64,000 nt of DNA from Paraburkholderia ginsengiterrae. Lineage in GTDB: Bacteria > Pseudomonadota > Gammaproteobacteria > Burkholderiales > Burkholderiaceae. The notes beneath the pieces were generated by a model, which made no database searches, had not been told where the DNA came from, and was given only the letters and a program-made list of their open reading frames with translations. Where the stretch lies: contig NZ_LXKA01000033.1 in the NCBI RefSeq assembly GCF_001645125.1, forward strand, positions 62,001-126,000, in the 5' to 3' direction. The position numbers and the translations under genes are program-made. This document shows positions 1 to 64,000 of the stretch, piece after piece (position 1 is the stretch's first letter; each line of letters opens with the position of its first letter).

Positions 1-91
1 TTCACGGCCGGGCACGCGGCATAACGCGCGTCACGCGCTGCAAAATCGTGATAATGACAATTAGTAAAAACAGGGATAACGACCGCGTTTC

Positions 92-126
92 ATTACCGCC
101 GTAATAATTCGTTACCGTGATGTAAC
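92..126. promoter_or_regulatory. Two small inverted repeats upstream of the sulfotransferase gene
   Basis: ATTAC-cgcc-GTAAT (92-105) is followed closely by GTTAC-cgtgat-GTAAC (111-126). Both have perfect 5-bp arms built on TTAC/GTAA and lie about 90-120 bases before the first start codon. They may be binding sites for one regulator. No regulator gene is visible next to them, so the role is inferred only. Confidence 0.3.
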
Positions 127-151
127 GCAAAAAATAACGAGGGGCGATATT

Positions 152-180
152 TTGAATTGTGACTTCAGCTAGACTGTAAG
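152..180 (+). promoter_or_regulatory. Possible sigma-70 promoter
   Basis: TTGAAT (152-157) and TGTAAG (175-180) are separated by 17 bases and would start a transcript about 30 bases before the TTG start at 215. The -10 match is weak, so this is tentative. Confidence 0.25.
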
Positions 181-214
181 TATTTGTTAATATCACTGAA
201 AAGCGTTCAAAATC

Positions 215-1486
215 TTGGTTACAACAGGTCGCCGTTTGCGAGTGCTCCTCGCGTGCATGCCCAAGTCCGGCAGCACCTTCATGTCGTCGGCAATCGCTGC
301 CTTGCCCGGTTTTACCGAAGCCACCCTGGTGCCCTCGTATGGTCACCGCGAGCAGGAACTGTGCGTCCAGTCGCTACGTGAACAGGATGAGCGTGTCGGC
401 GAAGAGTCATACGTCGCCCAGCAGCATATCCGTTACTCCTTCGCCACCGCGGAATACATGCGCGCGTTCTCGCTGCGGCCCATCGTGCTGCTGCGGAATA
501 TATTCGATGTCGTGCCGAGCCTCGTCGACCACCATTCGATTGAAGGCAACATCTACCCCTCAGCGTTTGCACCGGCCGACATTGCGTCGCGCCCGCTTGA
601 AGAACAGGCCGATTTCGTCACGCAAATGGCCATTCCCTGGTACTTCAACTTCTACGCTTCGTGGCAACAGTGTCAGGACAAGCTCGTGGTGTACTACGAG
701 GACCTGGTCTCGCGCCCCGAGTGGGTGCTGCGGCGTGTTTGCGAGTATCTGGAAATCGACGCGTCAGATGCGCTGATCCAGAACGCGGTGTTGAATGCGA
801 ACAGCGCGGGAAAGCGCAAGAACAAAGTGTCACCCGGCCGGGGCAAGAATCTGTCGCACGACAATATCTCGGCGATCGTCAAGATGGCCAATCACTACCC
901 TGAGCTCGACTTCTCGGACATCGGCATTAGCCAGGAAATGCGCCTCGCGGCGTCCCATCCCGCTTTGCGCCATCACGAGCAACGCGTGTACTGGCTGACC
1001 GGACTGTCCGGCGCAGGCAAGACCACGCTGGCCTACGCCCTCAGGGACCGCCTGGAACACGACGGCTACCGGTGCGCGGTCCTCGACGGCGATGAATTGC
1101 GCAAGGGCATCAACTCTAATCTCGGCTTCAGCGAATACGACCGCACGGAAAACGTGCGGCGGGTGGCCGAAATCGCCACCCTGTTCCGCCAATCGGGATG
1201 CGTGGTCATTGTTGCCGTGATTTCCCCGACGTCCGCTCAACGGGAGATGGCTCGCCAGATCGTCGGCGAAGGATTTACGGAGGTGTTCGTCGACACCCCA
1301 CTCGACGTCTGCGAATCGCGCGATCCCAAGGGACACTACCGCCGGGCGCGGCAGGGCCGGCTGACCGGGTTCACGGGCGTTTCCGCGAAATACGTGCCGC
1401 CGCAACATGCGGAGATCGTGATTCGAACCACCACCACGCCCATCAACGAAGCCGTCGAGCAGCTGATCGCCTTCGAGGCGGCGTGA
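215..1486 (+). CDS. Fused sulfotransferase / adenylylsulfate (APS) kinase
   Basis: A 423-residue protein joining two steps of sulfate transfer. Residues 1 to about 250 look like a sulfotransferase: the PKSGSTF loop at 16-22 is the 5'-phosphosulfate-binding motif, and a downstream RNIFDVVPS segment resembles the 3'-phosphate-binding region. Residues from about 258 form an APS kinase with Walker A GLSGAGKTT (263-271), a DGDELRKGIN segment, VISP carrying the usual phospho-serine, and DPKGHYRRAR. The kinase half would make PAPS, the donor used by the sulfotransferase half, so direct hand-over is plausible; the acceptor cannot be read from sequence. An in-frame stop at 197-199 makes TTG 215 the first possible start; GTG 242 or ATG 257 would cut into the first beta strand. 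The gene stands alone and ends before a strong terminator. Confidence 0.85.
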   Translation: MVTTGRRLRVLLACMPKSGSTFMSSAIAALPGFTEATLVPSYGHREQELCVQSLREQDERVGEESYVAQQHIRYSFATAEYMRAFSLRPIVLLRNIFDVVPSLVDHHSIEGNIYPSAFAPADIASRPLEEQADFVTQMAIPWYFNFYASWQQCQDKLVVYYEDLVSRPEWVLRRVCEYLEIDASDALIQNAVLNANSAGKRKNKVSPGRGKNLSHDNISAIVKMANHYPELDFSDIGISQEMRLAASHPALRHHEQRVYWLTGLSGAGKTTLAYALRDRLEHDGYRCAVLDGDELRKGINSNLGFSEYDRTENVRRVAEIATLFRQSGCVVIVAVISPTSAQREMARQIVGEGFTEVFVDTPLDVCESRDPKGHYRRARQGRLTGFTGVSAKYVPPQHAEIVIRTTTTPINEAVEQLIAFEAA

Positions 1487-1560
1487 GCGTGGCCGCTGGC
1501 CGACGAGGCTGACCTGAGCGGCCACGTCCGCACGCATCCCCTTCTGACCCGTAACGGCAC

Positions 1561-1593
1561 GCGCCCACGAGGTGCCGGCCCGTGGGCGCTTTT
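1561..1593 (+). terminator. Rho-independent terminator
   Basis: The perfect 9-bp stem GCGCCCACG/CGTGGGCGC has an 11-base loop and runs straight into TTTT. It ends the plus-strand fusion gene just before the convergent helicase gene. Confidence 0.8.
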
Positions 1594-1596
1594 ACC

Positions 1597-3861
1597 CTAG
1601 TGCACTTCCCACCAGCGCGGCAGCAAACGCCGCACTTCGGGCCGCCGGTACCGGTCGTCGATCAGATGCACCACCCCGCGGTCCTGCTCGGTGCGAATCA
1701 CGCGCCCGGCTGCCTGCACGACCTTCTGCAAGCCGGGGTACAGATACATGTAGTCGTAGCCGTTGCCGAACTTCAGGTCCATCGTGCGGCGCATCTGTTC
1801 GTTGACCTCGTTCATCTGCGGCAAACCGAGCGTGGCGATGAACGCGCCGATCAGTTGCTCGCCGGCCAGATCGACGCCTTCCGAAAACGCGCCGCCGAGC
1901 ACCGCGAAGCCCACGCCCTGGTTCGCGGTACGAAAGCGCGCGAGAAACGCATCGCGCGCGGCTTCGTCCATGCCCTGCTCCTGTTCCCAGACCGGCAGCT
2001 CCGGATGCCGCTCGCGCATCAACGCGACCACGCGCTGCAAGTATTCGAAGCTGCTCAGAAAGCCCAGATAATTGCCCGGCTGCGCCGAGTACTGCTGCGC
2101 GATCAGATCGACGATCGGCACCAGCGAACGCTCGCGGTCGCGCCAGCGCGTCGAGACATTGCCGGCCACGCGCACCTGCAACTGCTCCGCGCGAAACGGC
2201 CCTTCGACGTCGAGCCATTGCGTCTCTCCGGGCAGCCCCAGCGTGTCGCGGTAGAAATGATGCGGATTGAGCGTGCCCGAAAACATCACCGTGGTGCGCG
2301 CGGCGGCGTAGCGTGGCGCGAGAAACGGTGCGGGAATCACGTTGCGCACGCAGAGCGTGGCACTGGTTTTGTCGCGTGGCGCGTAGCGGTCCGTGGCGAG
2401 CGTCACGTCGAAAATCGAATGCTCGCCGAACTGCTCGGCTAGCGCGACGAAATGCATGGCGTCGAAGAAAAAGCGCAGTGACGCTTCGTCGATGGAAAGC
2501 GGCGCTTCGGCGAGCTGATCCGTGACGGCACCGATCAGATTCTGCGCGGCCGAAAGCAGTTTGCCGGGCACGTCCGTATAGACCTGATAGGTCCCGGTCT
2601 GCGCACGTTTGACAGCGTTCCATTCGCGTTGCAGCCGTTCGAGCGGCTTGCGCAAAGGGGCCGGCGCTGTCTTGCGCGCAAGCCTGAACGCCGCCTGATC
2701 GAGCGACGCGGTGTACATGCGCCGCGCACGGTCGAGCAGGTTGTGCGCTTCGTCGACCAGCACGCCCACGCGCCATTGGTTGATCTGCGTGAGCGCGTAC
2801 AGCATGGCGCTGCTGTCGTAGTAGTAGTTGTAGTCGCCCACCACCACGTCGGCCCAGCGCGCCAGTTCCTGGGCCAGATAGTACGGACAGACTTCGTGGG
2901 CCAGCGCCGCTTCGCGCACCGCGCCGCGGCTCAGGTTCAGTCCGGCCAGCGCGGTGCTGCGCGCGTCGTCGAGCCGGTCGTAGAAGCCGCGCGCGAGCGG
3001 ACAGGACTCGCCATTGCAGGCTTTGTCGGGATGCTCGCAGGCTTTGTCGCGCGCAACCAGCTCCAGGGTTCTCAGCGGCAAGCGCGCAGCGCCGCCGTTG
3101 AGCGTTTCGATGGCATCCAGCGCCAGCGCGCGGCCAGGCGTCTTGGCGGTCAGAAAGAACACGCGGTCGATCTGGTCCGCCGCACACGCCTTGAGCAACG
3201 GGAAAATCGTCGCCAGCGTCTTGCCGATGCCGGTCGGCGCCTGCGCCATCAGCGGCTTGCCGTCGCGTGCCGAGCGATACACCGACACCGCCAGTTCGCG
3301 CTGCCCACTGCGAAACGCCCCGTGCGGAAACTGCAACGCACCGAGCGCGGCATTGCGCGCGGCGCGATGCGCCTCTTCCTGCACGGCCCAATCGAGAAAG
3401 CGCTCGCAGTGTTCGACGAAGAAAACCTCCAGATCGCGCGCGCTATGCGTCTGCGTCAGTAGCACCTCCTTCTGGCTGCCGATATCGAAGTACACCAGCA
3501 CTACCGTCAAATCCGCGAGCCCGCGTGCGCGGCACAGCAGATGTCCGTAGACGAGCGCCTGCGCCCAATGGAGCGCGCGGTGATTGGCGGGCATGCGCTC
3601 GAGATCGCCACGGTGAGTCTTGACCTCTTCAAGCCGGTTCGCTGCGGGGTCGTAGCCGTCGGCACGGCCGCGCACGGTCAGGCCGCGATGCGTGCCCGTC
3701 AGCGTGATTTCGCTTTCATAGCCGCTCGCGCGCCGCCCGGCGACCGTCGCATGGCCCGCCATGCCTTCGAGCGAAGTCGGCGCAGGAGTGAAGCGCAGAT
3801 CCAGATCGCCGCGTCTGGCGGTGAACTCGCACATCGCCCGTACGGCCACCACGTAGGTCAT
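1597..3861 (-). CDS. Fe-S XPD/DinG-type DNA helicase with N-terminal nuclease-like domain
   Basis: A 754-residue superfamily 2 helicase of the Rad3/XPD/DinG group. Walker A APTGIGKT is at 208-215 and the DEAH box at 370-373; a Q-x-x-GR-x-IR motif VI lies near the C-terminus. C275, C282, C287 and C325 sit between motifs I and II, the place of the 4Fe-4S cluster in XPD-family enzymes. Ahead of the helicase, residues about 1-160 carry D68 and an E79-V80-K81 core in a beta-hairpin setting, resembling a PD-(D/E)XK nuclease fold of Cas4/RecB type; this part is inference. The gene overlaps the end of the FAN1-like gene by 4 bases (ATGA), so the two are translationally coupled and share the LexA-controlled promoter. 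It is best read as a repair helicase acting with that nuclease, perhaps on crosslinks. Confidence 0.85.
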   Translation of the reverse strand: MTYVVAVRAMCEFTARRGDLDLRFTPAPTSLEGMAGHATVAGRRASGYESEITLTGTHRGLTVRGRADGYDPAANRLEEVKTHRGDLERMPANHRALHWAQALVYGHLLCRARGLADLTVVLVYFDIGSQKEVLLTQTHSARDLEVFFVEHCERFLDWAVQEEAHRAARNAALGALQFPHGAFRSGQRELAVSVYRSARDGKPLMAQAPTGIGKTLATIFPLLKACAADQIDRVFFLTAKTPGRALALDAIETLNGGAARLPLRTLELVARDKACEHPDKACNGESCPLARGFYDRLDDARSTALAGLNLSRGAVREAALAHEVCPYYLAQELARWADVVVGDYNYYYDSSAMLYALTQINQWRVGVLVDEAHNLLDRARRMYTASLDQAAFRLARKTAPAPLRKPLERLQREWNAVKRAQTGTYQVYTDVPGKLLSAAQNLIGAVTDQLAEAPLSIDEASLRFFFDAMHFVALAEQFGEHSIFDVTLATDRYAPRDKTSATLCVRNVIPAPFLAPRYAAARTTVMFSGTLNPHHFYRDTLGLPGETQWLDVEGPFRAEQLQVRVAGNVSTRWRDRERSLVPIVDLIAQQYSAQPGNYLGFLSSFEYLQRVVALMRERHPELPVWEQEQGMDEAARDAFLARFRTANQGVGFAVLGGAFSEGVDLAGEQLIGAFIATLGLPQMNEVNEQMRRTMDLKFGNGYDYMYLYPGLQKVVQAAGRVIRTEQDRGVVHLIDDRYRRPEVRRLLPRWWEVH

Positions 3862-5600
3862 GCGGGAGTCCCGGTGACGGCTTGCGCCACGCCGGCGTCG
3901 CCGGTGACGGGTTCATCCGCCCAGCGCACGTCGAGCACGCGCACCGGCATGCCGTGCTGAACACAGTACGCGAGCCAGCGAATCTGATTGTCCTGCAAGC
4001 GGTCGCCGGGCCCTTTCACTTCGATCAATTCGTAGCGGCGCTCCGCCGGCCAGAAGCGGATCAGGTCCGGCAGGCCCGAACGGTTGGCGCGGATATCACG
4101 CAGCAACCTCTCGAACCACAGCTTGAGATGCGCCGCGGGCAAGCAGTTGAGCGCCAGCGTGACGAGTTCCGTTGTCAGCATCCCCCAGAACACGAACGGC
4201 GACTGCAAGCCCGCCTTGCTGTGCAGATGCCGCAGGATCGTCTCGCGATAGGCGCCGCTGTCGAGTTGCGCGAGACAGGCGGCGAACTGCGGCGCGCGGC
4301 GCGCATGAAAATCCGGCGCGTGCAGATCGGCGGGACCGCGCTGGAACGGATGGAAAAATGCGCCGGGCAGTGCCGCGAACACCGGCTCCCAGCACAGGAG
4401 GCCGAACAGCGAGTTGATCAGCGCATTCTCGACGTAATGAACCGGCGCGGCCTCACAGGTCAGATGGTCGCGAGTGACGAATTCGACGGATTGCACCAGC
4501 TCGGGCCTCGGCAGCACCAGCGTGCCGCGTTCGACCGGCCGCTCCGCCACCACGCGTACCGCCGGCTCACCGCGTCTGCGCCGCAAACGCGGCAGCATGC
4601 GCGCCACGCGCTGGGCCTCTTCTTCGCTTTCCGGCGCGGCGGCGGCTTGCGAGACCAGCGCGTAGGCTTCGTCGAAACGTTCGCTGCGCTCCAGCACGCG
4701 AATGCGCCGATGACGCGCACCGGGCCACGCGCAACCCTCATAAACCGCGAGCGCGCCCGGCCAATTCTGTTGACGCTCGCAATGCTGGCCGATGCGGAAC
4801 AGCAGCTTCGCGCGACGGGTTTCAAGCCACGGATTGGCGGTCTCGATAGCCCGGACCGCCGTGACGAGATCGTCGACGGCAGCAGCGTGTCTCTCACCGG
4901 CAGGCAGCCATTCGAGCGCTTCGCGGCACGCGTGCAGCGCGAGATAAACGTCGACGTCCGCGCGCTGCTGAAACGCGCGCGACGTTGGACTGAACGCCAC
5001 TTTCTCGTACTGGAACACACCGAGGTCGGCCAGCACGAACTCCGACCATTCCTGGTGCAGATTGCCGAAGAACATCAGGCGCAGACGTTCGCACAACGGC
5101 GCGATGACGACACTGAGAACGCGATCCGCCGTTTGAGCGTGCCATGTATTGAGCGGGCGTGCCGCCGATTCGTCGCCGGTGTAAAGCGGTCGCAGCGTTT
5201 CCAGCAGATCGGGCTTGCGCAGGCTCTTTGCGCCGGGAATCAACGCGATGGCATCCGCGAAAATGTCGAGCAATTCGGCACGCGTGGTGAGCGCGAACAG
5301 TTCGTCGAGCGTGAGGCCGGGGTCGGTATCGATCCAGCCGAGCGCTGCGATCGGCGCGACCGCCTGCAACGGGCAGCCGATCTCCTCGTAAGACAGGCGG
5401 CTCGCGCGAAACAGCGTGCCTTTGCGCATCAGCATGCGCACCAGCAAGGCGCGCGAGGACTGAGGTAAGGCGGCGAACTCGCGGAGAAACGCGTGCTCGT
5501 GCGCGTCGAGCAGGTCGTCGTAACGCTGCGCGAGCCACGCGAGAGCGCGCTCGAAATTCAGCAGATAGTAGAGAGCATAGGGAGAGGCGTCTGTTGCCAC
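3858..5600 (-). CDS. FAN1-type VRR-NUC structure-specific nuclease
   Basis: A 580-residue protein whose last 80 residues form a virus-type replication-repair nuclease (VRR-NUC) domain: LPDLI with D512, then E527-V-K529 and a GPGDRLQDNQ segment. The D-x14-E-x-K spacing equals that of eukaryotic FAN1, and the length matches bacterial FAN1 homologues rather than lone VRR-NUC phage proteins. The middle region is helical, with many Leu/Ala repeats as in the FAN1 TPR/SAP arrangement. FAN1 nucleases cut 5' flaps and unhook interstrand crosslinks. The start is GTG at 5598-5600, with no better upstream codon before the operator. The helicase gene follows with a 4-base overlap. A perfect LexA box 16 bases upstream indicates SOS induction. 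Confidence 0.85.
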   Translation of the reverse strand: MATDASPYALYYLLNFERALAWLAQRYDDLLDAHEHAFLREFAALPQSSRALLVRMLMRKGTLFRASRLSYEEIGCPLQAVAPIAALGWIDTDPGLTLDELFALTTRAELLDIFADAIALIPGAKSLRKPDLLETLRPLYTGDESAARPLNTWHAQTADRVLSVVIAPLCERLRLMFFGNLHQEWSEFVLADLGVFQYEKVAFSPTSRAFQQRADVDVYLALHACREALEWLPAGERHAAAVDDLVTAVRAIETANPWLETRRAKLLFRIGQHCERQQNWPGALAVYEGCAWPGARHRRIRVLERSERFDEAYALVSQAAAAPESEEEAQRVARMLPRLRRRRGEPAVRVVAERPVERGTLVLPRPELVQSVEFVTRDHLTCEAAPVHYVENALINSLFGLLCWEPVFAALPGAFFHPFQRGPADLHAPDFHARRAPQFAACLAQLDSGAYRETILRHLHSKAGLQSPFVFWGMLTTELVTLALNCLPAAHLKLWFERLLRDIRANRSGLPDLIRFWPAERRYELIEVKGPGDRLQDNQIRWLAYCVQHGMPVRVLDVRWADEPVTGDAGVAQAVTGTPA

Positions 5601-5616
5601 GGCGCTTTCACGAAAC

Positions 5617-5632
5617 CTGTATGTTTATACAG
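5617..5632 (-). promoter_or_regulatory. LexA (SOS) box
   Basis: CTGTATGTTTATACAG fits CTGT-N8-ACAG exactly, the consensus used by LexA in gamma- and betaproteobacteria, and has the usual AT-rich centre. It ends 16 bases before the GTG start of the FAN1-like gene, so bound LexA would block its promoter. The lutC stop lies on the other side, so only the repair operon is a sensible target. Confidence 0.85.
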
Positions 5633-5664
5633 TTATGATAGCAAAGTCCGTGGCGCGGCAAGAC

Positions 5665-6249
5665 TCACGTCCCCAGCCACACTACCGTCAACGAACGCAC
5701 GCCTTGCGCGCCGCGAATCAGCACGCCTTCGATATCCGCCGTGGCCGACGGTCCGGTCACGAGCGCCGCAAAGCGGGCGTCGCGGAAATCGTCGCGCCGA
5801 TACACGTCCTGCAAGCCATCGAGCAATTGCGCCGGATCGAGCAGCACGATGAGATGCTGCACGATATACCCCAGTGCGTTGACAACATACTCGCGCTCGC
5901 TCAACCAGACGGACCCGGTCTCGGCCACGCCGAAGCGCGCCCGCACCACGCCCACGTCGATATCCTGCAACAGGGCCGGCTCCATGTCGGTTGTGAGCGC
6001 GCGTGTGCCGGGCACTTCCGCTGCCGCCGAGGCGATGGATGCCTCCGCACCGAACCGCTCTCGAATCAGCGCACTCACCTCGCTCGCGGCCGATACTTCG
6101 ACACAAGTGCCGCCCATTGCCTGCAACGCCGTCGTAAAGCGCGCGCGCAGATCGCCGCCCGCCGCGTTGAACAACGGCACGTCGGGCCGTGGCCGCGCCG
6201 GCGGCTGCGCCCGCCGCACCTTCGCCAGAAAATCCTCACGCGTTGCCAT
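5665..6249 (-). CDS. lutC: Lactate utilization protein C (LUD domain)
   Basis: A 194-residue LUD-domain protein, third gene of the lutABC operon, whose products oxidise L-lactate to pyruvate as an Fe-S complex in the cytoplasm. The sequence has the family's VSAASEVSAL and ETGSVWLSERE stretches and a C-terminal GPSATADIEGVLIRGAQG segment. ATG at 6247-6249 is chosen because GGAGG lies 6 bases upstream; a GTG 12 bases earlier lacks one. The gene overlaps lutB by 14 bases. It has no cysteine cluster of its own, as expected for LutC. Confidence 0.9.
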   Translation of the reverse strand: MATREDFLAKVRRAQPPARPRPDVPLFNAAGGDLRARFTTALQAMGGTCVEVSAASEVSALIRERFGAEASIASAAAEVPGTRALTTDMEPALLQDIDVGVVRARFGVAETGSVWLSEREYVVNALGYIVQHLIVLLDPAQLLDGLQDVYRRDDFRDARFAALVTGPSATADIEGVLIRGAQGVRSLTVVWLGT

Positions 6250-7630
6250 GACCGCCTCCACGATTCTTCTTGTACCAGGCGTGGAAGGTCAGCTTCGGCG
6301 CCTCCGGCAGCTCGCGTTGCCTGCCCCAGATATTGAGCGGGTTATACAGCACGAAATTCGGCAAGCGCCGCAACGCGCTGCCCATCGACGACACCGTCGC
6401 GCGATACAAGGTCGGGCTCGCCAGCAACCGGCCTGCCATTTTCAGCACTTCCTGTTTGACGAACGGCACCTCGTGATGCTCGGCGATCACCGTGCGCCAT
6501 TTGTAGATCTGCTCGTGAATATTGATCTTCACCGGGCACACATTCGTACAGCTGCCGTTGAGCGTTGACGCGAACGGCAACGCGCTATAGCGTTTCAGAT
6601 CGAACGTCGGATTGATGATCGCACCGATCGGCCCCGAGTACGTGCCGCCATACGACAGCCCGCCGCTGCGCCGGTACACCGGACAGGTGTTCATGCAGGC
6701 ACCGCAACGGATGCACTTGAGCGAGTACCAGAAATCCTCCATCGCAAGCCGCTCGGAACGGCCGTGATCGACGAGGATGAAATGCATCTCGGTGCCCGGA
6801 CGCGGCGCGCGGAAATGCGAGGTGTACTGCGTGATCGGCGAGCCGAGCGCGCTGCGCGACAGCATGCGGATGAACACGCCGAGGTCCGAGACCTTCGGAA
6901 TCAGCTTCTCGATGCCGATCGACGCAATATGCAGCGGCGGCACATTGGCCGACAGGTCCGCATTGCCTTCGTTAGTACACACGACTACCGTGCCCGTCTC
7001 GGCGACCGCAAAATTGCAGCCTGTCATGCCGGCCGTCTTCTCGCGCAGGAAGTACGGGCGCGTGTTCATCCGCTGGCTCTCCGCGAGGTAGTGGATGTCG
7101 CTATTTTGCGGATCGGTGCCAATGGTGCGGCCGAACAGTTCGGCGACGTCCGCGCGCAGTTTGTGAACCGCCGGCACCACCATGTGGCTCGGATCCTGAT
7201 GATCGAGCTGCTGGATGCGTTCGCCCAGGTCGGTTTCCATCACCGTGATGCCGCGCGGTTCGAGATACTCGCGCATCTTGCATTCGTCGGTGAGCATCGA
7301 CTTGCTTTTGACCAGCGTGGTCATGCCGCGCTCGGACATGAGCTGGTGCACGAGCGCGTTGTGCTCTTCGGCCGTGGCGGCCCAATGAACCTTGACCCCG
7401 TTCGCCTCTGCTGCGGACGCGAACTGCTCCAGATAGCCGGCCAGATGCGAGAGCGTGTGCTCCTTGATGCCCGAGGCCAGCTCGCGCAGCGTCTCCCACT
7501 CGGCCATGCCGTGCGCCTGCGCGTCGCGCTTCTCGCGCAAATCCCACAGGCGCCGGTCGTGAAACGCCACGTGCTCCGTCTTGCCGATGAAAGCCCCGGC
7601 GGCTTTCGCGTGATCGATCCGGTTGCTCAT
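6236..7630 (-). CDS. lutB: Lactate utilization protein B (Fe-S, LUD domain)
   Basis: A 464-residue protein with an N-terminal LUD domain followed by a ferredoxin-like module: C-x-x-C-x-x-C-x3-CP (CIRCGACMNTCP) and a later CTNVCP, giving two 4Fe-4S sites, then the C-terminal DUF3390 region. It is the electron-carrying subunit of the LutABC lactate oxidation system. The frame stays open upstream to 8011, but that stretch is antisense-like coding over lutA. The true start is the ATG at 7628-7630, which overlaps the lutA stop by 4 bases. The overlap chain A-B-C shows one transcript. Confidence 0.92.
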   Translation of the reverse strand: MSNRIDHAKAAGAFIGKTEHVAFHDRRLWDLREKRDAQAHGMAEWETLRELASGIKEHTLSHLAGYLEQFASAAEANGVKVHWAATAEEHNALVHQLMSERGMTTLVKSKSMLTDECKMREYLEPRGITVMETDLGERIQQLDHQDPSHMVVPAVHKLRADVAELFGRTIGTDPQNSDIHYLAESQRMNTRPYFLREKTAGMTGCNFAVAETGTVVVCTNEGNADLSANVPPLHIASIGIEKLIPKVSDLGVFIRMLSRSALGSPITQYTSHFRAPRPGTEMHFILVDHGRSERLAMEDFWYSLKCIRCGACMNTCPVYRRSGGLSYGGTYSGPIGAIINPTFDLKRYSALPFASTLNGSCTNVCPVKINIHEQIYKWRTVIAEHHEVPFVKQEVLKMAGRLLASPTLYRATVSSMGSALRRLPNFVLYNPLNIWGRQRELPEAPKLTFHAWYKKNRGGGHGNA

Positions 7631-8370
7631 GCGCGTGCTCCATTCAGGATCTGCGCGATATGGATGAAGCGCGCGTCCGCCTTCATGCGTTCCGCGCAGC
7701 CTTGCTGATGCATCAGGCAAGACATGTCGCCCGACACGATGTACTCGGCGCCCGCGTTCAGGTGATCGCGCACCTTGTCCTGCCCCATGCGCACCGACAC
7801 CGGCTCTTCGGTCACCGAGAAAGTGCCGCCAAAACCGCAGCATTCGTCGGGCCGCGCCGGCTTGACGAACTCGATGCCCTTCACGCCTTCGAGCAGCGTA
7901 CGCGGCTTCGAGAACGGCGTGCCCGCGACCTCCGAAATCGACGCTTCCTTCAGATGCCGCAGCGCGCTGCAACTGTTGTGCAGGCCGACGCGATGCGGAA
8001 ACTCGGCCCACGGAAATTCACGCGCGCCGACCACGTCATGCAGAAACTCGACGAGTTCGTAAGCGTTCGCCCGGACCTTCTTCACCTCGTCGGTCTGCTC
8101 GAGCGCCGTCAGATGCTCGCGTACATGATGGATGCAGCTCGCCGACGGTCCGACGATGTAGTCGTAGCCCGCGAAGTTGCGCGCGAACACGCGCTCGGCG
8201 CCGGCTGCCTCGGCATGCGCGCCGCTGTTCGCCATCGGCTGGCCGCAGCAGGTTTGCTCCTGTGGATAGTCGACTTCGAGGCCGAACCGTTCGAGCAATT
8301 CGAGCGTGGCGATGCCCACTTCGGGATAAAACGCGTCGATGAAGCACGGAATAAACAGGGCGACTTTCAT
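7627..8370 (-). CDS. lutA: Lactate utilization protein A (cysteine-rich CCG domains)
   Basis: A 247-residue protein with two cysteine-rich CCG modules (QTCCGQP near residue 40 and ECCGFGGTFS near 190) of the glycolate/lactate oxidase Fe-S subunit family. It is the first gene of lutABC. The length is typical (about 240). ATG at 8368-8370 starts the protein cleanly at MKVALFIPCF. The operon promoter and a FadR-type operator lie in the 307 bases upstream. Confidence 0.92.
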   Translation of the reverse strand: MKVALFIPCFIDAFYPEVGIATLELLERFGLEVDYPQEQTCCGQPMANSGAHAEAAGAERVFARNFAGYDYIVGPSASCIHHVREHLTALEQTDEVKKVRANAYELVEFLHDVVGAREFPWAEFPHRVGLHNSCSALRHLKEASISEVAGTPFSKPRTLLEGVKGIEFVKPARPDECCGFGGTFSVTEEPVSVRMGQDKVRDHLNAGAEYIVSGDMSCLMHQQGCAERMKADARFIHIAQILNGARA

Positions 8371-8677
8371 AAGCTCATTGAAATCAGAAACGGCACCAGG
8401 CGATTTGCCTACTCTACTGCGGAATCAGACCGGCGAGCGTGTGCGCCGGCGCGGCGCACCGGCATGACCAACGCGGCTGACCGGCAAGCATGCAGCTCGG
8501 CAGTTTTCTTGCTGCTGACTCCATGATTTCCCGAATTTAGTCAGACTGGTATTGTTGGTCTGACCAAGAATATATGGAAGTCGGCGGACGGTGTCAACCG
8601 GGTGATTGGCGAGGAATGGGGCCGCGGTGGTGAGCGGCCTGCGGGACAGTTACCGGCTGGGCGCGGCAGCCGGTCAA
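8371..8677. other. Intergenic region, lut promoter and operator
   Basis: No gene seen. The lutA-proximal 150 bases show nothing distinctive. The FadR-type palindrome at 8540-8567 is the clear signal, followed by AT-rich sequence to about 8580. Confidence 0.6.
8540..8567. promoter_or_regulatory. FadR/LldR-type operator
   Basis: TTGGTCTGACCAA (8555-8567) is a perfect 6-1-6 palindrome of the TGGTC-N-GACCA form bound by FadR-subfamily GntR regulators. It is also part of a wider repeat, GTCAGAC (8540-8546) with GTCTGAC (8558-8564). It lies between the GntR gene and lutA, so the neighbouring regulator is the obvious ligand-responsive binder. Confidence 0.7.
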
Positions 8678-9424
8678 TCAGGAAACGACGCTCGGCGAAG
8701 GCTTCGCCGCGTCTTCGCGGTACATCTCGCGCACGTAGGTGAGGTGGCGCTCGGCCGCCTTGCGGGCCTTTTGCGCGTCACGCGCCATGACGGCGTCGTA
8801 GATGGCCTGGTGCTGGCTCATCAACTGCTTTTCCATGGCGTCGTCATAATCGATCAGCCGATGGTACTGGCGCATACCTTCGCGGATCAACGTATGGATG
8901 CCGTGCATGACGTGCGCAAGCGCGATATTGTGCGTGGCGTCGGCAATTGCCAGGTGAAACGCAGCGTCCAGTTCCGCAAGGTTCACGCGATCCTGCGACA
9001 ACGAGCCGGCCTTCAACGCCTCGAACGCCGCGGTGATCTTGCGCAGGTCGGCGGCCGTGGCGCGTTCGGCGGCATACACCGTCGAAATCGATTCGAGCCC
9101 CTGGCGCAATTCCAGAATGTCGGCGCTGGTGCGCGGATTTTGCAGCAGCAATTCGGCGAGCGGCTTGGAGATGATCGGTGCCGTGACGTCGACCACCGTG
9201 AAGCCGCCCCGCCCCGAGGTCTCGATGTAGCCGTCCGCTTCCAGCCGGATCAGGGCTTCACGCAGCGAGGGCCGCGACACGCCGAGCTGCGTGGCCAGAT
9301 CGCGTTCGGCCGGCAACCGGTCGCCGGGCATCAGCGTGCCGTCGGAGATCAGTTGCTTGATCTGGTCGGACACCACGTCGGAAAGTCGCTTACGCGTGAA
9401 GGACTGGATCGGACGAAATTCCAT
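8678..9424 (-). CDS. FadR-family GntR regulator of the lut operon
   Basis: A 248-residue regulator with an N-terminal winged helix (about residues 10-75, with PAERDLATQLGVSRPSLREAL) and an all-helical FCD effector domain from about 90. The metal/ligand residues of the FCD domain appear as D-x3-H (AELDAAFHLAIADATHN) and a later H in AERHLTYV. The position immediately upstream of lutABC on the same strand, with a FadR-type palindrome between them, makes it an LldR/LutR-like lactate regulator. ATG 9422-9424 (MEFRP) fits the family N-terminus; the upstream extension is low-complexity. Confidence 0.85.
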   Translation of the reverse strand: MEFRPIQSFTRKRLSDVVSDQIKQLISDGTLMPGDRLPAERDLATQLGVSRPSLREALIRLEADGYIETSGRGGFTVVDVTAPIISKPLAELLLQNPRTSADILELRQGLESISTVYAAERATAADLRKITAAFEALKAGSLSQDRVNLAELDAAFHLAIADATHNIALAHVMHGIHTLIREGMRQYHRLIDYDDAMEKQLMSQHQAIYDAVMARDAQKARKAAERHLTYVREMYREDAAKPSPSVVS

Positions 9425-9681
9425 GGGCGATGGTGAGCGAAGCTGGTGAATGAAGCCGGTTGGTGAAGCGAAGATCAGGCACAAGACAGCGGCGTGGACG
9501 CAACGTGATACAACGCTGAACCACGGCGCGACGGTGAACGAATTATACCGTTCAACAGTGCGAGTCGAATCCGCGCGCGCGGCGCGTCGGCCACGGCTGA
9601 GCGCTGGCACCTGCAATAGCCGCCAGCGTTGCCGCCCGCGAGTTGCCCGCGCCGCATTCGCGATACCGCAGCGCCCGCAAC

Positions 9682-11478
9682 CTAACGTGCCCCCGCCGCG
9701 TAGAAACTCGCCAGATCGCGCTTGAGCACGTGCAAGGCCGCATCGTCGAGATAGATCATGTGGCCGGTCGGATAGTACGCGATCCGCACGTTGTCGCGCA
9801 GCGCCCCGTCAATGCCCAGATGCGCAAGCGCGTACTCCGTCGCGTAGAACGGCGTGGCCAGGTCGAAATAGCCGTTCACGGACAACACGCGCAGTTGCGG
9901 ATTCTGCCGCATCGCCTCAGCCAGATCACCGGCCGCATAGGGCACCGACAAGTGTTCGCCCCACCATTCGCGATGCTTCCAGTCCCACTGGGTCAACGCT
10001 TCGTCGTTGAACACGCGATAGGTGTCGGTGGGCGTGAAATGCAGGTCCTCGGTGAGATGCTTATGCAACGCGGCGTCGAAAGCACTCGACACGCCGCTCA
10101 CCGAGGCGTCGAAATCAGGCCGCTCGGACACGCTGTCGAAGTCGATCCCTTCGAAGCGCGCGTCGTAGCGGCCGACGCTGCGCGCCTGATCGCGCAGCAA
10201 TTCACTGCGATAGCGCGACGGATAGAGACGCAAACGGCTGCGCTTCACGTAGCCAACGTCGAGTCCGGTGAACTGAGCGACGCGCGCGGCGATGGCGTCG
10301 CGCTCGGCGTCCGGCAGCGCGTCGCCCTGCGCGAGCGCCTGCGCATAAGGTCCGCGAGCGAAGGCCCGTGCTTCGTCGAGAAAGGCCGGCAGGCTGGCCG
10401 GCTTCGGCACGATCTTGTTGTGATACCAGGCAATCGCCGCAAAGCTCGGCAGATAGCTTTCACTCTTGAAATCCGAGCCCGGTGAGAACGCGGATGAATC
10501 GAGCACCGACGACAGCAGGATCACGCCGTTGATCGCGATATTGTCCTGTCCCAGCTGATACGCGAGCATCGCGGCACGCGCGGTGCCATATGATTCGCCG
10601 AGCAGATACTTCGGCGAATTCCAGCGCTGATTCACCGTCAGATAGCGGTCGATGAACTGTGAAAACGCGGCAAGATCCTTGTCGACGCCCCAGAAATCCT
10701 TGCCCGTGCCGCGGCCGACGACCTTCGAAAGCCCCGCGCCGACGGCATCGATAAATACCAGATCGGTGGTGTCGAGCAGGCTGTCGGGATTGTCCTCCAG
10801 CGTGTACGGCGCGGGCGGCGTCCCGGCGGGACTCGCGGTATGCACCCGCTTCGGCCCGATCGAACCGATCATCAGGAACACGGTGCCGGCACCCGGACCA
10901 CCGTTGAAGAGAAAAGTGACCGGCCGCGTGGCGGGCGTTTTGCTGGCCACGGTGTAGGCGACATAGAAGACGCTCGCATTGGCCTGGCCGGTCTTGTCGC
11001 GTAACAGCAGACTGCCGGCCGTTGCCGTGTAGTCGATCTTGCGGCCGTCGAGCTGGATCGAGTGCCGGGTCACCGAGGTCGTTTCCGGCGGCACCGGGAT
11101 AGGCTGCGATGCGGGATTCGCGTTACGCGGTGGCGCACTGCCCGACGCCTCGCTGGATGCGGCGACTGGCACCGCCGACGGGCGGCTCGCGCGCGCCGGC
11201 GTGGCGTGCGGCTGCTGGTCCGTCTGCCCGTTCACGTCCGGGCGTGCATTGGATGTTTCGGTCTGAACGCGAGGGGTGTCGGGTTCCGGGGTTGCCGCCT
11301 CCGACGCTGCCGCTTCGGCGCTCATCCCGGCATCGGGCGAATCGCCAGGTTCCGCGGCCGCGCACATCTGGCTGAACACGGCGAGCACGGCAAGCAGGAG
11401 CGCGACGGCCACGAGCGCGACCGCCGCCGATCCCGCCATCAACGGTTGGCGCAACGAGAAATAAATGCGAAGGCCCAT
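9682..11478 (-). CDS. Serine carboxypeptidase-like S10 peptidase
   Basis: A 598-residue secreted or membrane-anchored hydrolase of peptidase family S10. A hydrophobic stretch near residues 14-38 ending at CAAAEP looks like a signal peptide or anchor. A low-complexity Pro/Ala/Thr linker follows to about 140. The catalytic domain shows NGGPGAGT (oxyanion region), the nucleophile Ser in LLGESYGT, an Asp in NGYFDLATP and a His in PTGHMIY. It probably trims peptides in the periplasm. The start chosen is ATG 11476-11478 with GGGA upstream; an in-frame TTG at 11562 would add 28 residues lacking signal character. A single gene. Confidence 0.8.
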   Translation of the reverse strand: MGLRIYFSLRQPLMAGSAAVALVAVALLLAVLAVFSQMCAAAEPGDSPDAGMSAEAAASEAATPEPDTPRVQTETSNARPDVNGQTDQQPHATPARASRPSAVPVAASSEASGSAPPRNANPASQPIPVPPETTSVTRHSIQLDGRKIDYTATAGSLLLRDKTGQANASVFYVAYTVASKTPATRPVTFLFNGGPGAGTVFLMIGSIGPKRVHTASPAGTPPAPYTLEDNPDSLLDTTDLVFIDAVGAGLSKVVGRGTGKDFWGVDKDLAAFSQFIDRYLTVNQRWNSPKYLLGESYGTARAAMLAYQLGQDNIAINGVILLSSVLDSSAFSPGSDFKSESYLPSFAAIAWYHNKIVPKPASLPAFLDEARAFARGPYAQALAQGDALPDAERDAIAARVAQFTGLDVGYVKRSRLRLYPSRYRSELLRDQARSVGRYDARFEGIDFDSVSERPDFDASVSGVSSAFDAALHKHLTEDLHFTPTDTYRVFNDEALTQWDWKHREWWGEHLSVPYAAGDLAEAMRQNPQLRVLSVNGYFDLATPFYATEYALAHLGIDGALRDNVRIAYYPTGHMIYLDDAALHVLKRDLASFYAAGAR

Positions 11479-11659
11479 GGGGTTCCCGACGACGAGTCGA
11501 TATGCGCCGATGTCCAGAGTGTTCCAGCTTAAGACGAATTCGGCGCTGGATTCTTGATGCAAGCCTCGCCGGCGTCAATCGAAAGGCAGCGGCTTACTCA
11601 TCACCGTGCCGCCCGTATTGACCGCGATGCATATCTTGCCAAAGCGCGAAGACGCTTCC

Positions 11660-12838
11660 TCACCGGGCGGGCAATGCGCCGACAAATGCGGCAATCCGCT
11701 CGCATGCATCGACCAGTTGTGCTTCGTCGACGACAAAACCCAGCCGCACGAAGCCATTCGCGGTCTCGCCAAAGGCACTTGCATTGAGCACGGACACGCC
11801 CTGCGCGCGAAACAGCTGCCACGTGAAGTCGACCGTGTCGAGGCCCGTGCCACTGACGTCGACCATCATGAACATGCCCGCCTCGGGTAGCAGACAACGC
11901 AGGCCCGGCACGCGATGCAGGCGCTCGAACACCACGTCGCGCCGGCGCCGGTAAATGGCGCGCATTTCGGCGGCAATCTGCGTCTTGTTCTGCAAAGCGG
12001 TCAAGGCGGCCTGCTGGATGAAGCCCGGCAAACCATAGAGCATGGCCAGCGCGAGCCGCCCCATATGCTCGATCAGCTCAGTGGGGCCGATCGCCCAGCC
12101 CACGCGCCAGCCCGCCATGGCATGCGACTTCGACAAACTGCCGAGCGTGACGGTGCGCTCCGCCATGCCGGGCAGCGAGACGATGCTGACATGTTCGCGC
12201 TCGAAGGTCAGTTCCGCATACACCTCGTCGGAGAGCACCCACAGATCATGCTCGCAAGCGAGCCGCGCGATGCGTTCGAGATCTTCGCGTTGCATCACCA
12301 CACCGGTCGGATTGCACGGGGTCGCGAAAAAGATCGCTCTGGTGCGCGGCGTGACGGCCGCTTCGAGCGCGTCGCAGTCGACGTGAAAGGCCCGCTCCCG
12401 GTCGACCGGCACCGCCACGAGCGTGGCGCCCGCCGCGCGCACGCAGGCCTCGTAGGTCAGATACATCGGCTCGGGGACGATCACTTCGTCGCCCTCTTCC
12501 AGCAGGCACAACGAGGTGGCAAACACGGCGTTCTGCGCCCCCGCCGTCAGGATCACGTTGCTGGCGCTCGCGGCGCAGCCGGTCATGCGCGCGTGTTGTT
12601 CGGCAATCGCGGCACGCAGCGGCTCGCGGCCGGACACCGCGCTGTAATGGGTATCGCCGCCACGCAGGGCCTCGACCGCGCGCTCGACGATCGGCGCGGG
12701 CGTCGCGAAGTCGGGGTCGCCAACGCTCAGCACGATGACATCTTCGCCATTGGCCAGCGCCTGCTGCGCGACCCGATGGATTTCCCATGCCGACGTGCGC
12801 CGGCCTTGCAAACGCTCGACCCGATTCGAATACTTCAT
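11660..12838 (-). CDS. Class I PLP aminotransferase, AruH-like
   Basis: A 392-residue fold-type I aminotransferase. The PLP lysine is in SLSKSHAMAGWRVGW; the NPTG motif (CNPTGVV), the SDEVY Asp/Tyr pair and a C-terminal RLGF arginine are present. The sequence strongly resembles arginine-pyruvate transaminase AruH of Pseudomonas (SVGDPDF near the N-terminus, HAMAGWRVGW, MLYGLPGFIQ), so transfer of an amino group from arginine or a similar amino acid to pyruvate is likely. No other arginine-transaminase pathway gene adjoins, so the substrate is uncertain. The start is ATG 12836-12838 (MKYSN). The open frame runs on to 13849 but that part is a shadow of rpoN. Confidence 0.8.
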   Translation of the reverse strand: MKYSNRVERLQGRRTSAWEIHRVAQQALANGEDVIVLSVGDPDFATPAPIVERAVEALRGGDTHYSAVSGREPLRAAIAEQHARMTGCAASASNVILTAGAQNAVFATSLCLLEEGDEVIVPEPMYLTYEACVRAAGATLVAVPVDRERAFHVDCDALEAAVTPRTRAIFFATPCNPTGVVMQREDLERIARLACEHDLWVLSDEVYAELTFEREHVSIVSLPGMAERTVTLGSLSKSHAMAGWRVGWAIGPTELIEHMGRLALAMLYGLPGFIQQAALTALQNKTQIAAEMRAIYRRRRDVVFERLHRVPGLRCLLPEAGMFMMVDVSGTGLDTVDFTWQLFRAQGVSVLNASAFGETANGFVRLGFVVDEAQLVDACERIAAFVGALPAR

Positions 12839-12904
12839 TGGCCCGCCCGGTTTTTTTCCTTGACCTGCCAATGTAAAGGGGCGAGCAGGATACGTCCAGA
12901 TACG

Positions 12905-12940
12905 AAAAAGCGCCACGCGAGCGGAACAGCTCGCGTGGCG
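12905..12940 (-). terminator. Rho-independent terminator after rpoN
   Basis: The stem CGCCACGCGAGC/GCTCGCGTGGCG (12 bp, 6-base loop) is followed on the minus strand by CTTTTT. It lies just downstream of the rpoN stop and separates it from the aminotransferase gene. Confidence 0.8.
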
Positions 12941-13011
12941 TAACCGAACCCCCGTTCGACAGATCAGCGAGACAGCAAGGACGGCACGAGCACCGCGGTG
13001 TCCGCGTGCGC

Positions 13012-14493
13012 TCAAACCTGGCGGCGCAATTCCGCCGGCGGCAGCTTCATCAGATGCCGGTATTTCGCCACCGTGCGGCGCGCGACCAGCACGCCCTGGG
13101 CGGCGAGCATTCTGGCGAGCGTCACATCCGAGAGCGGATCGCGCGTGTTTTCCGCGGCGATCATTTCCTTGAGCAGCGCGCGCACGGCCGCGGCCGAACA
13201 GGTGCCGCCGCTTTCCGTGCCAAGCTCGCGAGGGAAAAAGTGCTTGAACTCGAAAATGCCGCGCGGCGTCGCCATGTATTTGTTGCCGGTGGCCCGCGAA
13301 ATGGTGGATTCGTGCAGGCCGAGTTCGTCGGCGACATCGCGCAGCACCATCGGCTTGAGCGCGATTTCGCCGTACTGGAAGAACGCTCTCTGATGCGCGA
13401 CGATGCATTCCGCCACACGCTGAATCGTATCGAAGCGCTGCTGCGCATTGCGGATCAGCCAGCGCGCTTCCTGCAATTGCTGCGCGAGCGGCGAGCGGCT
13501 CGTGCCGGACGACTGCGCGAACAGCTCCGCGTACATGCGATGGATGCGCGCGCGCGGCTGCACCGCCGGATTGATCGTCACGACCCACTTGTTGCGCACC
13601 TGACGCACGATCACGTCCGGCACCACGTAGTTGTCTTCGGCACGGCCGTAGCAGTCGCCTGGCTTCGGGTCCAGCTTGCGCACCAGCGCGCAGGCTACCC
13701 GCAGTTCTTCGGCCTCGCAGCCGATCTGCTTCTGCAGTTCGGCCTGTTCGCGGCGCGCGAGCCGCTCCAGATGATGTTCGACGATTTGCCGCGCCACGTC
13801 GCGTCCCGGCGTATCGGCCGGCAACGCGTTCAACTGCAGCGCGAGGCACTCGGACAACGAACGGGCTCCCAGACCGGGCCGGTCGAGCGATTGCACGAGA
13901 CGCAGCGCCACCAGCAGTTCTGCTTCGGTCAATTCAGGTTCGAGGTCGACGGTACTCGCCAGGTCGGCGAGGTCCTGGCGCAGATAGCCGTCGTCGTTGA
14001 GCGCCTCGACGATGAAGCGGGCCACCGCGAGGTCACGGTCGTCGAGCCGGCACAGACGCAGCGCATCGTGCAACTGCTCGCGCAAGGTCGGTTGCGACCG
14101 CGCCCATTCACCGGGGTCGCTACTGGCCGAATCGCCGTTTTGCCGCGTCGAACCGTGGCTGCCGTACTCGCCGGCGAAGTCACCAGGCATCTCGTCCTGG
14201 CCCGCGCTTGCTAGCGTCCCGTCAGCGCCGGCTTCGGCCGGCAGCGAATCGGCTTCGGCAGTGGCGACCGTGTCGGCCGCGGGCAGCCCGCCGGCGTCTT
14301 CGCCCGGTGTGACGGTGGCAAGCGCCACGTCTTCCGTTTCCGACGAGTCGTACTCGAGGAACGGATTGGTGTCGAGCGCCGTGCGCAATTCCTGCTGGAA
14401 CTCCAGCGACGACAACTGCAACAGACGCACCGATTGCTGCAGACGCGGGGTGAGTGCGAGAGATTGCCTTGTGCGTAGTTCAATTGACGGCAT
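13012..14493 (-). CDS. rpoN: RNA polymerase sigma-54 factor
   Basis: A 493-residue sigma-54. Region I is the Gln/Leu-rich N-terminus (QSLALTPRLQQSVRLLQLS), region II an acidic linker about residues 50-130, then the core-binding domain, the HTH and the RpoN box ARRTVAKYR at 471-479, all intact. It recognises -24/-12 promoters and needs AAA+ activators. None of the usual rpoN neighbours (lptB, hpf, ptsN) is present, so this is probably an additional copy rather than the housekeeping one; several Burkholderia-group genomes carry two. A -24/-12-like element lies upstream, suggesting self-activation. ATG 14491-14493 is the clear start. Confidence 0.93.
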   Translation of the reverse strand: MPSIELRTRQSLALTPRLQQSVRLLQLSSLEFQQELRTALDTNPFLEYDSSETEDVALATVTPGEDAGGLPAADTVATAEADSLPAEAGADGTLASAGQDEMPGDFAGEYGSHGSTRQNGDSASSDPGEWARSQPTLREQLHDALRLCRLDDRDLAVARFIVEALNDDGYLRQDLADLASTVDLEPELTEAELLVALRLVQSLDRPGLGARSLSECLALQLNALPADTPGRDVARQIVEHHLERLARREQAELQKQIGCEAEELRVACALVRKLDPKPGDCYGRAEDNYVVPDVIVRQVRNKWVVTINPAVQPRARIHRMYAELFAQSSGTSRSPLAQQLQEARWLIRNAQQRFDTIQRVAECIVAHQRAFFQYGEIALKPMVLRDVADELGLHESTISRATGNKYMATPRGIFEFKHFFPRELGTESGGTCSAAAVRALLKEMIAAENTRDPLSDVTLARMLAAQGVLVARRTVAKYRHLMKLPPAELRRQV

Positions 14494-14913
14494 GGTTGTG
14501 AGTCCCGTTGGTGGCAGGAAGTGGCCGGTAAGGTGCGTTTAAAAATGATTCGTAACGTCTTCCGAGCAACTGCCGTACCAGCGCACGCAACACGCTGTTT
14601 TTTCTACGCTTTGCATTTTCGGGTCCGCTAATTGCGCAGCCCGTCGGGCGCCTTTTTTACAAGAACCCGGCAAATTCCGGCCGCCGGTTCCACCCGCCGC
14701 ATGAGCGAATTCCTGGGTGCCGCGGCATCCGATTCCTCATCCGGAATGCTTGCAGCGTCACGGCTTTCCTATGAAGGATGCCGCGCGCACGGGGTGCTGG
14801 GCACAGCACTTGCGGACGAACACCGTGTGGACTCACACCAGTCCCTGCGCTGTGAATTGCCCTTTGTGCAGGTGACAGGACCGCCATTCCCATCAACATC
14901 CAAAGGAGAATCC
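14494..14913. other. 420-base divergent intergenic region
   Basis: It lies between rpoN (minus) and the BON gene (plus). It holds the sigma-54-like element at 14565-14580 and a T6 run at 14652-14657 behind a very short GCCC/GGGC hairpin. No coding sequence is convincing. Confidence 0.5.
14565..14580 (-). promoter_or_regulatory. Sigma-54 (-24/-12) promoter for rpoN
   Basis: On the minus strand TGGTACGGCAGTTGCT matches TGGCACG-N4-TTGCW with one change and keeps the required GG-N10-GC spacing. The predicted transcript starts about 60 bases before the rpoN ATG. A second sigma-54 gene activating its own promoter is known for rhizobial rpoN2. Confidence 0.6.
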
Positions 14914-15252
14914 ATGAAGACCCTCTCACTTCTCAAGACCGCCGGCAGCATCGCGTGTATCGCATTCGCGTTGAACGCCACGGCGCAAACCACCGCTCCG
15001 GCTCCGTCCGCTTCATCCGAGACCGTCGGCCAGCATATCGACGACGGCACCATCACCACCAAGGCCAAGGCCGATCTGCTTGCCGCCAGCAACGTCAAGT
15101 CGACGCATATTCACGTGAAGACGCGCAAGGGCGTGGTATGGCTCACGGGTTCGGTGCCGTCCGCCGACGACAAGGCCGCGGCCGGTGAAGTAGTGGAAGC
15201 CGTGAAGGGCGTGTCGAGCGTGAAAAATCATCTGAAGATCGCCGCCGAGTAA
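14914..15252 (+). CDS. BON-domain periplasmic protein
   Basis: A 112-residue secreted protein. It has a signal peptide (about 1-24, ending NATAQ) and one BON domain (about 40-111: DGTITTKAKADLLA, then VWLTGSVPSADDKAAAGEVVEAVKGVSSVKNHL). BON domains bind phospholipid and occur in osmotic-shock proteins such as OsmY; E. coli OsmY has two, this has one. ATG 14914 follows AAAGGAGAA, a strong ribosome site. Monocistronic, with a hairpin downstream. Probably an envelope stress protein. Confidence 0.8.
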   Translation: MKTLSLLKTAGSIACIAFALNATAQTTAPAPSASSETVGQHIDDGTITTKAKADLLAASNVKSTHIHVKTRKGVVWLTGSVPSADDKAAAGEVVEAVKGVSSVKNHLKIAAE

Positions 15253-15269
15253 GATCGGTCGATTGGGTT

Positions 15270-15292
15270 GGGAGCGCTGGTTTCGCGCTCCC
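15270..15292 (+). terminator. Hairpin after the BON gene
   Basis: The stem GGGAGCGC/GCGCTCCC has a 7-base loop, 18 bases after the stop. The T-run after it is poor, so termination strength is doubtful. Confidence 0.45.
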
Positions 15293-15357
15293 ACTTGATT
15301 GTCATGCGGGCTGGCCGCTGGTGAACGAACCTGTGCGCACCTTCACGCACCTGAGCC

Positions 15358-15939
15358 TCAGGCGTGCCTTTCCGTGAATTCGTTGAGCGGCTCCGGCTGC
15401 TTCAGCGGATCGAAGTCGGCCCAGCGCCCCTGCTGCCAGCGGCCGCTCGCGCGCTCGATCGCCGCGCCCCCTGCTTCGCGCAACACGCGCGCGGCATCGA
15501 ATTGATTGTCCGACGACACATGCACGGCAACCAGCACACCGGAGGCGCGCATCTCCTCGTAAAACGGCCAATGGTGGGCGGCGTGGCCGCCGTCGCGCGT
15601 GCGCAACATCGCGCCGACCATCGAGCCGATATAGGCGCCGACGCCCGCTGCAATCAGGGATACGAGAATCGGCGCCGCAAACGCCGCGAAGATGCCAACC
15701 CCCACCGCCGCACCGACGACCGCGCCGAGGGTGACATGCATGCCAGCGTGTTTAGGCCCGGCCAGCGAGCCCGCGCCCGCGTGGACATCGCCTACTGCAT
15801 GATGACGCGCGTGCTGGCCGCGCGGATTGACGAAAAACAGCGTGACGTCTTCTTCGACGAAACCTGCGTTAAAAAGCTTTTGGGCCGCGTCTTCAGCGGC
15901 GGGAAAAGTCGTGAAACGTGCTGCGACGATGAGTGACAT
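15358..15939 (-). CDS. Stress-type protein with glycine-rich membrane segment
   Basis: A 193-residue protein. The N-terminus (about 1-35, AARFTTFPAAEDAAQKLFNAGF) resembles the general-stress 17M/YflT fold. Residues about 70-115 form a glycine-zipper-like membrane hairpin (GAVVGAAVGVGIF and AAGVGAYIGSMVGA). The C-terminal third (VLVAVHVSSDNQFDAARVLREAGG) repeats the alpha/beta style. Start ATG 15937-15939 has AAGGAGG 5 bases upstream. The function is unknown; the structure suggests a membrane-associated stress protein. It faces the BON gene across a convergent gap. Confidence 0.65.
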   Translation of the reverse strand: MSLIVAARFTTFPAAEDAAQKLFNAGFVEEDVTLFFVNPRGQHARHHAVGDVHAGAGSLAGPKHAGMHVTLGAVVGAAVGVGIFAAFAAPILVSLIAAGVGAYIGSMVGAMLRTRDGGHAAHHWPFYEEMRASGVLVAVHVSSDNQFDAARVLREAGGAAIERASGRWQQGRWADFDPLKQPEPLNEFTERHA

Positions 15940-16105
15940 GAGGCCTCCTTGCATCGTTGAATAGCGTTCGCGAACCAGGCCGTCTGCGCTGAACAGTCCG
16001 CTCTACAACACTACGCCTTCAGCGCCGTCCTGGTCGAGTACTTCCGCAGCGCCCGGTCTGTCCCTTCACGAAAGTCGATTCGAATCGCTAGAATGCGGAA
16101 CTCCC

Positions 16106-16702
16106 ATGCTGCATTCACGCCCCGCCCATTCCATGACCCCACCTGACGATTCAGGACGGACGGCACAAGCGAGCGCCGCTGATTCGCTGTTTACCTTTCT
16201 CAAGTCGCTGCCGTTGCGCGCGCGCCTGATGGAAGGCGGCTTCATGGCCGTGCAGGCGGTCGCCGGCGCGAGCCTCGCGTTCACGATCGCGCGCGCGTTA
16301 CATACCGAGGAAGCGTTTTGGGCGGCGATCACGGCGATCGCGGTCAGCCAGCACAGCTATACCGACACCCGCAAGCTGTCGCGCGACCAATTCATCGGCG
16401 CCATGGTCGGCGGCATATGCGGTTTCGCCGGCGCCACGCTGGGCAGCGGTTACTTCGCGGCGTATGCGGCGACCGTGGCTGTCGCCATCGTGATCTGCTG
16501 GATCGTGAACGTGGGCAGCGCGGCGCGGCTGGGCGGCATTACCGCGACCATCATGCTGCTCGCGCCGGGCGTGGGTCCGGTGTGGGACAAAGCCTTGCTG
16601 CGCCTCGCCGAAGTGACGATCGGCACGGTCTGCGCGCTGCTGGTCGCCGCCGTCATGTCATGGCTCGAGAAGCGCTGGATCGGCGAATCGGACAAGCGCT
16701 AA
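16106..16702 (+). CDS. FUSC-like inner-membrane protein
   Basis: A 198-residue membrane protein with about five to six hydrophobic segments between residues 45 and 185. The EEAFWAAITAIAVSQHSYTDTRKLSRDQFIGAMVGG stretch is split around a short loop, as in FUSC/aromatic-acid exporter (AaeB, YccS) membrane modules. It has only one membrane half and lacks the large cytoplasmic domain, so it is a short family member. The start is uncertain between ATG 16106 and ATG 16133; neither has a good ribosome site. It is followed at 17 bases by the convergent AraC regulator. Confidence 0.65.
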   Translation: MLHSRPAHSMTPPDDSGRTAQASAADSLFTFLKSLPLRARLMEGGFMAVQAVAGASLAFTIARALHTEEAFWAAITAIAVSQHSYTDTRKLSRDQFIGAMVGGICGFAGATLGSGYFAAYAATVAVAIVICWIVNVGSAARLGGITATIMLLAPGVGPVWDKALLRLAEVTIGTVCALLVAAVMSWLEKRWIGESDKR

Positions 16703-16719
16703 TCAGACACTAATCAGGA

Positions 16720-17664
16720 TTACTCCGCATCGTTCTCCGGCGTGCCGCGCCGGTATCGTCCCGGCGTGACGCCCACGCTTTGCTGGAACGCCTTGCCGAA
16801 CGCGGCCTCCGATTGATAGCCCACTGCTTCGCCGATTTCGGCCGCGCTGCGCTTCGTGCGTCGCAGCAGATCGCAGGCGATCGCCATGCGTATCTGCGTA
16901 AGAAAGTCCATCACCGTGATGCCGGCGCGCTCGTTGAAATGGCGCGCGTAAGTCGCGCGCGACATTGCCGCGAGCTCGCCGAGTTCGGCTATGGTCCACG
17001 CACGCTCGGGCGCATTCAGCATGCCTTGCACGGAGGCACCCAGCCGCGCGTCGGCGAGCAGCGCAAGCATGCCGGAGGTCGACGCGTCCTGCTCGCCATG
17101 CACGCGCAACGCCATGGCGAAAAGAGCATGGCTCAGGGCGGTGACGATGGCGAGCGCGCCCGGCTGACGCCGCTCGGCCTCGCCGCGCATCACCGCGATG
17201 ACCGTTTGCAGCGAGCCCAGCGTCTGCACGCCGCTTAGCGAAACGTGCAGCGGATCGGGCAACGCGTTCAGCAGCAACGCGGATGAGCCCGGCGCATAGA
17301 AAAAGCGCCCGCACAGGAGATCGAGATCGGCGGGCGCGCTTGCGTCCGCGCTCCCGCCGCTGCGGCGCACGGGCAGCATGCCGTCGTGACCCAGCGTTGG
17401 CGGCGCTGCGGCCGCCGAACGCCGCAGGTCGCGCACACGGTGCGAAGCGCCACGCGGAAACAGCATGAAATCCCCCGCCTGCAACGCATGCTGCGCGCCG
17501 TCGGCGGTTTCGACGATGCACCCGCCGTCGAGCACCAGATGAAATGGCGCAATGCCCGCTTCCAGTTGCCCGTGATCGATATCGAAGGCGCCCGAGAGCA
17601 GGCAGCGCAGATCGAGGCTGGCTTGGGGCCGGGCGAGGTCGATCAATCGGCTAAGCGTATCCAT
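16720..17664 (-). CDS. AraC-family regulator with cupin sensor
   Basis: A 314-residue regulator. The N-terminal cupin (about 1-190, with DGGCIVETADGAQHALQAGDFMLFPRGASHRV) senses a small molecule, and two HTHs lie at about 205-305 (WTIAELGELAAMSRATYARHF and RTKRSAAEIGEAVGYQSEAAFGKAFQQSVGVTPGRYRR, the second being the family signature). ATG 17662-17664. Divergent from an AhpD-like gene 116 bases away, the usual layout of a cupin_6 AraC activator and its oxidoreductase target. Confidence 0.85.
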   Translation of the reverse strand: MDTLSRLIDLARPQASLDLRCLLSGAFDIDHGQLEAGIAPFHLVLDGGCIVETADGAQHALQAGDFMLFPRGASHRVRDLRRSAAAAPPTLGHDGMLPVRRSGGSADASAPADLDLLCGRFFYAPGSSALLLNALPDPLHVSLSGVQTLGSLQTVIAVMRGEAERRQPGALAIVTALSHALFAMALRVHGEQDASTSGMLALLADARLGASVQGMLNAPERAWTIAELGELAAMSRATYARHFNERAGITVMDFLTQIRMAIACDLLRRTKRSAAEIGEAVGYQSEAAFGKAFQQSVGVTPGRYRRGTPENDAE

Positions 17665-17780
17665 GAGACGGCCGCGCTAAAAGTTGAGCGAATCGAGTAT
17701 TCAGGATATCGCCACGCGGCGCAATACTCCTCTCACGACGCCGGCACCCGCCGGCGCGCAACGGATCAAGGAGCATTGCC

Positions 17781-18152
17781 ATGTTGAACTGGATCGATTA
17801 CCGCAAAGAACTGGTCGGCCGCATCGGCGAGATCGGCAAACTGTCGCCGGAAACCGTCAGGGGATATCAGGCGCTGTCGGGCGCCGGCCAGAAGAAGGAC
17901 CTGCTCGGCGCCAAGACGCGGGAACTGATTGCGCTCGCCGTCGCGGTCAGCTTGCGGTGTGATGGCTGTATTACCGTGCACACGGCCGAAGCGCTGAAGC
18001 ACGGCGCCACGCGCGACGAAATCGCCGAAGCACTGGGTGTGGCAGTCGCGATCAATGCGGGGGCGGCAATGGTGTACTCGGCGCGCACGATGGATGCCGC
18101 GGCGGCGTATACGGCCGAAGCGGCGGGCGCAGCCGAAGCCGCCGCGGAGTAA
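17781..18152 (+). CDS. AhpD/CMD-family carboxymuconolactone decarboxylase-like protein
   Basis: A 123-residue protein of the AhpD-like group. The active site is E48, C60-x-x-C63 and H67 (CDGCITVH), as in peroxidase-linked AhpD, so a thiol redox role is more likely than decarboxylation. The C-terminus is an Ala-rich helix. ATG 17781 follows CAAGGAGC. Divergent from and probably controlled by the AraC regulator. Confidence 0.85.
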   Translation: MLNWIDYRKELVGRIGEIGKLSPETVRGYQALSGAGQKKDLLGAKTRELIALAVAVSLRCDGCITVHTAEALKHGATRDEIAEALGVAVAINAGAAMVYSARTMDAAAAYTAEAAGAAEAAAE

Positions 18153-18189
18153 GTACGGCTGGCGGCGAGCTGCGCGCCGGCCACTACCG

Positions 18190-19239
18190 CTACGCCGGAT
18201 GCCGCATCTCTTCAAGCTGCTTGCGGCGCGGCTCGCCCTGGCGCGCCAGCATCCAGCCAGGGTATTCGGCGGGCAGCGTGCTGACCTGATCGAGCTTCGC
18301 GAGTTCATCCGCGGTGAGCGAGACACCGGTGGCCGCGATATTGTCGTCGAGCTGCTCGACCTTCTTCGCACCGACGATCACCGACGTCACCACGCGCTGA
18401 TGCAGCAGCCACGCCAGCGCGATCTGCGCCACTGACACGTGCTTCGTTTCGGCGATGGCGCGCATCACGTCGATACAGTCGTACGCGCGCTCGCGGTTCA
18501 CCGGCGGAAAATCGAAGCTCGTGCGACGGCTGCCCGCTTCGCCCTGCTGCTCGCGCCCGTATTTGCCACTCAGCAAACCGCCCGCGAGCGGACTCCACAC
18601 CATCAGGCCGAGGCCTTCGCTCTGCAGCATCGGCACGAGTTCGCGTTCGAGGTCACGGCCCGCCAGCGTGTAATACGCCTGCAGCGTTTCGAAGCGCGCG
18701 AGCCCGTGGCGCTCCGCGATGCCCAGCGCCTTGACGATCTGCCACGCGGCCCAGTTCGACACGCCGACATAGCGCACATTGCCGTGCTGCACCAGCGTGT
18801 CGAGCGCACGCACGGTTTCTTCGATCGGCGTGGCCGGATCGAAACCGTGGATCTGATACAGGTCGACGTGATCGAGCTGCAGGCGCTTCAGGCTCGCCTT
18901 CACACCGTCGATGATGTGATAGCGCGACGCGCCGCGCGCGTTCGGAAACTCGGCGGTCTGGCCGAACACCTTGGTCGCCACCACCACCTTGTCGCGCGGC
19001 ACCTTGAGGTTCTTCAGCGCCTGGCCCGTGATCTGTTCGGACAGGCCGTCGGCATAGACGTCGGCCGTGTCGATGAAATTGATGCCCGCGTCGAGCGCCC
19101 GGCCGACCAGCCGCTCCGCGTCCGCCTGCTGCAGATCGCCGATCTGCTTCCAGATGCCGTCGCCACCGCCGAAGGTCATCGTGCCAAGACATAATTCTGA
19201 AACAAACACACCGGTACGGCCCAACTGGTTGTATCGCAT
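18190..19239 (-). CDS. Aldo/keto reductase
   Basis: A 349-residue NADPH-dependent aldo/keto reductase of the voltage-gated-potassium-channel beta/YghZ-like group. The catalytic tetrad is visible: D57, Y62, K90 and H131. The NADP-binding GVSNW and SVIVGAKKVEQLDDN segments are present. Physiological substrates are not predictable; small aldehydes are usual. ATG 19237-19239 (MRYNQLGRTG) is the family start; the 70-residue upstream extension is not conserved-looking. Divergent from lhr with a 186-base gap. Confidence 0.88.
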   Translation of the reverse strand: MRYNQLGRTGVFVSELCLGTMTFGGGDGIWKQIGDLQQADAERLVGRALDAGINFIDTADVYADGLSEQITGQALKNLKVPRDKVVVATKVFGQTAEFPNARGASRYHIIDGVKASLKRLQLDHVDLYQIHGFDPATPIEETVRALDTLVQHGNVRYVGVSNWAAWQIVKALGIAERHGLARFETLQAYYTLAGRDLERELVPMLQSEGLGLMVWSPLAGGLLSGKYGREQQGEAGSRRTSFDFPPVNRERAYDCIDVMRAIAETKHVSVAQIALAWLLHQRVVTSVIVGAKKVEQLDDNIAATGVSLTADELAKLDQVSTLPAEYPGWMLARQGEPRRKQLEEMRHPA

Positions 19240-19425
19240 CGTCGAGACTCCACTGTCGATTCGCGGGTGAGTGAGGCGTAGAGAGTACTGCAATTGCCAA
19301 AATCCGGTTAGCGAGGGCCGAAGCGGCGAGCAAACGCAAGCACTCTTCGGCAAAGCGCCGGTAAACCTGCCAGACTGATTGATTCCTGCACCTTGCAACC
19401 GGCCTGCTTTCGCCGCCTTCCGGAT

Positions 19426-24051
<4,626 letters not shown>

Positions 24052-24255
24052 TTCATTTAGCGCGCGTGCGAATCGCATAAATGATGGGATTTTCGCGACA
24101 AAAGAGCCCTAAAGCTACGAATATTACTGACCGTTAATCTTTATAGGCCCGATTTTCGGCCGCTTCGTTACAATGAGACAGTCTTAAGTATGATGAAGAC
24201 TGTATGCCGACTTCGCCTCGACGGCTGTCACCGGCATACACGGCCCGGGGATTTC

Positions 24256-26259
24256 ATGAACGACGACCAACACGATCAGGTGCTTTTTGCCCAGTTCGGC
24301 ACAAGCAGCCCATGCTGGCGTTTGTCCAACGACAGCAATGCGCTCGAGCTCACGCCCGTAACCGGTGACGTGCCGGTTAATGTCGCCATTCCGCTGAATC
24401 CTCAACAGGCCTCGCAAATCCGCTGCCTCACCGGTGTCACTTCGCATCTCGTTCTCGACGTGCGGATGTTCGGCGAACCGTTGCGCCTGCACCTGGTCGG
24501 CAGAAAGATCAACAGCAACACCTGGGCCGGCACGGCCTCGGCTTATGACGACACCGAATCGGTGGCCCGCGATCTCGTCAACGGTCTTTCGTTCGCCGAA
24601 CAAGTCGTCTCCGAAGTCAATTCGGTTGTGGTGATCGTCGACCGGCATGGCCGGATACAGCGCTTCAACCGGCTCGCCGAGGAGCTCACCGGCGTCAAGG
24701 AAGAGAACATCGTTGGCCGCAACGTGTGGGCGCTGTTCATGTCCAGCGAAGACGGCGCCGCCTCCAGCCAGAACATCGCGGGCTTCTTCAATCGCGGCGT
24801 GTCATACGAAGTCGAGCGGCGCGTCAAAACGGTGCATGGCGAGCGGCTCTTCCTGTTCCGCAACAAGTTCGTGCGCAGCGGCAGCGGCGTCGACGAACAA
24901 TATCTGATCTGCTCAGGCACGGACATCACCGAGGAACGGCTCGCCCAGGAACGACTCACCGAACTCGCCAACACCGACTCGCTCACCGGCCTCGCGAATC
25001 GCAACGCGATCCAGGACAAGATCCGCGCCGCCATCGAAGAGGCCGCGCCGGGCGAAACCGTCGGCGTGCTGTTCCTCGATCTCGACAACTTCAAGAAGGT
25101 CAACGATCACTACGGCCACGTATTCGGCGACCGCCTGATTCGCGACGTGTCGACGGCCATCAGCAGTTGCCTGAACGAAGGCGACGCACTGGCGCGCCTC
25201 GGCGGCGACGAATTCATCGTGCTCGCAGCGAAGGGCACCGCGCACGAACTCGAGGCCACCGCGCAGCGTATTCTCGAGCGCATGCGCACACCGTTCAGCC
25301 TCGGCCTGGTCGAGGTCTACACGGGCTGCTCGATCGGCATCGCACGGTATCCGGAACATGGCGACAGCCTGGAGTCGCTGATCCGTTCGGCCGACACGGC
25401 CATGTACGTCGCCAAAGACGAAGGCAAGCGCACGCACCGCGTGTTCTCGCCGGAAATGAACCGCAAGGTCGCCGAGTACATGTGGCTCGACACCAACCTG
25501 CGGCGCGGTATCGAAGAGGGCCAGCTCACCCTGCACTACCAGCCCAAGCTCTCGCTTGCCACCGGCGTGGTGCAAGGCGCCGAAGCGCTGGTGCGCTGGA
25601 ATTCGCCGGAGCGCGGGCAGATCATGCCAGTGGAGTTCATTCGCTATGCCGAAGAGTCTGGTCTGATAGGCGTGCTGGGCCGCTGGGTCATGGAAACCGC
25701 CGCGAGGCAGGCCGCCAAATGGAAAGCCGACGGCTATAACTTGCGCATCGCGATCAACGTGTCGGCGCGGCAGCTGGTCGATACGGCCGTGGTCCGCCAT
25801 TTCAGCGAGGCGATGCAGCGCGCCGGTCTCGCGCCGTGCCTGATCGACCTCGAACTGACCGAGAGCTGCCTGATCGAAGACGAAGCGGCGGCGATCGAAC
25901 TGATCAAGCAGTTCCGCCAACTGGGCGCCCAGGTTCATCTGGACGACTTCGGCACGGGCTACTCGTCGCTGTCGCAACTCGGGCGCATTCCGCTCGACGT
26001 CATCAAGCTCGACCGCAGTTTCGTGCGCTCCATCAATGCCGACACCAAAGCGCAAGCCCTCGTTCGCTCCATGGTGGCGGTCGCGCAGGAACTGAACTTC
26101 AAGGTGGTCGCCGAAGGCATCGAGACTGAATCGGAAGAAGTGTTCATGAAGGGCCTGGGGGTCGACTACGTGCAGGGCTACCTGTACGGTCAGGCCATGC
26201 CCGCGCCTGAGTTCGAACGCTGGTTGCTGGACAGGCAGAAGCTCAGGCTGATTGCCTGA
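24256..26259 (+). CDS. rpfR: RpfR: BDSF receptor with PAS-GGDEF-EAL
   Basis: A 667-residue c-di-GMP enzyme. Residues about 1-95 (VLFAQFGTSSPCWRL, CLTGVTSHLVL) are the RpfF-interaction domain, then PAS (about 108-215), GGDEF (motif GGDEF at 316-320) and EAL (E443-A-L; DDFGTGYSS at about 563). Both catalytic motifs are intact. Closely similar throughout to E. coli PdeR (YciR/Gmr). In Burkholderia the homologue RpfR binds cis-2-dodecenoic acid (BDSF) at its PAS domain, raising phosphodiesterase activity. The rpfF gene lies convergent just downstream, confirming the assignment. Start ATG 24254+2 (MNDDQ) is chosen; 22 in-frame residues upstream look non-coding. Confidence 0.93.
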   Translation: MNDDQHDQVLFAQFGTSSPCWRLSNDSNALELTPVTGDVPVNVAIPLNPQQASQIRCLTGVTSHLVLDVRMFGEPLRLHLVGRKINSNTWAGTASAYDDTESVARDLVNGLSFAEQVVSEVNSVVVIVDRHGRIQRFNRLAEELTGVKEENIVGRNVWALFMSSEDGAASSQNIAGFFNRGVSYEVERRVKTVHGERLFLFRNKFVRSGSGVDEQYLICSGTDITEERLAQERLTELANTDSLTGLANRNAIQDKIRAAIEEAAPGETVGVLFLDLDNFKKVNDHYGHVFGDRLIRDVSTAISSCLNEGDALARLGGDEFIVLAAKGTAHELEATAQRILERMRTPFSLGLVEVYTGCSIGIARYPEHGDSLESLIRSADTAMYVAKDEGKRTHRVFSPEMNRKVAEYMWLDTNLRRGIEEGQLTLHYQPKLSLATGVVQGAEALVRWNSPERGQIMPVEFIRYAEESGLIGVLGRWVMETAARQAAKWKADGYNLRIAINVSARQLVDTAVVRHFSEAMQRAGLAPCLIDLELTESCLIEDEAAAIELIKQFRQLGAQVHLDDFGTGYSSLSQLGRIPLDVIKLDRSFVRSINADTKAQALVRSMVAVAQELNFKVVAEGIETESEEVFMKGLGVDYVQGYLYGQAMPAPEFERWLLDRQKLRLIA

Positions 26260-26334
26260 GCTTCCGCGCGTCCCGCGGGAAAGCCCCTCGATAGACCACT
26301 CACTTGCCAACCGCCGCGCTCGAAGCCGGTAAGC

Positions 26335-27222
26335 TCAGGCGAAATTCGCCGTGGTGAGCGCCGTCTGACGCATATTCGAGGTCCGGCGATTCTGCAGCGT
26401 GACCAGCCGCTCCATGAAGGCGAGATCCTTCTCCTCGATCGAGAAGGCGGCTTCCACCCAGTCCTCGGTAATCTCCATCAGCTCCGCGCGCGAGAGTTGC
26501 AGCACGCGCTGGCGCGCCCGCAACATCGCACGGATGCCGTTCATCTTCGGCTTGAGGGTATCGATGAACGTGCGCGTCGCGACGTAGCCTTCGCCCGGTT
26601 CGAACAGCTGATCGACCAGCCCCTTGCCGTAGTGCCATTCGGCGGTGTGCGATTCCCCCATGCCGATCAGTTCCTCGGCGAGCCGCATGCCGGTTTTGCG
26701 CGCCACCAGTGAATAGCCGCCCATGCCCGGAAACAGGTTGAAGGCGATCTCCGGGAAACCCATGCGCGCGTCGTTCTGCGCGAGCAGATAATGATGCGCG
26801 AGCGCGGCCTCGAAGCCCCCACCGAGTGCCGTGCCCTCCACCATCGCGATCGAAATCGCTCCCGTATCGAAACCGCGCGCCGCCGCGTGTACGCAATCGA
26901 CACAGGCCCGCGCGTAAGCCATCAGCTCATGGCGCCTGCCGGAGCGGATCGCCTCAGCAAAAAAATCCAGATCCCCGCCGACGTTGTACATGCCGGGAAT
27001 CAACGAACCGGTCACCCAGAAGTCGATTGGCAAGCCTGACTCTCGTGCTGCCTGCGCGAGTTCCAGAATGTCGTGCACCAGGTCGAGATTGAAACAGGGA
27101 CGCGGCTGCGCCCGCAACATCATCCACATGACATTGCGGCCTTCTTCGTAGTACGCGGAAATTTGGGAAAGATTACCGGCTTCGAGGAAGGGACGGCAGG
27201 CGTGATGGTTATGCAGATTCAT
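26335..27222 (-). CDS. rpfF: RpfF: BDSF (cis-2-dodecenoic acid) synthase
   Basis: A 295-residue crotonase-fold enzyme closely resembling B. cenocepacia RpfF (EEGRNVMWM, PIDFWVTGS, NVGGDLDFF). The two catalytic glutamates of DSF synthases appear as E138 (GGGFEAAL) and E158 (FPEIAFN), 20 residues apart as in Xanthomonas RpfF. It acts as both thioesterase and dehydratase on acyl-ACP to make the diffusible signal. ATG 27220-27222 follows AAAAGGACC. Convergent with rpfR, whose FI domain binds it. Confidence 0.93.
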   Translation of the reverse strand: MNLHNHHACRPFLEAGNLSQISAYYEEGRNVMWMMLRAQPRPCFNLDLVHDILELAQAARESGLPIDFWVTGSLIPGMYNVGGDLDFFAEAIRSGRRHELMAYARACVDCVHAAARGFDTGAISIAMVEGTALGGGFEAALAHHYLLAQNDARMGFPEIAFNLFPGMGGYSLVARKTGMRLAEELIGMGESHTAEWHYGKGLVDQLFEPGEGYVATRTFIDTLKPKMNGIRAMLRARQRVLQLSRAELMEITEDWVEAAFSIEEKDLAFMERLVTLQNRRTSNMRQTALTTANFA

Positions 27223-27659
27223 TTTGAACGGTCCTTTTGAGGTTAAACACTGGCATTGCAATGCGAGCCTAAGGCAGACCGGATTCGGATGGGAGCGGGG
27301 TAACCAACAGAACAATGCAAGCCGCGCTCAAAGCCCCGCCAGCAAACGCTCCAGAGAGGGGACGCGCTTGCGCGAGAGATAAGCGAAGCGCAAACGCTTG
27401 CGCACCGAAAATGGGCGAAATTAGCCCACCAATGTGCGCACGACGAGTGGCAACGCACCTGCGGCCGGAAATGAATTTCTTGCTGGAATTGAGCGCGACA
27501 GAAATAGAATTCGATTAGTTAATGCAATCGAAAATATGCCCGGCGAATGTAATTTTTTCTGATTGGCCGACTAATCGGTAATTTATCTATTTTGCATAAA
27601 GACGCGGGCGCTGTTTGGCGCCCGCGTCCTTCACGACTGACGAACCCGCGAACCCGCGC
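27223..27659. other. 437-base region upstream of rpfF
   Basis: Contains the promoter region of rpfF, AT-rich sequence at about 27500-27600, and the terminator of the M20 peptidase gene at 27598-27628. No gene or clear operator seen. Confidence 0.5.
27598..27628 (-). terminator. Terminator of the M20 peptidase gene
   Basis: Perfect 11-bp stem GACGCGGGCGC/GCGCCCGCGTC with a 6-base loop; the minus strand continues TTTAT. Located 32 bases past the stop codon. Confidence 0.7.
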
Positions 27660-29123
27660 TTACGGCGCGGCGGCGATGACCTGGGCCACTGCGGACGTCA
27701 GCTTCTTGCCATACGGTATGTGCAGGAATTCGTTCGGTCCGTGCGCATTCGATTTCGGTCCGAGCACGCCGCACACCATGAACTGCGACTTCGGGAAACC
27801 CGCCTTCAGCACGTTCATGAGCGGAATCGTGCCGCCCTGCCCCATGTACGCGACGTCAGCGCCGTAGTGTTCGCGCGATGCGTCGTTGAGCGCCGTGGCA
27901 AGCCACGGTGCAAGGTCGGGCGCGCTCCAGCCGCTTGCCGCGCCTGCGTCTGGCTTGAAGGTCACTTTCGCGTTGTACGGCGGATCGAATTCGAGCAGCG
28001 CCTTCAGCTCGGCAACCGCCTTCTCGGCTTCGATCAGCGGCGGCAGGCGCAGCGACAGCTTGAACGCCGTGCGCGGACGCAGCACGTTGCCGGCGTCGGC
28101 CAGCGCAGGCAGCCCGGCCGCGCCGGTCACCGAGAGCGACGGACGCCACGTCGAATTGAGCAGCGCTTCTTGCGGATCGGTCGTGGTGGGCAGTACCTGG
28201 CGGCCGTCCTGGCCGCAGGCCCACGGCAGCTTCTTCCAGACGTCGTCGCCGAGAATCTGCGCGGTCGCTTCCGCTTCGCGCAGACGGTCCGCCGGGATTG
28301 GGCAGTGGAAGCCCTTCGGCAGCAGCGTGCCGTTGGCGGCGTCTTCGAGGCGGTCGAACAGTTGCCGCATGATGCGGAAGCTCGACGGCGCGATACCGCC
28401 GTAGCCACCCGAGTGAATGCCTTCGTCGAGCACCTGCACTTCGAGGTCGCCGGCGACCAGCCCGCGCAGCGACGTGGTGAGCCACAGCTGATCGTAGTTG
28501 CCCGCGCCCGAATCGAGACACACGACGAGCCCGACCTTGCCGAGCCGCTCGCGCAATGCGTCGACATACGGCAGCAGGTCGTAGCTGCCCGACTCCTCGC
28601 AGGTTTCGATCAGGCCGACGCAACGCGGACGCTCGACGCCTTGCGCGTCCAACGCGGCGAGCGCGGTGATGCTCGCGTAGATCGCGTAGCCGTCGTCGGC
28701 GCCGCCGCGGCCATAGAGCTTGTCGTTTTCGAGTTTCGGCGTCCACGGCCCGAGGTCGTTGCGCCAGCCGTCGAATTCCGGCTGCTTGTCGAGGTGGCCG
28801 TACAGCACGATGGTTTCTTCGCTGCCGGAACGGGTCGCGGCCGACTCGAAGAAAATCACCGGCGTGCGGCCCGGCAAACGAATCACTTCGAGCTTCAGGC
28901 CGCGCACGGGCTGCTGCTCGGCCCATTGCGCGGCGTCGGCGACCACGCGCTCCAGATAGCCGTGCTTGACCCACTCAGGATCGAATGCCGGACTCTTGGC
29001 CGGCACCGCGATGTAGTCCGTGAGCGCGGGCACTATCTCGTCGTTCCACTTGCGGTCCACGAATTCACGTAGCGTGTCCTGGTTGATGCTGCGAGCCTTT
29101 TGGGTCGTATCGTCGGAGATCAT
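27660..29123 (-). CDS. M20 family metallopeptidase (dipeptidase)
   Basis: A 487-residue di-zinc peptidase of the M20A/carnosinase-like group. Metal ligands and catalytic residues are seen as YGHLDKQPE (His, then Asp), GADDGY, the EESGS glutamate pair and a late AHGPNEF histidine. The lid domain is about 210-360. It hydrolyses dipeptides in the cytoplasm. ATG 29121-29123. Monocistronic. Confidence 0.88.
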   Translation of the reverse strand: MISDDTTQKARSINQDTLREFVDRKWNDEIVPALTDYIAVPAKSPAFDPEWVKHGYLERVVADAAQWAEQQPVRGLKLEVIRLPGRTPVIFFESAATRSGSEETIVLYGHLDKQPEFDGWRNDLGPWTPKLENDKLYGRGGADDGYAIYASITALAALDAQGVERPRCVGLIETCEESGSYDLLPYVDALRERLGKVGLVVCLDSGAGNYDQLWLTTSLRGLVAGDLEVQVLDEGIHSGGYGGIAPSSFRIMRQLFDRLEDAANGTLLPKGFHCPIPADRLREAEATAQILGDDVWKKLPWACGQDGRQVLPTTTDPQEALLNSTWRPSLSVTGAAGLPALADAGNVLRPRTAFKLSLRLPPLIEAEKAVAELKALLEFDPPYNAKVTFKPDAGAASGWSAPDLAPWLATALNDASREHYGADVAYMGQGGTIPLMNVLKAGFPKSQFMVCGVLGPKSNAHGPNEFLHIPYGKKLTSAVAQVIAAAP

Positions 29124-29327
29124 GATGGTGTTCCGTGGGGGTTCTTTTCGGTAGAAACGGCCATGATAGACCCGATGTGATGCCGACTGAACCCCTCGCT
29201 GCCCATCTCCCGCGCGCCGCCGCCATCACCGCCGCGCGGCAACCGATACTCCCGTTAGGCCCCAGGCTGCGAAAATAGGGCAATCGCGCGACAATTACCG
29301 CATACGTCGGATAACGGGAACGGGTTC

Positions 29328-29639
29328 ATGAGTGGCACTGTGTTGGTTCAGGCAATCGCCGCGTTGATTGCCCTGCCTTTGTATTTTCTGCCGGCCATTC
29401 TGGCGGACCGCCGCAAGCGCCACGACGTGCTGACGCTGGCGCTCTTCAATGCCTGTCTTGGCTGGACCGGTTTTGGCTGGCTGCTCGCGCTCTACTGGTC
29501 GCTGCAGCCGAACCCGCCGAAGAACATCGCGGGTGAGGTGGTGGAAAAGCGCAAGCTCGTCAGTATGCGAGCGTTTTCGTCCGCGCTAATGGTGCGCGTG
29601 CAACGCCGCGCCACCGGGCGGAATCGTCCGGAAAAATAA
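29328..29639 (+). CDS. Superinfection immunity family membrane protein
   Basis: A 103-residue protein with two transmembrane helices (about 5-25, IAALIALPLYFLPAILA; and about 36-58, LALFNACLGWTGFGWLLALYW) flanking a DRRKRHD charged loop. That layout and the LFNACLGWT-x2-GW motif define the T4 Imm-like superinfection immunity family. The cytoplasmic C-terminus is basic. Chromosomal copies are common and their role is not established; block of phage DNA entry is the family's namesake function. A paralogue lies at 53424-53786. Confidence 0.8.
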   Translation: MSGTVLVQAIAALIALPLYFLPAILADRRKRHDVLTLALFNACLGWTGFGWLLALYWSLQPNPPKNIAGEVVEKRKLVSMRAFSSALMVRVQRRATGRNRPEK

Positions 29640-29684
29640 TGCGGATTGTCAGACCGGGATCTGCCCGGAGCGGCAACACGCCGC

Positions 29685-29957
29685 TCAGGCCGCACGGCCC
29701 ATGCGGCTCCACATGACCGAGCCGGCGGGGATCGAACGCGGCTCGGCGCGCACGCTGGCGGGAGAGAACATCTCGCGGCGCAATTCGCCTTGCTCGTCGA
29801 ACCATTCGCAAATCAGCCACTCGCCGGGATTGAGCGCCACCGGGCCCGCATACGTGACCGTCATGCGCGAGCCCCCTTCCTTCAGCGTGACGACGTCGCC
29901 GACACTGAACTGGGCGGCGGGTGCGGTCTGGAGTGCGTCAATGGTAGCGGTCAGCAT
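29685..29957 (-). CDS. YodC-like DUF2158 protein
   Basis: A 90-residue protein with the DUF2158 core: FSVGDVVTLKEGGSRMTV and CEWFDEQGELRREMF, matching small YodC. The function is unknown; it is an SH3-like beta-barrel by appearance. ATG 29955-29957 follows AGGGGATAAAT. It is convergent with the immunity-family gene. Confidence 0.8.
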   Translation of the reverse strand: MLTATIDALQTAPAAQFSVGDVVTLKEGGSRMTVTYAGPVALNPGEWLICEWFDEQGELRREMFSPASVRAEPRSIPAGSVMWSRMGRAA

Positions 29958-30458
29958 ATTTATCCCCTATGGAGCCGTTGTGCGTTTCTACGTCACGTTG
30001 TGCGTTTTTAAGTCATTGCGCCATGTTTCTCGACTTTAGCCTTGCTGAAGGAAAACTCTAAAAGAGAAGCCAGATTAACAATCGAATTTAATCGCCGCAA
30101 GTGCTTTTTATTGATACCGTTTTCATCAGCACTGGAATCGCTTTCACGTTCCGGCCGATGGCGAACAAAACAGGGAAAACCCTGCAATGCATGACCAGCG
30201 GGCCTTCTGTGCGGCACCGCACGATCGAAAGAGTTACTTCGACTCGCGGGCGCAATCAGTAGAAAATGCGAACCGTATTTGTCACATCTAAAGCTGGGGC
30301 GAAAAGCTTTCGGGTTTATTTCAAGCCGCTCAAAAATTGAGTTACCTATGAACGGCTGAATCACCGGCGAATACACGAGATCCGAAAATCAGTTTTGCGT
30401 CAAACGCATAATGGTTTTCCAGCAGCGCCTGTTGAAAACGATTACCGGCGCCGGATTT
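29958..30458. other. 501-base AT-richer region with one doubtful ORF
   Basis: The region is less GC-rich than its surroundings. A 122-codon minus-strand frame (30008-30376) ends in a Lys-rich tail but resembles no family I know and lacks a clear ribosome site. I do not call it a gene. It may carry the promoter of the DUF2158 gene. Confidence 0.3.
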
Positions 30459-32016
30459 TCAAACCGGCTGCGTCGCGTGGCGCCGTGCCAACCGCTGATG
30501 CCGGACGAGCAGCACGCTCAAGCCGATACATACGAACATCAGCACCGCGTTGATCGCAAGGCTGATCTGGAACGCGTGCGCATACACGCCCGGCGCCGCC
30601 CGCCCGCCGATCGCGCCGAAGAAGGCGCCGCTAATGGCCGCCGTGCCGAATGCCGAGCCGATCTGCAGCGTCGACGAAATGACGCCCGACGCCAGCCCTG
30701 CCTTCTCCGGCACGACCTCTTGCAGCACGATGCGCATGATCGACGGCAGCAGCAAGCCATGACCGACGCCCGCGCACACAAGGCCGCAATAGAACAGCAG
30801 ATCCGGCGCGGCTGCCTGCGTGGCGGACCAGCCTGTGACGATAAAGCCGGCCGTCATCATCGAAAAACCTAGTGTGAGCACGTGGCCGTCGATGCGCTTG
30901 ACCACGGCGGGCGACGTCAGCGGTCCGACTACGAAGCCGATGGCGAACGGCATGATCGCAATGCCTGACGCGAGCGGCGTCCAGTGCAGACCGGTTTGCA
31001 GAAAGATGCCGTAAGTCAGGAAAAACGCGCTGTTGCAGTAGAACAGGAACGCGAGCACGAGACCCAGTGCAAAAGCCCGATTGCGGAACAATTGCAAATC
31101 CACCAGCGGATGGCCGCCGCCGCGCTCCACGCGCATTTCGGTCATCACGAAGAGCGCGAACACCGGCACGGCGAGTGCGAACATCGCAAAAGTCCACGCC
31201 GGCCAGCCAGCTTCGCGGCCGTGCGTCATCGGGTAGATGTCGAGCAGCAGCACGGCGGACAGCAGCGCCACGCCCTTCACGTCGATGCCGGTGCGCGTGG
31301 CCGGCTGATTCTCCGGCACGAACTTCCATGTGCCGATAAACGCGGCAATGCCGATCGGAATATTGATCAGGAAAATGATGCGCCAGTCGAGCCCGAACGG
31401 GTGATACGTAATCAGCGCGCCGCCGCCCAGTTGCCCCACGATCGACGACAGCCCGAACACGAAGCCGTACAGGCTCATCACCTTGGTCTGCTGATGCAGC
31501 GGCACGACCGCGCGGATGGTCGCGAGCACCTGCGGCGCCATCACCGCGGCCGCGATGCCTTGCACGATCCGCGAAATCACCAGCATGTGGCCGCTGGTGG
31601 CGAAGCCGCACAAGGCCGATGCCACCACGAACCCCGCCATGCCCCGTCATGAACATGCGGCGGCGGCCGAACAGGTCGCCGAGGCGCCCGCCCGTGATCA
31701 GCAGCACCGCATACGCCGATGCATAGGCGGACACGACGAGTTGCAACTGCGCGTCGCTCGCGTTCAAGCCTGTGTGAATCGAAGGCAGCGCGAGGTTGAC
31801 GATGAAATAGTCGAGTGGCGCGAGAAACGCCCCGACAAACAGCACCGCCAGCGCGAGCCCCTGCCGCTCGAAGCGCGGCGTGGCGTTGGCGGCCGTAGCC
31901 GTCACCTTCGCGGATGCGATGCCCGGCCCCGCCGCCGGACTGCTCACCGCACAGGCCGCGGCGCGCCTCGGTCCAACAAATGCCGCCGCAGCGGACTTGA
32001 TCGCTTCATTGTTCAT
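30459..32016 (-). pseudogene. DHA2-type MFS efflux transporter, frameshifted
   Basis: A 14-helix EmrB/QacA-type drug:H+ antiporter split by one base. The N-terminal part (ATG 32014-32016) carries LDYFIVNLALPSI and the motif-A loop GRLGDLFGRRRMFMTG, then loses frame at the CCCC run at 31642-31645. The rest (from 31640, MAGFVVASALCGF) continues to the normal C-terminus with the motif-C-like GFVFGLSSIVGQLGGG. Removing one G from that run restores a full-length protein of about 518 residues. Either a real inactivating mutation or a sequencing error in a homopolymer. It sits 32 bases after the TetR gene, probably one transcript, and a TetR-like operator overlaps its start. Confidence 0.85.
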
Positions 32017-32030
32017 GACTGATCGTTCAA
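32016..32030. promoter_or_regulatory. TetR-type operator copy 1 (at the MFS gene start)
   Basis: TGACTGATCGTTCAA differs at two positions from the copy 684 bases away in front of the tetR gene. It overlaps the start codon of the transporter, so binding would block initiation of an internal transcript. Confidence 0.55.
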
Positions 32031-32047
32031 TAAATCGGCAAAAAAAT

Positions 32048-32686
32048 TTAGACGAGCGCGCGCATGGCGACGTCCACGACCCCGACTAGCGCGTCTTCCT
32101 CGTGAGCGACCCGCCCCAGCACGCGCAGGCCTTGCATCACGCAAAGCAGAAAAGCGCCGACGGCCTTTTCGTCGAGCGTGGAATTGAACGCGCCGCTCGC
32201 CTGGCCACGAATCACAGAGGCCGCCAGCAGCGTTGCCATGCGGCGGTGAATCGCAGCGACGCGGGCGCGCACTTCTTCGTCGCCCGACTGCATTTCCAGC
32301 GTGGTATTTGTAATGAAACAGCTGCGCTCGCCGGTCAGCGCACAGGCGACCCGCGCGTAATGCATCAACGCATTGCGCAGCGCCTCTTCAGGCGGCACCG
32401 GCGCGTTCAGCCGCTCGGCGAGGCGAGCGACCGAGCCTTCCGCATAATGGTCCAGCGCGGCCAGCAGGATGCCGTGCTTGTCGCCGAATACCCCATACAA
32501 GCTGCCACGCAGGACTCCGGTGGCCTTGCACAGGTCGTCGATCGAGGTGGCGTGGTAGCCGCGGTTCCAGAACACCTGGCTCGCACTCGCCAACACGGTT
32601 GCCGTGTCGAACTCGCGCGGCCGGCCCCGCACGCACACCTCGCCCGCCTTTTTCGCGGATTGCTTCGTATCGCCTGTTCGCTTCAT
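32048..32686 (-). CDS. TetR-family repressor
   Basis: A 212-residue regulator. The N-terminal HTH (about 24-70: FDTATVLASASQVFWNRGYHATSIDDLCKATGVLRGSLYGVFGDKHGIL) matches the TetR signature, and a helical ligand domain of the YezE/AcrR-like type follows. It lies directly upstream of the efflux gene on the same strand. Two related operator-like sites, one before each gene, point to autoregulation plus pump control. ATG 32684-32686. Confidence 0.88.
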   Translation of the reverse strand: MKRTGDTKQSAKKAGEVCVRGRPREFDTATVLASASQVFWNRGYHATSIDDLCKATGVLRGSLYGVFGDKHGILLAALDHYAEGSVARLAERLNAPVPPEEALRNALMHYARVACALTGERSCFITNTTLEMQSGDEEVRARVAAIHRRMATLLAASVIRGQASGAFNSTLDEKAVGAFLLCVMQGLRVLGRVAHEEDALVGVVDVAMRALV

Positions 32687-32699
32687 GGGATGGATATTA

Positions 32700-32714
32700 T
32701 GACTAACCGTTCAA
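32700..32714. promoter_or_regulatory. TetR-type operator copy 2 (upstream of tetR)
   Basis: TGACTAACCGTTCAA, an imperfect palindrome with outer TGA/TTCA arms, lies 14 bases upstream of the TetR start. It shares 13 of 15 bases with the site at 32016-32030. Confidence 0.55.
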
Positions 32715-32763
32715 GAAAGCAAGACGAGTTTTCGTAGGCTGCGCGCAGTTTCCACTCGCCCGA

Positions 32764-33222
32764 TCAGGCGCTCGCCTCGCCGGCAAGCGGCTCGAGCGGC
32801 CGCGGCTTCGCCGGCTTGACCACCGTCCACAGCACGGTGGCGCCGATCAGATCGCCAAAACCGAGCGCAATGAAGAACGGCGTGTAGCCGATCTTGCTGA
32901 CCAGCCCGCCGATCATGAGCGTAAAAGCCAGATTGCCGATACCGGCGACGCACCCCGCCATGCCGGTCACCGTGCCCACCTCCCGGCGCGGGAACGCATC
33001 GCGTCGCGCTGATCGAAGTCGTACGTGCAGCCGTCCGTGGCCACGTTGCGGCTCACGTGAGCCGCGAAGCCTACGCGCGCCGTGGCGACCAGCGCGGCGT
33101 CGTCTGACAGACAGGCGTGCGTATGGCACAAAGGTCATCAGCGCGTCAGCAAGGCTCCATCTTCTGGTCAGGCGGCCGCCCACTCCGCCAACTGCAAGCT
33201 CATTCACGCCCGCCGAAATCAA
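32764..33222 (-). pseudogene. Remnant of an ACS-type MFS transporter
   Basis: Only the last part is coherent: PRREVGTVTGMAGCVAGIGN through two transmembrane segments to LWTVVKPAKPRP, typical of the C-terminus of hexuronate/glucarate H+ symporters (ExuT, GudP). Upstream, the same protein continues in another frame (about 33000-33120) before it breaks up, and no N-terminal half exists. It is a decayed 5'-truncated gene. Part of its open frame overlaps the osmC terminator. Confidence 0.7.
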
Positions 33223-33256
33223 AAAAGCCGACGGCGGTTCTCATCCGCACGCCGGC
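33221..33256 (-). terminator. Probable terminator of osmC
   Basis: GCCGACGGCG pairs, with a 2-base bulge, with CGCCGGC; the minus strand then reads TTTTTT. It lies 36 bases past the osmC stop. Confidence 0.5.
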
Positions 33257-33291
33257 CTGGTACCGCCGATGTCCTGTGAAAATACGCGATC

Positions 33292-33717
33292 TCAGGTTTC
33301 GAGTTTCGCGTCCATCGTGATCGTAGCGTTCAGTACCTTGGATACCGGGCAACCCGCCTTGGCGTCGGCCGTCGCTTTTTCGAAAGCGGCCTTGTCGCCG
33401 CCGGGGATCTTCACGGCGACGTCGAGATGCACCGCGGTGATCGTGAAGCCGCCGCCGTCCTTATCGAGCGTAACGGCGGCAGTCGTGGCGATACGCTCAG
33501 GCGTGATGCCGGCTTTGCCCAATTCCGCCGAGAGCGCCATCGAGAAACAGCCCGCGTGCGCAGCCGCGATCAGCTCCTCCGGATTCGTGCCGATGCCGTC
33601 CGCGAAGCGTGTCGAAAACGAGTATTGGGTCTCCTTGAGGACGCCGCTGTCGGTAGAAATCGAGCCTTTGCCGTCTTGCAGGCCGCCTTGCCAGACTGCC
33701 GATGCCTTGCGCTTCAT
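33292..33717 (-). CDS. osmC: OsmC family peroxidase
   Basis: A 141-residue thiol peroxidase. The two catalytic cysteines are C57 (HAGCFSMAL) and C123 (AGCPVSKVL), matching E. coli OsmC in position and total length (143). It reduces organic hydroperoxides in the cytoplasm. ATG 33715-33717 (MKRKASAVW) has GGAGAAG upstream; the longer in-frame extension is not needed. Confidence 0.92.
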   Translation of the reverse strand: MKRKASAVWQGGLQDGKGSISTDSGVLKETQYSFSTRFADGIGTNPEELIAAAHAGCFSMALSAELGKAGITPERIATTAAVTLDKDGGGFTITAVHLDVAVKIPGGDKAAFEKATADAKAGCPVSKVLNATITMDAKLET

Positions 33718-34094
33718 CGCTCTTCTCCTGATGTGCCCTGCTTCGCGCGCTTCACGATCAAACGGGATGCCCCGCCGCAATGGTCCCGCCCGGATGGTTT
33801 GCGGTTCAGGCATCGGTCGAAGTCCCCAAGAGCTTCTTTCGGGGTATCACGCGCGGTGCTACAGGCGCTGGCGTGGACCGGACCCTCATCATAGGCGCTT
33901 CCCTGTGCCAGCGCCGTGACGGTGCCAGGAATCGTTCGAAACTGAAAGCTCGCCGAAAATCATATCAAAAACGGTAATAATCTTTCATGGAAAAGCGGCT
34001 TTATCACTGACCTCGTAACAAATAGACTCGCCTCAACAGATCGGGACACAGCAATCAACCCGGTCTCATCAACAATCGAATACTGGAGGTCATC
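33718..34094. other. 377-base divergent region
   Basis: It lies between osmC and the DUF4148 gene and must contain both promoters. No operator, repeat or small gene stood out. Confidence 0.4.
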
Positions 34095-34403
34095 ATGAAG
34101 TCGCTTATTTCCGCCGTGGTTGTCGCATCCGCTCTGATCGTTCCGGCTGTTTCGTTCGCCCAGCAGGCGAATGGTGCGGTGACGCGCGCGCAGGTTCGCG
34201 CCGAACTGGTGAGCGCGCAGCAAGCGGGCCTGCTGAACCAGAACGACGTCAACTATCCGAAGACCGTGCCGCAAAACGCTGTCGCAGTGGCGGCCGTGTC
34301 GCAGGGTTCGCAGGACGTGGGCGGCGCGAAGGCGACTTCGTGGGATGCTGGCGCCCCGGTCACGGTGCAGCAGCAGTTGTTCTCGACGTATCGCGGCCAG
34401 TAA
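34095..34403 (+). CDS. DUF4148 secreted protein
   Basis: A 102-residue protein with a clear signal peptide (1-22, ending VSFAQ) and the DUF4148 signature TRAQVRAELVSAQQAGLLNQ. This family is largely restricted to Burkholderia and relatives and has no known function. ATG 34095 follows CTGGAGGTCATC. Terminated by two hairpins downstream. Confidence 0.85.
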   Translation: MKSLISAVVVASALIVPAVSFAQQANGAVTRAQVRAELVSAQQAGLLNQNDVNYPKTVPQNAVAVAAVSQGSQDVGGAKATSWDAGAPVTVQQQLFSTYRGQ

Positions 34404-34425
34404 TCAGGCCATAAGCCAGGCCACA

Positions 34426-34463
34426 AGCGGCGACGTCGTTGCCGCACGTCGTCGCCGCTTTAG
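34426..34463 (+). terminator. Terminator of the DUF4148 gene
   Basis: The stem AAGCGGCGACG/CGTCGCCGCTT (11 bp) has a 14-base loop and is followed by TTA. Confidence 0.6.
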
Positions 34464-34499
34464 TCAGCGCACCGCAGGCCAGGGTGCAGCCGCAGTAAA

Positions 34500-34540
34500 C
34501 AAAGCGCCCCGGTTGCGACACTCGCGACCGGGGCGCTTTG
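34500..34540. terminator. Strong bidirectional hairpin
   Basis: CAAAGCGCCCCGGT pairs perfectly with ACCGGGGCGCTTTG. It lies between convergent transcripts (34403 plus, 34605 minus) and can serve both. Confidence 0.7.
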
Positions 34541-34604
34541 CATGGCAGCAACGTAAAAGGTAAGACCGCTCCGCACGCGCCTCCAGGGCGCCACTCAGGC
34601 GCTA

Positions 34605-35162
34605 CTACTCGGCGAACGGCAAGCTCGCCTGTCCCACCGCCCGCATATCGAATACGTTCAGCGTCATCGCCACCAGCGCATAGTAGCCAAGCAGGCCCAC
34701 CAGGTTGATCACCACCTGCAGCCCGAAGCGTTCGACCGCCATCGCATACGTCGCGTCCGAGACGCGTTTGGTCTCGTACAGTTCACTCGCGAAGTCGTGG
34801 ATCAATGCGTCGTCCGCGTTGGTGAACGCCGGGCGCCGCCCCTGGCGGATCGTCTCGGCATCCGCTTCGGCCACGCCGGCTTCCAGCGCGATCGGGTAAT
34901 GGATGTACCACTCCGCCTGCGCCTGCCAGCGCGCCGCGGTCACCAGAATCGCCAGTTCCGACAGGCGCAGCGGCAAGCCGGTCCGGTAGCGGCAGAACGC
35001 GCCCAGACGCTGCGCCTGCTGCGCCAGTTCCGGGCTATGAATCCAGCCGAGAAACGGGCCGTTCAGATTGCCGCGCGGGCCGGACAGAATCTCGTCCAGC
35101 ACCGCCTTCTGCTCGGGCGTGGCGCTGGATAAGTCGAATTGAGGCAAACGCGGCTCGGTCAT
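34605..35162 (-). CDS. Carboxymuconolactone decarboxylase family protein
   Basis: A 185-residue helical protein of the CMD superfamily (RLSELAILVTAARWQAQAEWYIHYPIALEAG; the usual E-x..-W/C-x2-H region). It lacks the CxxC of AhpD, so it is nearer to the PA0269/YurZ-unrelated decarboxylase-like group. Last gene of the RpiR-linked operon: the aminotransferase lies 36 bases upstream and reads into it. Its reaction is unknown. Confidence 0.75.
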   Translation of the reverse strand: MTEPRLPQFDLSSATPEQKAVLDEILSGPRGNLNGPFLGWIHSPELAQQAQRLGAFCRYRTGLPLRLSELAILVTAARWQAQAEWYIHYPIALEAGVAEADAETIRQGRRPAFTNADDALIHDFASELYETKRVSDATYAMAVERFGLQVVINLVGLLGYYALVAMTLNVFDMRAVGQASLPFAE

Positions 35163-35197
35163 TGTCGTTCTCGCTGCTCGTGGTGGTGTCGAATTTA

Positions 35198-36526
35198 TCA
35201 GGCCGCGGCCAGCGCGCCAGTGATCGCGTCCGAGAGGCGGCTGACGATCTCGTCGATATCGCGCGCGGTGCAGATGAACGGCGGCGCCAGCAGTACATGA
35301 TCGCCGACCCGGCCGTCGACCGTGCCGCCCATGGGGTACACCATCAATCCGCGCGCGAACGCTTCGCGCCGGATTGCCGCGTGCAGTTTCAGGCCGGAGT
35401 CGAACGGCGTCTTAGTGGCGCGGTCCTTGACCAGTTCCACGCCCACGAATAGCCCGCGTCCCCGCACGTCGCCGATATGCGGATGCTGCGCATAGTGCTC
35501 GCGCAGCCGGCCGCGCAACTGTTCACCGCGCGCCAGCACGTTCGGCAGCAGGTTGTCCTCGGCGATCACGCGTTGCACTTCGAGCGCCGCGGCGCAGGCC
35601 GTGGCGTGACCGATATAGGTGTGGCCATGCTGAAAGAAGCCCGAGCCGCCGACAATCGTCTGATAGATCCGGTCGCTCACCAGGGTCGCGCCGATCGGCT
35701 GGTAGCCCGCGCCGAGACCCTTGGCGATGGTCAGCAGGTCCGGAGCCACGCCGTCTTCCTCGCAGGCGTACAGATAGCCGGTGCGGCCCATGCCCGACAT
35801 GATCTCGTCGAGAATCAGCGGCACGCCGTAGCGATCGCACACCGCGCGAATCTTGCGGAAGTACTCGCGCACCGGCGGCACCGCGCCCGCCGTCGCGCCG
35901 ACCACCGTTTCCGCGACGAACGCTGCAACCGTGTCGGCGCCGAGCTCGAGAATCTTCTGCTCGAGTTCGTCGGCGAGACGCTGTGCGAATGCCTCATCGG
36001 ATTCACCGGCGCGCTGCTCGCGATACGCGTAACACGGACTCACGTGATGCGCTTCGATCAGGATCGGCAGGAACGGCTCGCGGCGCCACGCATTGCCGCC
36101 GATCGCCAGCGCGCCCAGCGTGTTGCCGTGATAGCTCTGGCGACGCGCAATGAAATGGCGGCGTTGCGGTTCGCCCTTCTCAACGAAGTATTGCCGCGCC
36201 AGCTTCAGCGCGGCTTCGATCGCCTCTGATCCGCCCGACACGAAGTACACGTGTTCGAGCCCGTTCGGCGCGCTCGCCACAAGGCGGTCGGCGAGTTCCT
36301 CGGCCGGCTCGGTGGTAAAAAACGAGGTATGCGCGTAAGGCAATTGCTGCGCCTGCCGTTTGATCGCCTCGATCACGCGCTGGTTGCTATGGCCGAGACA
36401 CGAAACGGCGGCACCACCGGACGCGTCGATATAGCGCTTGCCGGTGGAATCGATCAGTTCGATGCCGTCGCCCGCGACGGCAACCGGCAGCCGCTGCTTC
36501 GGTGAACGATGAAAAACGGTGGTCAT
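35198..36526 (-). CDS. Class III omega-aminotransferase
   Basis: A 442-residue PLP enzyme. The LDEIMSGMGRTG motif supplies the cofactor Asp, and the PLP lysine is in LTIAKGLGAGYQP. Length and motifs fit the beta-alanine/putrescine-pyruvate aminotransferase group. ATG 36524-36526 (MTTVFHR). It shares an operon with a C45 hydrolase and a CMD protein, which suggests that the hydrolase releases an amine from an amide and this enzyme deaminates it; that link is inference. Confidence 0.88.
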   Translation of the reverse strand: MTTVFHRSPKQRLPVAVAGDGIELIDSTGKRYIDASGGAAVSCLGHSNQRVIEAIKRQAQQLPYAHTSFFTTEPAEELADRLVASAPNGLEHVYFVSGGSEAIEAALKLARQYFVEKGEPQRRHFIARRQSYHGNTLGALAIGGNAWRREPFLPILIEAHHVSPCYAYREQRAGESDEAFAQRLADELEQKILELGADTVAAFVAETVVGATAGAVPPVREYFRKIRAVCDRYGVPLILDEIMSGMGRTGYLYACEEDGVAPDLLTIAKGLGAGYQPIGATLVSDRIYQTIVGGSGFFQHGHTYIGHATACAAALEVQRVIAEDNLLPNVLARGEQLRGRLREHYAQHPHIGDVRGRGLFVGVELVKDRATKTPFDSGLKLHAAIRREAFARGLMVYPMGGTVDGRVGDHVLLAPPFICTARDIDEIVSRLSDAITGALAAA

Positions 36527-36560
36527 GGTATGCGGGTTTCCTGGTAGTGGCGGCAGCCGG

Positions 36561-37646
36561 TCAGGCGCGGGTTGGATTGGAAGGCTCGGACGGCTCGGAC
36601 GCCGTGCGGGCGATATACGTGTCGAATGCGCACTGCCCTTGCCGGTAGACTTGCATCGACACGCCGGACGGGCCGATTTCGAAGAGCGCGGTGGCAAGGG
36701 TGTTTTCGTCGTCCGGATCGAGCGGGTCGTCGCGGTAGATCGGCAATCCCGACGGCGCGCGATCATGCAATACACCGAGCAACGCGGCGGGCCGCAATGG
36801 ACGTGCCAGCGCGGGAAGCAAAGCTTCCACCCGCTGTTGGCGGTCATGCGAGGAGTCGGTGACGATTTGCGCCTCGGCTTCGCAGCCCGGGTGAATCATG
36901 TGGTTCGCGTGGCCCGCAAGCCTCGGCACGGTTTGCACGGAACAGCGCTGCGCTGTGGCTTCGACGCTGAACAATCGTGCGTCGCCCGCGGCACCGAGCG
37001 TGTGATGAAAGCCGCTCGCAGCGGGCGTATCGCGCAGGATGGTTAGCGCCTCGTCGAGCGAGCCCGCGTCGAGCACGGCACGCGCGAGAATCATGCGCGG
37101 CACGCCGGCAGCGGGCACACGGATGCGCAGGTTGTTGATTGCCTGCACGATACCCGCGTGGCTTGCCGCGAAGGTATGACCCGGCAATGACCCTGGGTAG
37201 TAGAAACTCACGAAGCCGGGTTTGCCCACAGGCCGGACCTCGACCAGCGCGCAGCGCTCACGCAGAAAGGGATCGCCGTCTTCGTTATGCGCGATGAAGC
37301 GCGCGTCGCCCTCCACGGCCGCCAGCGTGGTGCAACCGTCCGGCGCGTTGTGAATCAACTCGCCACGGCAATTCCAGAGAAACACGTCTTCCGCCGCGCA
37401 GCCCAAGCCTGCCGCCATGCCGTCGAGTTCGGCCAGCAGCGCCGGAAAATCGACCCGCGCCGCGTCGCGCAAGGATTGCACGAACGGCGCGCCGCGCCAT
37501 CGCTGAACAGCCCGCCACGCGCTGCTCTGATTCACGTAATCGGCGAACACCGGTTTCGCGAGTTCGCCCAACCGGTAGCCGATGTCATACGGCTCGCCGC
37601 TTACCTGAAAGAGACTCAAATCCTGCTTAGACGCCACGGCTCGCAC
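36561..37646 (-). CDS. C45/acyl-CoA:6-APA acyltransferase-like Ntn hydrolase
   Basis: A 361-residue protein of the AAT (peptidase C45) family. The autocatalytic nucleophile is C105 in APDGCTTLA; FIAHNEDGDP and an SLPGHTF segment follow, as in the family. Processing at C105 would give the two subunits. Such enzymes cleave or transfer acyl groups of amides. GTG 37644-37646 is the start since no ATG precedes it. First gene of a three-gene operon behind an RpiR-type operator. Confidence 0.8.
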   Translation of the reverse strand: MRAVASKQDLSLFQVSGEPYDIGYRLGELAKPVFADYVNQSSAWRAVQRWRGAPFVQSLRDAARVDFPALLAELDGMAAGLGCAAEDVFLWNCRGELIHNAPDGCTTLAAVEGDARFIAHNEDGDPFLRERCALVEVRPVGKPGFVSFYYPGSLPGHTFAASHAGIVQAINNLRIRVPAAGVPRMILARAVLDAGSLDEALTILRDTPAASGFHHTLGAAGDARLFSVEATAQRCSVQTVPRLAGHANHMIHPGCEAEAQIVTDSSHDRQQRVEALLPALARPLRPAALLGVLHDRAPSGLPIYRDDPLDPDDENTLATALFEIGPSGVSMQVYRQGQCAFDTYIARTASEPSEPSNPTRA

Positions 37647-37680
37647 CCATTCAACAATCGGTACGCATTTATACTTCTAA

Positions 37681-37694
37681 ACAACATTTGTTGT
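37681..37694. promoter_or_regulatory. RpiR-type operator copy 1 (operon promoter)
   Basis: ACAACATTTGTTGT has perfect 6-bp arms (ACAACA/TGTTGT) around TT. It lies 35 bases upstream of the C45 gene start. A near-identical site lies in front of the rpiR gene. Confidence 0.65.
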
Positions 37695-37772
37695 CAAATG
37701 GCGCCATGCGGATTCAATTGAAGCTGCCCCGCTTCCCTTGCGCCCTGTCTCAGCTCATTTGCACCGGAACGT

Positions 37773-38627
37773 TCAAGGCACGTACGCGCCCTTCGCGTGC
37801 AGCGCCTGCTCGGCGATCGCGAGTTGCTCGACCGCGTCGCCCCCTTCCAGCGCGAGCAGATGCGCGACCAGCGATTCGGCAATGGCGGTGGCCGCCACCA
37901 GTGACGGGAAAAACGACGGACTCTCATGCGAAAAGATCAGCACCTTGTCGGCATTCAGCGCGATGGGCGAGACGGCGCTATCGGTAATCGCGATCAGTTT
38001 GCTGCCCTTTTCCAGAGCCGCTTCGGCCACGCGTGCCGCTTCCACGGAGTACGGCGCGAAACTGATCACGATGGTTGCGCTGTCGCGCTCGAGCGTGCGC
38101 AACTGCATTTCCAGCGTGCCGGCCTCGCCGTTGAGCAAGGAAACGGACGACCGGAACAGCCGGTAGCCGTACACGAGGCCAAATGCCACCGCATAACAGG
38201 AGCGGAATCCCGCCACATGCACATGCGGCGCGCGCCGCAAGAGCCGCGCCGCTTCCACGATCACGCGGCCGCTATGGGCGGCGGTCACCTCGAGATTGTG
38301 CTGTTGCGCCACCAGCAGGTCGTTAGCGAGCGCGTCTTTCGATTTGACCAGCGACCGCGCGCGGCTCGTGAGCGGTTCGGGCCGCGTGCGCACGCGCGCG
38401 ACGAACAGGTTGCGCAATTCGTTCCAGCCGGGGAAACCGAGTTGCTGCGACAGACGCACGAGCGATGCCGGTTGCACCTGGGCCCGCTCGGCCACTTTAC
38501 GCATGGACGAGACCGCGACCTCGTCGGGATGGTCGAGCAAAAAGCCCGCCCCCATCTGGAACTGCGGACTCAGTTCGGAGAAGCGCGCCCGGATCAGGGC
38601 GGCGAGCTGGTCGAAACTGTCTGGCAT
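37773..38627 (-). CDS. RpiR-family regulator
   Basis: A 284-residue regulator. An N-terminal HTH_6 (about 1-80, with SSMRKVAERAQVQPASLVRLSQQLGFPGW) is followed by a SIS domain (about 125-265, VHVAGFRSCYAVAFGLVYGYRLF and ERDSATIVISFAPYS) that would bind a sugar-like or amino compound. ATG 38625-38627. The ACAACA-N2-TGTT palindromes in front of this gene and of the downstream operon indicate that it controls both. Confidence 0.88.
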   Translation of the reverse strand: MPDSFDQLAALIRARFSELSPQFQMGAGFLLDHPDEVAVSSMRKVAERAQVQPASLVRLSQQLGFPGWNELRNLFVARVRTRPEPLTSRARSLVKSKDALANDLLVAQQHNLEVTAAHSGRVIVEAARLLRRAPHVHVAGFRSCYAVAFGLVYGYRLFRSSVSLLNGEAGTLEMQLRTLERDSATIVISFAPYSVEAARVAEAALEKGSKLIAITDSAVSPIALNADKVLIFSHESPSFFPSLVAATAIAESLVAHLLALEGGDAVEQLAIAEQALHAKGAYVP

Positions 38628-38660
38628 GCGGATGTACCGGGTGAGCGGCCGATGAGGATG

Positions 38661-38674
38661 ACAACAAATGTTAC
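38661..38674. promoter_or_regulatory. RpiR-type operator copy 2 (upstream of rpiR)
   Basis: ACAACAAATGTTAC has the same ACAACA-N2-TGTT frame as the site at 37681-37694, 33 bases before the rpiR start. Only the last arm position is altered. Confidence 0.6.
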
Positions 38675-38773
38675 CACTCGGCACATCGCATCCAACAGAA
38701 GTGACAGGGTGTGGTGAGTGACAAACGAATTCTGGGGATGCAGACAAAATCTTGGACTACCTGGAGGTAGTTC

Positions 38774-38854
38774 ATGTATTCATACGAAGACCGCATCCGC
38801 GCAGTCAAGCTGTATATCAAACTGGGACGACGAGTAGCGGCAACCATCCGATAG
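38774..38854 (+). mobile_element. Start of an IS3-family OrfA, broken
   Basis: ATG 38774 opens MYSYEDRIRAVKLYIKLG and reaches a TAG after 26 codons. This is the conserved N-terminus of an IS3-group transposase OrfA common in Burkholderia and Ralstonia; the rest is missing because ISKra4-type sequence begins at once. Confidence 0.75.
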
Positions 38855-38855
38855 C

Positions 38856-40031
38856 TTGACTACGGTCTTTGATACCGTGCCCCTGCTCAGTGCCCGGATC
38901 ATTTGCCGTCCGTGCGAGCCGCCCTTTCGCTTGGAGTATCCCTATAGTCCGATGACCGAATTCATCCCGGCGCAGGCGACCGCTGAGCTGCTGTTGCTTG
39001 ACCCCAGGGTCTCGGCACAGATGCCGTATCGCCAAGTGGTCACCATGGTGCGTGAGTTCCTGCCTGTGCGTGAAACATTGAACCATGTGAGCATGCGAAA
39101 CGGAGCGCTACGGGCGGGTGTGCGCATCGAGGCGGTACAGCCGGCTGCATGTCGCACCACGAACGAAGAGACGGGGGGACGCTGACCATCGACGGAGGAT
39201 CCGTTTGGGAGACAATGCAAATCAAAATGTTCGAGCTTTGAGGTTCTAACGGGACAACTGACCGCCAAAGACCAGACTTCGCGCGTATTCGCGTTCGTGA
39301 GATATCGGTTGCCGGATAGTGCGGAGCGGCTCACCACCCTTGTGAAAGCCGCGTCGGGAAGCGATCGGCCGAAACTGTCGTTCATCATCGCTGGTGCCAA
39401 TGGCCTGCAGTGAATCGCCTGTCGGTCGCCGTTTTCTTCCACACCTGTCCTGGACTGGTTCCATATATCTATGCGTGTGACGTATCTCGAGCAGATCATC
39501 AAGGCCATGCGTGCGCGGACGGAACCGGAAAACGCCGTCCGACGTGTGCTGATCTCCCGCGTTCACAAACTGCGCTGGTGCTTCTGGCACGCCAAGCTGG
39601 AGAAGGCGAAAACTCGGATGCAGAGCATCCTGATCCCCTGTCGGACGATCGTGCTTGAAACGCCTGGGATTGCAGAGAGTCTGGCGCAACTTGAGTATCG
39701 GACTCGATAGCTTGTTGAATACGTCGAAGCGAATGGCGGGTCGACGATGAACTACGGCGCACGACTTCGTCGTGCCAACTATATCTCCACCGCCACGGCC
39801 GAGTCCGCGGTCAATCAGGTGCTCAATCTGCGCATGTGCAAGCGTCAACAAATGCACCGGTCGCCGATCGGAACTCATCTGCTTGCCCAGGTCCGGTGTG
39901 TTGTGATCAACGGTGACCTTGTCGAACGACTGGCGAGATACGAGCCGCCAAGGAAACCAGTGCCACGCGAAGCTGCCGGGTTATCGAAGCAGTTCGAGGT
40001 GACATCGGAGCTACGGACCCAAGATTTTTAA
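38856..40031 (+). pseudogene. Degenerate ISKra4-family transposase
   Basis: About 390 codons, mostly in one frame, recognisable as ISKra4-type transposase: LLLLDPRVSAQMPYRQVVTM, FEVLTGQL, VLDWFHISMRVTYLEQI, NYGARLRRANYISTATAESAVNQ. In-frame stops at 39183-39185, 39411-39413 (TGA) and 39708-39710 (TAG), and a compensated shift near 39182-39240, show decay. The N-terminus is truncated. No terminal repeats could be defined. Confidence 0.82.
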
Positions 40032-40216
40032 CGCTTCCTTTTCCACGCCAGCGTCATGCCGGCGACTGACAAATTTGCTTCGCTCTAAGCGAAACAACAG
40101 AATATTTGAGGGTCGCGACGCATGTCGCCAATATGCGTTGTTATAATTCTTTCATCTCATGACTCCATTCTAACGTTCGGGTGATCTTTCTCCAGCGCCC
40201 GATACGCCCCCGCCAG

Positions 40217-40948
40217 ATGGCCAAAATCGATCGCTTGCGCCTTCTTGCCGATACCTTGAAATCACAAGGTATCCTGCATCTGCGCGATGCCGCTACCCTG
40301 CTTCAGGTCTCCGAGATGACCGTGCGTCGCGACATTGCCGCGACGCCGGGTCAGTTCATCTATCTGGGCGGCTACATCGTCAGCGCCAACGACGTGCCCA
40401 ACGCCGCGGGCTACACCATCGAACACGAAAAAGACCACTTTGCGCAGGCAAAGGCGGAAGCGTCCGCTATCGCGTCAAGTCTGCTCGCGAACGACGAGAC
40501 CATCTTCATCGACTGCGGGACAACGCTCGTCACGCTCGCACGCCTGATCGCCGCCGACATGCATCTGACGGTGGTGTGTTATTCGCTGAACGTCGCGGAA
40601 GTTTTGCGGCGCAAACCGAACGTGCGGATGATATTGCTGGGCGGGGAGTATATGCCGTCGTCGGATTCGTTTGCGAGCGAAGACAGCATCCAGACGTTGC
40701 GGCGAATGGGGATCAACAAGGCCTTTCTATCGGCCGGCGGCGTTGACGAGGTGCGTGGCGTGACCTGCTGGAATTTTCACGAAGTGGCTATCAAACAGGC
40801 GGCGATGGCGAGCGCCGTCGAACGTCATCTGGTGGTCGATCAGAGCAAACTCGGCAAGGTCAAGGCAGTGCGGTTTTCGCAACTCGATGAGTTCGATTCG
40901 ATCGTGACCGAAGTGGGGCAAACGGTGCGAAAGCGCCAGCCGAATTGA
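40217..40948 (+). CDS. deoR: DeoR-type repressor of deoxyribose/deoxynucleoside genes
   Basis: A 243-residue regulator resembling E. coli DeoR itself rather than the wider family: LHLRDAATLLQVSEMTVRRDI (HTH), YLGGYIV, IDCGTTLVTLA, AGGVDEVRGVTCWNFHEVAIK, VVDQSKLGKVKAVRF. The C-terminal domain senses a phosphorylated sugar (deoxyribose-5-phosphate in E. coli). It is convergent with the deoC operon, whose promoter carries a DeoR-like palindrome. ATG 40217 is preferred to an in-frame GTG at 40181; no strong ribosome site for either. Confidence 0.85.
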   Translation: MAKIDRLRLLADTLKSQGILHLRDAATLLQVSEMTVRRDIAATPGQFIYLGGYIVSANDVPNAAGYTIEHEKDHFAQAKAEASAIASSLLANDETIFIDCGTTLVTLARLIAADMHLTVVCYSLNVAEVLRRKPNVRMILLGGEYMPSSDSFASEDSIQTLRRMGINKAFLSAGGVDEVRGVTCWNFHEVAIKQAAMASAVERHLVVDQSKLGKVKAVRFSQLDEFDSIVTEVGQTVRKRQPN

Positions 40949-40999
40949 ACCTCTAAACGCGTTGCGGCCGCCAGCCGCAACGCGGTTCTTCTCCTGCTG

Positions 41000-42055
41000 T
41001 CAGCCCCTCCGCCCGAGCGCGAACAACGTCCCGGCAATGAGAATGAAGGCGCCGATAATTGCCTTTTGCCAGGTACTCGGCACGCCAATCAGGATCAGCA
41101 CGCTGTTGATCAGCGTGACGAGCGCCACGCCGAGCAACGTGCCTATCACGGTCCCCGTGCCGCCGGTAATGCGCGCGCCGCCCAGAATCACGGCAGCAAT
41201 CACATCAAGTTCGGTGCCGACCAGATCGAAGGGATTCGCAAGCCGGTTCGTCGATACATGCAGAATGCCAGCCACGCCCGCGAGCATGCCCGTATAGCCG
41301 AATACGAACAACTGGATCGCACGCGCGTTATAGCCAAGCCGCTCCGCAATCGGCAAACTGCCGCCGATCGCATACACGCCGCGGCCCATCATCGTGCGGT
41401 TGAGCAGCCACCAGGTCAGCAGTGCGGTCACGACCAATGCAATGACCGACATCGGCAAGACGGCACGAAGCCCATCGGCAGTCGTGTAGAAGAACAACGG
41501 CAACTGGCCGAACCGGTCCATGCTGTGCGGAATGTTCATGAAGAACTGAGTGCCGACAAAGGTCAGCAACACGCCGCGAAACAGGTACTGGGTGCCGATC
41601 GTGACGATCAGCGAAGGCGCCTTGAGCCGATGCACCAGCATCCCGTTCACGACGCCGAGCGCCGTACCGCCCAATGCACCGGCAAGCAGGATCAGCACGA
41701 ACGGCGCATCGGGCCACCACGCGAAGACGGCCTTCGTCAGCGAATACATCGTCAACGCGGCAATCGCGGTGAAGGACACGTCGATGCCGCCCGACGCGAG
41801 CACCACGAGCGTACCCATCGCGAAGATCGACATCGTGGTCGCCGAATGCAACAGGTCGAACAGCGTCGCGTACTGGAAGAAGCGCGGATTGATCGCCCCG
41901 ACAATCAGACACGTCAGCACGAGCAGCGCGACGGTGAACCATTCGGGGTTGCGCATCAGACGCGTGTGCATGTCGAGCTTGCGCACGCTCGGCGCGATAG
42001 CCTCCACTGCGGCTGCCGTCTCGGGATGCGAAGCGGACTGAAGGGATTCGTTCAT
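41000..42055 (-). CDS. Sugar ABC transporter permease (second)
   Basis: A 351-residue RbsC-type permease with about eight to ten hydrophobic helices and the family's ASGGIDVS and VIAAVILGGARITGG(T)G motifs. It is the last gene of the operon. ATG 42053-42055 (MNESLQS) is taken; a GTG 15 bases upstream is possible. It forms a heterodimer with the permease at 44724-45785. Confidence 0.88.
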   Translation of the reverse strand: MNESLQSASHPETAAAVEAIAPSVRKLDMHTRLMRNPEWFTVALLVLTCLIVGAINPRFFQYATLFDLLHSATTMSIFAMGTLVVLASGGIDVSFTAIAALTMYSLTKAVFAWWPDAPFVLILLAGALGGTALGVVNGMLVHRLKAPSLIVTIGTQYLFRGVLLTFVGTQFFMNIPHSMDRFGQLPLFFYTTADGLRAVLPMSVIALVVTALLTWWLLNRTMMGRGVYAIGGSLPIAERLGYNARAIQLFVFGYTGMLAGVAGILHVSTNRLANPFDLVGTELDVIAAVILGGARITGGTGTVIGTLLGVALVTLINSVLILIGVPSTWQKAIIGAFILIAGTLFALGRRG

Positions 42056-42075
42056 GAGATTGCTGTTCACGTGAG

Positions 42076-43602
42076 TCAGGCGGCCTCGGAAAGAAGTGCG
42101 TGATACAGGCCGGCCTCGTCGAGTTGATCGGCACGGTATTCGGCGGCAACGCGACCTTTCTTCATCATCAGGATGCGGTCGCAGTTCTGTAGCAGTTCGG
42201 GCAGGTCGTCACTGATCAGAATGATGCCGATACCCCGCTCCGACAAACGCTGCATGATGCGGTAAATGATGTCCTTCGACCCGACGTCGACGCCTACCGT
42301 TGGCCCGTGCAGAATCAGGACGCGCGGATCGATTGCGAGCCAGCGGCCAATCAGCACGCGCTGCTGGTTGCCGCCGGACAGCGACTGAACGGGCTTGTCG
42401 ACGTCGGGCGTCGCGATCTGCAGATCCCTAACCGTGCGCTCAGCCAGTTCCTGCGCGCGGCGCCGGTCGATCTGTGCGAAGCGGTCGCGCAATGTTGAGA
42501 TCATCGCGGTAATGACGTTGTCGCGGATCGGCTTGTCGAGAAACAGGCCTTCGTTGAGGCGATCCTCGGGTACGTAGCCGATCCGCTGCGCCTTCGCATC
42601 GGACGGCGTGCGCAACCGGACGAGGTTGCCATCGAGCGTCACGGTGCCCGCATCCGCGGGACTCACGCCAGCCAGCGCACGCGCCAGTTCATTGCGGCCC
42701 GAATCCAGCAGGCCGGTCACGCCGAGAATCTCGCCGCGATGCAGCGAAAACGAGACATCGGCAAACTGGTTGCGGCGGCTGAGCGCCTTGACTTCGAGTA
42801 TCGCGTCATGCGCATCGGTACCGGCGACCTGGCGATACCGCTCGGTCGACAGATGCTTGCCCGTCATCAGTTCGCTGATCTGTGCTTTCGTGAAGTTGGC
42901 GATCGGGCCTTGGGCCATCTTCTGGCCGTCGCGCAGTACGATCACCTCGCCGCCGATCGCAAAGCACTCGTCGAGCTTGTGGCTCACGAACAGTACGGCG
43001 ACACCTTCCGCACGCAGCTTCGCGAGCACCGCGATCAGGTTATCGACCTCTTTTTGCGTCAGCGACGTGGTTGGCTCGTCCATGATCACGAAGCGCGCTT
43101 CGCTTGCGATCGCCCGCGCGATTGCAATCAGCTGGCGTGTCGCGAGCGGCAACTGTTCGATCAAAGTGCGCTGAAATTCGGCGTCACCGGGCAAACCGAC
43201 TGCCCCGAGCGCGCGGGCCGCGGTCTTCGCGAGCGCCTTGCGATCGAAGGTCCGTGTGAGGCGGCCGTTATGCCCAGCAAGTTCGACCGTCAAACCGATG
43301 TTCTCCGCTACGCTCATGTTGGGCAGCAGCGACAGGTCTTGATAGACCGTCTCGACGCCCGCGGCCAGCGCCTCCAAAGGCGACAGGCGCGCGTGCCGCG
43401 TGCCTTCGATCACCAGTTCGCCCTGGTCGGGCGGTTGCGCGCCCGAGATGATCTTGATCAGCGTGCTCTTGCCGCAACCGTTCTCGCCGAGCAGATGGTA
43501 GATCTGCCCGCGCTCGAACTGCAGACTCACGCCACGCAGCGCATACACGCCGGTGAAGTGCTTATGGATATCGACGACTTCGAGAAGCGGTGCCTGACTC
43601 AT
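42076..43602 (-). CDS. Sugar ABC transporter ATP-binding protein (two ATPase domains)
   Basis: A 508-residue RbsA-type protein. Domain 1 has Walker A GENGCGKST and EPTTSL as Walker B; its signature region is degenerate (EQLPLATRQ). Domain 2 has the LSGGNQQR signature and an altered Walker A (GLLDSGRNE), as is normal for RbsA. ATG 43600-43602 follows CAGGTGAAC. It energises import with the two permeases. Confidence 0.93.
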   Translation of the reverse strand: MSQAPLLEVVDIHKHFTGVYALRGVSLQFERGQIYHLLGENGCGKSTLIKIISGAQPPDQGELVIEGTRHARLSPLEALAAGVETVYQDLSLLPNMSVAENIGLTVELAGHNGRLTRTFDRKALAKTAARALGAVGLPGDAEFQRTLIEQLPLATRQLIAIARAIASEARFVIMDEPTTSLTQKEVDNLIAVLAKLRAEGVAVLFVSHKLDECFAIGGEVIVLRDGQKMAQGPIANFTKAQISELMTGKHLSTERYRQVAGTDAHDAILEVKALSRRNQFADVSFSLHRGEILGVTGLLDSGRNELARALAGVSPADAGTVTLDGNLVRLRTPSDAKAQRIGYVPEDRLNEGLFLDKPIRDNVITAMISTLRDRFAQIDRRRAQELAERTVRDLQIATPDVDKPVQSLSGGNQQRVLIGRWLAIDPRVLILHGPTVGVDVGSKDIIYRIMQRLSERGIGIILISDDLPELLQNCDRILMMKKGRVAAEYRADQLDEAGLYHALLSEAA

Positions 43603-43666
43603 GTTCACCTGCAGTGTTGAAGGCGGCGCGCGCCGGTGCACGGTGCACGGCGCGCGCCGCCGCACA

Positions 43667-44671
43667 TCAGAACGGATACTGCTTGTAGTTCGTCTTGTCG
43701 ACGTCGACCCAGCCTGCTCCGCGCACGATGATGCCTTTGCCCGGTCCCTTGCTGACGGTCACCTTGTTATAGCCGACGATACCGAGGTCCGCGCCGTTCT
43801 CCACCGTTTTGCCGGCGACCAGCATCTGCGCGACCTTGTTCATCGCGATGCCGGCGAGCTTCGGATCCCAGAACGCGATGCCGTTGACTGCACCGCTTTC
43901 AAGGAACTTGCCAGCCTCGGTCGGCAGGCCCGTGCCGTACACGCAGATCTTGCCGACCTTGCCCGCTTCTTCGACCGCGCGGCCAATGCCGATCACATCC
44001 AGCGACGACGAGCCCTGGAAGCCGTTCAGGTCCGGATGCTTGCGCAGCACCTCTTTCGCGACCTTGTACGCCTGTTCCCCGTCGTTATTGGTTTCGAGCT
44101 TCGGCTCGACGAGGTCCATCTTCGGGTATTTCTGCTTTGCATTACCGATGCCGCCGTCGGCCCACTGCACCTGCGAACGGCTACCGAGCGAACCCACCAG
44201 CACTGCCCATTTGCCCTGCTGGCCCATGCATTTCGCCAGACGTTCGTTCAGACCCGCGCCGTATGCGGTGTTGTCGAACGCTTCGATGTCGACCATCGTG
44301 TTCTTCTCGTTGTCCGCTTCATGCGTGACGACCTTGATGCCACGATCCATCGCTTTCTTCAACGCGGGTTCCAGCGTCGGCGGGTCGAACGGCACGACAG
44401 CGATCGCCGTGACCTTCTTCGCGATCAGGTCCTCGACGATCTTCAGTTGCTGCGCGGCGTCAGCGCGACCGGGACCTGTCTGATACACGTTGATGCCCGG
44501 GTTGTCCTTGCCGAACTCCTTGACGCCTTCGTCCATCCGGTTGAACCAGTTGATGCCGGTCACCTTGACGACCGTGACGATCGTCTCGTTAGTCGCGGCT
44601 TGCGCCGTGAAGATCGCGCCCGCCGCGAGAGCGGCGCCTGCGGCAGCGATAGCAAGTCGATTCAGTTTCAT
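43667..44671 (-). CDS. Periplasmic sugar-binding protein
   Basis: A 334-residue type-1 periplasmic binding protein: signal peptide 1-25 (AGAIFTAQA), then TIVTVVKVTGINWFNRM, a QLKIVEDLIAKKVTAIAVVPFD hinge-type strand and AFDNTAYGAG. It is nearest to the rhamnose/AI-2/ribose binding group by feel; the operon indicates a deoxyribose-like or related pentose. ATG 44669-44671 follows GGAGAC. Confidence 0.88.
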   Translation of the reverse strand: MKLNRLAIAAAGAALAAGAIFTAQAATNETIVTVVKVTGINWFNRMDEGVKEFGKDNPGINVYQTGPGRADAAQQLKIVEDLIAKKVTAIAVVPFDPPTLEPALKKAMDRGIKVVTHEADNEKNTMVDIEAFDNTAYGAGLNERLAKCMGQQGKWAVLVGSLGSRSQVQWADGGIGNAKQKYPKMDLVEPKLETNNDGEQAYKVAKEVLRKHPDLNGFQGSSSLDVIGIGRAVEEAGKVGKICVYGTGLPTEAGKFLESGAVNGIAFWDPKLAGIAMNKVAQMLVAGKTVENGADLGIVGYNKVTVSKGPGKGIIVRGAGWVDVDKTNYKQYPF

Positions 44672-44723
44672 GCGATGTCTCCTGTATGGTTCGAATGTGC
44701 TGCACATGAAGGAAGAGTTGAAT

Positions 44724-45785
44724 CTAACGTCCCGTCGACGCGGGCGGCCGCGGCACGTTGGGCGCGGCTCGCGCGCCGCCAATGCCGAAGATCGTGCGAA
44801 CCCGTTCACCGCCCGCAAACGCCAGCGACGCAAGCAACAGGAAGCCCCACGCACAATCGCCGAAGAACTGCGATACGCCTAGCAGATTGAACAGGCTCGA
44901 CAGGAATTGCAGCGCCGTCGCGGCGAGGAATACGCAGACAATTCGTCCATAGCCGCCTGACGGATTCACGCCGCCCATCACCGCGATCAAGATCGCGATC
45001 AGCAGATACGAGTTGCCATAGTCCCACTTTGCGCTCGACGTATGCGTCGCGCTGATCAGACCGGCGAGCGACGCCAGCACGCCGCACAGGCCATACGTGA
45101 TGACAAGCATCCGCGTGCGCGGAATGCCCGCGTAGAAGGCCGCTTTCGGATTGGTGCCCATCAGGAACAGACGCAGACCGAACGGCGTGCGTCTCAACAC
45201 CCAGCCGAGCACGAGCACGGTCACGACGAAGATCGCGAACGAGATCGGAATCTGCAACCACGTGCCGTTGCCGATCGCCGACAACGGATCGACGTATTCG
45301 ACCCGTACCGACGCGCCGTTGCTCAATACGACAGCGATACCGGTGAACAATAGCGACGTGCCAAGCGTGCACAGGATCGGCGTGAGACGCAGGCGCGCGA
45401 TCACGATCCCGTTTAGTACGCCGCCGAGCACACCCATCGCCAGCACGATCGCGGTGAACACCGCCGTGTAGAGCGCGGGCGAATCGTCGGCGGAGACAAG
45501 ATGCGGTAACAGCATTGCTGCGACCATGCCGGACAGATTCGCAAGCGCGACGCCCGACAGGTCGATGCCGCCGTTGCCCGACACCATCGACAGCATGATG
45601 CCGAGTGCGAGCAGCCCGAGTTCCGGCAACTGGCCGCCCATCGACTGGAGGTTGTCCATGTCGACGAACTGTCCGTGCGACAGCACCGTCGCGACGATTA
45701 CGATCAGCAGGTTCACGCCAACCAGGAAGTTCAGTTGCCTGTCCCTGAACCGGGACGACCAGGATGTCATGTTCAGGCCGCTCAT
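44724..45785 (-). CDS. Sugar ABC transporter permease (first)
   Basis: A 353-residue RbsC-type permease with the GNGGIDLSG and AVMGGVNPSGGYG motifs. The stop of the kinase gene overlaps its start by 4 bases (ATGA), so the two are coupled. ATG 45783-45785. Confidence 0.88.
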   Translation of the reverse strand: MSGLNMTSWSSRFRDRQLNFLVGVNLLIVIVATVLSHGQFVDMDNLQSMGGQLPELGLLALGIMLSMVSGNGGIDLSGVALANLSGMVAAMLLPHLVSADDSPALYTAVFTAIVLAMGVLGGVLNGIVIARLRLTPILCTLGTSLLFTGIAVVLSNGASVRVEYVDPLSAIGNGTWLQIPISFAIFVVTVLVLGWVLRRTPFGLRLFLMGTNPKAAFYAGIPRTRMLVITYGLCGVLASLAGLISATHTSSAKWDYGNSYLLIAILIAVMGGVNPSGGYGRIVCVFLAATALQFLSSLFNLLGVSQFFGDCAWGFLLLASLAFAGGERVRTIFGIGGARAAPNVPRPPASTGR

Positions 45786-46720
45786 GATTGAGCCGCGAGC
45801 GCAGCGTGCGCGCCTAGTACCGCGTTGATTTCGTCGAGCGTCGGCATCGACGGCGCGGTGCCCGCCCGAGTGACCGACAGGCTCGCCAGCGCGCAGCCGA
45901 AGCGCACCGCGTCGAGCGGAGAATCGCCGCGCGACAGTGCCGCGGCGAGGCCGCCAGCAAAGCCGTCGCCTGCGCCGGCGGTTTCCACCACACGGCCGCA
46001 ATCGAATGCGGGCACGTGCTCCGAAAGCTCGCGCGTGTGCAGTAACGCACCCGCTTCGCCGAGCGTCACGATCACCGCGCGCACGCCCTTCGACAGCAGG
46101 ATGTCGGCCGCACGACGGGCATCGTCGAGCGTTTCGATCGGCACGCCCGTGAGCGCCGTCGCTTCGGTTTCGTTCGGCGTGATGTAGTCGCACAGCGGGA
46201 ACATGTCGTCATCGAACGGCACGGCCGGCGCGGGGTTGAACACGGTCGTCACGCCATGGCGGCGCGCGAGCTCGAGACCGCGCTTCGCCGCCGGGACCGG
46301 CTGCTCCAGTTGCGTGACGAACACCTTCGCCTTTGCTATGTCGGCCTCGATCGCCTCGACGTCGGCGGGGCCGAGCGTGCCGGCCGCGCCGGCCGCGACG
46401 ATGATCGCATTGCTGCCTGTGACGTCATCGACGTAGATATGGGCTGCGCCCGTTGCCATGTCGTCGACCACTGTCGCGCGCGACGTGATGCCTTCGGCGG
46501 CCCACGTCGATTGCGCGATCTCACCGAATGCGTCGCCGCCGATGCGCGTGCAGAACACGACGTCCGCGCCGGCTCGCGCGGCAGCGACTGCCTGGTTCGA
46601 TCCCTTGCCGCCCGGGCCCATCGCGAACGAGGTGCCGGCAATCGTTTCGCCAAGCGCCGGCATCCGGCTCGCGCGGAAGCTGAGATCGGTCACATAGATG
46701 CCGAGAATGACGACGCTCAT
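45782..46720 (-). CDS. PfkB/ribokinase-family (deoxyribo)kinase
   Basis: A 312-residue kinase. N-terminal GPGGKGSNQAVAAARAG and C-terminal ETAGAGDGFAGG (anion hole GAGD plus catalytic Asp) identify a ribokinase. The residue after GAGD is Gly where Ala or Ser is common. With DeoC in the operon, deoxyribose to deoxyribose-5-phosphate is the most natural reaction; ribose is possible. Overlaps fucU-like upstream and permease downstream by 4 bases each. ATG 46718-46720. Confidence 0.88.
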   Translation of the reverse strand: MSVVILGIYVTDLSFRASRMPALGETIAGTSFAMGPGGKGSNQAVAAARAGADVVFCTRIGGDAFGEIAQSTWAAEGITSRATVVDDMATGAAHIYVDDVTGSNAIIVAAGAAGTLGPADVEAIEADIAKAKVFVTQLEQPVPAAKRGLELARRHGVTTVFNPAPAVPFDDDMFPLCDYITPNETEATALTGVPIETLDDARRAADILLSKGVRAVIVTLGEAGALLHTRELSEHVPAFDCGRVVETAGAGDGFAGGLAAALSRGDSPLDAVRFGCALASLSVTRAGTAPSMPTLDEINAVLGAHAALAAQS

Positions 46721-47196
46721 CGTGAACCCTCCGCGGCGTTGGGCGCATCGGGAGCGAGGTCGACACCCTTCTTGAAGATGAAGCAGCCATAGCCGCGCGC
46801 TTCGCCCGTGGCAATCACGCAGTACGCCTTTTTTGCCCGCTCGTAGAACGCGAAGCGCTCGATCGACGCGAACGGCATCGAACGTCCTTCCGCATGATCG
46901 ACTTCGCGCTGCGCTTCACGCTGCACGGCAGGCAAGGCATCGGCATCGTCGACCACTTCCATGCGTTCTGCCGGATGATCGACGAACGAGTCGAGCGGCA
47001 GGACCGACAGCACCGCGCGAATGGCGCGCGGTGCGTTGGCGCCGTCAAGCCGCAGCACTTTGCCCAGCACGGTTTGCCGGGCGACGGAATCCGCGGGGAA
47101 GTTCGCGTCGCAGACGACCACTTCGTCGCCGTGACCCATCGCGCAGAGTGCGTACAGCACATCGGGGTTGAGCAACGGATCGATATTCTTCAGCAT
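46717..47196 (-). CDS. RbsD/FucU-family sugar mutarotase
   Basis: A 159-residue mutarotase (LNPDVLYALCAMGHGDEVVVCDANFPADS at the start is typical; the His in AMGHGD is catalytic). It converts sugar anomers after import so that the kinase can use them. FucU-like rather than RbsD-like by length. ATG 47194-47196 follows GGAGGAGAC. 4-base overlap with the kinase. Confidence 0.88.
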   Translation of the reverse strand: MLKNIDPLLNPDVLYALCAMGHGDEVVVCDANFPADSVARQTVLGKVLRLDGANAPRAIRAVLSVLPLDSFVDHPAERMEVVDDADALPAVQREAQREVDHAEGRSMPFASIERFAFYERAKKAYCVIATGEARGYGCFIFKKGVDLAPDAPNAAEGSR

Positions 47197-47259
47197 GTGT
47201 CTCCTCCATCTTGCGGGCGCCTGTTACAGGTCTGAGCCCACGGCTGTCATTGCCGGCGA

Positions 47260-49653
47260 TCAGTCGCCGTACGGAATCCAGATGTTCTTGACCTGCACCG
47301 CCTGCCGCAGGAACGGCAAACCTTCTGCTGACGCAGCGTGCCAGTCGAACGCGCGCCCGTGATCGACGAACGTGCGCTTCAGATTGCCGACCGATTCACG
47401 CTCGACAAGCGTCGAGAATTCTGCGCCGCCGAAACTCCACAGCGCGTCCACGTCGTCGTGCTGGGCAAGTACCTTTGCAAGCGTCGCGTGTTCGCCGGTG
47501 ACGATGTTCAACGCACCCGCCGGCACATCCGACGTCTCGACCACCTGATAGAAATCCGTCGCCATCAACGGGCAGCGTTCGCTCGGCACGGCGACTACCC
47601 GATTGCCCATCGCAAGCGCCGGTGCGATCAGCGACACGAAACCCAGCAACGGCGCTTCGTCCGGGCTGATCACGCCAAGCACGCCAAGCGGCTCGTTCAT
47701 GGCGAGTGCGACGCCGCGCAACGGCGGCGAATGGACTGCGCCGTCGAACTTGTCGGCCCACGCGGCATACGTGAAGAGCCGCGTGATCGATGCCTCGACT
47801 TCGCGTTCGGCTTCGGCCTCGTTCGATCCTGCACGAATCACGAGTTGCCGTCTGAATTCGTCCGCGCGCGCCGACAGGTTTTCCGCCAGGTAGTAGAGTA
47901 CCTGAGCACGGCTATGCGTGCTGGCCTGCGACCACTTCACCGCACTACGCGCCGCTGCGACCGCATTGCGAACGTCCTTGCGGCTACCGTCCGCCACCTC
48001 GCCGACGATAACCCCGGACGGCGCACGCACGACGCGCGAGCCGCCGTTGTCCGGCCGCATCTGCTTGCCGCCGATGAACAGCTTTGCGGTCCGATCCATC
48101 GTGCTGAGATAGACATCGGCTTGCGCGACGGGTCTCACCTCGTCGCGTTCGTCCGCGTGGAGCGGCAGTTTGGTCCACGCCTGCGGCTTTAGATACTCGT
48201 AGATCCCCTCACGGCCGCCTTCCCGCCCAAAGCCCGACTCGCGATAGCCACCGAAGCCGACACCCGCATCGAACAGGTTGGTCGCGTTGATCCACACGAC
48301 ACCGCATTCAAGGCGCGGCGCGATATCGAGCGCGCGGCCGATCGTTTCGCTCCACACGCTCGCAGCCAGTCCGTAACGTGAATGGTTCGCGAGCGCGACC
48401 GCTTCGTCGGGCGTGCGAAAGCTCATCGCGACCAGCACCGGTCCGAATATTTCCTCCTGCGCAAGCGTCGAGGCGGGCGCAACGCGGGTGACCAGCGTCG
48501 GTGGGAAAAACACGCCGTTCTCAGGCATCCGCAGATGTGCGGGCTGGTAGATCTCACACCCTTCACGCTCGCCTTGCGCGACAAGCAATTCGATGCGCTC
48601 CCGTTGCACCTCGTCGACAATCGCGCCCATGTCGATGCTCTTGTCGAGCGAGTGACCGACGCGCAGCGTCTCCATCCGGCGCTTCAGTTTTTCGATGAAG
48701 CGCGCTTCAACACCCTCCTGCACCAGCAACCGCGAACCCGCGCAGCAGACTTGCCCCTGGTTGAACCAGATCGCGTCGACCACGCCTTCGACCGCGCCAT
48801 CCAGATCGGCATCGTCGAAGACGATGAACGGCGACTTGCCGCCAAGTTCGAGCGTGAGCGACTTGCCCGAGCCCGCAGTCGCGACACGGATCTGCCGGCC
48901 GACACTGGTCGATCCGGTGAACGCGATCTTCGCGACCTGAGGATGGTCGACCAGCTTTGCGCCGGTGCGGCCGTCTCCTGTGACGACATTCAACACGCCC
49001 GCTGGCAGACCCGCGCGATGCGCGAGTTCTGCGAACAGCAACGCCGTCAGCGGCGTAAATTCAGCGGGCTTCAGCACCACGCAATTGCCGGTGGCCAGTG
49101 CCGGCGCGATCTTCCATGCCAGCATCAGCAGCGGGAAATTCCACGGCACGATCTGCCCGATGACGCCAAGCGGTGTCCAGCCCGACAGTTCGCTTTCCTG
49201 AAGCTGTGCCCAGCCGGCGTGATGCAGGAAATGTCGTGCGACAAGGGGAATGTCTATGTCGCGCGTCTCGCGGATCGGCTTGCCGTTGTCGAGCGATTCG
49301 AGCACGGCGAAGAGCCGGCTATGCCGCTGCACCATTCGTGCGAGCGCATAGAGATGCCGCGCGCGGCCCGCGCCGCCCAATGCCTGCCACGCGGGCAGCG
49401 CCTTGTGAGCGGCAGCGACTGCCGCGTTCACATCGGCCTCGTCGCCTTGCGCGATATTTGCGAGCACACGGCCCGTCGCAGGCTCGCGGGATTCGAATGT
49501 CGCAGCACCGTCGCCGGACGCCGGCACGCGGAAAGCGCCATCGATAAAGTGGCCAAAGCCGTTCGCATGCTCAGCAAGCCAGGCGCGCGCGGCCTTGTCG
49601 TCTTCCGGGGCAGGTCCGTATTCCATCGAAGAAAAATATTCAGCTACGCTCAT
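47260..49653 (-). CDS. ALDH16-type aldehyde dehydrogenase with a second, inactive domain
   Basis: A 797-residue protein with two aldehyde dehydrogenase domains. Domain 1 (about 1-490) is complete: N172 in PWNFP, E269 in ELGGKS and the nucleophile C303 in FNQGQVCCAG. Domain 2 (about 510-797) keeps the NAD-binding fold (VSLIAPALAMGNRV) but lacks the ELGGK glutamate and any GQxC cysteine. The arrangement and size are those of the ALDH16 family. In this operon it probably oxidises acetaldehyde (or another DeoC product) to acetate. The ATG start is at 49651-49653. deoC lies 22 bases upstream. Confidence 0.87.
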   Translation of the reverse strand: MSVAEYFSSMEYGPAPEDDKAARAWLAEHANGFGHFIDGAFRVPASGDGAATFESREPATGRVLANIAQGDEADVNAAVAAAHKALPAWQALGGAGRARHLYALARMVQRHSRLFAVLESLDNGKPIRETRDIDIPLVARHFLHHAGWAQLQESELSGWTPLGVIGQIVPWNFPLLMLAWKIAPALATGNCVVLKPAEFTPLTALLFAELAHRAGLPAGVLNVVTGDGRTGAKLVDHPQVAKIAFTGSTSVGRQIRVATAGSGKSLTLELGGKSPFIVFDDADLDGAVEGVVDAIWFNQGQVCCAGSRLLVQEGVEARFIEKLKRRMETLRVGHSLDKSIDMGAIVDEVQRERIELLVAQGEREGCEIYQPAHLRMPENGVFFPPTLVTRVAPASTLAQEEIFGPVLVAMSFRTPDEAVALANHSRYGLAASVWSETIGRALDIAPRLECGVVWINATNLFDAGVGFGGYRESGFGREGGREGIYEYLKPQAWTKLPLHADERDEVRPVAQADVYLSTMDRTAKLFIGGKQMRPDNGGSRVVRAPSGVIVGEVADGSRKDVRNAVAAARSAVKWSQASTHSRAQVLYYLAENLSARADEFRRQLVIRAGSNEAEAEREVEASITRLFTYAAWADKFDGAVHSPPLRGVALAMNEPLGVLGVISPDEAPLLGFVSLIAPALAMGNRVVAVPSERCPLMATDFYQVVETSDVPAGALNIVTGEHATLAKVLAQHDDVDALWSFGGAEFSTLVERESVGNLKRTFVDHGRAFDWHAASAEGLPFLRQAVQVKNIWIPYGD

Positions 49654-49675
49654 GTGGGGTCTTCGTTGTGCGAGG

Positions 49676-50686
49676 TCACGCGACCGGGTGACGATGAAAT
49701 GCGGAATAGCGGCCGCTCACGTGATGCTCGAGTTGTCGCTCGATATCGGCCAGCAGGCTCGATGCGCCGATACGGAACAGGTCCGGTTCGAGCCATTGCC
49801 GTCCAAGTTCTTCTTTCATCAGGATCTGGTATTCGAGCACCGACTTCGCAGTCGACACGCCGCCCGCCGGTTTGAAACCGATTTCGATGCCGGTGCGCTC
49901 GAAGTACTCGCGGATCATCCGGACCATCGCGAGCGACACGGCAAGCGTCGCGTTGACGCCTTCCTTGCCGGTGGACGTCTTGATGAAATCTGCGCCCGCC
50001 ATCATGCAGACCATCGACGCCTTCGCGACGTTCGACAGCGTGGAGATGTCGCCAGTGGCGAGAATCGCCTTCACGTGGGCATCGCCACACGCCCCACGAA
50101 AATCGCGCATCTCGTCGTACAGCGCCTGCCAGTTGCCGGTGAGCACGTGCTCACGGGTCACCACGATATCGATTTCGGCGGCACCATCGGCCACCGACGC
50201 TTCGATCTCTTTGAGTTTCAGCGGATGCGGGATCAACCCGGCAGGAAATCCGGTGGACACGGCCGCGACCGGAATGCCGCTGCCCGCCAGCGCCGCGACC
50301 GCCGTGCTCACGAAGCGGTGATATACGCAGACCGCCCCCGTAGTGATGGACTGTGCCTGCATCCCAAGCGCTTCGAGCAGATCGTCACGCACCGGGCGGC
50401 GGGCTTTTGCACACAGACGCTCGACGCGGCCAGCCGTGTCGTCCCCAGCGAGCGTGGTCAGGTCGATGCACGTGATGGCCTTGAGCAGCCACGCGGCCTG
50501 CGCGTCCTTTTTGACCGACCGGCGCGTGCCGAGCGTCGCGACGCGCTGCTCGACCGCCGACCGGTTCACGCGCAGCGAGTCGATCCACGACAGGTCGAAC
50601 TGAACACCGGGATTGCGGACACGGGCGTGCGACGCGTGCGCGCGACCCGGCCAGGCGACCACGGAACTGGATGCTTCATCGAACAT
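49676..50686 (-). CDS. deoC: Deoxyribose-phosphate aldolase, DERA long form
   Basis: A 336-residue class I aldolase that cleaves deoxyribose-5-phosphate to glyceraldehyde-3-phosphate and acetaldehyde. Motif residues by family position: D173 (EIDIV), Schiff-base K206 (HVKAILATG) and K241 (KTSTGK). It is about 80 residues longer than E. coli DeoC and resembles animal DERA along its length (CIDLTTLAGDDT, ITTGAVCVY, FRGACGDAHVK, GASSLLADIERQ, HVTGRY-like end). First gene of the operon. ATG 50684-50686 is used; a GTG 27 bases upstream is inside the operator. Confidence 0.93.
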   Translation of the reverse strand: MFDEASSSVVAWPGRAHASHARVRNPGVQFDLSWIDSLRVNRSAVEQRVATLGTRRSVKKDAQAAWLLKAITCIDLTTLAGDDTAGRVERLCAKARRPVRDDLLEALGMQAQSITTGAVCVYHRFVSTAVAALAGSGIPVAAVSTGFPAGLIPHPLKLKEIEASVADGAAEIDIVVTREHVLTGNWQALYDEMRDFRGACGDAHVKAILATGDISTLSNVAKASMVCMMAGADFIKTSTGKEGVNATLAVSLAMVRMIREYFERTGIEIGFKPAGGVSTAKSVLEYQILMKEELGRQWLEPDLFRIGASSLLADIERQLEHHVSGRYSAFHRHPVA

Positions 50687-50698
50687 AGGTAGGCTCGT

Positions 50699-50717
50699 TG
50701 TTGTGCGACGCACAACA
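50699..50717. promoter_or_regulatory. Perfect 19-bp palindrome in the deoC promoter
   Basis: TGTTGTGCGACGCACAACA reads the same on both strands except for its centre base. It starts 13 bases upstream of the deoC ATG, an operator position. The binder is unknown. Confidence 0.65.
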
Positions 50718-50751
50718 CTTATTGATAACTTGATATCAGATTAGAACACGA

Positions 50752-50769
50752 ATGTTACGATCGTGACAT
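50752..50769. promoter_or_regulatory. DeoR-like operator
   Basis: ATGTTACGATCGTGACAT is palindromic except for one pair. Its TGTTA..T-ACA frame and 16-base span resemble the E. coli DeoR site (TGTTAGAATTCTAACA). It lies between deoC and the FGGY kinase, with deoR at the far end of the operon. Confidence 0.6.
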
Positions 50770-50841
50770 AGGGAAAACCTGCATTTCGCGGCAGAGTGGC
50801 TAGCATATGGTGCGGCAGCCGGCTGACTCGATGTTAGTATG

Positions 50842-50854
50842 TTCACATAGTGAA
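50842..50854. promoter_or_regulatory. 13-bp palindrome upstream of the FGGY kinase
   Basis: TTCACATAGTGAA has 5-bp perfect arms around ATA. It lies 101 bases before the kinase ATG. Role inferred from position only. Confidence 0.4.
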
Positions 50855-50955
50855 GTTGAATGGATGTGCCGTCAGTGGGACGGCCAATCCTCTGGCCGAC
50901 GCACAAGGCGCAGCTTCGCTGATTGGAGCGGAGCAGGTCTAATCGTGGAGACTCC

Positions 50956-52497
50956 ATGGACTACGTGATTGGTGTCGACATTGGCACACAGAGCACGAAA
51001 GCGTTACTCGTCGACCGCAACGGCGTGATTGTCGCAAGGCATTCGGCCGGCTATCAGCTCGATACGCCGAAGCCGTTCTGGGCTGAACAATGGCCTTCGG
51101 TCTGGTTCGATGCGGTACTCGAGTGCATCGCGCGCTGCGTCGACGCGGCGCGCGAGCGGAACATCGCGACGTCGGCGATTCGCGCGGTCTGCGTGAGCAG
51201 TCTGTACGGCGGCTCAGGCATTCCGGTCGACAAAGACATTCGACCGCTGCATCCTTGCCTGATCTGGATGGACCGCCGTGCGACCGCGCAAGTCGACTGG
51301 GTGCGCGAGCACGTCGATCTCGGCCGGCTTCTCGCGATCACCGGCAATGGCGTCGACAGCTACTACGGCTTCACGAAGATGCTGTGGCTGCGCGACCATC
51401 GGTCCGACGTATGGGCGAACACGCGCTACTTCCTCCCGCCAAACGCGTACGTGATCTACCTGCTGACCGGAGAAATTGCCGTCGATCACAGCTCGGCAGG
51501 CAATATTGGCGGCGTCTACGACGTCGAGCGGCGCGACTGGTCCGGCACGACACTCGACATGCTTGGCATTCCGGCGACGATGATGCCCGAGCGGCTCGTC
51601 GAATCAACGGACATTGTCGGGGGCTTGTTGTCGCAATGGACTGTGCGCCTCGGCCTGCCGCCGGGCACGCCGATTATCGCCGGCGGCGTCGATGCCGCCG
51701 TCGCGACGTTTGCCGCCGGGGCCACCCGTGCAGGCCAGCACGTAGCGATGATCGGCACCAGCATGTGCTGGGGTTACATCAATCAGCAAGTCGACGCACG
51801 GCATGGTCTCGTCAGCATGCCCCACGTTTTCAACGGGCGGCGCGACATGTACGTGTTCGGTGGCGCGATCACGGCAGGTGCGTCAGTCACATGGTATCGC
51901 GAGCAGTTCTGTCACGCGGAGACCGTAGCAGCGCAAACCTTGCCACACGGCGATCCGCACGTGCTACTGGAGGAGGCGGCCGCGCGCGTGCCTGCCGGCG
52001 CAGACGGCGTGACGTTCCTGCCCTACCTGATGGGCGAGCGCAGCCCGATATGGGACCCGAAGGCGAGTGGCGCATTCGTCGGGCTCAATCTCGTCCACAC
52101 GCGCGCGCATCTATATCGAGCGGTGCTGGAAGGCGTCGCATTCGCGCTGAAGCACAACATCGAGGCAGGTCGTCAAGGCGCACAGTCGCTCGATGACAGG
52201 CTGATTGTCGTCGGCGGTGCGGCACATTCGGATCTATGGATGCAGATCATCGCCGACGTCACCGGCTATCCGGTCTTCACGATCGAACAGGAAGTGGAGG
52301 CTGCTATGGGCGCGGCATTATTGGCTGCGGTCGGAGCAGGACTCGTCTCGCACGCAGTCGCGCAAGGCGGATGGTCTACTCTCGTCGAGCGCGCGCGGCC
52401 CAATGCGCATCATCTCGCAAAGTATGCCGAACGTTTCAAAGTCTACGTGGACCTCTACCCGGCGCTCAAACCATTCATGCACAGATTGCAGGTCTAG
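50956..52497 (+). CDS. FGGY-family carbohydrate kinase
   Basis: A 513-residue kinase. N-terminal GVDIGTQSTKALLVD (phosphate-1), a long central body, then VGGAAHSDLWMQIIADVTG (adenosine region) as in xylulokinase-like FGGY enzymes. Divergent from the deoC operon with a shared 269-base promoter region, so co-regulation is expected. Which pentose or ketose it phosphorylates is unclear; the operon already has a ribokinase. ATG 50956 follows GTGGAGACTCC. Confidence 0.88.
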   Translation: MDYVIGVDIGTQSTKALLVDRNGVIVARHSAGYQLDTPKPFWAEQWPSVWFDAVLECIARCVDAARERNIATSAIRAVCVSSLYGGSGIPVDKDIRPLHPCLIWMDRRATAQVDWVREHVDLGRLLAITGNGVDSYYGFTKMLWLRDHRSDVWANTRYFLPPNAYVIYLLTGEIAVDHSSAGNIGGVYDVERRDWSGTTLDMLGIPATMMPERLVESTDIVGGLLSQWTVRLGLPPGTPIIAGGVDAAVATFAAGATRAGQHVAMIGTSMCWGYINQQVDARHGLVSMPHVFNGRRDMYVFGGAITAGASVTWYREQFCHAETVAAQTLPHGDPHVLLEEAAARVPAGADGVTFLPYLMGERSPIWDPKASGAFVGLNLVHTRAHLYRAVLEGVAFALKHNIEAGRQGAQSLDDRLIVVGGAAHSDLWMQIIADVTGYPVFTIEQEVEAAMGAALLAAVGAGLVSHAVAQGGWSTLVERARPNAHHLAKYAERFKVYVDLYPALKPFMHRLQV

Positions 52498-52517
52498 TCA
52501 CGAAGGCTGAATTCGAT

Positions 52518-53177
52518 TTGAGCGAGAAGCGAGTGTTGGTAACGGGCCCATCGAGCGGGATCGGGCGTGCATGTGTCGAAGCGCTGGCTCGCGGCGGCGC
52601 CTATGTCGCCGCGGCTGCCCGCGACGTCGGCATGCTCGATACGTTGGCTAACTTGATTGACAACCGAATCGACATCGCACTCCATATCGGTCATCTACCG
52701 GATAGCTCGCTCATTTCGACACCAGTCGATACGGTATGTCGCGTGCTTTGCGGAAGTCCCACCTACTTGGCCGGCGCCGGCAGGCCCAAGAAGCCAGCGG
52801 ATCTCGAAGACCACGTCTGCGTGAACTTCGAAGCTCTCGCATCAGGGGCAACGTGGTCTTTCGCCTCCACTCGCGGCCAGCGGCCGGACATCCAGACTGG
52901 TGTCCGCCGCCTCTCAGTTAATACCGCTGAAGCCGCGATTGATGCTGCTATCGCAGGCGTCGGTGTAACGCACGTTCTGTCCTACCAGGCAGCCCACGCC
53001 GTCGAAGAAGGCTCGCTTACACGTGTCCTCAGGGATTTCGAGCCTGAACCAATGCCCGTCACCCTCGTACACGTTGGACAAAAGATGCAACCACTCAAGA
53101 TCCGAAGAATCATCGAGTTCTGTGTCCCGAGACTGCGAAGGGTGGGTCAGGATTCCGTGCAAATCAACACCGTTTAA
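52518..53177 (+). pseudogene. Chimeric scar: SDR N-terminus fused to LysR effector domain
   Basis: A 219-codon open frame made of two unrelated pieces. Residues 1 to about 42 are the Rossmann start of a short-chain dehydrogenase (KRVLVTGPSSGIGRACVEAL). From about residue 45 the sequence is the C-terminal two-thirds of a LysR-type effector domain (RIDIALHIGHLPDSSLI, LCGSPTYLAGAG, RLSVNTAEAAIDAAIAGVGVT). The seam is near 52643-52655. A deletion probably joined an SDR gene that followed the kinase to a LysR gene. TTG 52518 is the likely original SDR start. Neither function can remain. Confidence 0.82.
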
Positions 53178-53237
53178 GCACCCCCTGCCCGCCGCCGCTT
53201 TCTCGCCGCTGACTTCTCGTACTGCTGCCATCAACGC

Positions 53238-53384
53238 TTATGCCGCGACGGTGGTATCGGCTACACCTAGCTGGCGCAAGGCTTTCTCCAGATAATCCTG
53301 AGCGCGTCCATCGGGACTTCCATCTTGCTCCCACAGATAAAACGCGAGCGTTTGAACTTGTTCTTCAGTAACGGGCATATTCAT
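53238..53384 (-). CDS. DUF2934 small protein
   Basis: A 48-residue protein: MNMPVTEEQVQTLAFYLW then EQDGSPDGRAQDYLEKAL. This is the DUF2934 pattern (AYxLWEQxGxPxGR) found in many proteobacterial stress or stationary-phase small proteins of unknown function. ATG 53382-53384 has GGAG 8 bases upstream. Ends with TAA at 53238-53240. Confidence 0.7.
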   Translation of the reverse strand: MNMPVTEEQVQTLAFYLWEQDGSPDGRAQDYLEKALRQLGVADTTVAA

Positions 53385-53423
53385 TTTCAATCTCCAGAAT
53401 TCAATCTTGGTCCGTCAGGACAA

Positions 53424-53786
53424 TTAAGCTTTGTGATGGTGGCGGGTGCTCGCCGCAATACGCGCGACGATGGGCACCAGGTGAGGGTTCAACACGGGGA
53501 TTGCATTGGCGCGACCTTCCACTCGGGCAACGAGTGCGTCAATGGTCACCTTTGCAACCGCGCGTTGGGCCCGCCTCGCAAAATGCGTCAACCGGCGACG
53601 CTCTCCGACCGGATGCTGTGCCCACAACAACGCAGCAAACCAGCCGATCACCGTCCATCCGAGCAGGATATTGACGATGGTCACCGCAAAGGCGTCTTTG
53701 CGGTCTCTGGCGTCGGCAATCATCGAGGGCACAAGATACAGGATCAGCGCACCCACTCCCGCAGCAACTTCAATAATCTTCAACAT
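53424..53786 (-). CDS. Superinfection immunity family membrane protein (paralogue)
   Basis: A 120-residue protein with two transmembrane helices (about 4-24 and 35-56: IVNILLGWTVIGWFAALLW) separated by the DARDRKDA charged loop, the same family as the gene at 29328-29639. Start ATG 53784-53786 is taken because AAAGGA lies 9 bases before it; the ATG 9 bases upstream would leave no spacing. Basic C-terminal tail, His-rich end. Role unknown. Confidence 0.75.
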   Translation of the reverse strand: MLKIIEVAAGVGALILYLVPSMIADARDRKDAFAVTIVNILLGWTVIGWFAALLWAQHPVGERRRLTHFARRAQRAVAKVTIDALVARVEGRANAIPVLNPHLVPIVARIAASTRHHHKA

Positions 53787-53842
53787 GTTCGTCATTCCTT
53801 TGCAGTTACGATCATCAACGCACTGCCGCCTTAGTTGCCGCC

Positions 53843-54118
53843 TTAGTGACCGGCGTACAAACGACCAACGGCTCCTGCAACTTGCGGGCTGCCGGACTCC
53901 GACGAAGAAGCAACCACGCCACCGTACGAATCATTCACGGAACCAACCGCATTGCTGCGTTCGGCCGCAACGGTTTGCGCGCTTTGTCCTCGCTGCGACG
54001 CAGGCGCGCCTACTGAAGGCCGATAAGAAGGTGCCGGGCCGTAGCCGCTGGCAAATGCAGGTGCCGCGATAGAAGTGGCCGCTGCAAGGAGCAATGCCGC
54101 AATCAGTTTGTTTTTCAT
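53843..54118 (-). CDS. Small secreted protein
   Basis: A 91-residue protein with a signal peptide (1-24, ending PAFAS) and a Ser/Gly/Ala-rich mature part containing NDSYGGVVASSSESGS. The latter recurs in small Burkholderia exported proteins near DUF4148 genes; no function is known. ATG 54116-54118 follows GGAGATTGAATC. Confidence 0.7.
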   Translation of the reverse strand: MKNKLIAALLLAAATSIAAPAFASGYGPAPSYRPSVGAPASQRGQSAQTVAAERSNAVGSVNDSYGGVVASSSESGSPQVAGAVGRLYAGH

Positions 54119-54276
54119 GATTCAATCTCCGACACATTTGCAGGAGCGTCGCGAATTGAGTAAGGCACGCGCCGCCGACAAGAACCAGTTTAGGCGCGAC
54201 CTATCTTTTTTCTATGCCGATAGCGTGAAATCACTATTGCTGCAAGCCAAACAATTCCCTGCGCCCTGCCTCCCGC

Positions 54277-54312
54277 AAAAAAAAGGACCATCCAGATGGA
54301 CAGTCCTTTTTT
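54277..54312 (-). terminator. Terminator of the glucosidase gene
   Basis: The stem GGAC..CATCC/GGATG..GTCC is bounded by A7-8 and T6 runs on the plus strand; on the minus strand the T-run follows the hairpin. It lies 45 bases after the stop at 54357. Confidence 0.75.
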
Positions 54313-54356
54313 CGTGCCGCTAAAGATTGCGCGTTACCGGCGCTTGAAACCCCGAG

Positions 54357-56636
54357 TCAGAGCAGCGCAACCACCCGCACATCCCCTTGTTCAGCTGAGG
54401 CAACCACCTTCTCGCCAATCCGGCGGAACGTGATCGACACCGACGAATCCCCCACCCGCAGATCGCCGACTTCGAGCCAGTCGATGCCTTCGGGCAGCAT
54501 CGGCTGCTCGATCAGCACTTCGCGCCGCTCGGCGTCGATCGTGATGCCCAGACATGCTTCGAGCATCATGAACGGCGAGCCCGCCGCCCAGGCCTGCGGC
54601 AGACAGGCGACCGGGTAGGCGGTAGGCGGCTCGCCGCGCCGCCGCGGAAAACCGCAGAACAGTTCCGGCAAACGCATGTCGAAATTGACCGCCGCCTGGA
54701 ACAGCGCCTGCAGAAGGCGCACGGCCGACGCCTTGCCGCCGTAGCGCGACAGGCCGCGCGCGCACAGCGCGTTGTCGTGCGGCCAGACCGAGCCGTTGTG
54801 ATACGCCATGGGGTTGAAGCGCGACTGGCTCGCGGCCAGCGTGCGCACACCCCAGCCGGTGTGGAACAGCGCGGAGTCGAGTGCGCGCACCACCGCTTCG
54901 CCACGTTCGCGCGAAGGCAATCCGAAGGCCAGCAAGTGGCCCGCATTCGAGGCCATCACACGGCACAGCTCACCATGGCCGTCGAGCGCGATGCCATAGA
55001 AACCCGCTTCGTCCATCCAGTACTTTTCTTCGACGCACTGCTTGATGTGCTTCGAGCGCTCGCTGTATTTCTTGGCCGCGTCGTGCAGGCCGCGCAGTTT
55101 GGCGAAGCGGGCCATGGTGTCGAAAGCGGCGCTCGCGTAAGCCTGCACTTCGACAAGCGCGATCGGACCGTCGGGGAAATGACCGTCGGCATGAAACACC
55201 GAATCGTGGCTGTCCTTCCAGCCCTGATTGGCAAGACCGCCCGCCGATTCGCGCTGGTAATCGAGCAGGCCGTAACGGTTCTTGTCGCACACGCCGGCCA
55301 CCCACTGCGCCGCGCGCTCGAGCGCCGGCCACAGTTCGTCGATCAGCGCGAGGTCGCCCGTGCGCGCCGCGTAGGCGCCGGCCAGCACGATGAACAACGG
55401 CGTGGTATCGACGCCGCCGTAGTACAGCGCGAACGGCACTTCCGCGGTGGCGGCCATTTCGCCCTTGCGCATCTCGTGCATGATCTTGCCCGGCGCGGCG
55501 TCGCGAAACGGCATGCTCTCGCGCGCCTGATGTTCGGCAAGAAAGCGCAGCACGCCCGCCGCGAGTTGCGGCTGCAGCCACAGCGTCTGCAGCGACGTGA
55601 TGACCGCGTCGCGGCCAAACGGGGTCGAGAACCACGGAATGCCCGCGTAGGGATACGGGCCGGTCGCGAGGTCGGTGGTCAGCAGGCCGAGGTCGGCGAG
55701 CGACCGGTCGATCCACGCATTGAAGAGCGGATTGCTCGAACGCACGCGCGCGGTGACGCGACGGCGCTCGCGCATCACGAGGTGAGCGTCGACGAGCGCG
55801 GCGCGCACGGCCGCGCGGCCAACCCGAGGGCGCTCCGCGTCGATTTGCGACAGGTGGGACTCGCTCAAAGCGTGCATGGGCTGGGAAACGCCAGCACGGG
55901 GCTTGTCCGTCTGCGGGACCACCTGCACGGCCACCGACAGATAGATCGACACGCACGCTTGCGCCGGCAGGTTGACGGAGTAGTCGGCGCGGTCGGCAAA
56001 GAGTTTGTCCGGTTCCGGCGAGAAGGCAATGCGCACATTGCGCGCCACGTCGTCGAGGCCGATATAGCCGAGCAGCACTTCGCCATGCTCGACGCGCGCC
56101 GGTTCAATTCGGCCCTGCTTGTCGCGTTTCAGGCCGCGCACTTCGAACATGTCGCGGAAGTCGCTGGCAAAGGAGATGGACAGCGGCACGACGGCGTCGC
56201 TCGTGCCGTAGTTGGTGAGTTCGATGGCTTCGTTGAGCACCGTGCCCGACAGCACGCGCACGCGCTCGACGTGAATCACGCCTTCGGGGGTGCTGTTGCC
56301 GCCTAGCGGCGGCAACGGGCGGTTGGTCAGATGCGCGGTGAACGAAGTGTTGTCGCTGCTGACGCTGCCCGACAGCAGCGACGGCGCGCGCCCGCCGAAG
56401 GTCAGGCGCAGTTGCGAGAGAACGCGGGTGTCGTTGACGAACAGGCCGTCGTCGTGGCCGGTGATATCGCCAAGGGGATCGTTGACGATAAACGTGTCGC
56501 CAGACTTCAGCACATGCTGGGTGGCGCTCGCAACGTTGAGATTTTCCGTCGGGATGAATACGCCGTCCGGCTCGGGTTCGCGGTGATCGATTCCGCCCGA
56601 GTGGGACAGGCCGCCGAGGGCTTCTGGCTGCTGCAT
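54357..56636 (-). CDS. Amylo-alpha-1,6-glucosidase-type glycogen debranching enzyme
   Basis: A 759-residue enzyme. N-terminal GDE_N_bis beta-sandwich (about 25-240, VNDPLGDITGHDDGLFVNDTRVLSQL) and a C-terminal (alpha/alpha)6 toroid (about 300-750) with FGRDAVITSLQTLW, PYAGIPWFSTPFGRD, DSHDSVFHADGHFPDGPIALVE and YHNGSVWPHDNAL. This matches bacterial debranching/GH15-like amylo-alpha-1,6-glucosidases that hydrolyse alpha-1,6 branches; isolated copies of this family often occur without glg genes, as here. ATG 56634-56636 with AGGAGCG upstream. Confidence 0.85.
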   Translation of the reverse strand: MQQPEALGGLSHSGGIDHREPEPDGVFIPTENLNVASATQHVLKSGDTFIVNDPLGDITGHDDGLFVNDTRVLSQLRLTFGGRAPSLLSGSVSSDNTSFTAHLTNRPLPPLGGNSTPEGVIHVERVRVLSGTVLNEAIELTNYGTSDAVVPLSISFASDFRDMFEVRGLKRDKQGRIEPARVEHGEVLLGYIGLDDVARNVRIAFSPEPDKLFADRADYSVNLPAQACVSIYLSVAVQVVPQTDKPRAGVSQPMHALSESHLSQIDAERPRVGRAAVRAALVDAHLVMRERRRVTARVRSSNPLFNAWIDRSLADLGLLTTDLATGPYPYAGIPWFSTPFGRDAVITSLQTLWLQPQLAAGVLRFLAEHQARESMPFRDAAPGKIMHEMRKGEMAATAEVPFALYYGGVDTTPLFIVLAGAYAARTGDLALIDELWPALERAAQWVAGVCDKNRYGLLDYQRESAGGLANQGWKDSHDSVFHADGHFPDGPIALVEVQAYASAAFDTMARFAKLRGLHDAAKKYSERSKHIKQCVEEKYWMDEAGFYGIALDGHGELCRVMASNAGHLLAFGLPSRERGEAVVRALDSALFHTGWGVRTLAASQSRFNPMAYHNGSVWPHDNALCARGLSRYGGKASAVRLLQALFQAAVNFDMRLPELFCGFPRRRGEPPTAYPVACLPQAWAAGSPFMMLEACLGITIDAERREVLIEQPMLPEGIDWLEVGDLRVGDSSVSITFRRIGEKVVASAEQGDVRVVALL

Positions 56637-56859
56637 CAGGGTCGCTCCTATGGGTTCGCGTGTGCGTACAGTATCTCTTCCGGCCGCCGCGGGGGCACTG
56701 CCCGGCCGCTTCCGATTGTAGAGGGTCTGTGCGCGTCAGACGAACTTATCACAGGAGAGTTTCGGTTTTTTACCGTGGCACAGGACGTGCAGAGACGGGG
56801 GCGCGGCGCCCCTCGTGGGAGCGCCGCGCGGGCGTGAGGCGGGTGGCAGCCTCGACGCT

Positions 56860-58158
56860 TTAACGTTGGGCCAGGGGTTTGGCTTCGCGTTGCGTTGCAC
56901 CCACGAACAGCTGACGCGGGCGGCCGATCTTCTGTTCCGGATCGGCGATCATTTCGTTCCACTGTGCAATCCAGCCCACCGTACGCGCCATCGCGAAGAT
57001 GCACGTGAACATCGAGGTCGGGATGCCCAGCGCGCGCTGCACGATGCCCGAATAGAAGTCGACGTTCGGGTACAGCTTGCGCGACACGAAGTACTCGTCT
57101 TCCAGCGCGATCTTTTCCAGTGCCATGGCCAGCTTGAACAGCGGGTCGTCGTGCAGGCCCAGTTCTTCCAGCACTTCGTGGCAGGTTTCGCGCATCAGCT
57201 TCGCACGCGGATCGTAGTTCTTGTAGACGCGGTGACCGAAGCCCATCAGCTTCACGCCGGAGTTCTTGTCCTTCACCTTGGCAATGAACTCGGGGATGTT
57301 GTCGACCGAGCCGATTTCTTCCAGCATATTCAGCGCGGCTTCGTTCGCACCGCCGTGCGCCGGGCCCCACAGACACGCGATACCGGCTGCGATACACGCG
57401 AACGGATTCGCGCCCGACGAACCGGCCAGACGCACGGTCGAGGTCGACGCATTCTGCTCGTGGTCCGCATGCAGGATCAGGATACGGTCGAGCGCGCGCA
57501 CCAGCACGTCGTTGACTTCGTACTCTTCCGCCGGATTGGCGAACATCATGCGCATGAAGTTCGCGCTGTACGAGAGGTCGTTCTTCGGATAAACGAACGG
57601 CTGGCCCACGGTGTATTTGTAGGCCATCGCGACCAGCGTCGGCAGCTTCGCGATCATGCGGATCGCGGAGATGTCACGGTGCTGTTCGTTCGTGATGTCG
57701 AGCGAGTCGTGATAGAACGCCGATAGCGCGCCGACCGCGGCGACCAGAATCGCCATCGGGTGTGCGTCGCGACGGAAACCGCGGAAGAAGAAGTGCATCT
57801 GATCGTGCACCATCGTGTGATTCGTGACGTGCTTCACGAACTCTTCTTTTTGCTGCGCGTTCGGCAGCTCACCCTTGAGCAGCAGGTAGCAGGTTTCGAG
57901 GAAGTCGGCGTTCTGCGCCAGATTGTCGATCGGATAACCGCGGTACAGCAGCTCGCCCTTGTCGCCGTCGATATAAGTGATTTCGGAGTTGCACGCCGCC
58001 GTCGACATGAAACCCGGGTCATACGTGAACTTGCCGGTCTGGCTGTATAGCTTGCGAATGTCGATCACGTCCGGGCCGAGCGAGCCCTGGTAAATCGGCA
58101 AGTCAATAGTCTGGACGCTGTCGGAGAAGCTCAGCGTTGCGTGTGTCTTCGAATTCAT
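56860..58158 (-). CDS. gltA: Citrate synthase (type II)
   Basis: A 432-residue hexameric-type citrate synthase. Catalytic residues are the His of [13 protein letters not shown], the His of [14 protein letters not shown] and the Asp in [13 protein letters not shown]. It condenses acetyl-CoA and oxaloacetate. ATG 58156-58158 follows AAAAGGAATGTGG. No sdh genes are next to it, unlike the usual Burkholderia sdh-gltA arrangement as I recall it, so it could be a second copy. Single gene. Confidence 0.95.
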
Positions 58159-58399
58159 CACCACATTCCTTTTACTTTCACGTCGCACACATGCCGGCAT
58201 GCTCGATCGTCATAACGTGATATGGCTCGTTGGCATGCTCAGGCTCCGCTTCGCATTCTACGGTCCGCACACCCGTGGATTGTGATAGGTACCAGCAACA
58301 ATCCATCTCGGCAGACGCAACATTCATTTGCCTGAACGTGCCCAAATGTGCCGGCCGTTGACCTGAAACGCGCGTAAACAGGCCACGTGGAAAGACGCC

Positions 58400-58571
58400 G
58401 CAGGCGAGCGGTCAATGACAGCAAAATGAAAGTTGAATCGTCTGGAGCAACAATGTTTTGCGGCAGCCAGGCTGCGCCGGCATGAAGGCATCTGCGATAC
58501 TGGCTTCGTGTTTTGCTTCCCCTGCGAACACATGCTGTTTTTGGCCCGCCATGCTACGGCGGGCCTTTTTT
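58400..58571 (+). ncRNA. Candidate small RNA ending at an orphan terminator
   Basis: A terminator at 58543-58571 needs a transcript, yet no plus-strand gene lies between gltA's start and it. A short non-coding RNA transcribed from about 58400 would explain it. No clear promoter was found and the start is a guess. It could also be an attenuator-type leader of the 58591 gene. Confidence 0.35.
58543..58571 (+). terminator. Strong terminator with T6 run
   Basis: GGCCCGCC/GGCGGGCC, an 8-bp perfect stem with a 7-base loop, followed by TTTTTT. It lies 20 bases before the gene at 58591. Confidence 0.85.
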
Positions 58572-58590
58572 AATCAGCCAGAAGAACAGG

Positions 58591-59034
58591 ATGGACCCAA
58601 TGAATGCCTCTCTCGAAACGCTGTTTCCGGATCATGTCCACACCGAGGACAACAACGTCACCGCGCTGAATCACCAGGACATCGTGGTTGCGTTGTCCGC
58701 GGCGCTCAAGACGCAAGACGTGGCGGTGTTGCATATGCTCTACCCGCGTACCGACGCGCGCACTCACCGCAGCCTCGATACGCTGGTGAACGTGCTGCAC
58801 GGTCACGGGCTGCATGAAGTCGCGGATCTGATCGCCGCAGAGGCGCACTACCTGCTGTTCAAGGATCCCGCGAAGGCGTGGAAAACCTTCCACGAAATTC
58901 GCAACGACTCGCTCGCGATCGGCGTGCACCTGTATTACCACGGCCTCGTCGGCGAAGCGGCCGAGCGCGCGCTCGATAAAGACGCGCACCGCAAGGCCCG
59001 AGATCCTGAGTTGGATCTCGTGGCGCGTTCATGA
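58591..59034 (+). CDS. Hypothetical helical protein
   Basis: A 147-residue soluble protein. Predicted mostly helical (NHQDIVVALSAALKTQDVAVLHML, then TLVNVLHGHGLHEVADLIAAEAHYLLF); no motif recognised and no family assigned. Starts are possible at ATG 58591 or 58600; AGGA lies 9 bases before the latter. It follows the terminator at 58543-58571, so it has its own promoter or is attenuated. Confidence 0.6.
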   Translation: MDPMNASLETLFPDHVHTEDNNVTALNHQDIVVALSAALKTQDVAVLHMLYPRTDARTHRSLDTLVNVLHGHGLHEVADLIAAEAHYLLFKDPAKAWKTFHEIRNDSLAIGVHLYYHGLVGEAAERALDKDAHRKARDPELDLVARS

Positions 59035-59083
59035 CGCGCTCATGCTGTATTCACGGCGCGCTGATGGTGCGCTGATGCTGCGT

Positions 59084-59944
59084 TCATGACGCGCTCATGG
59101 CGCGAATAAACTCGTCGACATAGCGATTGAACGCCGACGGATGCGCGAGGTTCATTCCGTGCGACGCGCCGCGCACCGTTTCGCGGCGCGCTTCCGGCAA
59201 CCACGTTTGCAGCGCGGCCGCGGTACGGCGGAACATGTCGGGGCTCTTCTCGCCGTCGATCAGCAGAACCGGGCAGCGCACCTCGGCGGCTTCCTCGGGC
59301 TCATACGCGGGCAGCGGATCGCGGAACTGCCGCGCGAGCGTGTGCGCGTTGTCGGTCGCCATCTGGCGAAAGCCCGGCGTGCTCATGGCCCAGAAGCCGG
59401 GCCGGCTGACCGAATCCACGAACAGTTGCAAACCCGCTTCCACTTCACCACTTTCGATCAGTTGCGCCGCCTTCGCGCGCAGTGCGTTGACCGTCTCCGG
59501 TAAACGCGCAGCCGGGCGGCCCGCGATTTGCAAGGGGCCGCCCGGATCGGCGAGCGTCAACGTGCGCACGTGCTGGAGATGGCGCCGCGCGAAATGAAAC
59601 GCCACGCAACCGCCGCGTGAATGTCCCACCACATGCGCCGGCCCCGCGCCGAAGCGCTCGATGAATTCCGCCACTTCGTCCGCATGCTGGCTCCAGCTGA
59701 ACGGCAGGCCGGGCCCGGTATCGGTCACCGGCCAGTAGTGCGTGAGACTCACCGCGACACAACGGTAATGTTTCGACAGTCCCGCGAGTTGCGGTTGCCA
59801 ATAGCGGTAGTCGCACAACGACCCATGCACGAACAGCAGCAGTTCACCCTCACCGGCTTCCACGTAAGGCATGCGCAAACCGCTTTGCAGTTCGATGAAA
59901 GAGAAAGACGACGGCGGAGGCGAAGCGGAAACAGATTGATTCAC
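59084..59944 (-). CDS. Alpha/beta hydrolase
   Basis: A 286-residue alpha/beta-fold hydrolase. Oxyanion loop LLFVHGSLCDYRYW, nucleophile Ser in VVGHSRGGCV, acid Asp in LIDGEKSPD and late His in GASHGMNLAH. The substrate class is not clear; cofactor-free esterase or haloperoxidase-like. Start GTG 59942-59944 chosen; a TTG at 60034 would add 30 residues. No RBS is convincing. Confidence 0.8.
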   Translation of the reverse strand: MNQSVSASPPPSSFSFIELQSGLRMPYVEAGEGELLLFVHGSLCDYRYWQPQLAGLSKHYRCVAVSLTHYWPVTDTGPGLPFSWSQHADEVAEFIERFGAGPAHVVGHSRGGCVAFHFARRHLQHVRTLTLADPGGPLQIAGRPAARLPETVNALRAKAAQLIESGEVEAGLQLFVDSVSRPGFWAMSTPGFRQMATDNAHTLARQFRDPLPAYEPEEAAEVRCPVLLIDGEKSPDMFRRTAAALQTWLPEARRETVRGASHGMNLAHPSAFNRYVDEFIRAMSAS

Positions 59945-60171
59945 GAGTGGTTCGCGGACAGTGCGGCGACGCCCGAATACTGCGGCGCGCACGAGAAACG
60001 ATAGGGGAAAAGAAGCGCTTACACATCCCTGCAATTGGGACGTGAAGGCGTATTGTCACACGGCCGGCCAATGCGCGTGGCAGGCCGGCTTCGCGCCACG
60101 GTTGCCGCCCGGACTGATGGATTGCCGCCGGACGGCGCTTGCAACGGCAACGCAGAGCGTGCCGTGCCGGA

Positions 60172-61224
60172 TCATTCGTAGGCGCTTTCGCCGAGCAAGC
60201 CAGCGGCGGCTGCCGCGCCGGCGCCTCGCACCGCGCAGGTCAGCGGTTCGTCCGCGACGCGGACCTCGAGGCCGATCTCGTTGCTCAACCGGCGGCTCAG
60301 GTTGCCGAGCAGCGCACCGCCGCCCGTCAGCACGATGCCGTGATTGGCGATGTCCGTCACCAGTTCGGCCGGCGCCTCTTCGAGCCCGCGCTTCACGGCG
60401 CCGATCACCTGGCGCAGCGGCCCTTCGATTGCATCGGCAATGTCGTGGTTGCTCAACTGGACCGTGCGCGGCAGGCCGTCGTCGACGCTGCGCCCGGTCG
60501 CGTTGATGTGTTCGAACGGCACGTCGCGCATGGCCGAGCCGATGGTCTTTTTGACGTGTTCAGCGGTCTGCTCGCCGAGCAGCACGCCGTACAGATTGCG
60601 CACGTAGCTCACGATCGCCGAATCGAAACTGTCACCGCCTACGCGCACAGAGCCGCTGTACGCCATGCCGCCCAGCGCGATCACACCGACTTCAGTCGTG
60701 CCGCCGCCAATATCGACGACCATCGAACCGGTCGGCTCCGAGACCGGCAAACCCGCGCCGACCGCCGACGCCAGCGATTCGCCGATCAGGCTCACTTTCC
60801 ACGCGCCGGCCGCCACGGCCGCTTCCTTGATCGCGCGGCGCTCGACCTGGGTCGCGCCGGCCGGCACGCACAGGGTGAACGCAGCGCGGCGGCTGAACAG
60901 CGGCTGCGGACGCGCCATGCCGATGAATTGCCGGATCATGTGCTCGGCGGCGGAGAAATTGGCGATCACGCCGTGGCGCATCGGCCGCACGGCCTCAAGG
61001 TTGCCCGGTGTGCGGCCCAGCAGCTGACGCGCCTCGGTGCCGACTGCCGCAACGCGTTTCGGCCGGTCCGAGGTGTCTTTCTGGAAGCACACGACCGACG
61101 GCTGATTCAGCACGATGCCGCCGTTGTCGGTGTAAATGAGGGTATTGGCCGTGCCGAGGTCCACCGCCACGGCATGACGGAACAAGCGATCGAAAAGCGG
61201 GTAATGCGGCGTCGGTCTGGCCAT
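60172..61224 (-). CDS. MreB-like actin homologue, standalone
   Basis: A 350-residue MreB-family ATPase: VAVDLGTANTLIY (phosphate-1), MVVDIGGGTTEVGVIALGG (phosphate-2), HGIVLTGGGALLGNL (adenosine). It has the full length of MreB and no C-terminal tail. It is not next to mreC/mreD/pbp2/rodA, so it is a second, orphan MreB; shape, septum or other cytoskeletal roles are possible. ATG 61222-61224; no good ribosome site visible. Confidence 0.85.
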   Translation of the reverse strand: MARPTPHYPLFDRLFRHAVAVDLGTANTLIYTDNGGIVLNQPSVVCFQKDTSDRPKRVAAVGTEARQLLGRTPGNLEAVRPMRHGVIANFSAAEHMIRQFIGMARPQPLFSRRAAFTLCVPAGATQVERRAIKEAAVAAGAWKVSLIGESLASAVGAGLPVSEPTGSMVVDIGGGTTEVGVIALGGMAYSGSVRVGGDSFDSAIVSYVRNLYGVLLGEQTAEHVKKTIGSAMRDVPFEHINATGRSVDDGLPRTVQLSNHDIADAIEGPLRQVIGAVKRGLEEAPAELVTDIANHGIVLTGGGALLGNLSRRLSNEIGLEVRVADEPLTCAVRGAGAAAAAGLLGESAYE

Positions 61225-61415
61225 AAGAAGGCTCTGATGTGTCGTTATCTGCCCTTGCCAGGCAGTCTGGAAAATGCGCCCCCGGTCACCCGAGCCGCTC
61301 GGCACGCCCTTGAGGACGTTACGCGCTCCGCGCGGCGGGGGTGATTTTCATGCTTATGACCAGATAACGGCAAGCAGATCGGAACCTTTAGAGCCAGTTT
61401 TCAATGAGGGCCGTG

Positions 61416-62075
61416 TCAGCCGCGCGACAGCGCGCCCAGCGCACGTTCCAGCGCCTCGTGGCCGAGCGCGACACCGTCGGCGTTGATGGTGTGGCCGACG
61501 CCCGGCAAGGCATAGGCGTCGACGCTGTAGCCGGCCTCGCTGAAGGCGTCCGCGGCGGCTTCGAGCTCCCGCACCGGAATCACCTCGTCGTCTTCACCGT
61601 GAATCAGCGTGAGCGGTGTGCCGTTGTGCGCGACGATGGCCGAGGCGAGCCGCCCCGAATACGCGACCACACCGGCCGCGCCTTCCGCGCTGGCCGCCAC
61701 ATGATGCATCGCCATGATCGAACCTTGCGAAAACCCGACTAACGCAAGTCGCTCGAAAGGCAATTGCCAATGCGCCAGTTCCGCCTCGAGCATGCGCCGC
61801 ATCGCCGGATAGGCCGCGGCAACGCGCGCCTCGCGATTGCTCACGTCGACGTCGCGCAGGCTGAACCACTGACGCCCGCCAAAGCCGCCATCGAAAGCGT
61901 CGGTGCCCTCGAGCGAGGTGAACGCCACATCCGGCAGGCTTTGGCTCCAGATATCCGCGAGCGGCATCAGATCACGCGCATTGCTGCCGACGCCGTGCAT
62001 CAGCACCACGAGCCCCGTGGCCGGCGCGCTCACCGGCGCGCGCCGCCAGCCATGTTCGAATTGCTCCCAGGCCAT
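61416..62075 (-). CDS. YpfH-type carboxylesterase/phospholipase
   Basis: A 219-residue alpha/beta hydrolase of the phospholipase/carboxylesterase group. VVLMHGVGSNARDL (oxyanion), GFSQGSIMAM (Ser), HGEDDEVIPV (Asp), GVGHTINADG (His). ATG 62073-62075 follows AAGGAAAAGGAT, a good ribosome site. Convergent-free single gene, divergent from the efflux gene. Confidence 0.88.
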   Translation of the reverse strand: MAWEQFEHGWRRAPVSAPATGLVVLMHGVGSNARDLMPLADIWSQSLPDVAFTSLEGTDAFDGGFGGRQWFSLRDVDVSNREARVAAAYPAMRRMLEAELAHWQLPFERLALVGFSQGSIMAMHHVAASAEGAAGVVAYSGRLASAIVAHNGTPLTLIHGEDDEVIPVRELEAAADAFSEAGYSVDAYALPGVGHTINADGVALGHEALERALGALSRG

Positions 62076-62263
62076 ATCCTTTTCCTTCTGGTTATTGATT
62101 TGCGGTTCGAATATCCGTATGCGCAAGGCAGCGCGGTGCACATGTCGCAGCGCGTCGTGCCGCCCCATACGGTCTTAGCCGGGAGCATACGCTGCCGGAT
62201 GCGTTTTCGCCCCAGCCCTTGCATGCGCCGACGACGCCAAATCGCGATTGCAGGTATTCTTTT

Positions 62264-63949
62264 GTGAGCATTCAGCGGACTTTGCGGCCCCACGCCTCGC
62301 GCGGGCAGCGAGTCGCTCTCGACGCGGACCGTCCGCGGCCTACCGATCCTGAGAACCGTTTTAGCCAGCCCGCTTCTGCGCCCCCTTCCGCGCCCGCTTC
62401 CGCGCCGCCCCCTCCACCGCCCCCGTTGCAGGGCGGCCGCCTCGTTCTGGCTACCATCGCCGTTGCGCTAGCGACGTTCATGAACGTGCTCGACACGTCG
62501 ATCGCGAACGTTGCGATCCCAACCATTTCCGGCAACCTGGGCGTTTCGGTCGACGAAGGCACATGGGTCATCACCGTGTTCGCCGCGGCCAATGCCGTGT
62601 CGATTCCGCTCACCGGCTGGCTCACGCAGCGCATCGGCCAGGTGAAGCTCTTCGTCAGCGCGATTCTGATGTTCGTGCTGGCTTCGTGGCTGTGCGGCGT
62701 GGCGCCGACGCTGCCCATCCTGCTGCTCGCGCGGATCTTTCAGGGCGCCGTGGCCGGCCCGCTGATTCCGCTGTCGCAAGCCATTCTGCTCGGTTCGTAT
62801 CCAAAAGAGAAATCGTCCACCGCACTCTCGTTGTGGGCCATGACTGCAACCGTCGGCCCGATTGCGGGCCCTGCCCTCGGCGGCTGGATCACGGACAGTT
62901 ACAGCTGGTCGTGGATCTTCTACATCAACATTCCGGTCGGGATATTTGCGGCTGGTGTGACATGGATGATCTACCGCACCCGTGAATCGCCGACCCGCAA
63001 GCCGCCCATCGACGTGGTCGGGCTGGGCCTCCTGATCGCGTGGGTCGCCTCGCTGCAGATCATGCTCGACAAGGGCAAGGATCTCGACTGGTTCAACTCG
63101 CCGGTGATCGTGGTGCTCGGCATCACCGCGCTGATCAGTTTTGCGTTTTTCCTCGTGTGGGAGTTGACCGAGGAGCATCCGATCGTCGATTTGAGGCTCT
63201 TCCAGCAGCGCAATTTTCTCGGCGGCACGATTGCGATTTCGGTTGCGTATGGCGTGTTCTTCGGCAACCTCGTGCTGTTGCCGCAATGGATGCAGGAATA
63301 TCTGAACTACCGCTCCGTGGATGCCGGCCTCGTGACCGCACCGCTCGGCGTGTTCGCGGTGCTGCTCGCGCCGGTGATGGGCCGCGTGCTGCCGCGCTCG
63401 GACGCGCGCGTGATTGCCACGCTGGCGTTTTTCGGCTTCGCCGGCGTGTTTTATATGCGCTCGAAATACGTCATTGAAATCGACACCTGGCATCTGGTGC
63501 TGCCTACCCTGCTGCAAGGTATTCCAATGGCCTTGTTCTTCGTGCCGCTGACCGCGATCATTCTGTCCGGCCAGCCGCCGAGCAAGATTCCGGCCGCAGC
63601 GGGTCTGTCGAATTTCGTGCGCGTGTTTTGCGGCGCGGTCGGCACGTCGATCGCGGGCAACGAGTGGAACAACCGTATCGCGCTGCATCACGAACGGCTC
63701 ACCGAGCAGGCCACCATCAATAACCCGGTGTTCAACCAGCAGATCGATTCAACGCAGACGCTGTTGAATCTGAATCAGCAATCGGCGCATGCGCTGTTCG
63801 ATTTCACCGTGAATACGCAAGCCGCGATGATGGGGCTGAACGACATCTTTTTCGTGTCGGCCGTCATCTTCATTCTGATCGTTCCGCTGATCTGGATTAC
63901 GCGGCCGGGCAAAGGCGGCGGCGGATCGGACGCGGCGGGCGCGCACTGA
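62264..63949 (+). CDS. DHA2 (EmrB/QacA) multidrug efflux transporter
   Basis: A 561-residue, 14-helix MFS drug:H+ antiporter. Helix 1 has LDTSIANVAIPTI, the motif-A loop TQRIGQVKLFV, motif C as GPIAGPALGGWI, and a final SAVIFILIVPLIW helix. The N-terminal 60 residues are Pro/Ala-rich and cytoplasmic. No emrA membrane-fusion gene follows in the window. The start is uncertain: GTG 62264 is chosen with AGGT upstream; TTG 62219 is possible. It is a paralogue of the frameshifted pump at 30459-32016. Confidence 0.88.
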   Translation: MSIQRTLRPHASRGQRVALDADRPRPTDPENRFSQPASAPPSAPASAPPPPPPPLQGGRLVLATIAVALATFMNVLDTSIANVAIPTISGNLGVSVDEGTWVITVFAAANAVSIPLTGWLTQRIGQVKLFVSAILMFVLASWLCGVAPTLPILLLARIFQGAVAGPLIPLSQAILLGSYPKEKSSTALSLWAMTATVGPIAGPALGGWITDSYSWSWIFYINIPVGIFAAGVTWMIYRTRESPTRKPPIDVVGLGLLIAWVASLQIMLDKGKDLDWFNSPVIVVLGITALISFAFFLVWELTEEHPIVDLRLFQQRNFLGGTIAISVAYGVFFGNLVLLPQWMQEYLNYRSVDAGLVTAPLGVFAVLLAPVMGRVLPRSDARVIATLAFFGFAGVFYMRSKYVIEIDTWHLVLPTLLQGIPMALFFVPLTAIILSGQPPSKIPAAAGLSNFVRVFCGAVGTSIAGNEWNNRIALHHERLTEQATINNPVFNQQIDSTQTLLNLNQQSAHALFDFTVNTQAAMMGLNDIFFVSAVIFILIVPLIWITRPGKGGGGSDAAGAH

Positions 63950-64000
63950 TCGCGCGGCATGGCATTCGGCTGGCGTTGACTTGATGCGCCTGGCAGCGGT

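Follow-up and report, generated by a model that had tools for sequence, protein, structure and literature searches.

The DNA analysed here, called the window below, is a stretch of 64,000 nucleotides from Paraburkholderia ginsengiterrae (contig NZ_LXKA01000033.1). It carries a two-gene operon on the minus strand, with the following features:

5617..5632, minus strand: LexA (SOS) box CTGTATAAACATACAG, 16 bases upstream of the GTG of the FAN1 gene
3858..5600, minus strand: FAN1 nuclease gene (580 aa, GTG start; Pfam, phmmer)
3858..3861, minus strand: ATGA, the 4-base overlap of both reading frames
1597..3861, minus strand: gene for an EndoDinG-type nuclease-helicase (754 aa, ATG start)
3337..3861, minus strand: PD-(D/E)xK (Cas4/EXO5/RecE-like) nuclease domain (helicase residues 1-175)
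1597..3321, minus strand: Rad3/XPD-type SF2 helicase core (residues 181-754)

An earlier note made from this DNA had described both open reading frames and their overlap; both frames were recovered when re-read, with bases 3858-3861 shared between them. Immediately next to the operon lie a LUD-domain gene and a gene for a sulfotransferase/APS kinase (Pfam), and a promoter scan of positions 1450-5800 returned no sigma-70 promoter above threshold. The sulfotransferase/APS kinase frame (215-1486, plus strand) encodes a fusion protein, with the sulfotransferase domain at the N-terminus and the APS kinase domain at the C-terminus (Pfam), which brings together two steps, sulfate activation and transfer.

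The product of the 3858-5600 frame belongs to the FAN1 family by its domains and catalytic spacing, its nuclease function being putative. Three Pfam domains scored above the cut-off, FAN1_HTH (PF21315, residues 10-91), FANC_SAP (PF18081, 96-153) and VRR_NUC (PF08774, 449-560). The D-x14-E-x-K spacing that the note had recognised in the VRR-NUC domain corresponds to D512, E527 and K529, which are kept in 113, 112 and 113, respectively, of the 113 loci holding both proteins. Bacterial FAN1 has served in structural work as a model of its human counterpart. The structures of P. aeruginosa FAN1 (PA1865; PDB 4r89/5y7g) have the same HTH, SAP and VRR-NUC arrangement with the D-x14-E-x-K spacing, and match our protein over nearly its full length (residues 4-561, E 9e-182, phmmer). 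Pseudomonas FAN1 cleaves 5'-flaps according to the accessible part of PMC4103454, and a crosslink-unhooking role is given to PA1865 in the portion of PMC12796719 available to us. In the accessible parts of this literature the P. aeruginosa protein is described alone, with neither a helicase partner nor a LexA box.

The second protein combines a helicase with a further predicted nuclease. Its core matched DEAD_2 and Helicase_C_2 (Pfam) and contains a Walker A motif (APTGIGKT, 208-215), a DEAH box (370-373) and four putative Fe-S cysteines (C275, C282, C287 and C325). The four cysteines, G213, K214 and the DEAH box are all retained in 113 out of 113 orthologues. The description of this protein as an XPD/DinG-type Fe-S helicase holds for the core, which is Rad3/XPD-like and carries the four cysteines, but it overlooked an N-terminal nuclease domain that matches EndoDinG. 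Pfam gives no credible match for this N-terminal domain. The structural model of the domain (pLDDT 89), used for fold searches instead of the full-length model (pLDDT 75, pTM 0.62), matched PD-(D/E)xK folds with both Foldseek and VIA-align 2. Alignment placed its nuclease residues at H37, E51, D68, E79, K81, Q101 and Y105, and all of them are intact in the 111 orthologues aligned there, two more being gapped in that region. When a profile of the domain was run against the PDB, the DinG of Finegoldia magna (9kqh) was the sole match, with 26-28% identity to the N-terminal domain; the same structure is the best full-length PDB relative of the helicase.

A protein of this kind has been named EndoDinG (PMC11981726, section 3.7, on the DinG of Bdellovibrio bacteriovorus). 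It shares with ours the N-terminal PD-(D/E)xK domain with its H, E, D, E and K residues, and the four-cysteine (CCCC) Fe-S motif in a DinG/Rad3-type core, the cluster being putative in our protein. For its endonuclease activity in B. bacteriovorus, PMC11981726 cites its authors' own unpublished data. The main text of that paper makes no mention of FAN1, whereas the gene is here the second of an SOS-boxed FAN1 operon. Because the N-terminal PD-(D/E)xK nuclease has kept its catalytic residues, we place the helicase with EndoDinG rather than with XPD or FANCJ; its nuclease activity is predicted from these residues and from the model. One could instead see an XPD/FANCJ-like helicase paired with FAN1, with a non-catalytic N-terminal region. 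The Rad3/XPD-like score of the core speaks for this, although it lies below the NCBIfam cut-off (rad3, 127.7 bits against 246.95); as the fold and the catalytic residues of the N-terminal region are conserved, we consider it very improbable. Orthology with XPD or FANCJ also fits poorly with the best PDB match, which is a DinG. The analogy with FancJ/XPD-type helicases in the earlier note fits the core; once the nuclease domain is counted in, the protein is closer to DNA2 in its layout, although the helicase superfamily differs. DNA2 is an SF1 helicase whose Fe-S cluster lies within the nuclease part. In the comparison with eukaryotic FAN1 plus FANCJ/XPD or DNA2, our protein differs from DNA2 in that its helicase is of the SF2 Rad3 type and its cysteines lie in that part.

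We then compared genomes, and conservation of the pair beyond this strain, on which the note had made its reading depend, was borne out in genus relatives, in a phylum sample and in Pseudomonadaceae-like loci. From the strain's own genome and 40 relatives (n = 41), FAN1 was found in 23 and the helicase in 24 (E < 1e-200), and the two genes adjoin by coordinates in all 23 FAN1-holding genomes. The pair is present in 22 of the 25 genomes of the same genus, the other three (G003, G009 and G010) having neither gene. Both genes look degraded in G008. Pieces in tblastn had made the genes of G004 and G007 appear broken; this was rejected, the G007 helicase and both FAN1 genes being open in the fetched loci, and the G004 helicase, located at a contig end, was left out of the judgement. 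Among 200 genomes sampled across the phylum, FAN1 matched in 26, strongly in 20 (E < 1e-160), and the helicase in 19 (E < 1e-60). Both proteins occur in 18 of these genomes and their genes are adjacent in every one of the 18. Lone genes account for 2 of the 20 strong FAN1 matches and 1 of the 19 helicases; of all 26 FAN1-positive genomes, 8 are without the helicase, and the match in G208 (E 2e-4) may not be FAN1 at all. Co-occurrence in the 200 genomes was highly significant, uncorrected for shared ancestry (Fisher test, P = 2e-22 with the 20 strong matches, 1.5e-18 with all 26).

Locus structure was read in 80 named loci, which are the best 80 of 533 relatives and hence closely related (members of Paraburkholderia, Burkholderia, Trinickia and Achromobacter, plus a MAG filed under Rudaea). 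Among these best 80, the helicase gene comes after FAN1 in 78, of which 77 show the 4-base overlap; in the remaining two (L060 and L080), the contig ends less than 2 kb from FAN1. A second set consisted of 119 genomes that we call Pseudomonadaceae-like, an inferred family label, where FAN1 (present in 91) shares 52-64% identity with that of P. aeruginosa. The helicase gene adjoins FAN1 in 18 of 20 loci fetched from this set and is absent in the other 2. The divergence of FAN1 and that of the helicase are correlated (r = 0.97), which is also compatible with mere co-inheritance.

Several loci depart from the usual arrangement. In L143 (G090), the helicase is split into overlapping frames (9356-9721 and 9688-11652) that cover profile positions 2-114 and 109-754. 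Divergent FAN1-like frames of 719 aa were found in L159, L160, L161 and L162 (from G075, G150 and G198, with two copies in G075), and nothing in the 16-17 kb fetched around them matched the EndoDinG profile. In L140 (G055; 7410-10849), a FAN1-like gene lies in two pieces around two small opposite-strand frames that resemble an insertion-sequence transposase pair.

Since each gene occurs alone in some genomes, neither strictly needs the other: the helicase is found without FAN1 in G029 and G059, and two Vibrio plasmid records have FAN1 with no helicase within 5 kb. These lone genes would suit two independent SOS repair enzymes that have a common promoter and different substrates, FAN1 acting on flaps or crosslinks and EndoDinG on R-loops, D-loops and stalled forks; so would the EndoDinG-type proteins known elsewhere (Finegoldia magna, 9kqh; Bdellovibrio, PMC11981726). 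We regard this as possible but rather unlikely, given the adjacency in 78 of the best 80 named loci (77 with the overlap) and in 18 of the 20 Pseudomonadaceae-like ones. Adjacency and the 4-base overlap argue for matched expression of both products, and adjacency in so many bacteria points to a pair dedicated to DNA repair.

We also considered a role as a module for defence against phages or plasmids, as the PADLOC model typeIV_DinG (PDLC01439) matches the helicase core (E 1e-117). However, no PADLOC model matches FAN1 at E 0.01, and the immediate neighbours are the LUD-domain and sulfotransferase/APS kinase genes and not csf genes, which speaks against membership in the Type IV CRISPR DinG (Csf4) group. 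The presence of the pair in those 22 of 25 same-genus genomes, the similar divergence of both proteins and the SOS box likewise make a defence role highly doubtful. The typeIV_DinG label was given here to a helicase with no csf gene beside it, and EndoDinG proteins may be prone to such mislabelling in automatic defence annotation.

The LexA box that the note had placed in front of FAN1 is present (CTGTATAAACATACAG, 5617-5632) and is conserved in relatives. It is the single occurrence of CTGT-N8-ACAG in the 64-kb window. A lone loose motif proves nothing by itself, because 35 out of 100 shuffles of the window contain at least one and the whole genome holds 59 such sites versus 47 for a reversed control pattern. 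The tighter pattern CTGTAYNNNNRTACAG, which the operon box fits, occurs 11 times in the genome versus once for the control. In this genome, two CTGT-N8-ACAG boxes lie upstream of lexA itself, and others precede radical SAM, 2'-5' RNA ligase and DUF5131 genes. Among the best 80 of 533 relatives, 74 loci have CTGT-N8-ACAG within 250 bases upstream of the operon, i.e. 74 boxes in 23,439 upstream bases versus 7 in 1,193,877 bases elsewhere, a density about 500 times higher. Paraburkholderia xenovorans LB400 (L077), for example, has the pair and the box CTGTATATACATACAG. The boxless named loci are L059 and L113, where an insertion sequence cuts the box, L072, which has lost the left half, the two from Achromobacter (L134 and L137), with a CTG-N10-CAG of degenerate interior, and L133, with no box. 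In the Pseudomonadaceae-like set, 26 of 27 loci have a site with at most 3 mismatches to CTGTAYNNNNRTACAG in the 120 bases upstream, compared with 49 of 842 background windows.

The phylum sample sets a limit to this control. No CTGTAYNNNNRTACAG site with at most 2 mismatches was found in the 120 bases upstream of 8 of its 18 pairs (L142, L143, L148, L149, L150, L154, L156 and L158), all outside Burkholderiales and the Pseudomonadaceae-like genomes, and 4 of these 8 have no such site even with 3 mismatches allowed. Another pattern, TTAG-N6-TACTA, is a LexA site of other gammaproteobacteria. With up to 3 mismatches it was found in 5 of 10 loci, made up of these eight and L138 and L139 with the usual box, versus 106 of 386 background windows; the best matches have 2 mismatches (L148, L154 and L156). 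The SOS control claimed in the note thus stands for Burkholderiales and Pseudomonadaceae-like genomes (74 of the best 80 and 26 of 27 loci boxed), and it is not general because 8 of the 18 phylum pairs have no clear box. Box-based control in these two large groups is well supported, and repression by LexA at our locus is predicted from the box.

Two observations concern boxes elsewhere. Three of the phylum loci (L142, L143 and L150, from G086, G090 and G126 of one family) share a degenerate site, ATGGAT(GC/AA)ATGA(A/C)CAG, upstream of FAN1; located 20-50 bases from the estimated FAN1 start, it could be a LexA box that has drifted, or else a different operator. In G356, contigs C1-C4 contain 21 boxes of the CTGTAYNNNNRTACAG type, and on contig C1 one variant, CTGTACGGATATACAG, is present six times in one orientation or the other; among the matches listed, it is absent in G005, G019 and G020.

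We also followed the insertion sequence that interrupts the box. In L059 (Paraburkholderia solitsugae), an IS1595-family element of 1,059 bases (5893-6951; PF12762 transposase) cuts the LexA box of FAN1. Copies or ends of this ISCsp2-like IS1595 element (1.06-1.07 kb) were found in L059 (5893-6951), L113 (1-117) and L250-L288. A search for element ends in 145 genomes of the genus, with at most 2 mismatches and free flanks, gave 70 matches, 50 of them in ten genomes; the genome of our window yielded none. Exactly 12-14 bases past these 50 ends stands CAG (47 cases) or CAA (3 cases), where the right-hand part of a CTG-N10-CAG box would lie. The other 20 ends occur one per further genome, and none has CAG at the expected place (G401 has CAA). 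A difference of one base or more from the searched end is seen in 19 of these 20, G434 being the exact exception. For the 46 ends lying in fetched stretches (CAG in 44, CAA in 2), the 24-base flanks comprise 45 distinct sequences. Seven distinct complete copies (L059 being identical to L271) lie between CTG and CAG with the intervening ten bases duplicated, the left half-box being CTG in six and TTG in one. FAN1 follows the element in L250 and L271.

In G402, 19 ends resolve into nine insertions and one unpaired end. This genome and G406 retain 5 intact CTGTAYNNNNRTACAG boxes each, versus 9-15 in ten comparison genomes without ends; the other eight end-bearing genomes have 7-21, so that depletion is restricted to G402 and G406. 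Pfam matched 6 of 10 frames beside the ends (a UvrD-like helicase, a uracil-DNA glycosylase-family protein, two radical SAM proteins, a Y-family polymerase and a 2'-5' RNA ligase), and the other 4 matched nothing. For ISCsp2 and its plasmid relatives (L289, L290, L291, L295, L296 and L297), CAG is present at 7 of the 8 ends read, with 4 distinct flanks; the half box is absent in L296, a plasmid record. The ISCsp2-like copy of L290 (Achromobacter pestifer) adjoins a gene for an SOS-response-associated peptidase. From these flanks, the element may be an insertion sequence that targets SOS operators, including the box of the FAN1 operon. If so, colonisation of SOS operators by a transposable element would change the wiring of the damage response operon by operon.

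The conservation of the box bears on P. aeruginosa. In the accessible portion of PMC12796719, PA1865 is the FAN1 gene and is induced by UV-C and ciprofloxacin, PA1866 is among the UV-induced genes, and both are listed without a known LexA-like repressor. The same portion gives a LexA regulon of 15 genes (Cirz 2006, as cited there). Our analysis predicts the same SOS control by LexA for PA1865/PA1866. PA1044/PA1045, which are listed LexA targets, had been a candidate for the FAN1 pair and were rejected, as PMC12796719 names PA1865 in the part available. By its adjacency in relatives, PA1866 is probably the helicase gene. Since 26 of the 27 Pseudomonadaceae-like loci are boxed, SOS control of PA1865/PA1866 has perhaps been overlooked; if PA1866 is the helicase, one would predict from the boxes a LexA operon that has been missed in P. 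aeruginosa.

Taken as a whole, the comparison confirms a real and conserved operon of FAN1 and EndoDinG, SOS-boxed in Burkholderiales and Pseudomonadaceae-like genomes. We consider it probable that this two-gene SOS operon co-produces FAN1 and the EndoDinG nuclease-helicase for joint repair of crosslinks or other lesions. Upon DNA damage, RecA would trigger the self-cleavage of LexA and free the box at 5617-5632, where LexA presumably represses the operon, and both proteins would then be made together, probably by co-translation. Judging from its family, FAN1 would most likely cut 5'-flap or gapped DNA beside a crosslink or a similar lesion and so unhook it. The helicase, according to its domains, would load on single-stranded DNA and unwind it 5' to 3', opening or extending the flap for FAN1, while its nuclease domain would trim the displaced strand. 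The nearest eukaryotic picture would be FAN1 with DNA2. Repair of crosslinks by both proteins jointly is plausible. More tentatively, the two could form a single SOS-induced machine, made of a 5'-flap nuclease, a single-strand endonuclease and a 5'-3' helicase, as a counterpart of FAN1 plus DNA2 and encoded by an overlooked LexA operon of Pseudomonas and Burkholderiales.

The component proteins were already known. Among the papers listed from the open-licence literature of PMC, we found no description of a FAN1-EndoDinG operon or of its regulation, and nothing on cellular partners of bacterial FAN1. If our reading is true, a co-regulated helicase with a second nuclease gives bacterial FAN1 a cellular setting, and a dedicated partner of FAN1 would make two-enzyme crosslink unhooking directly testable.
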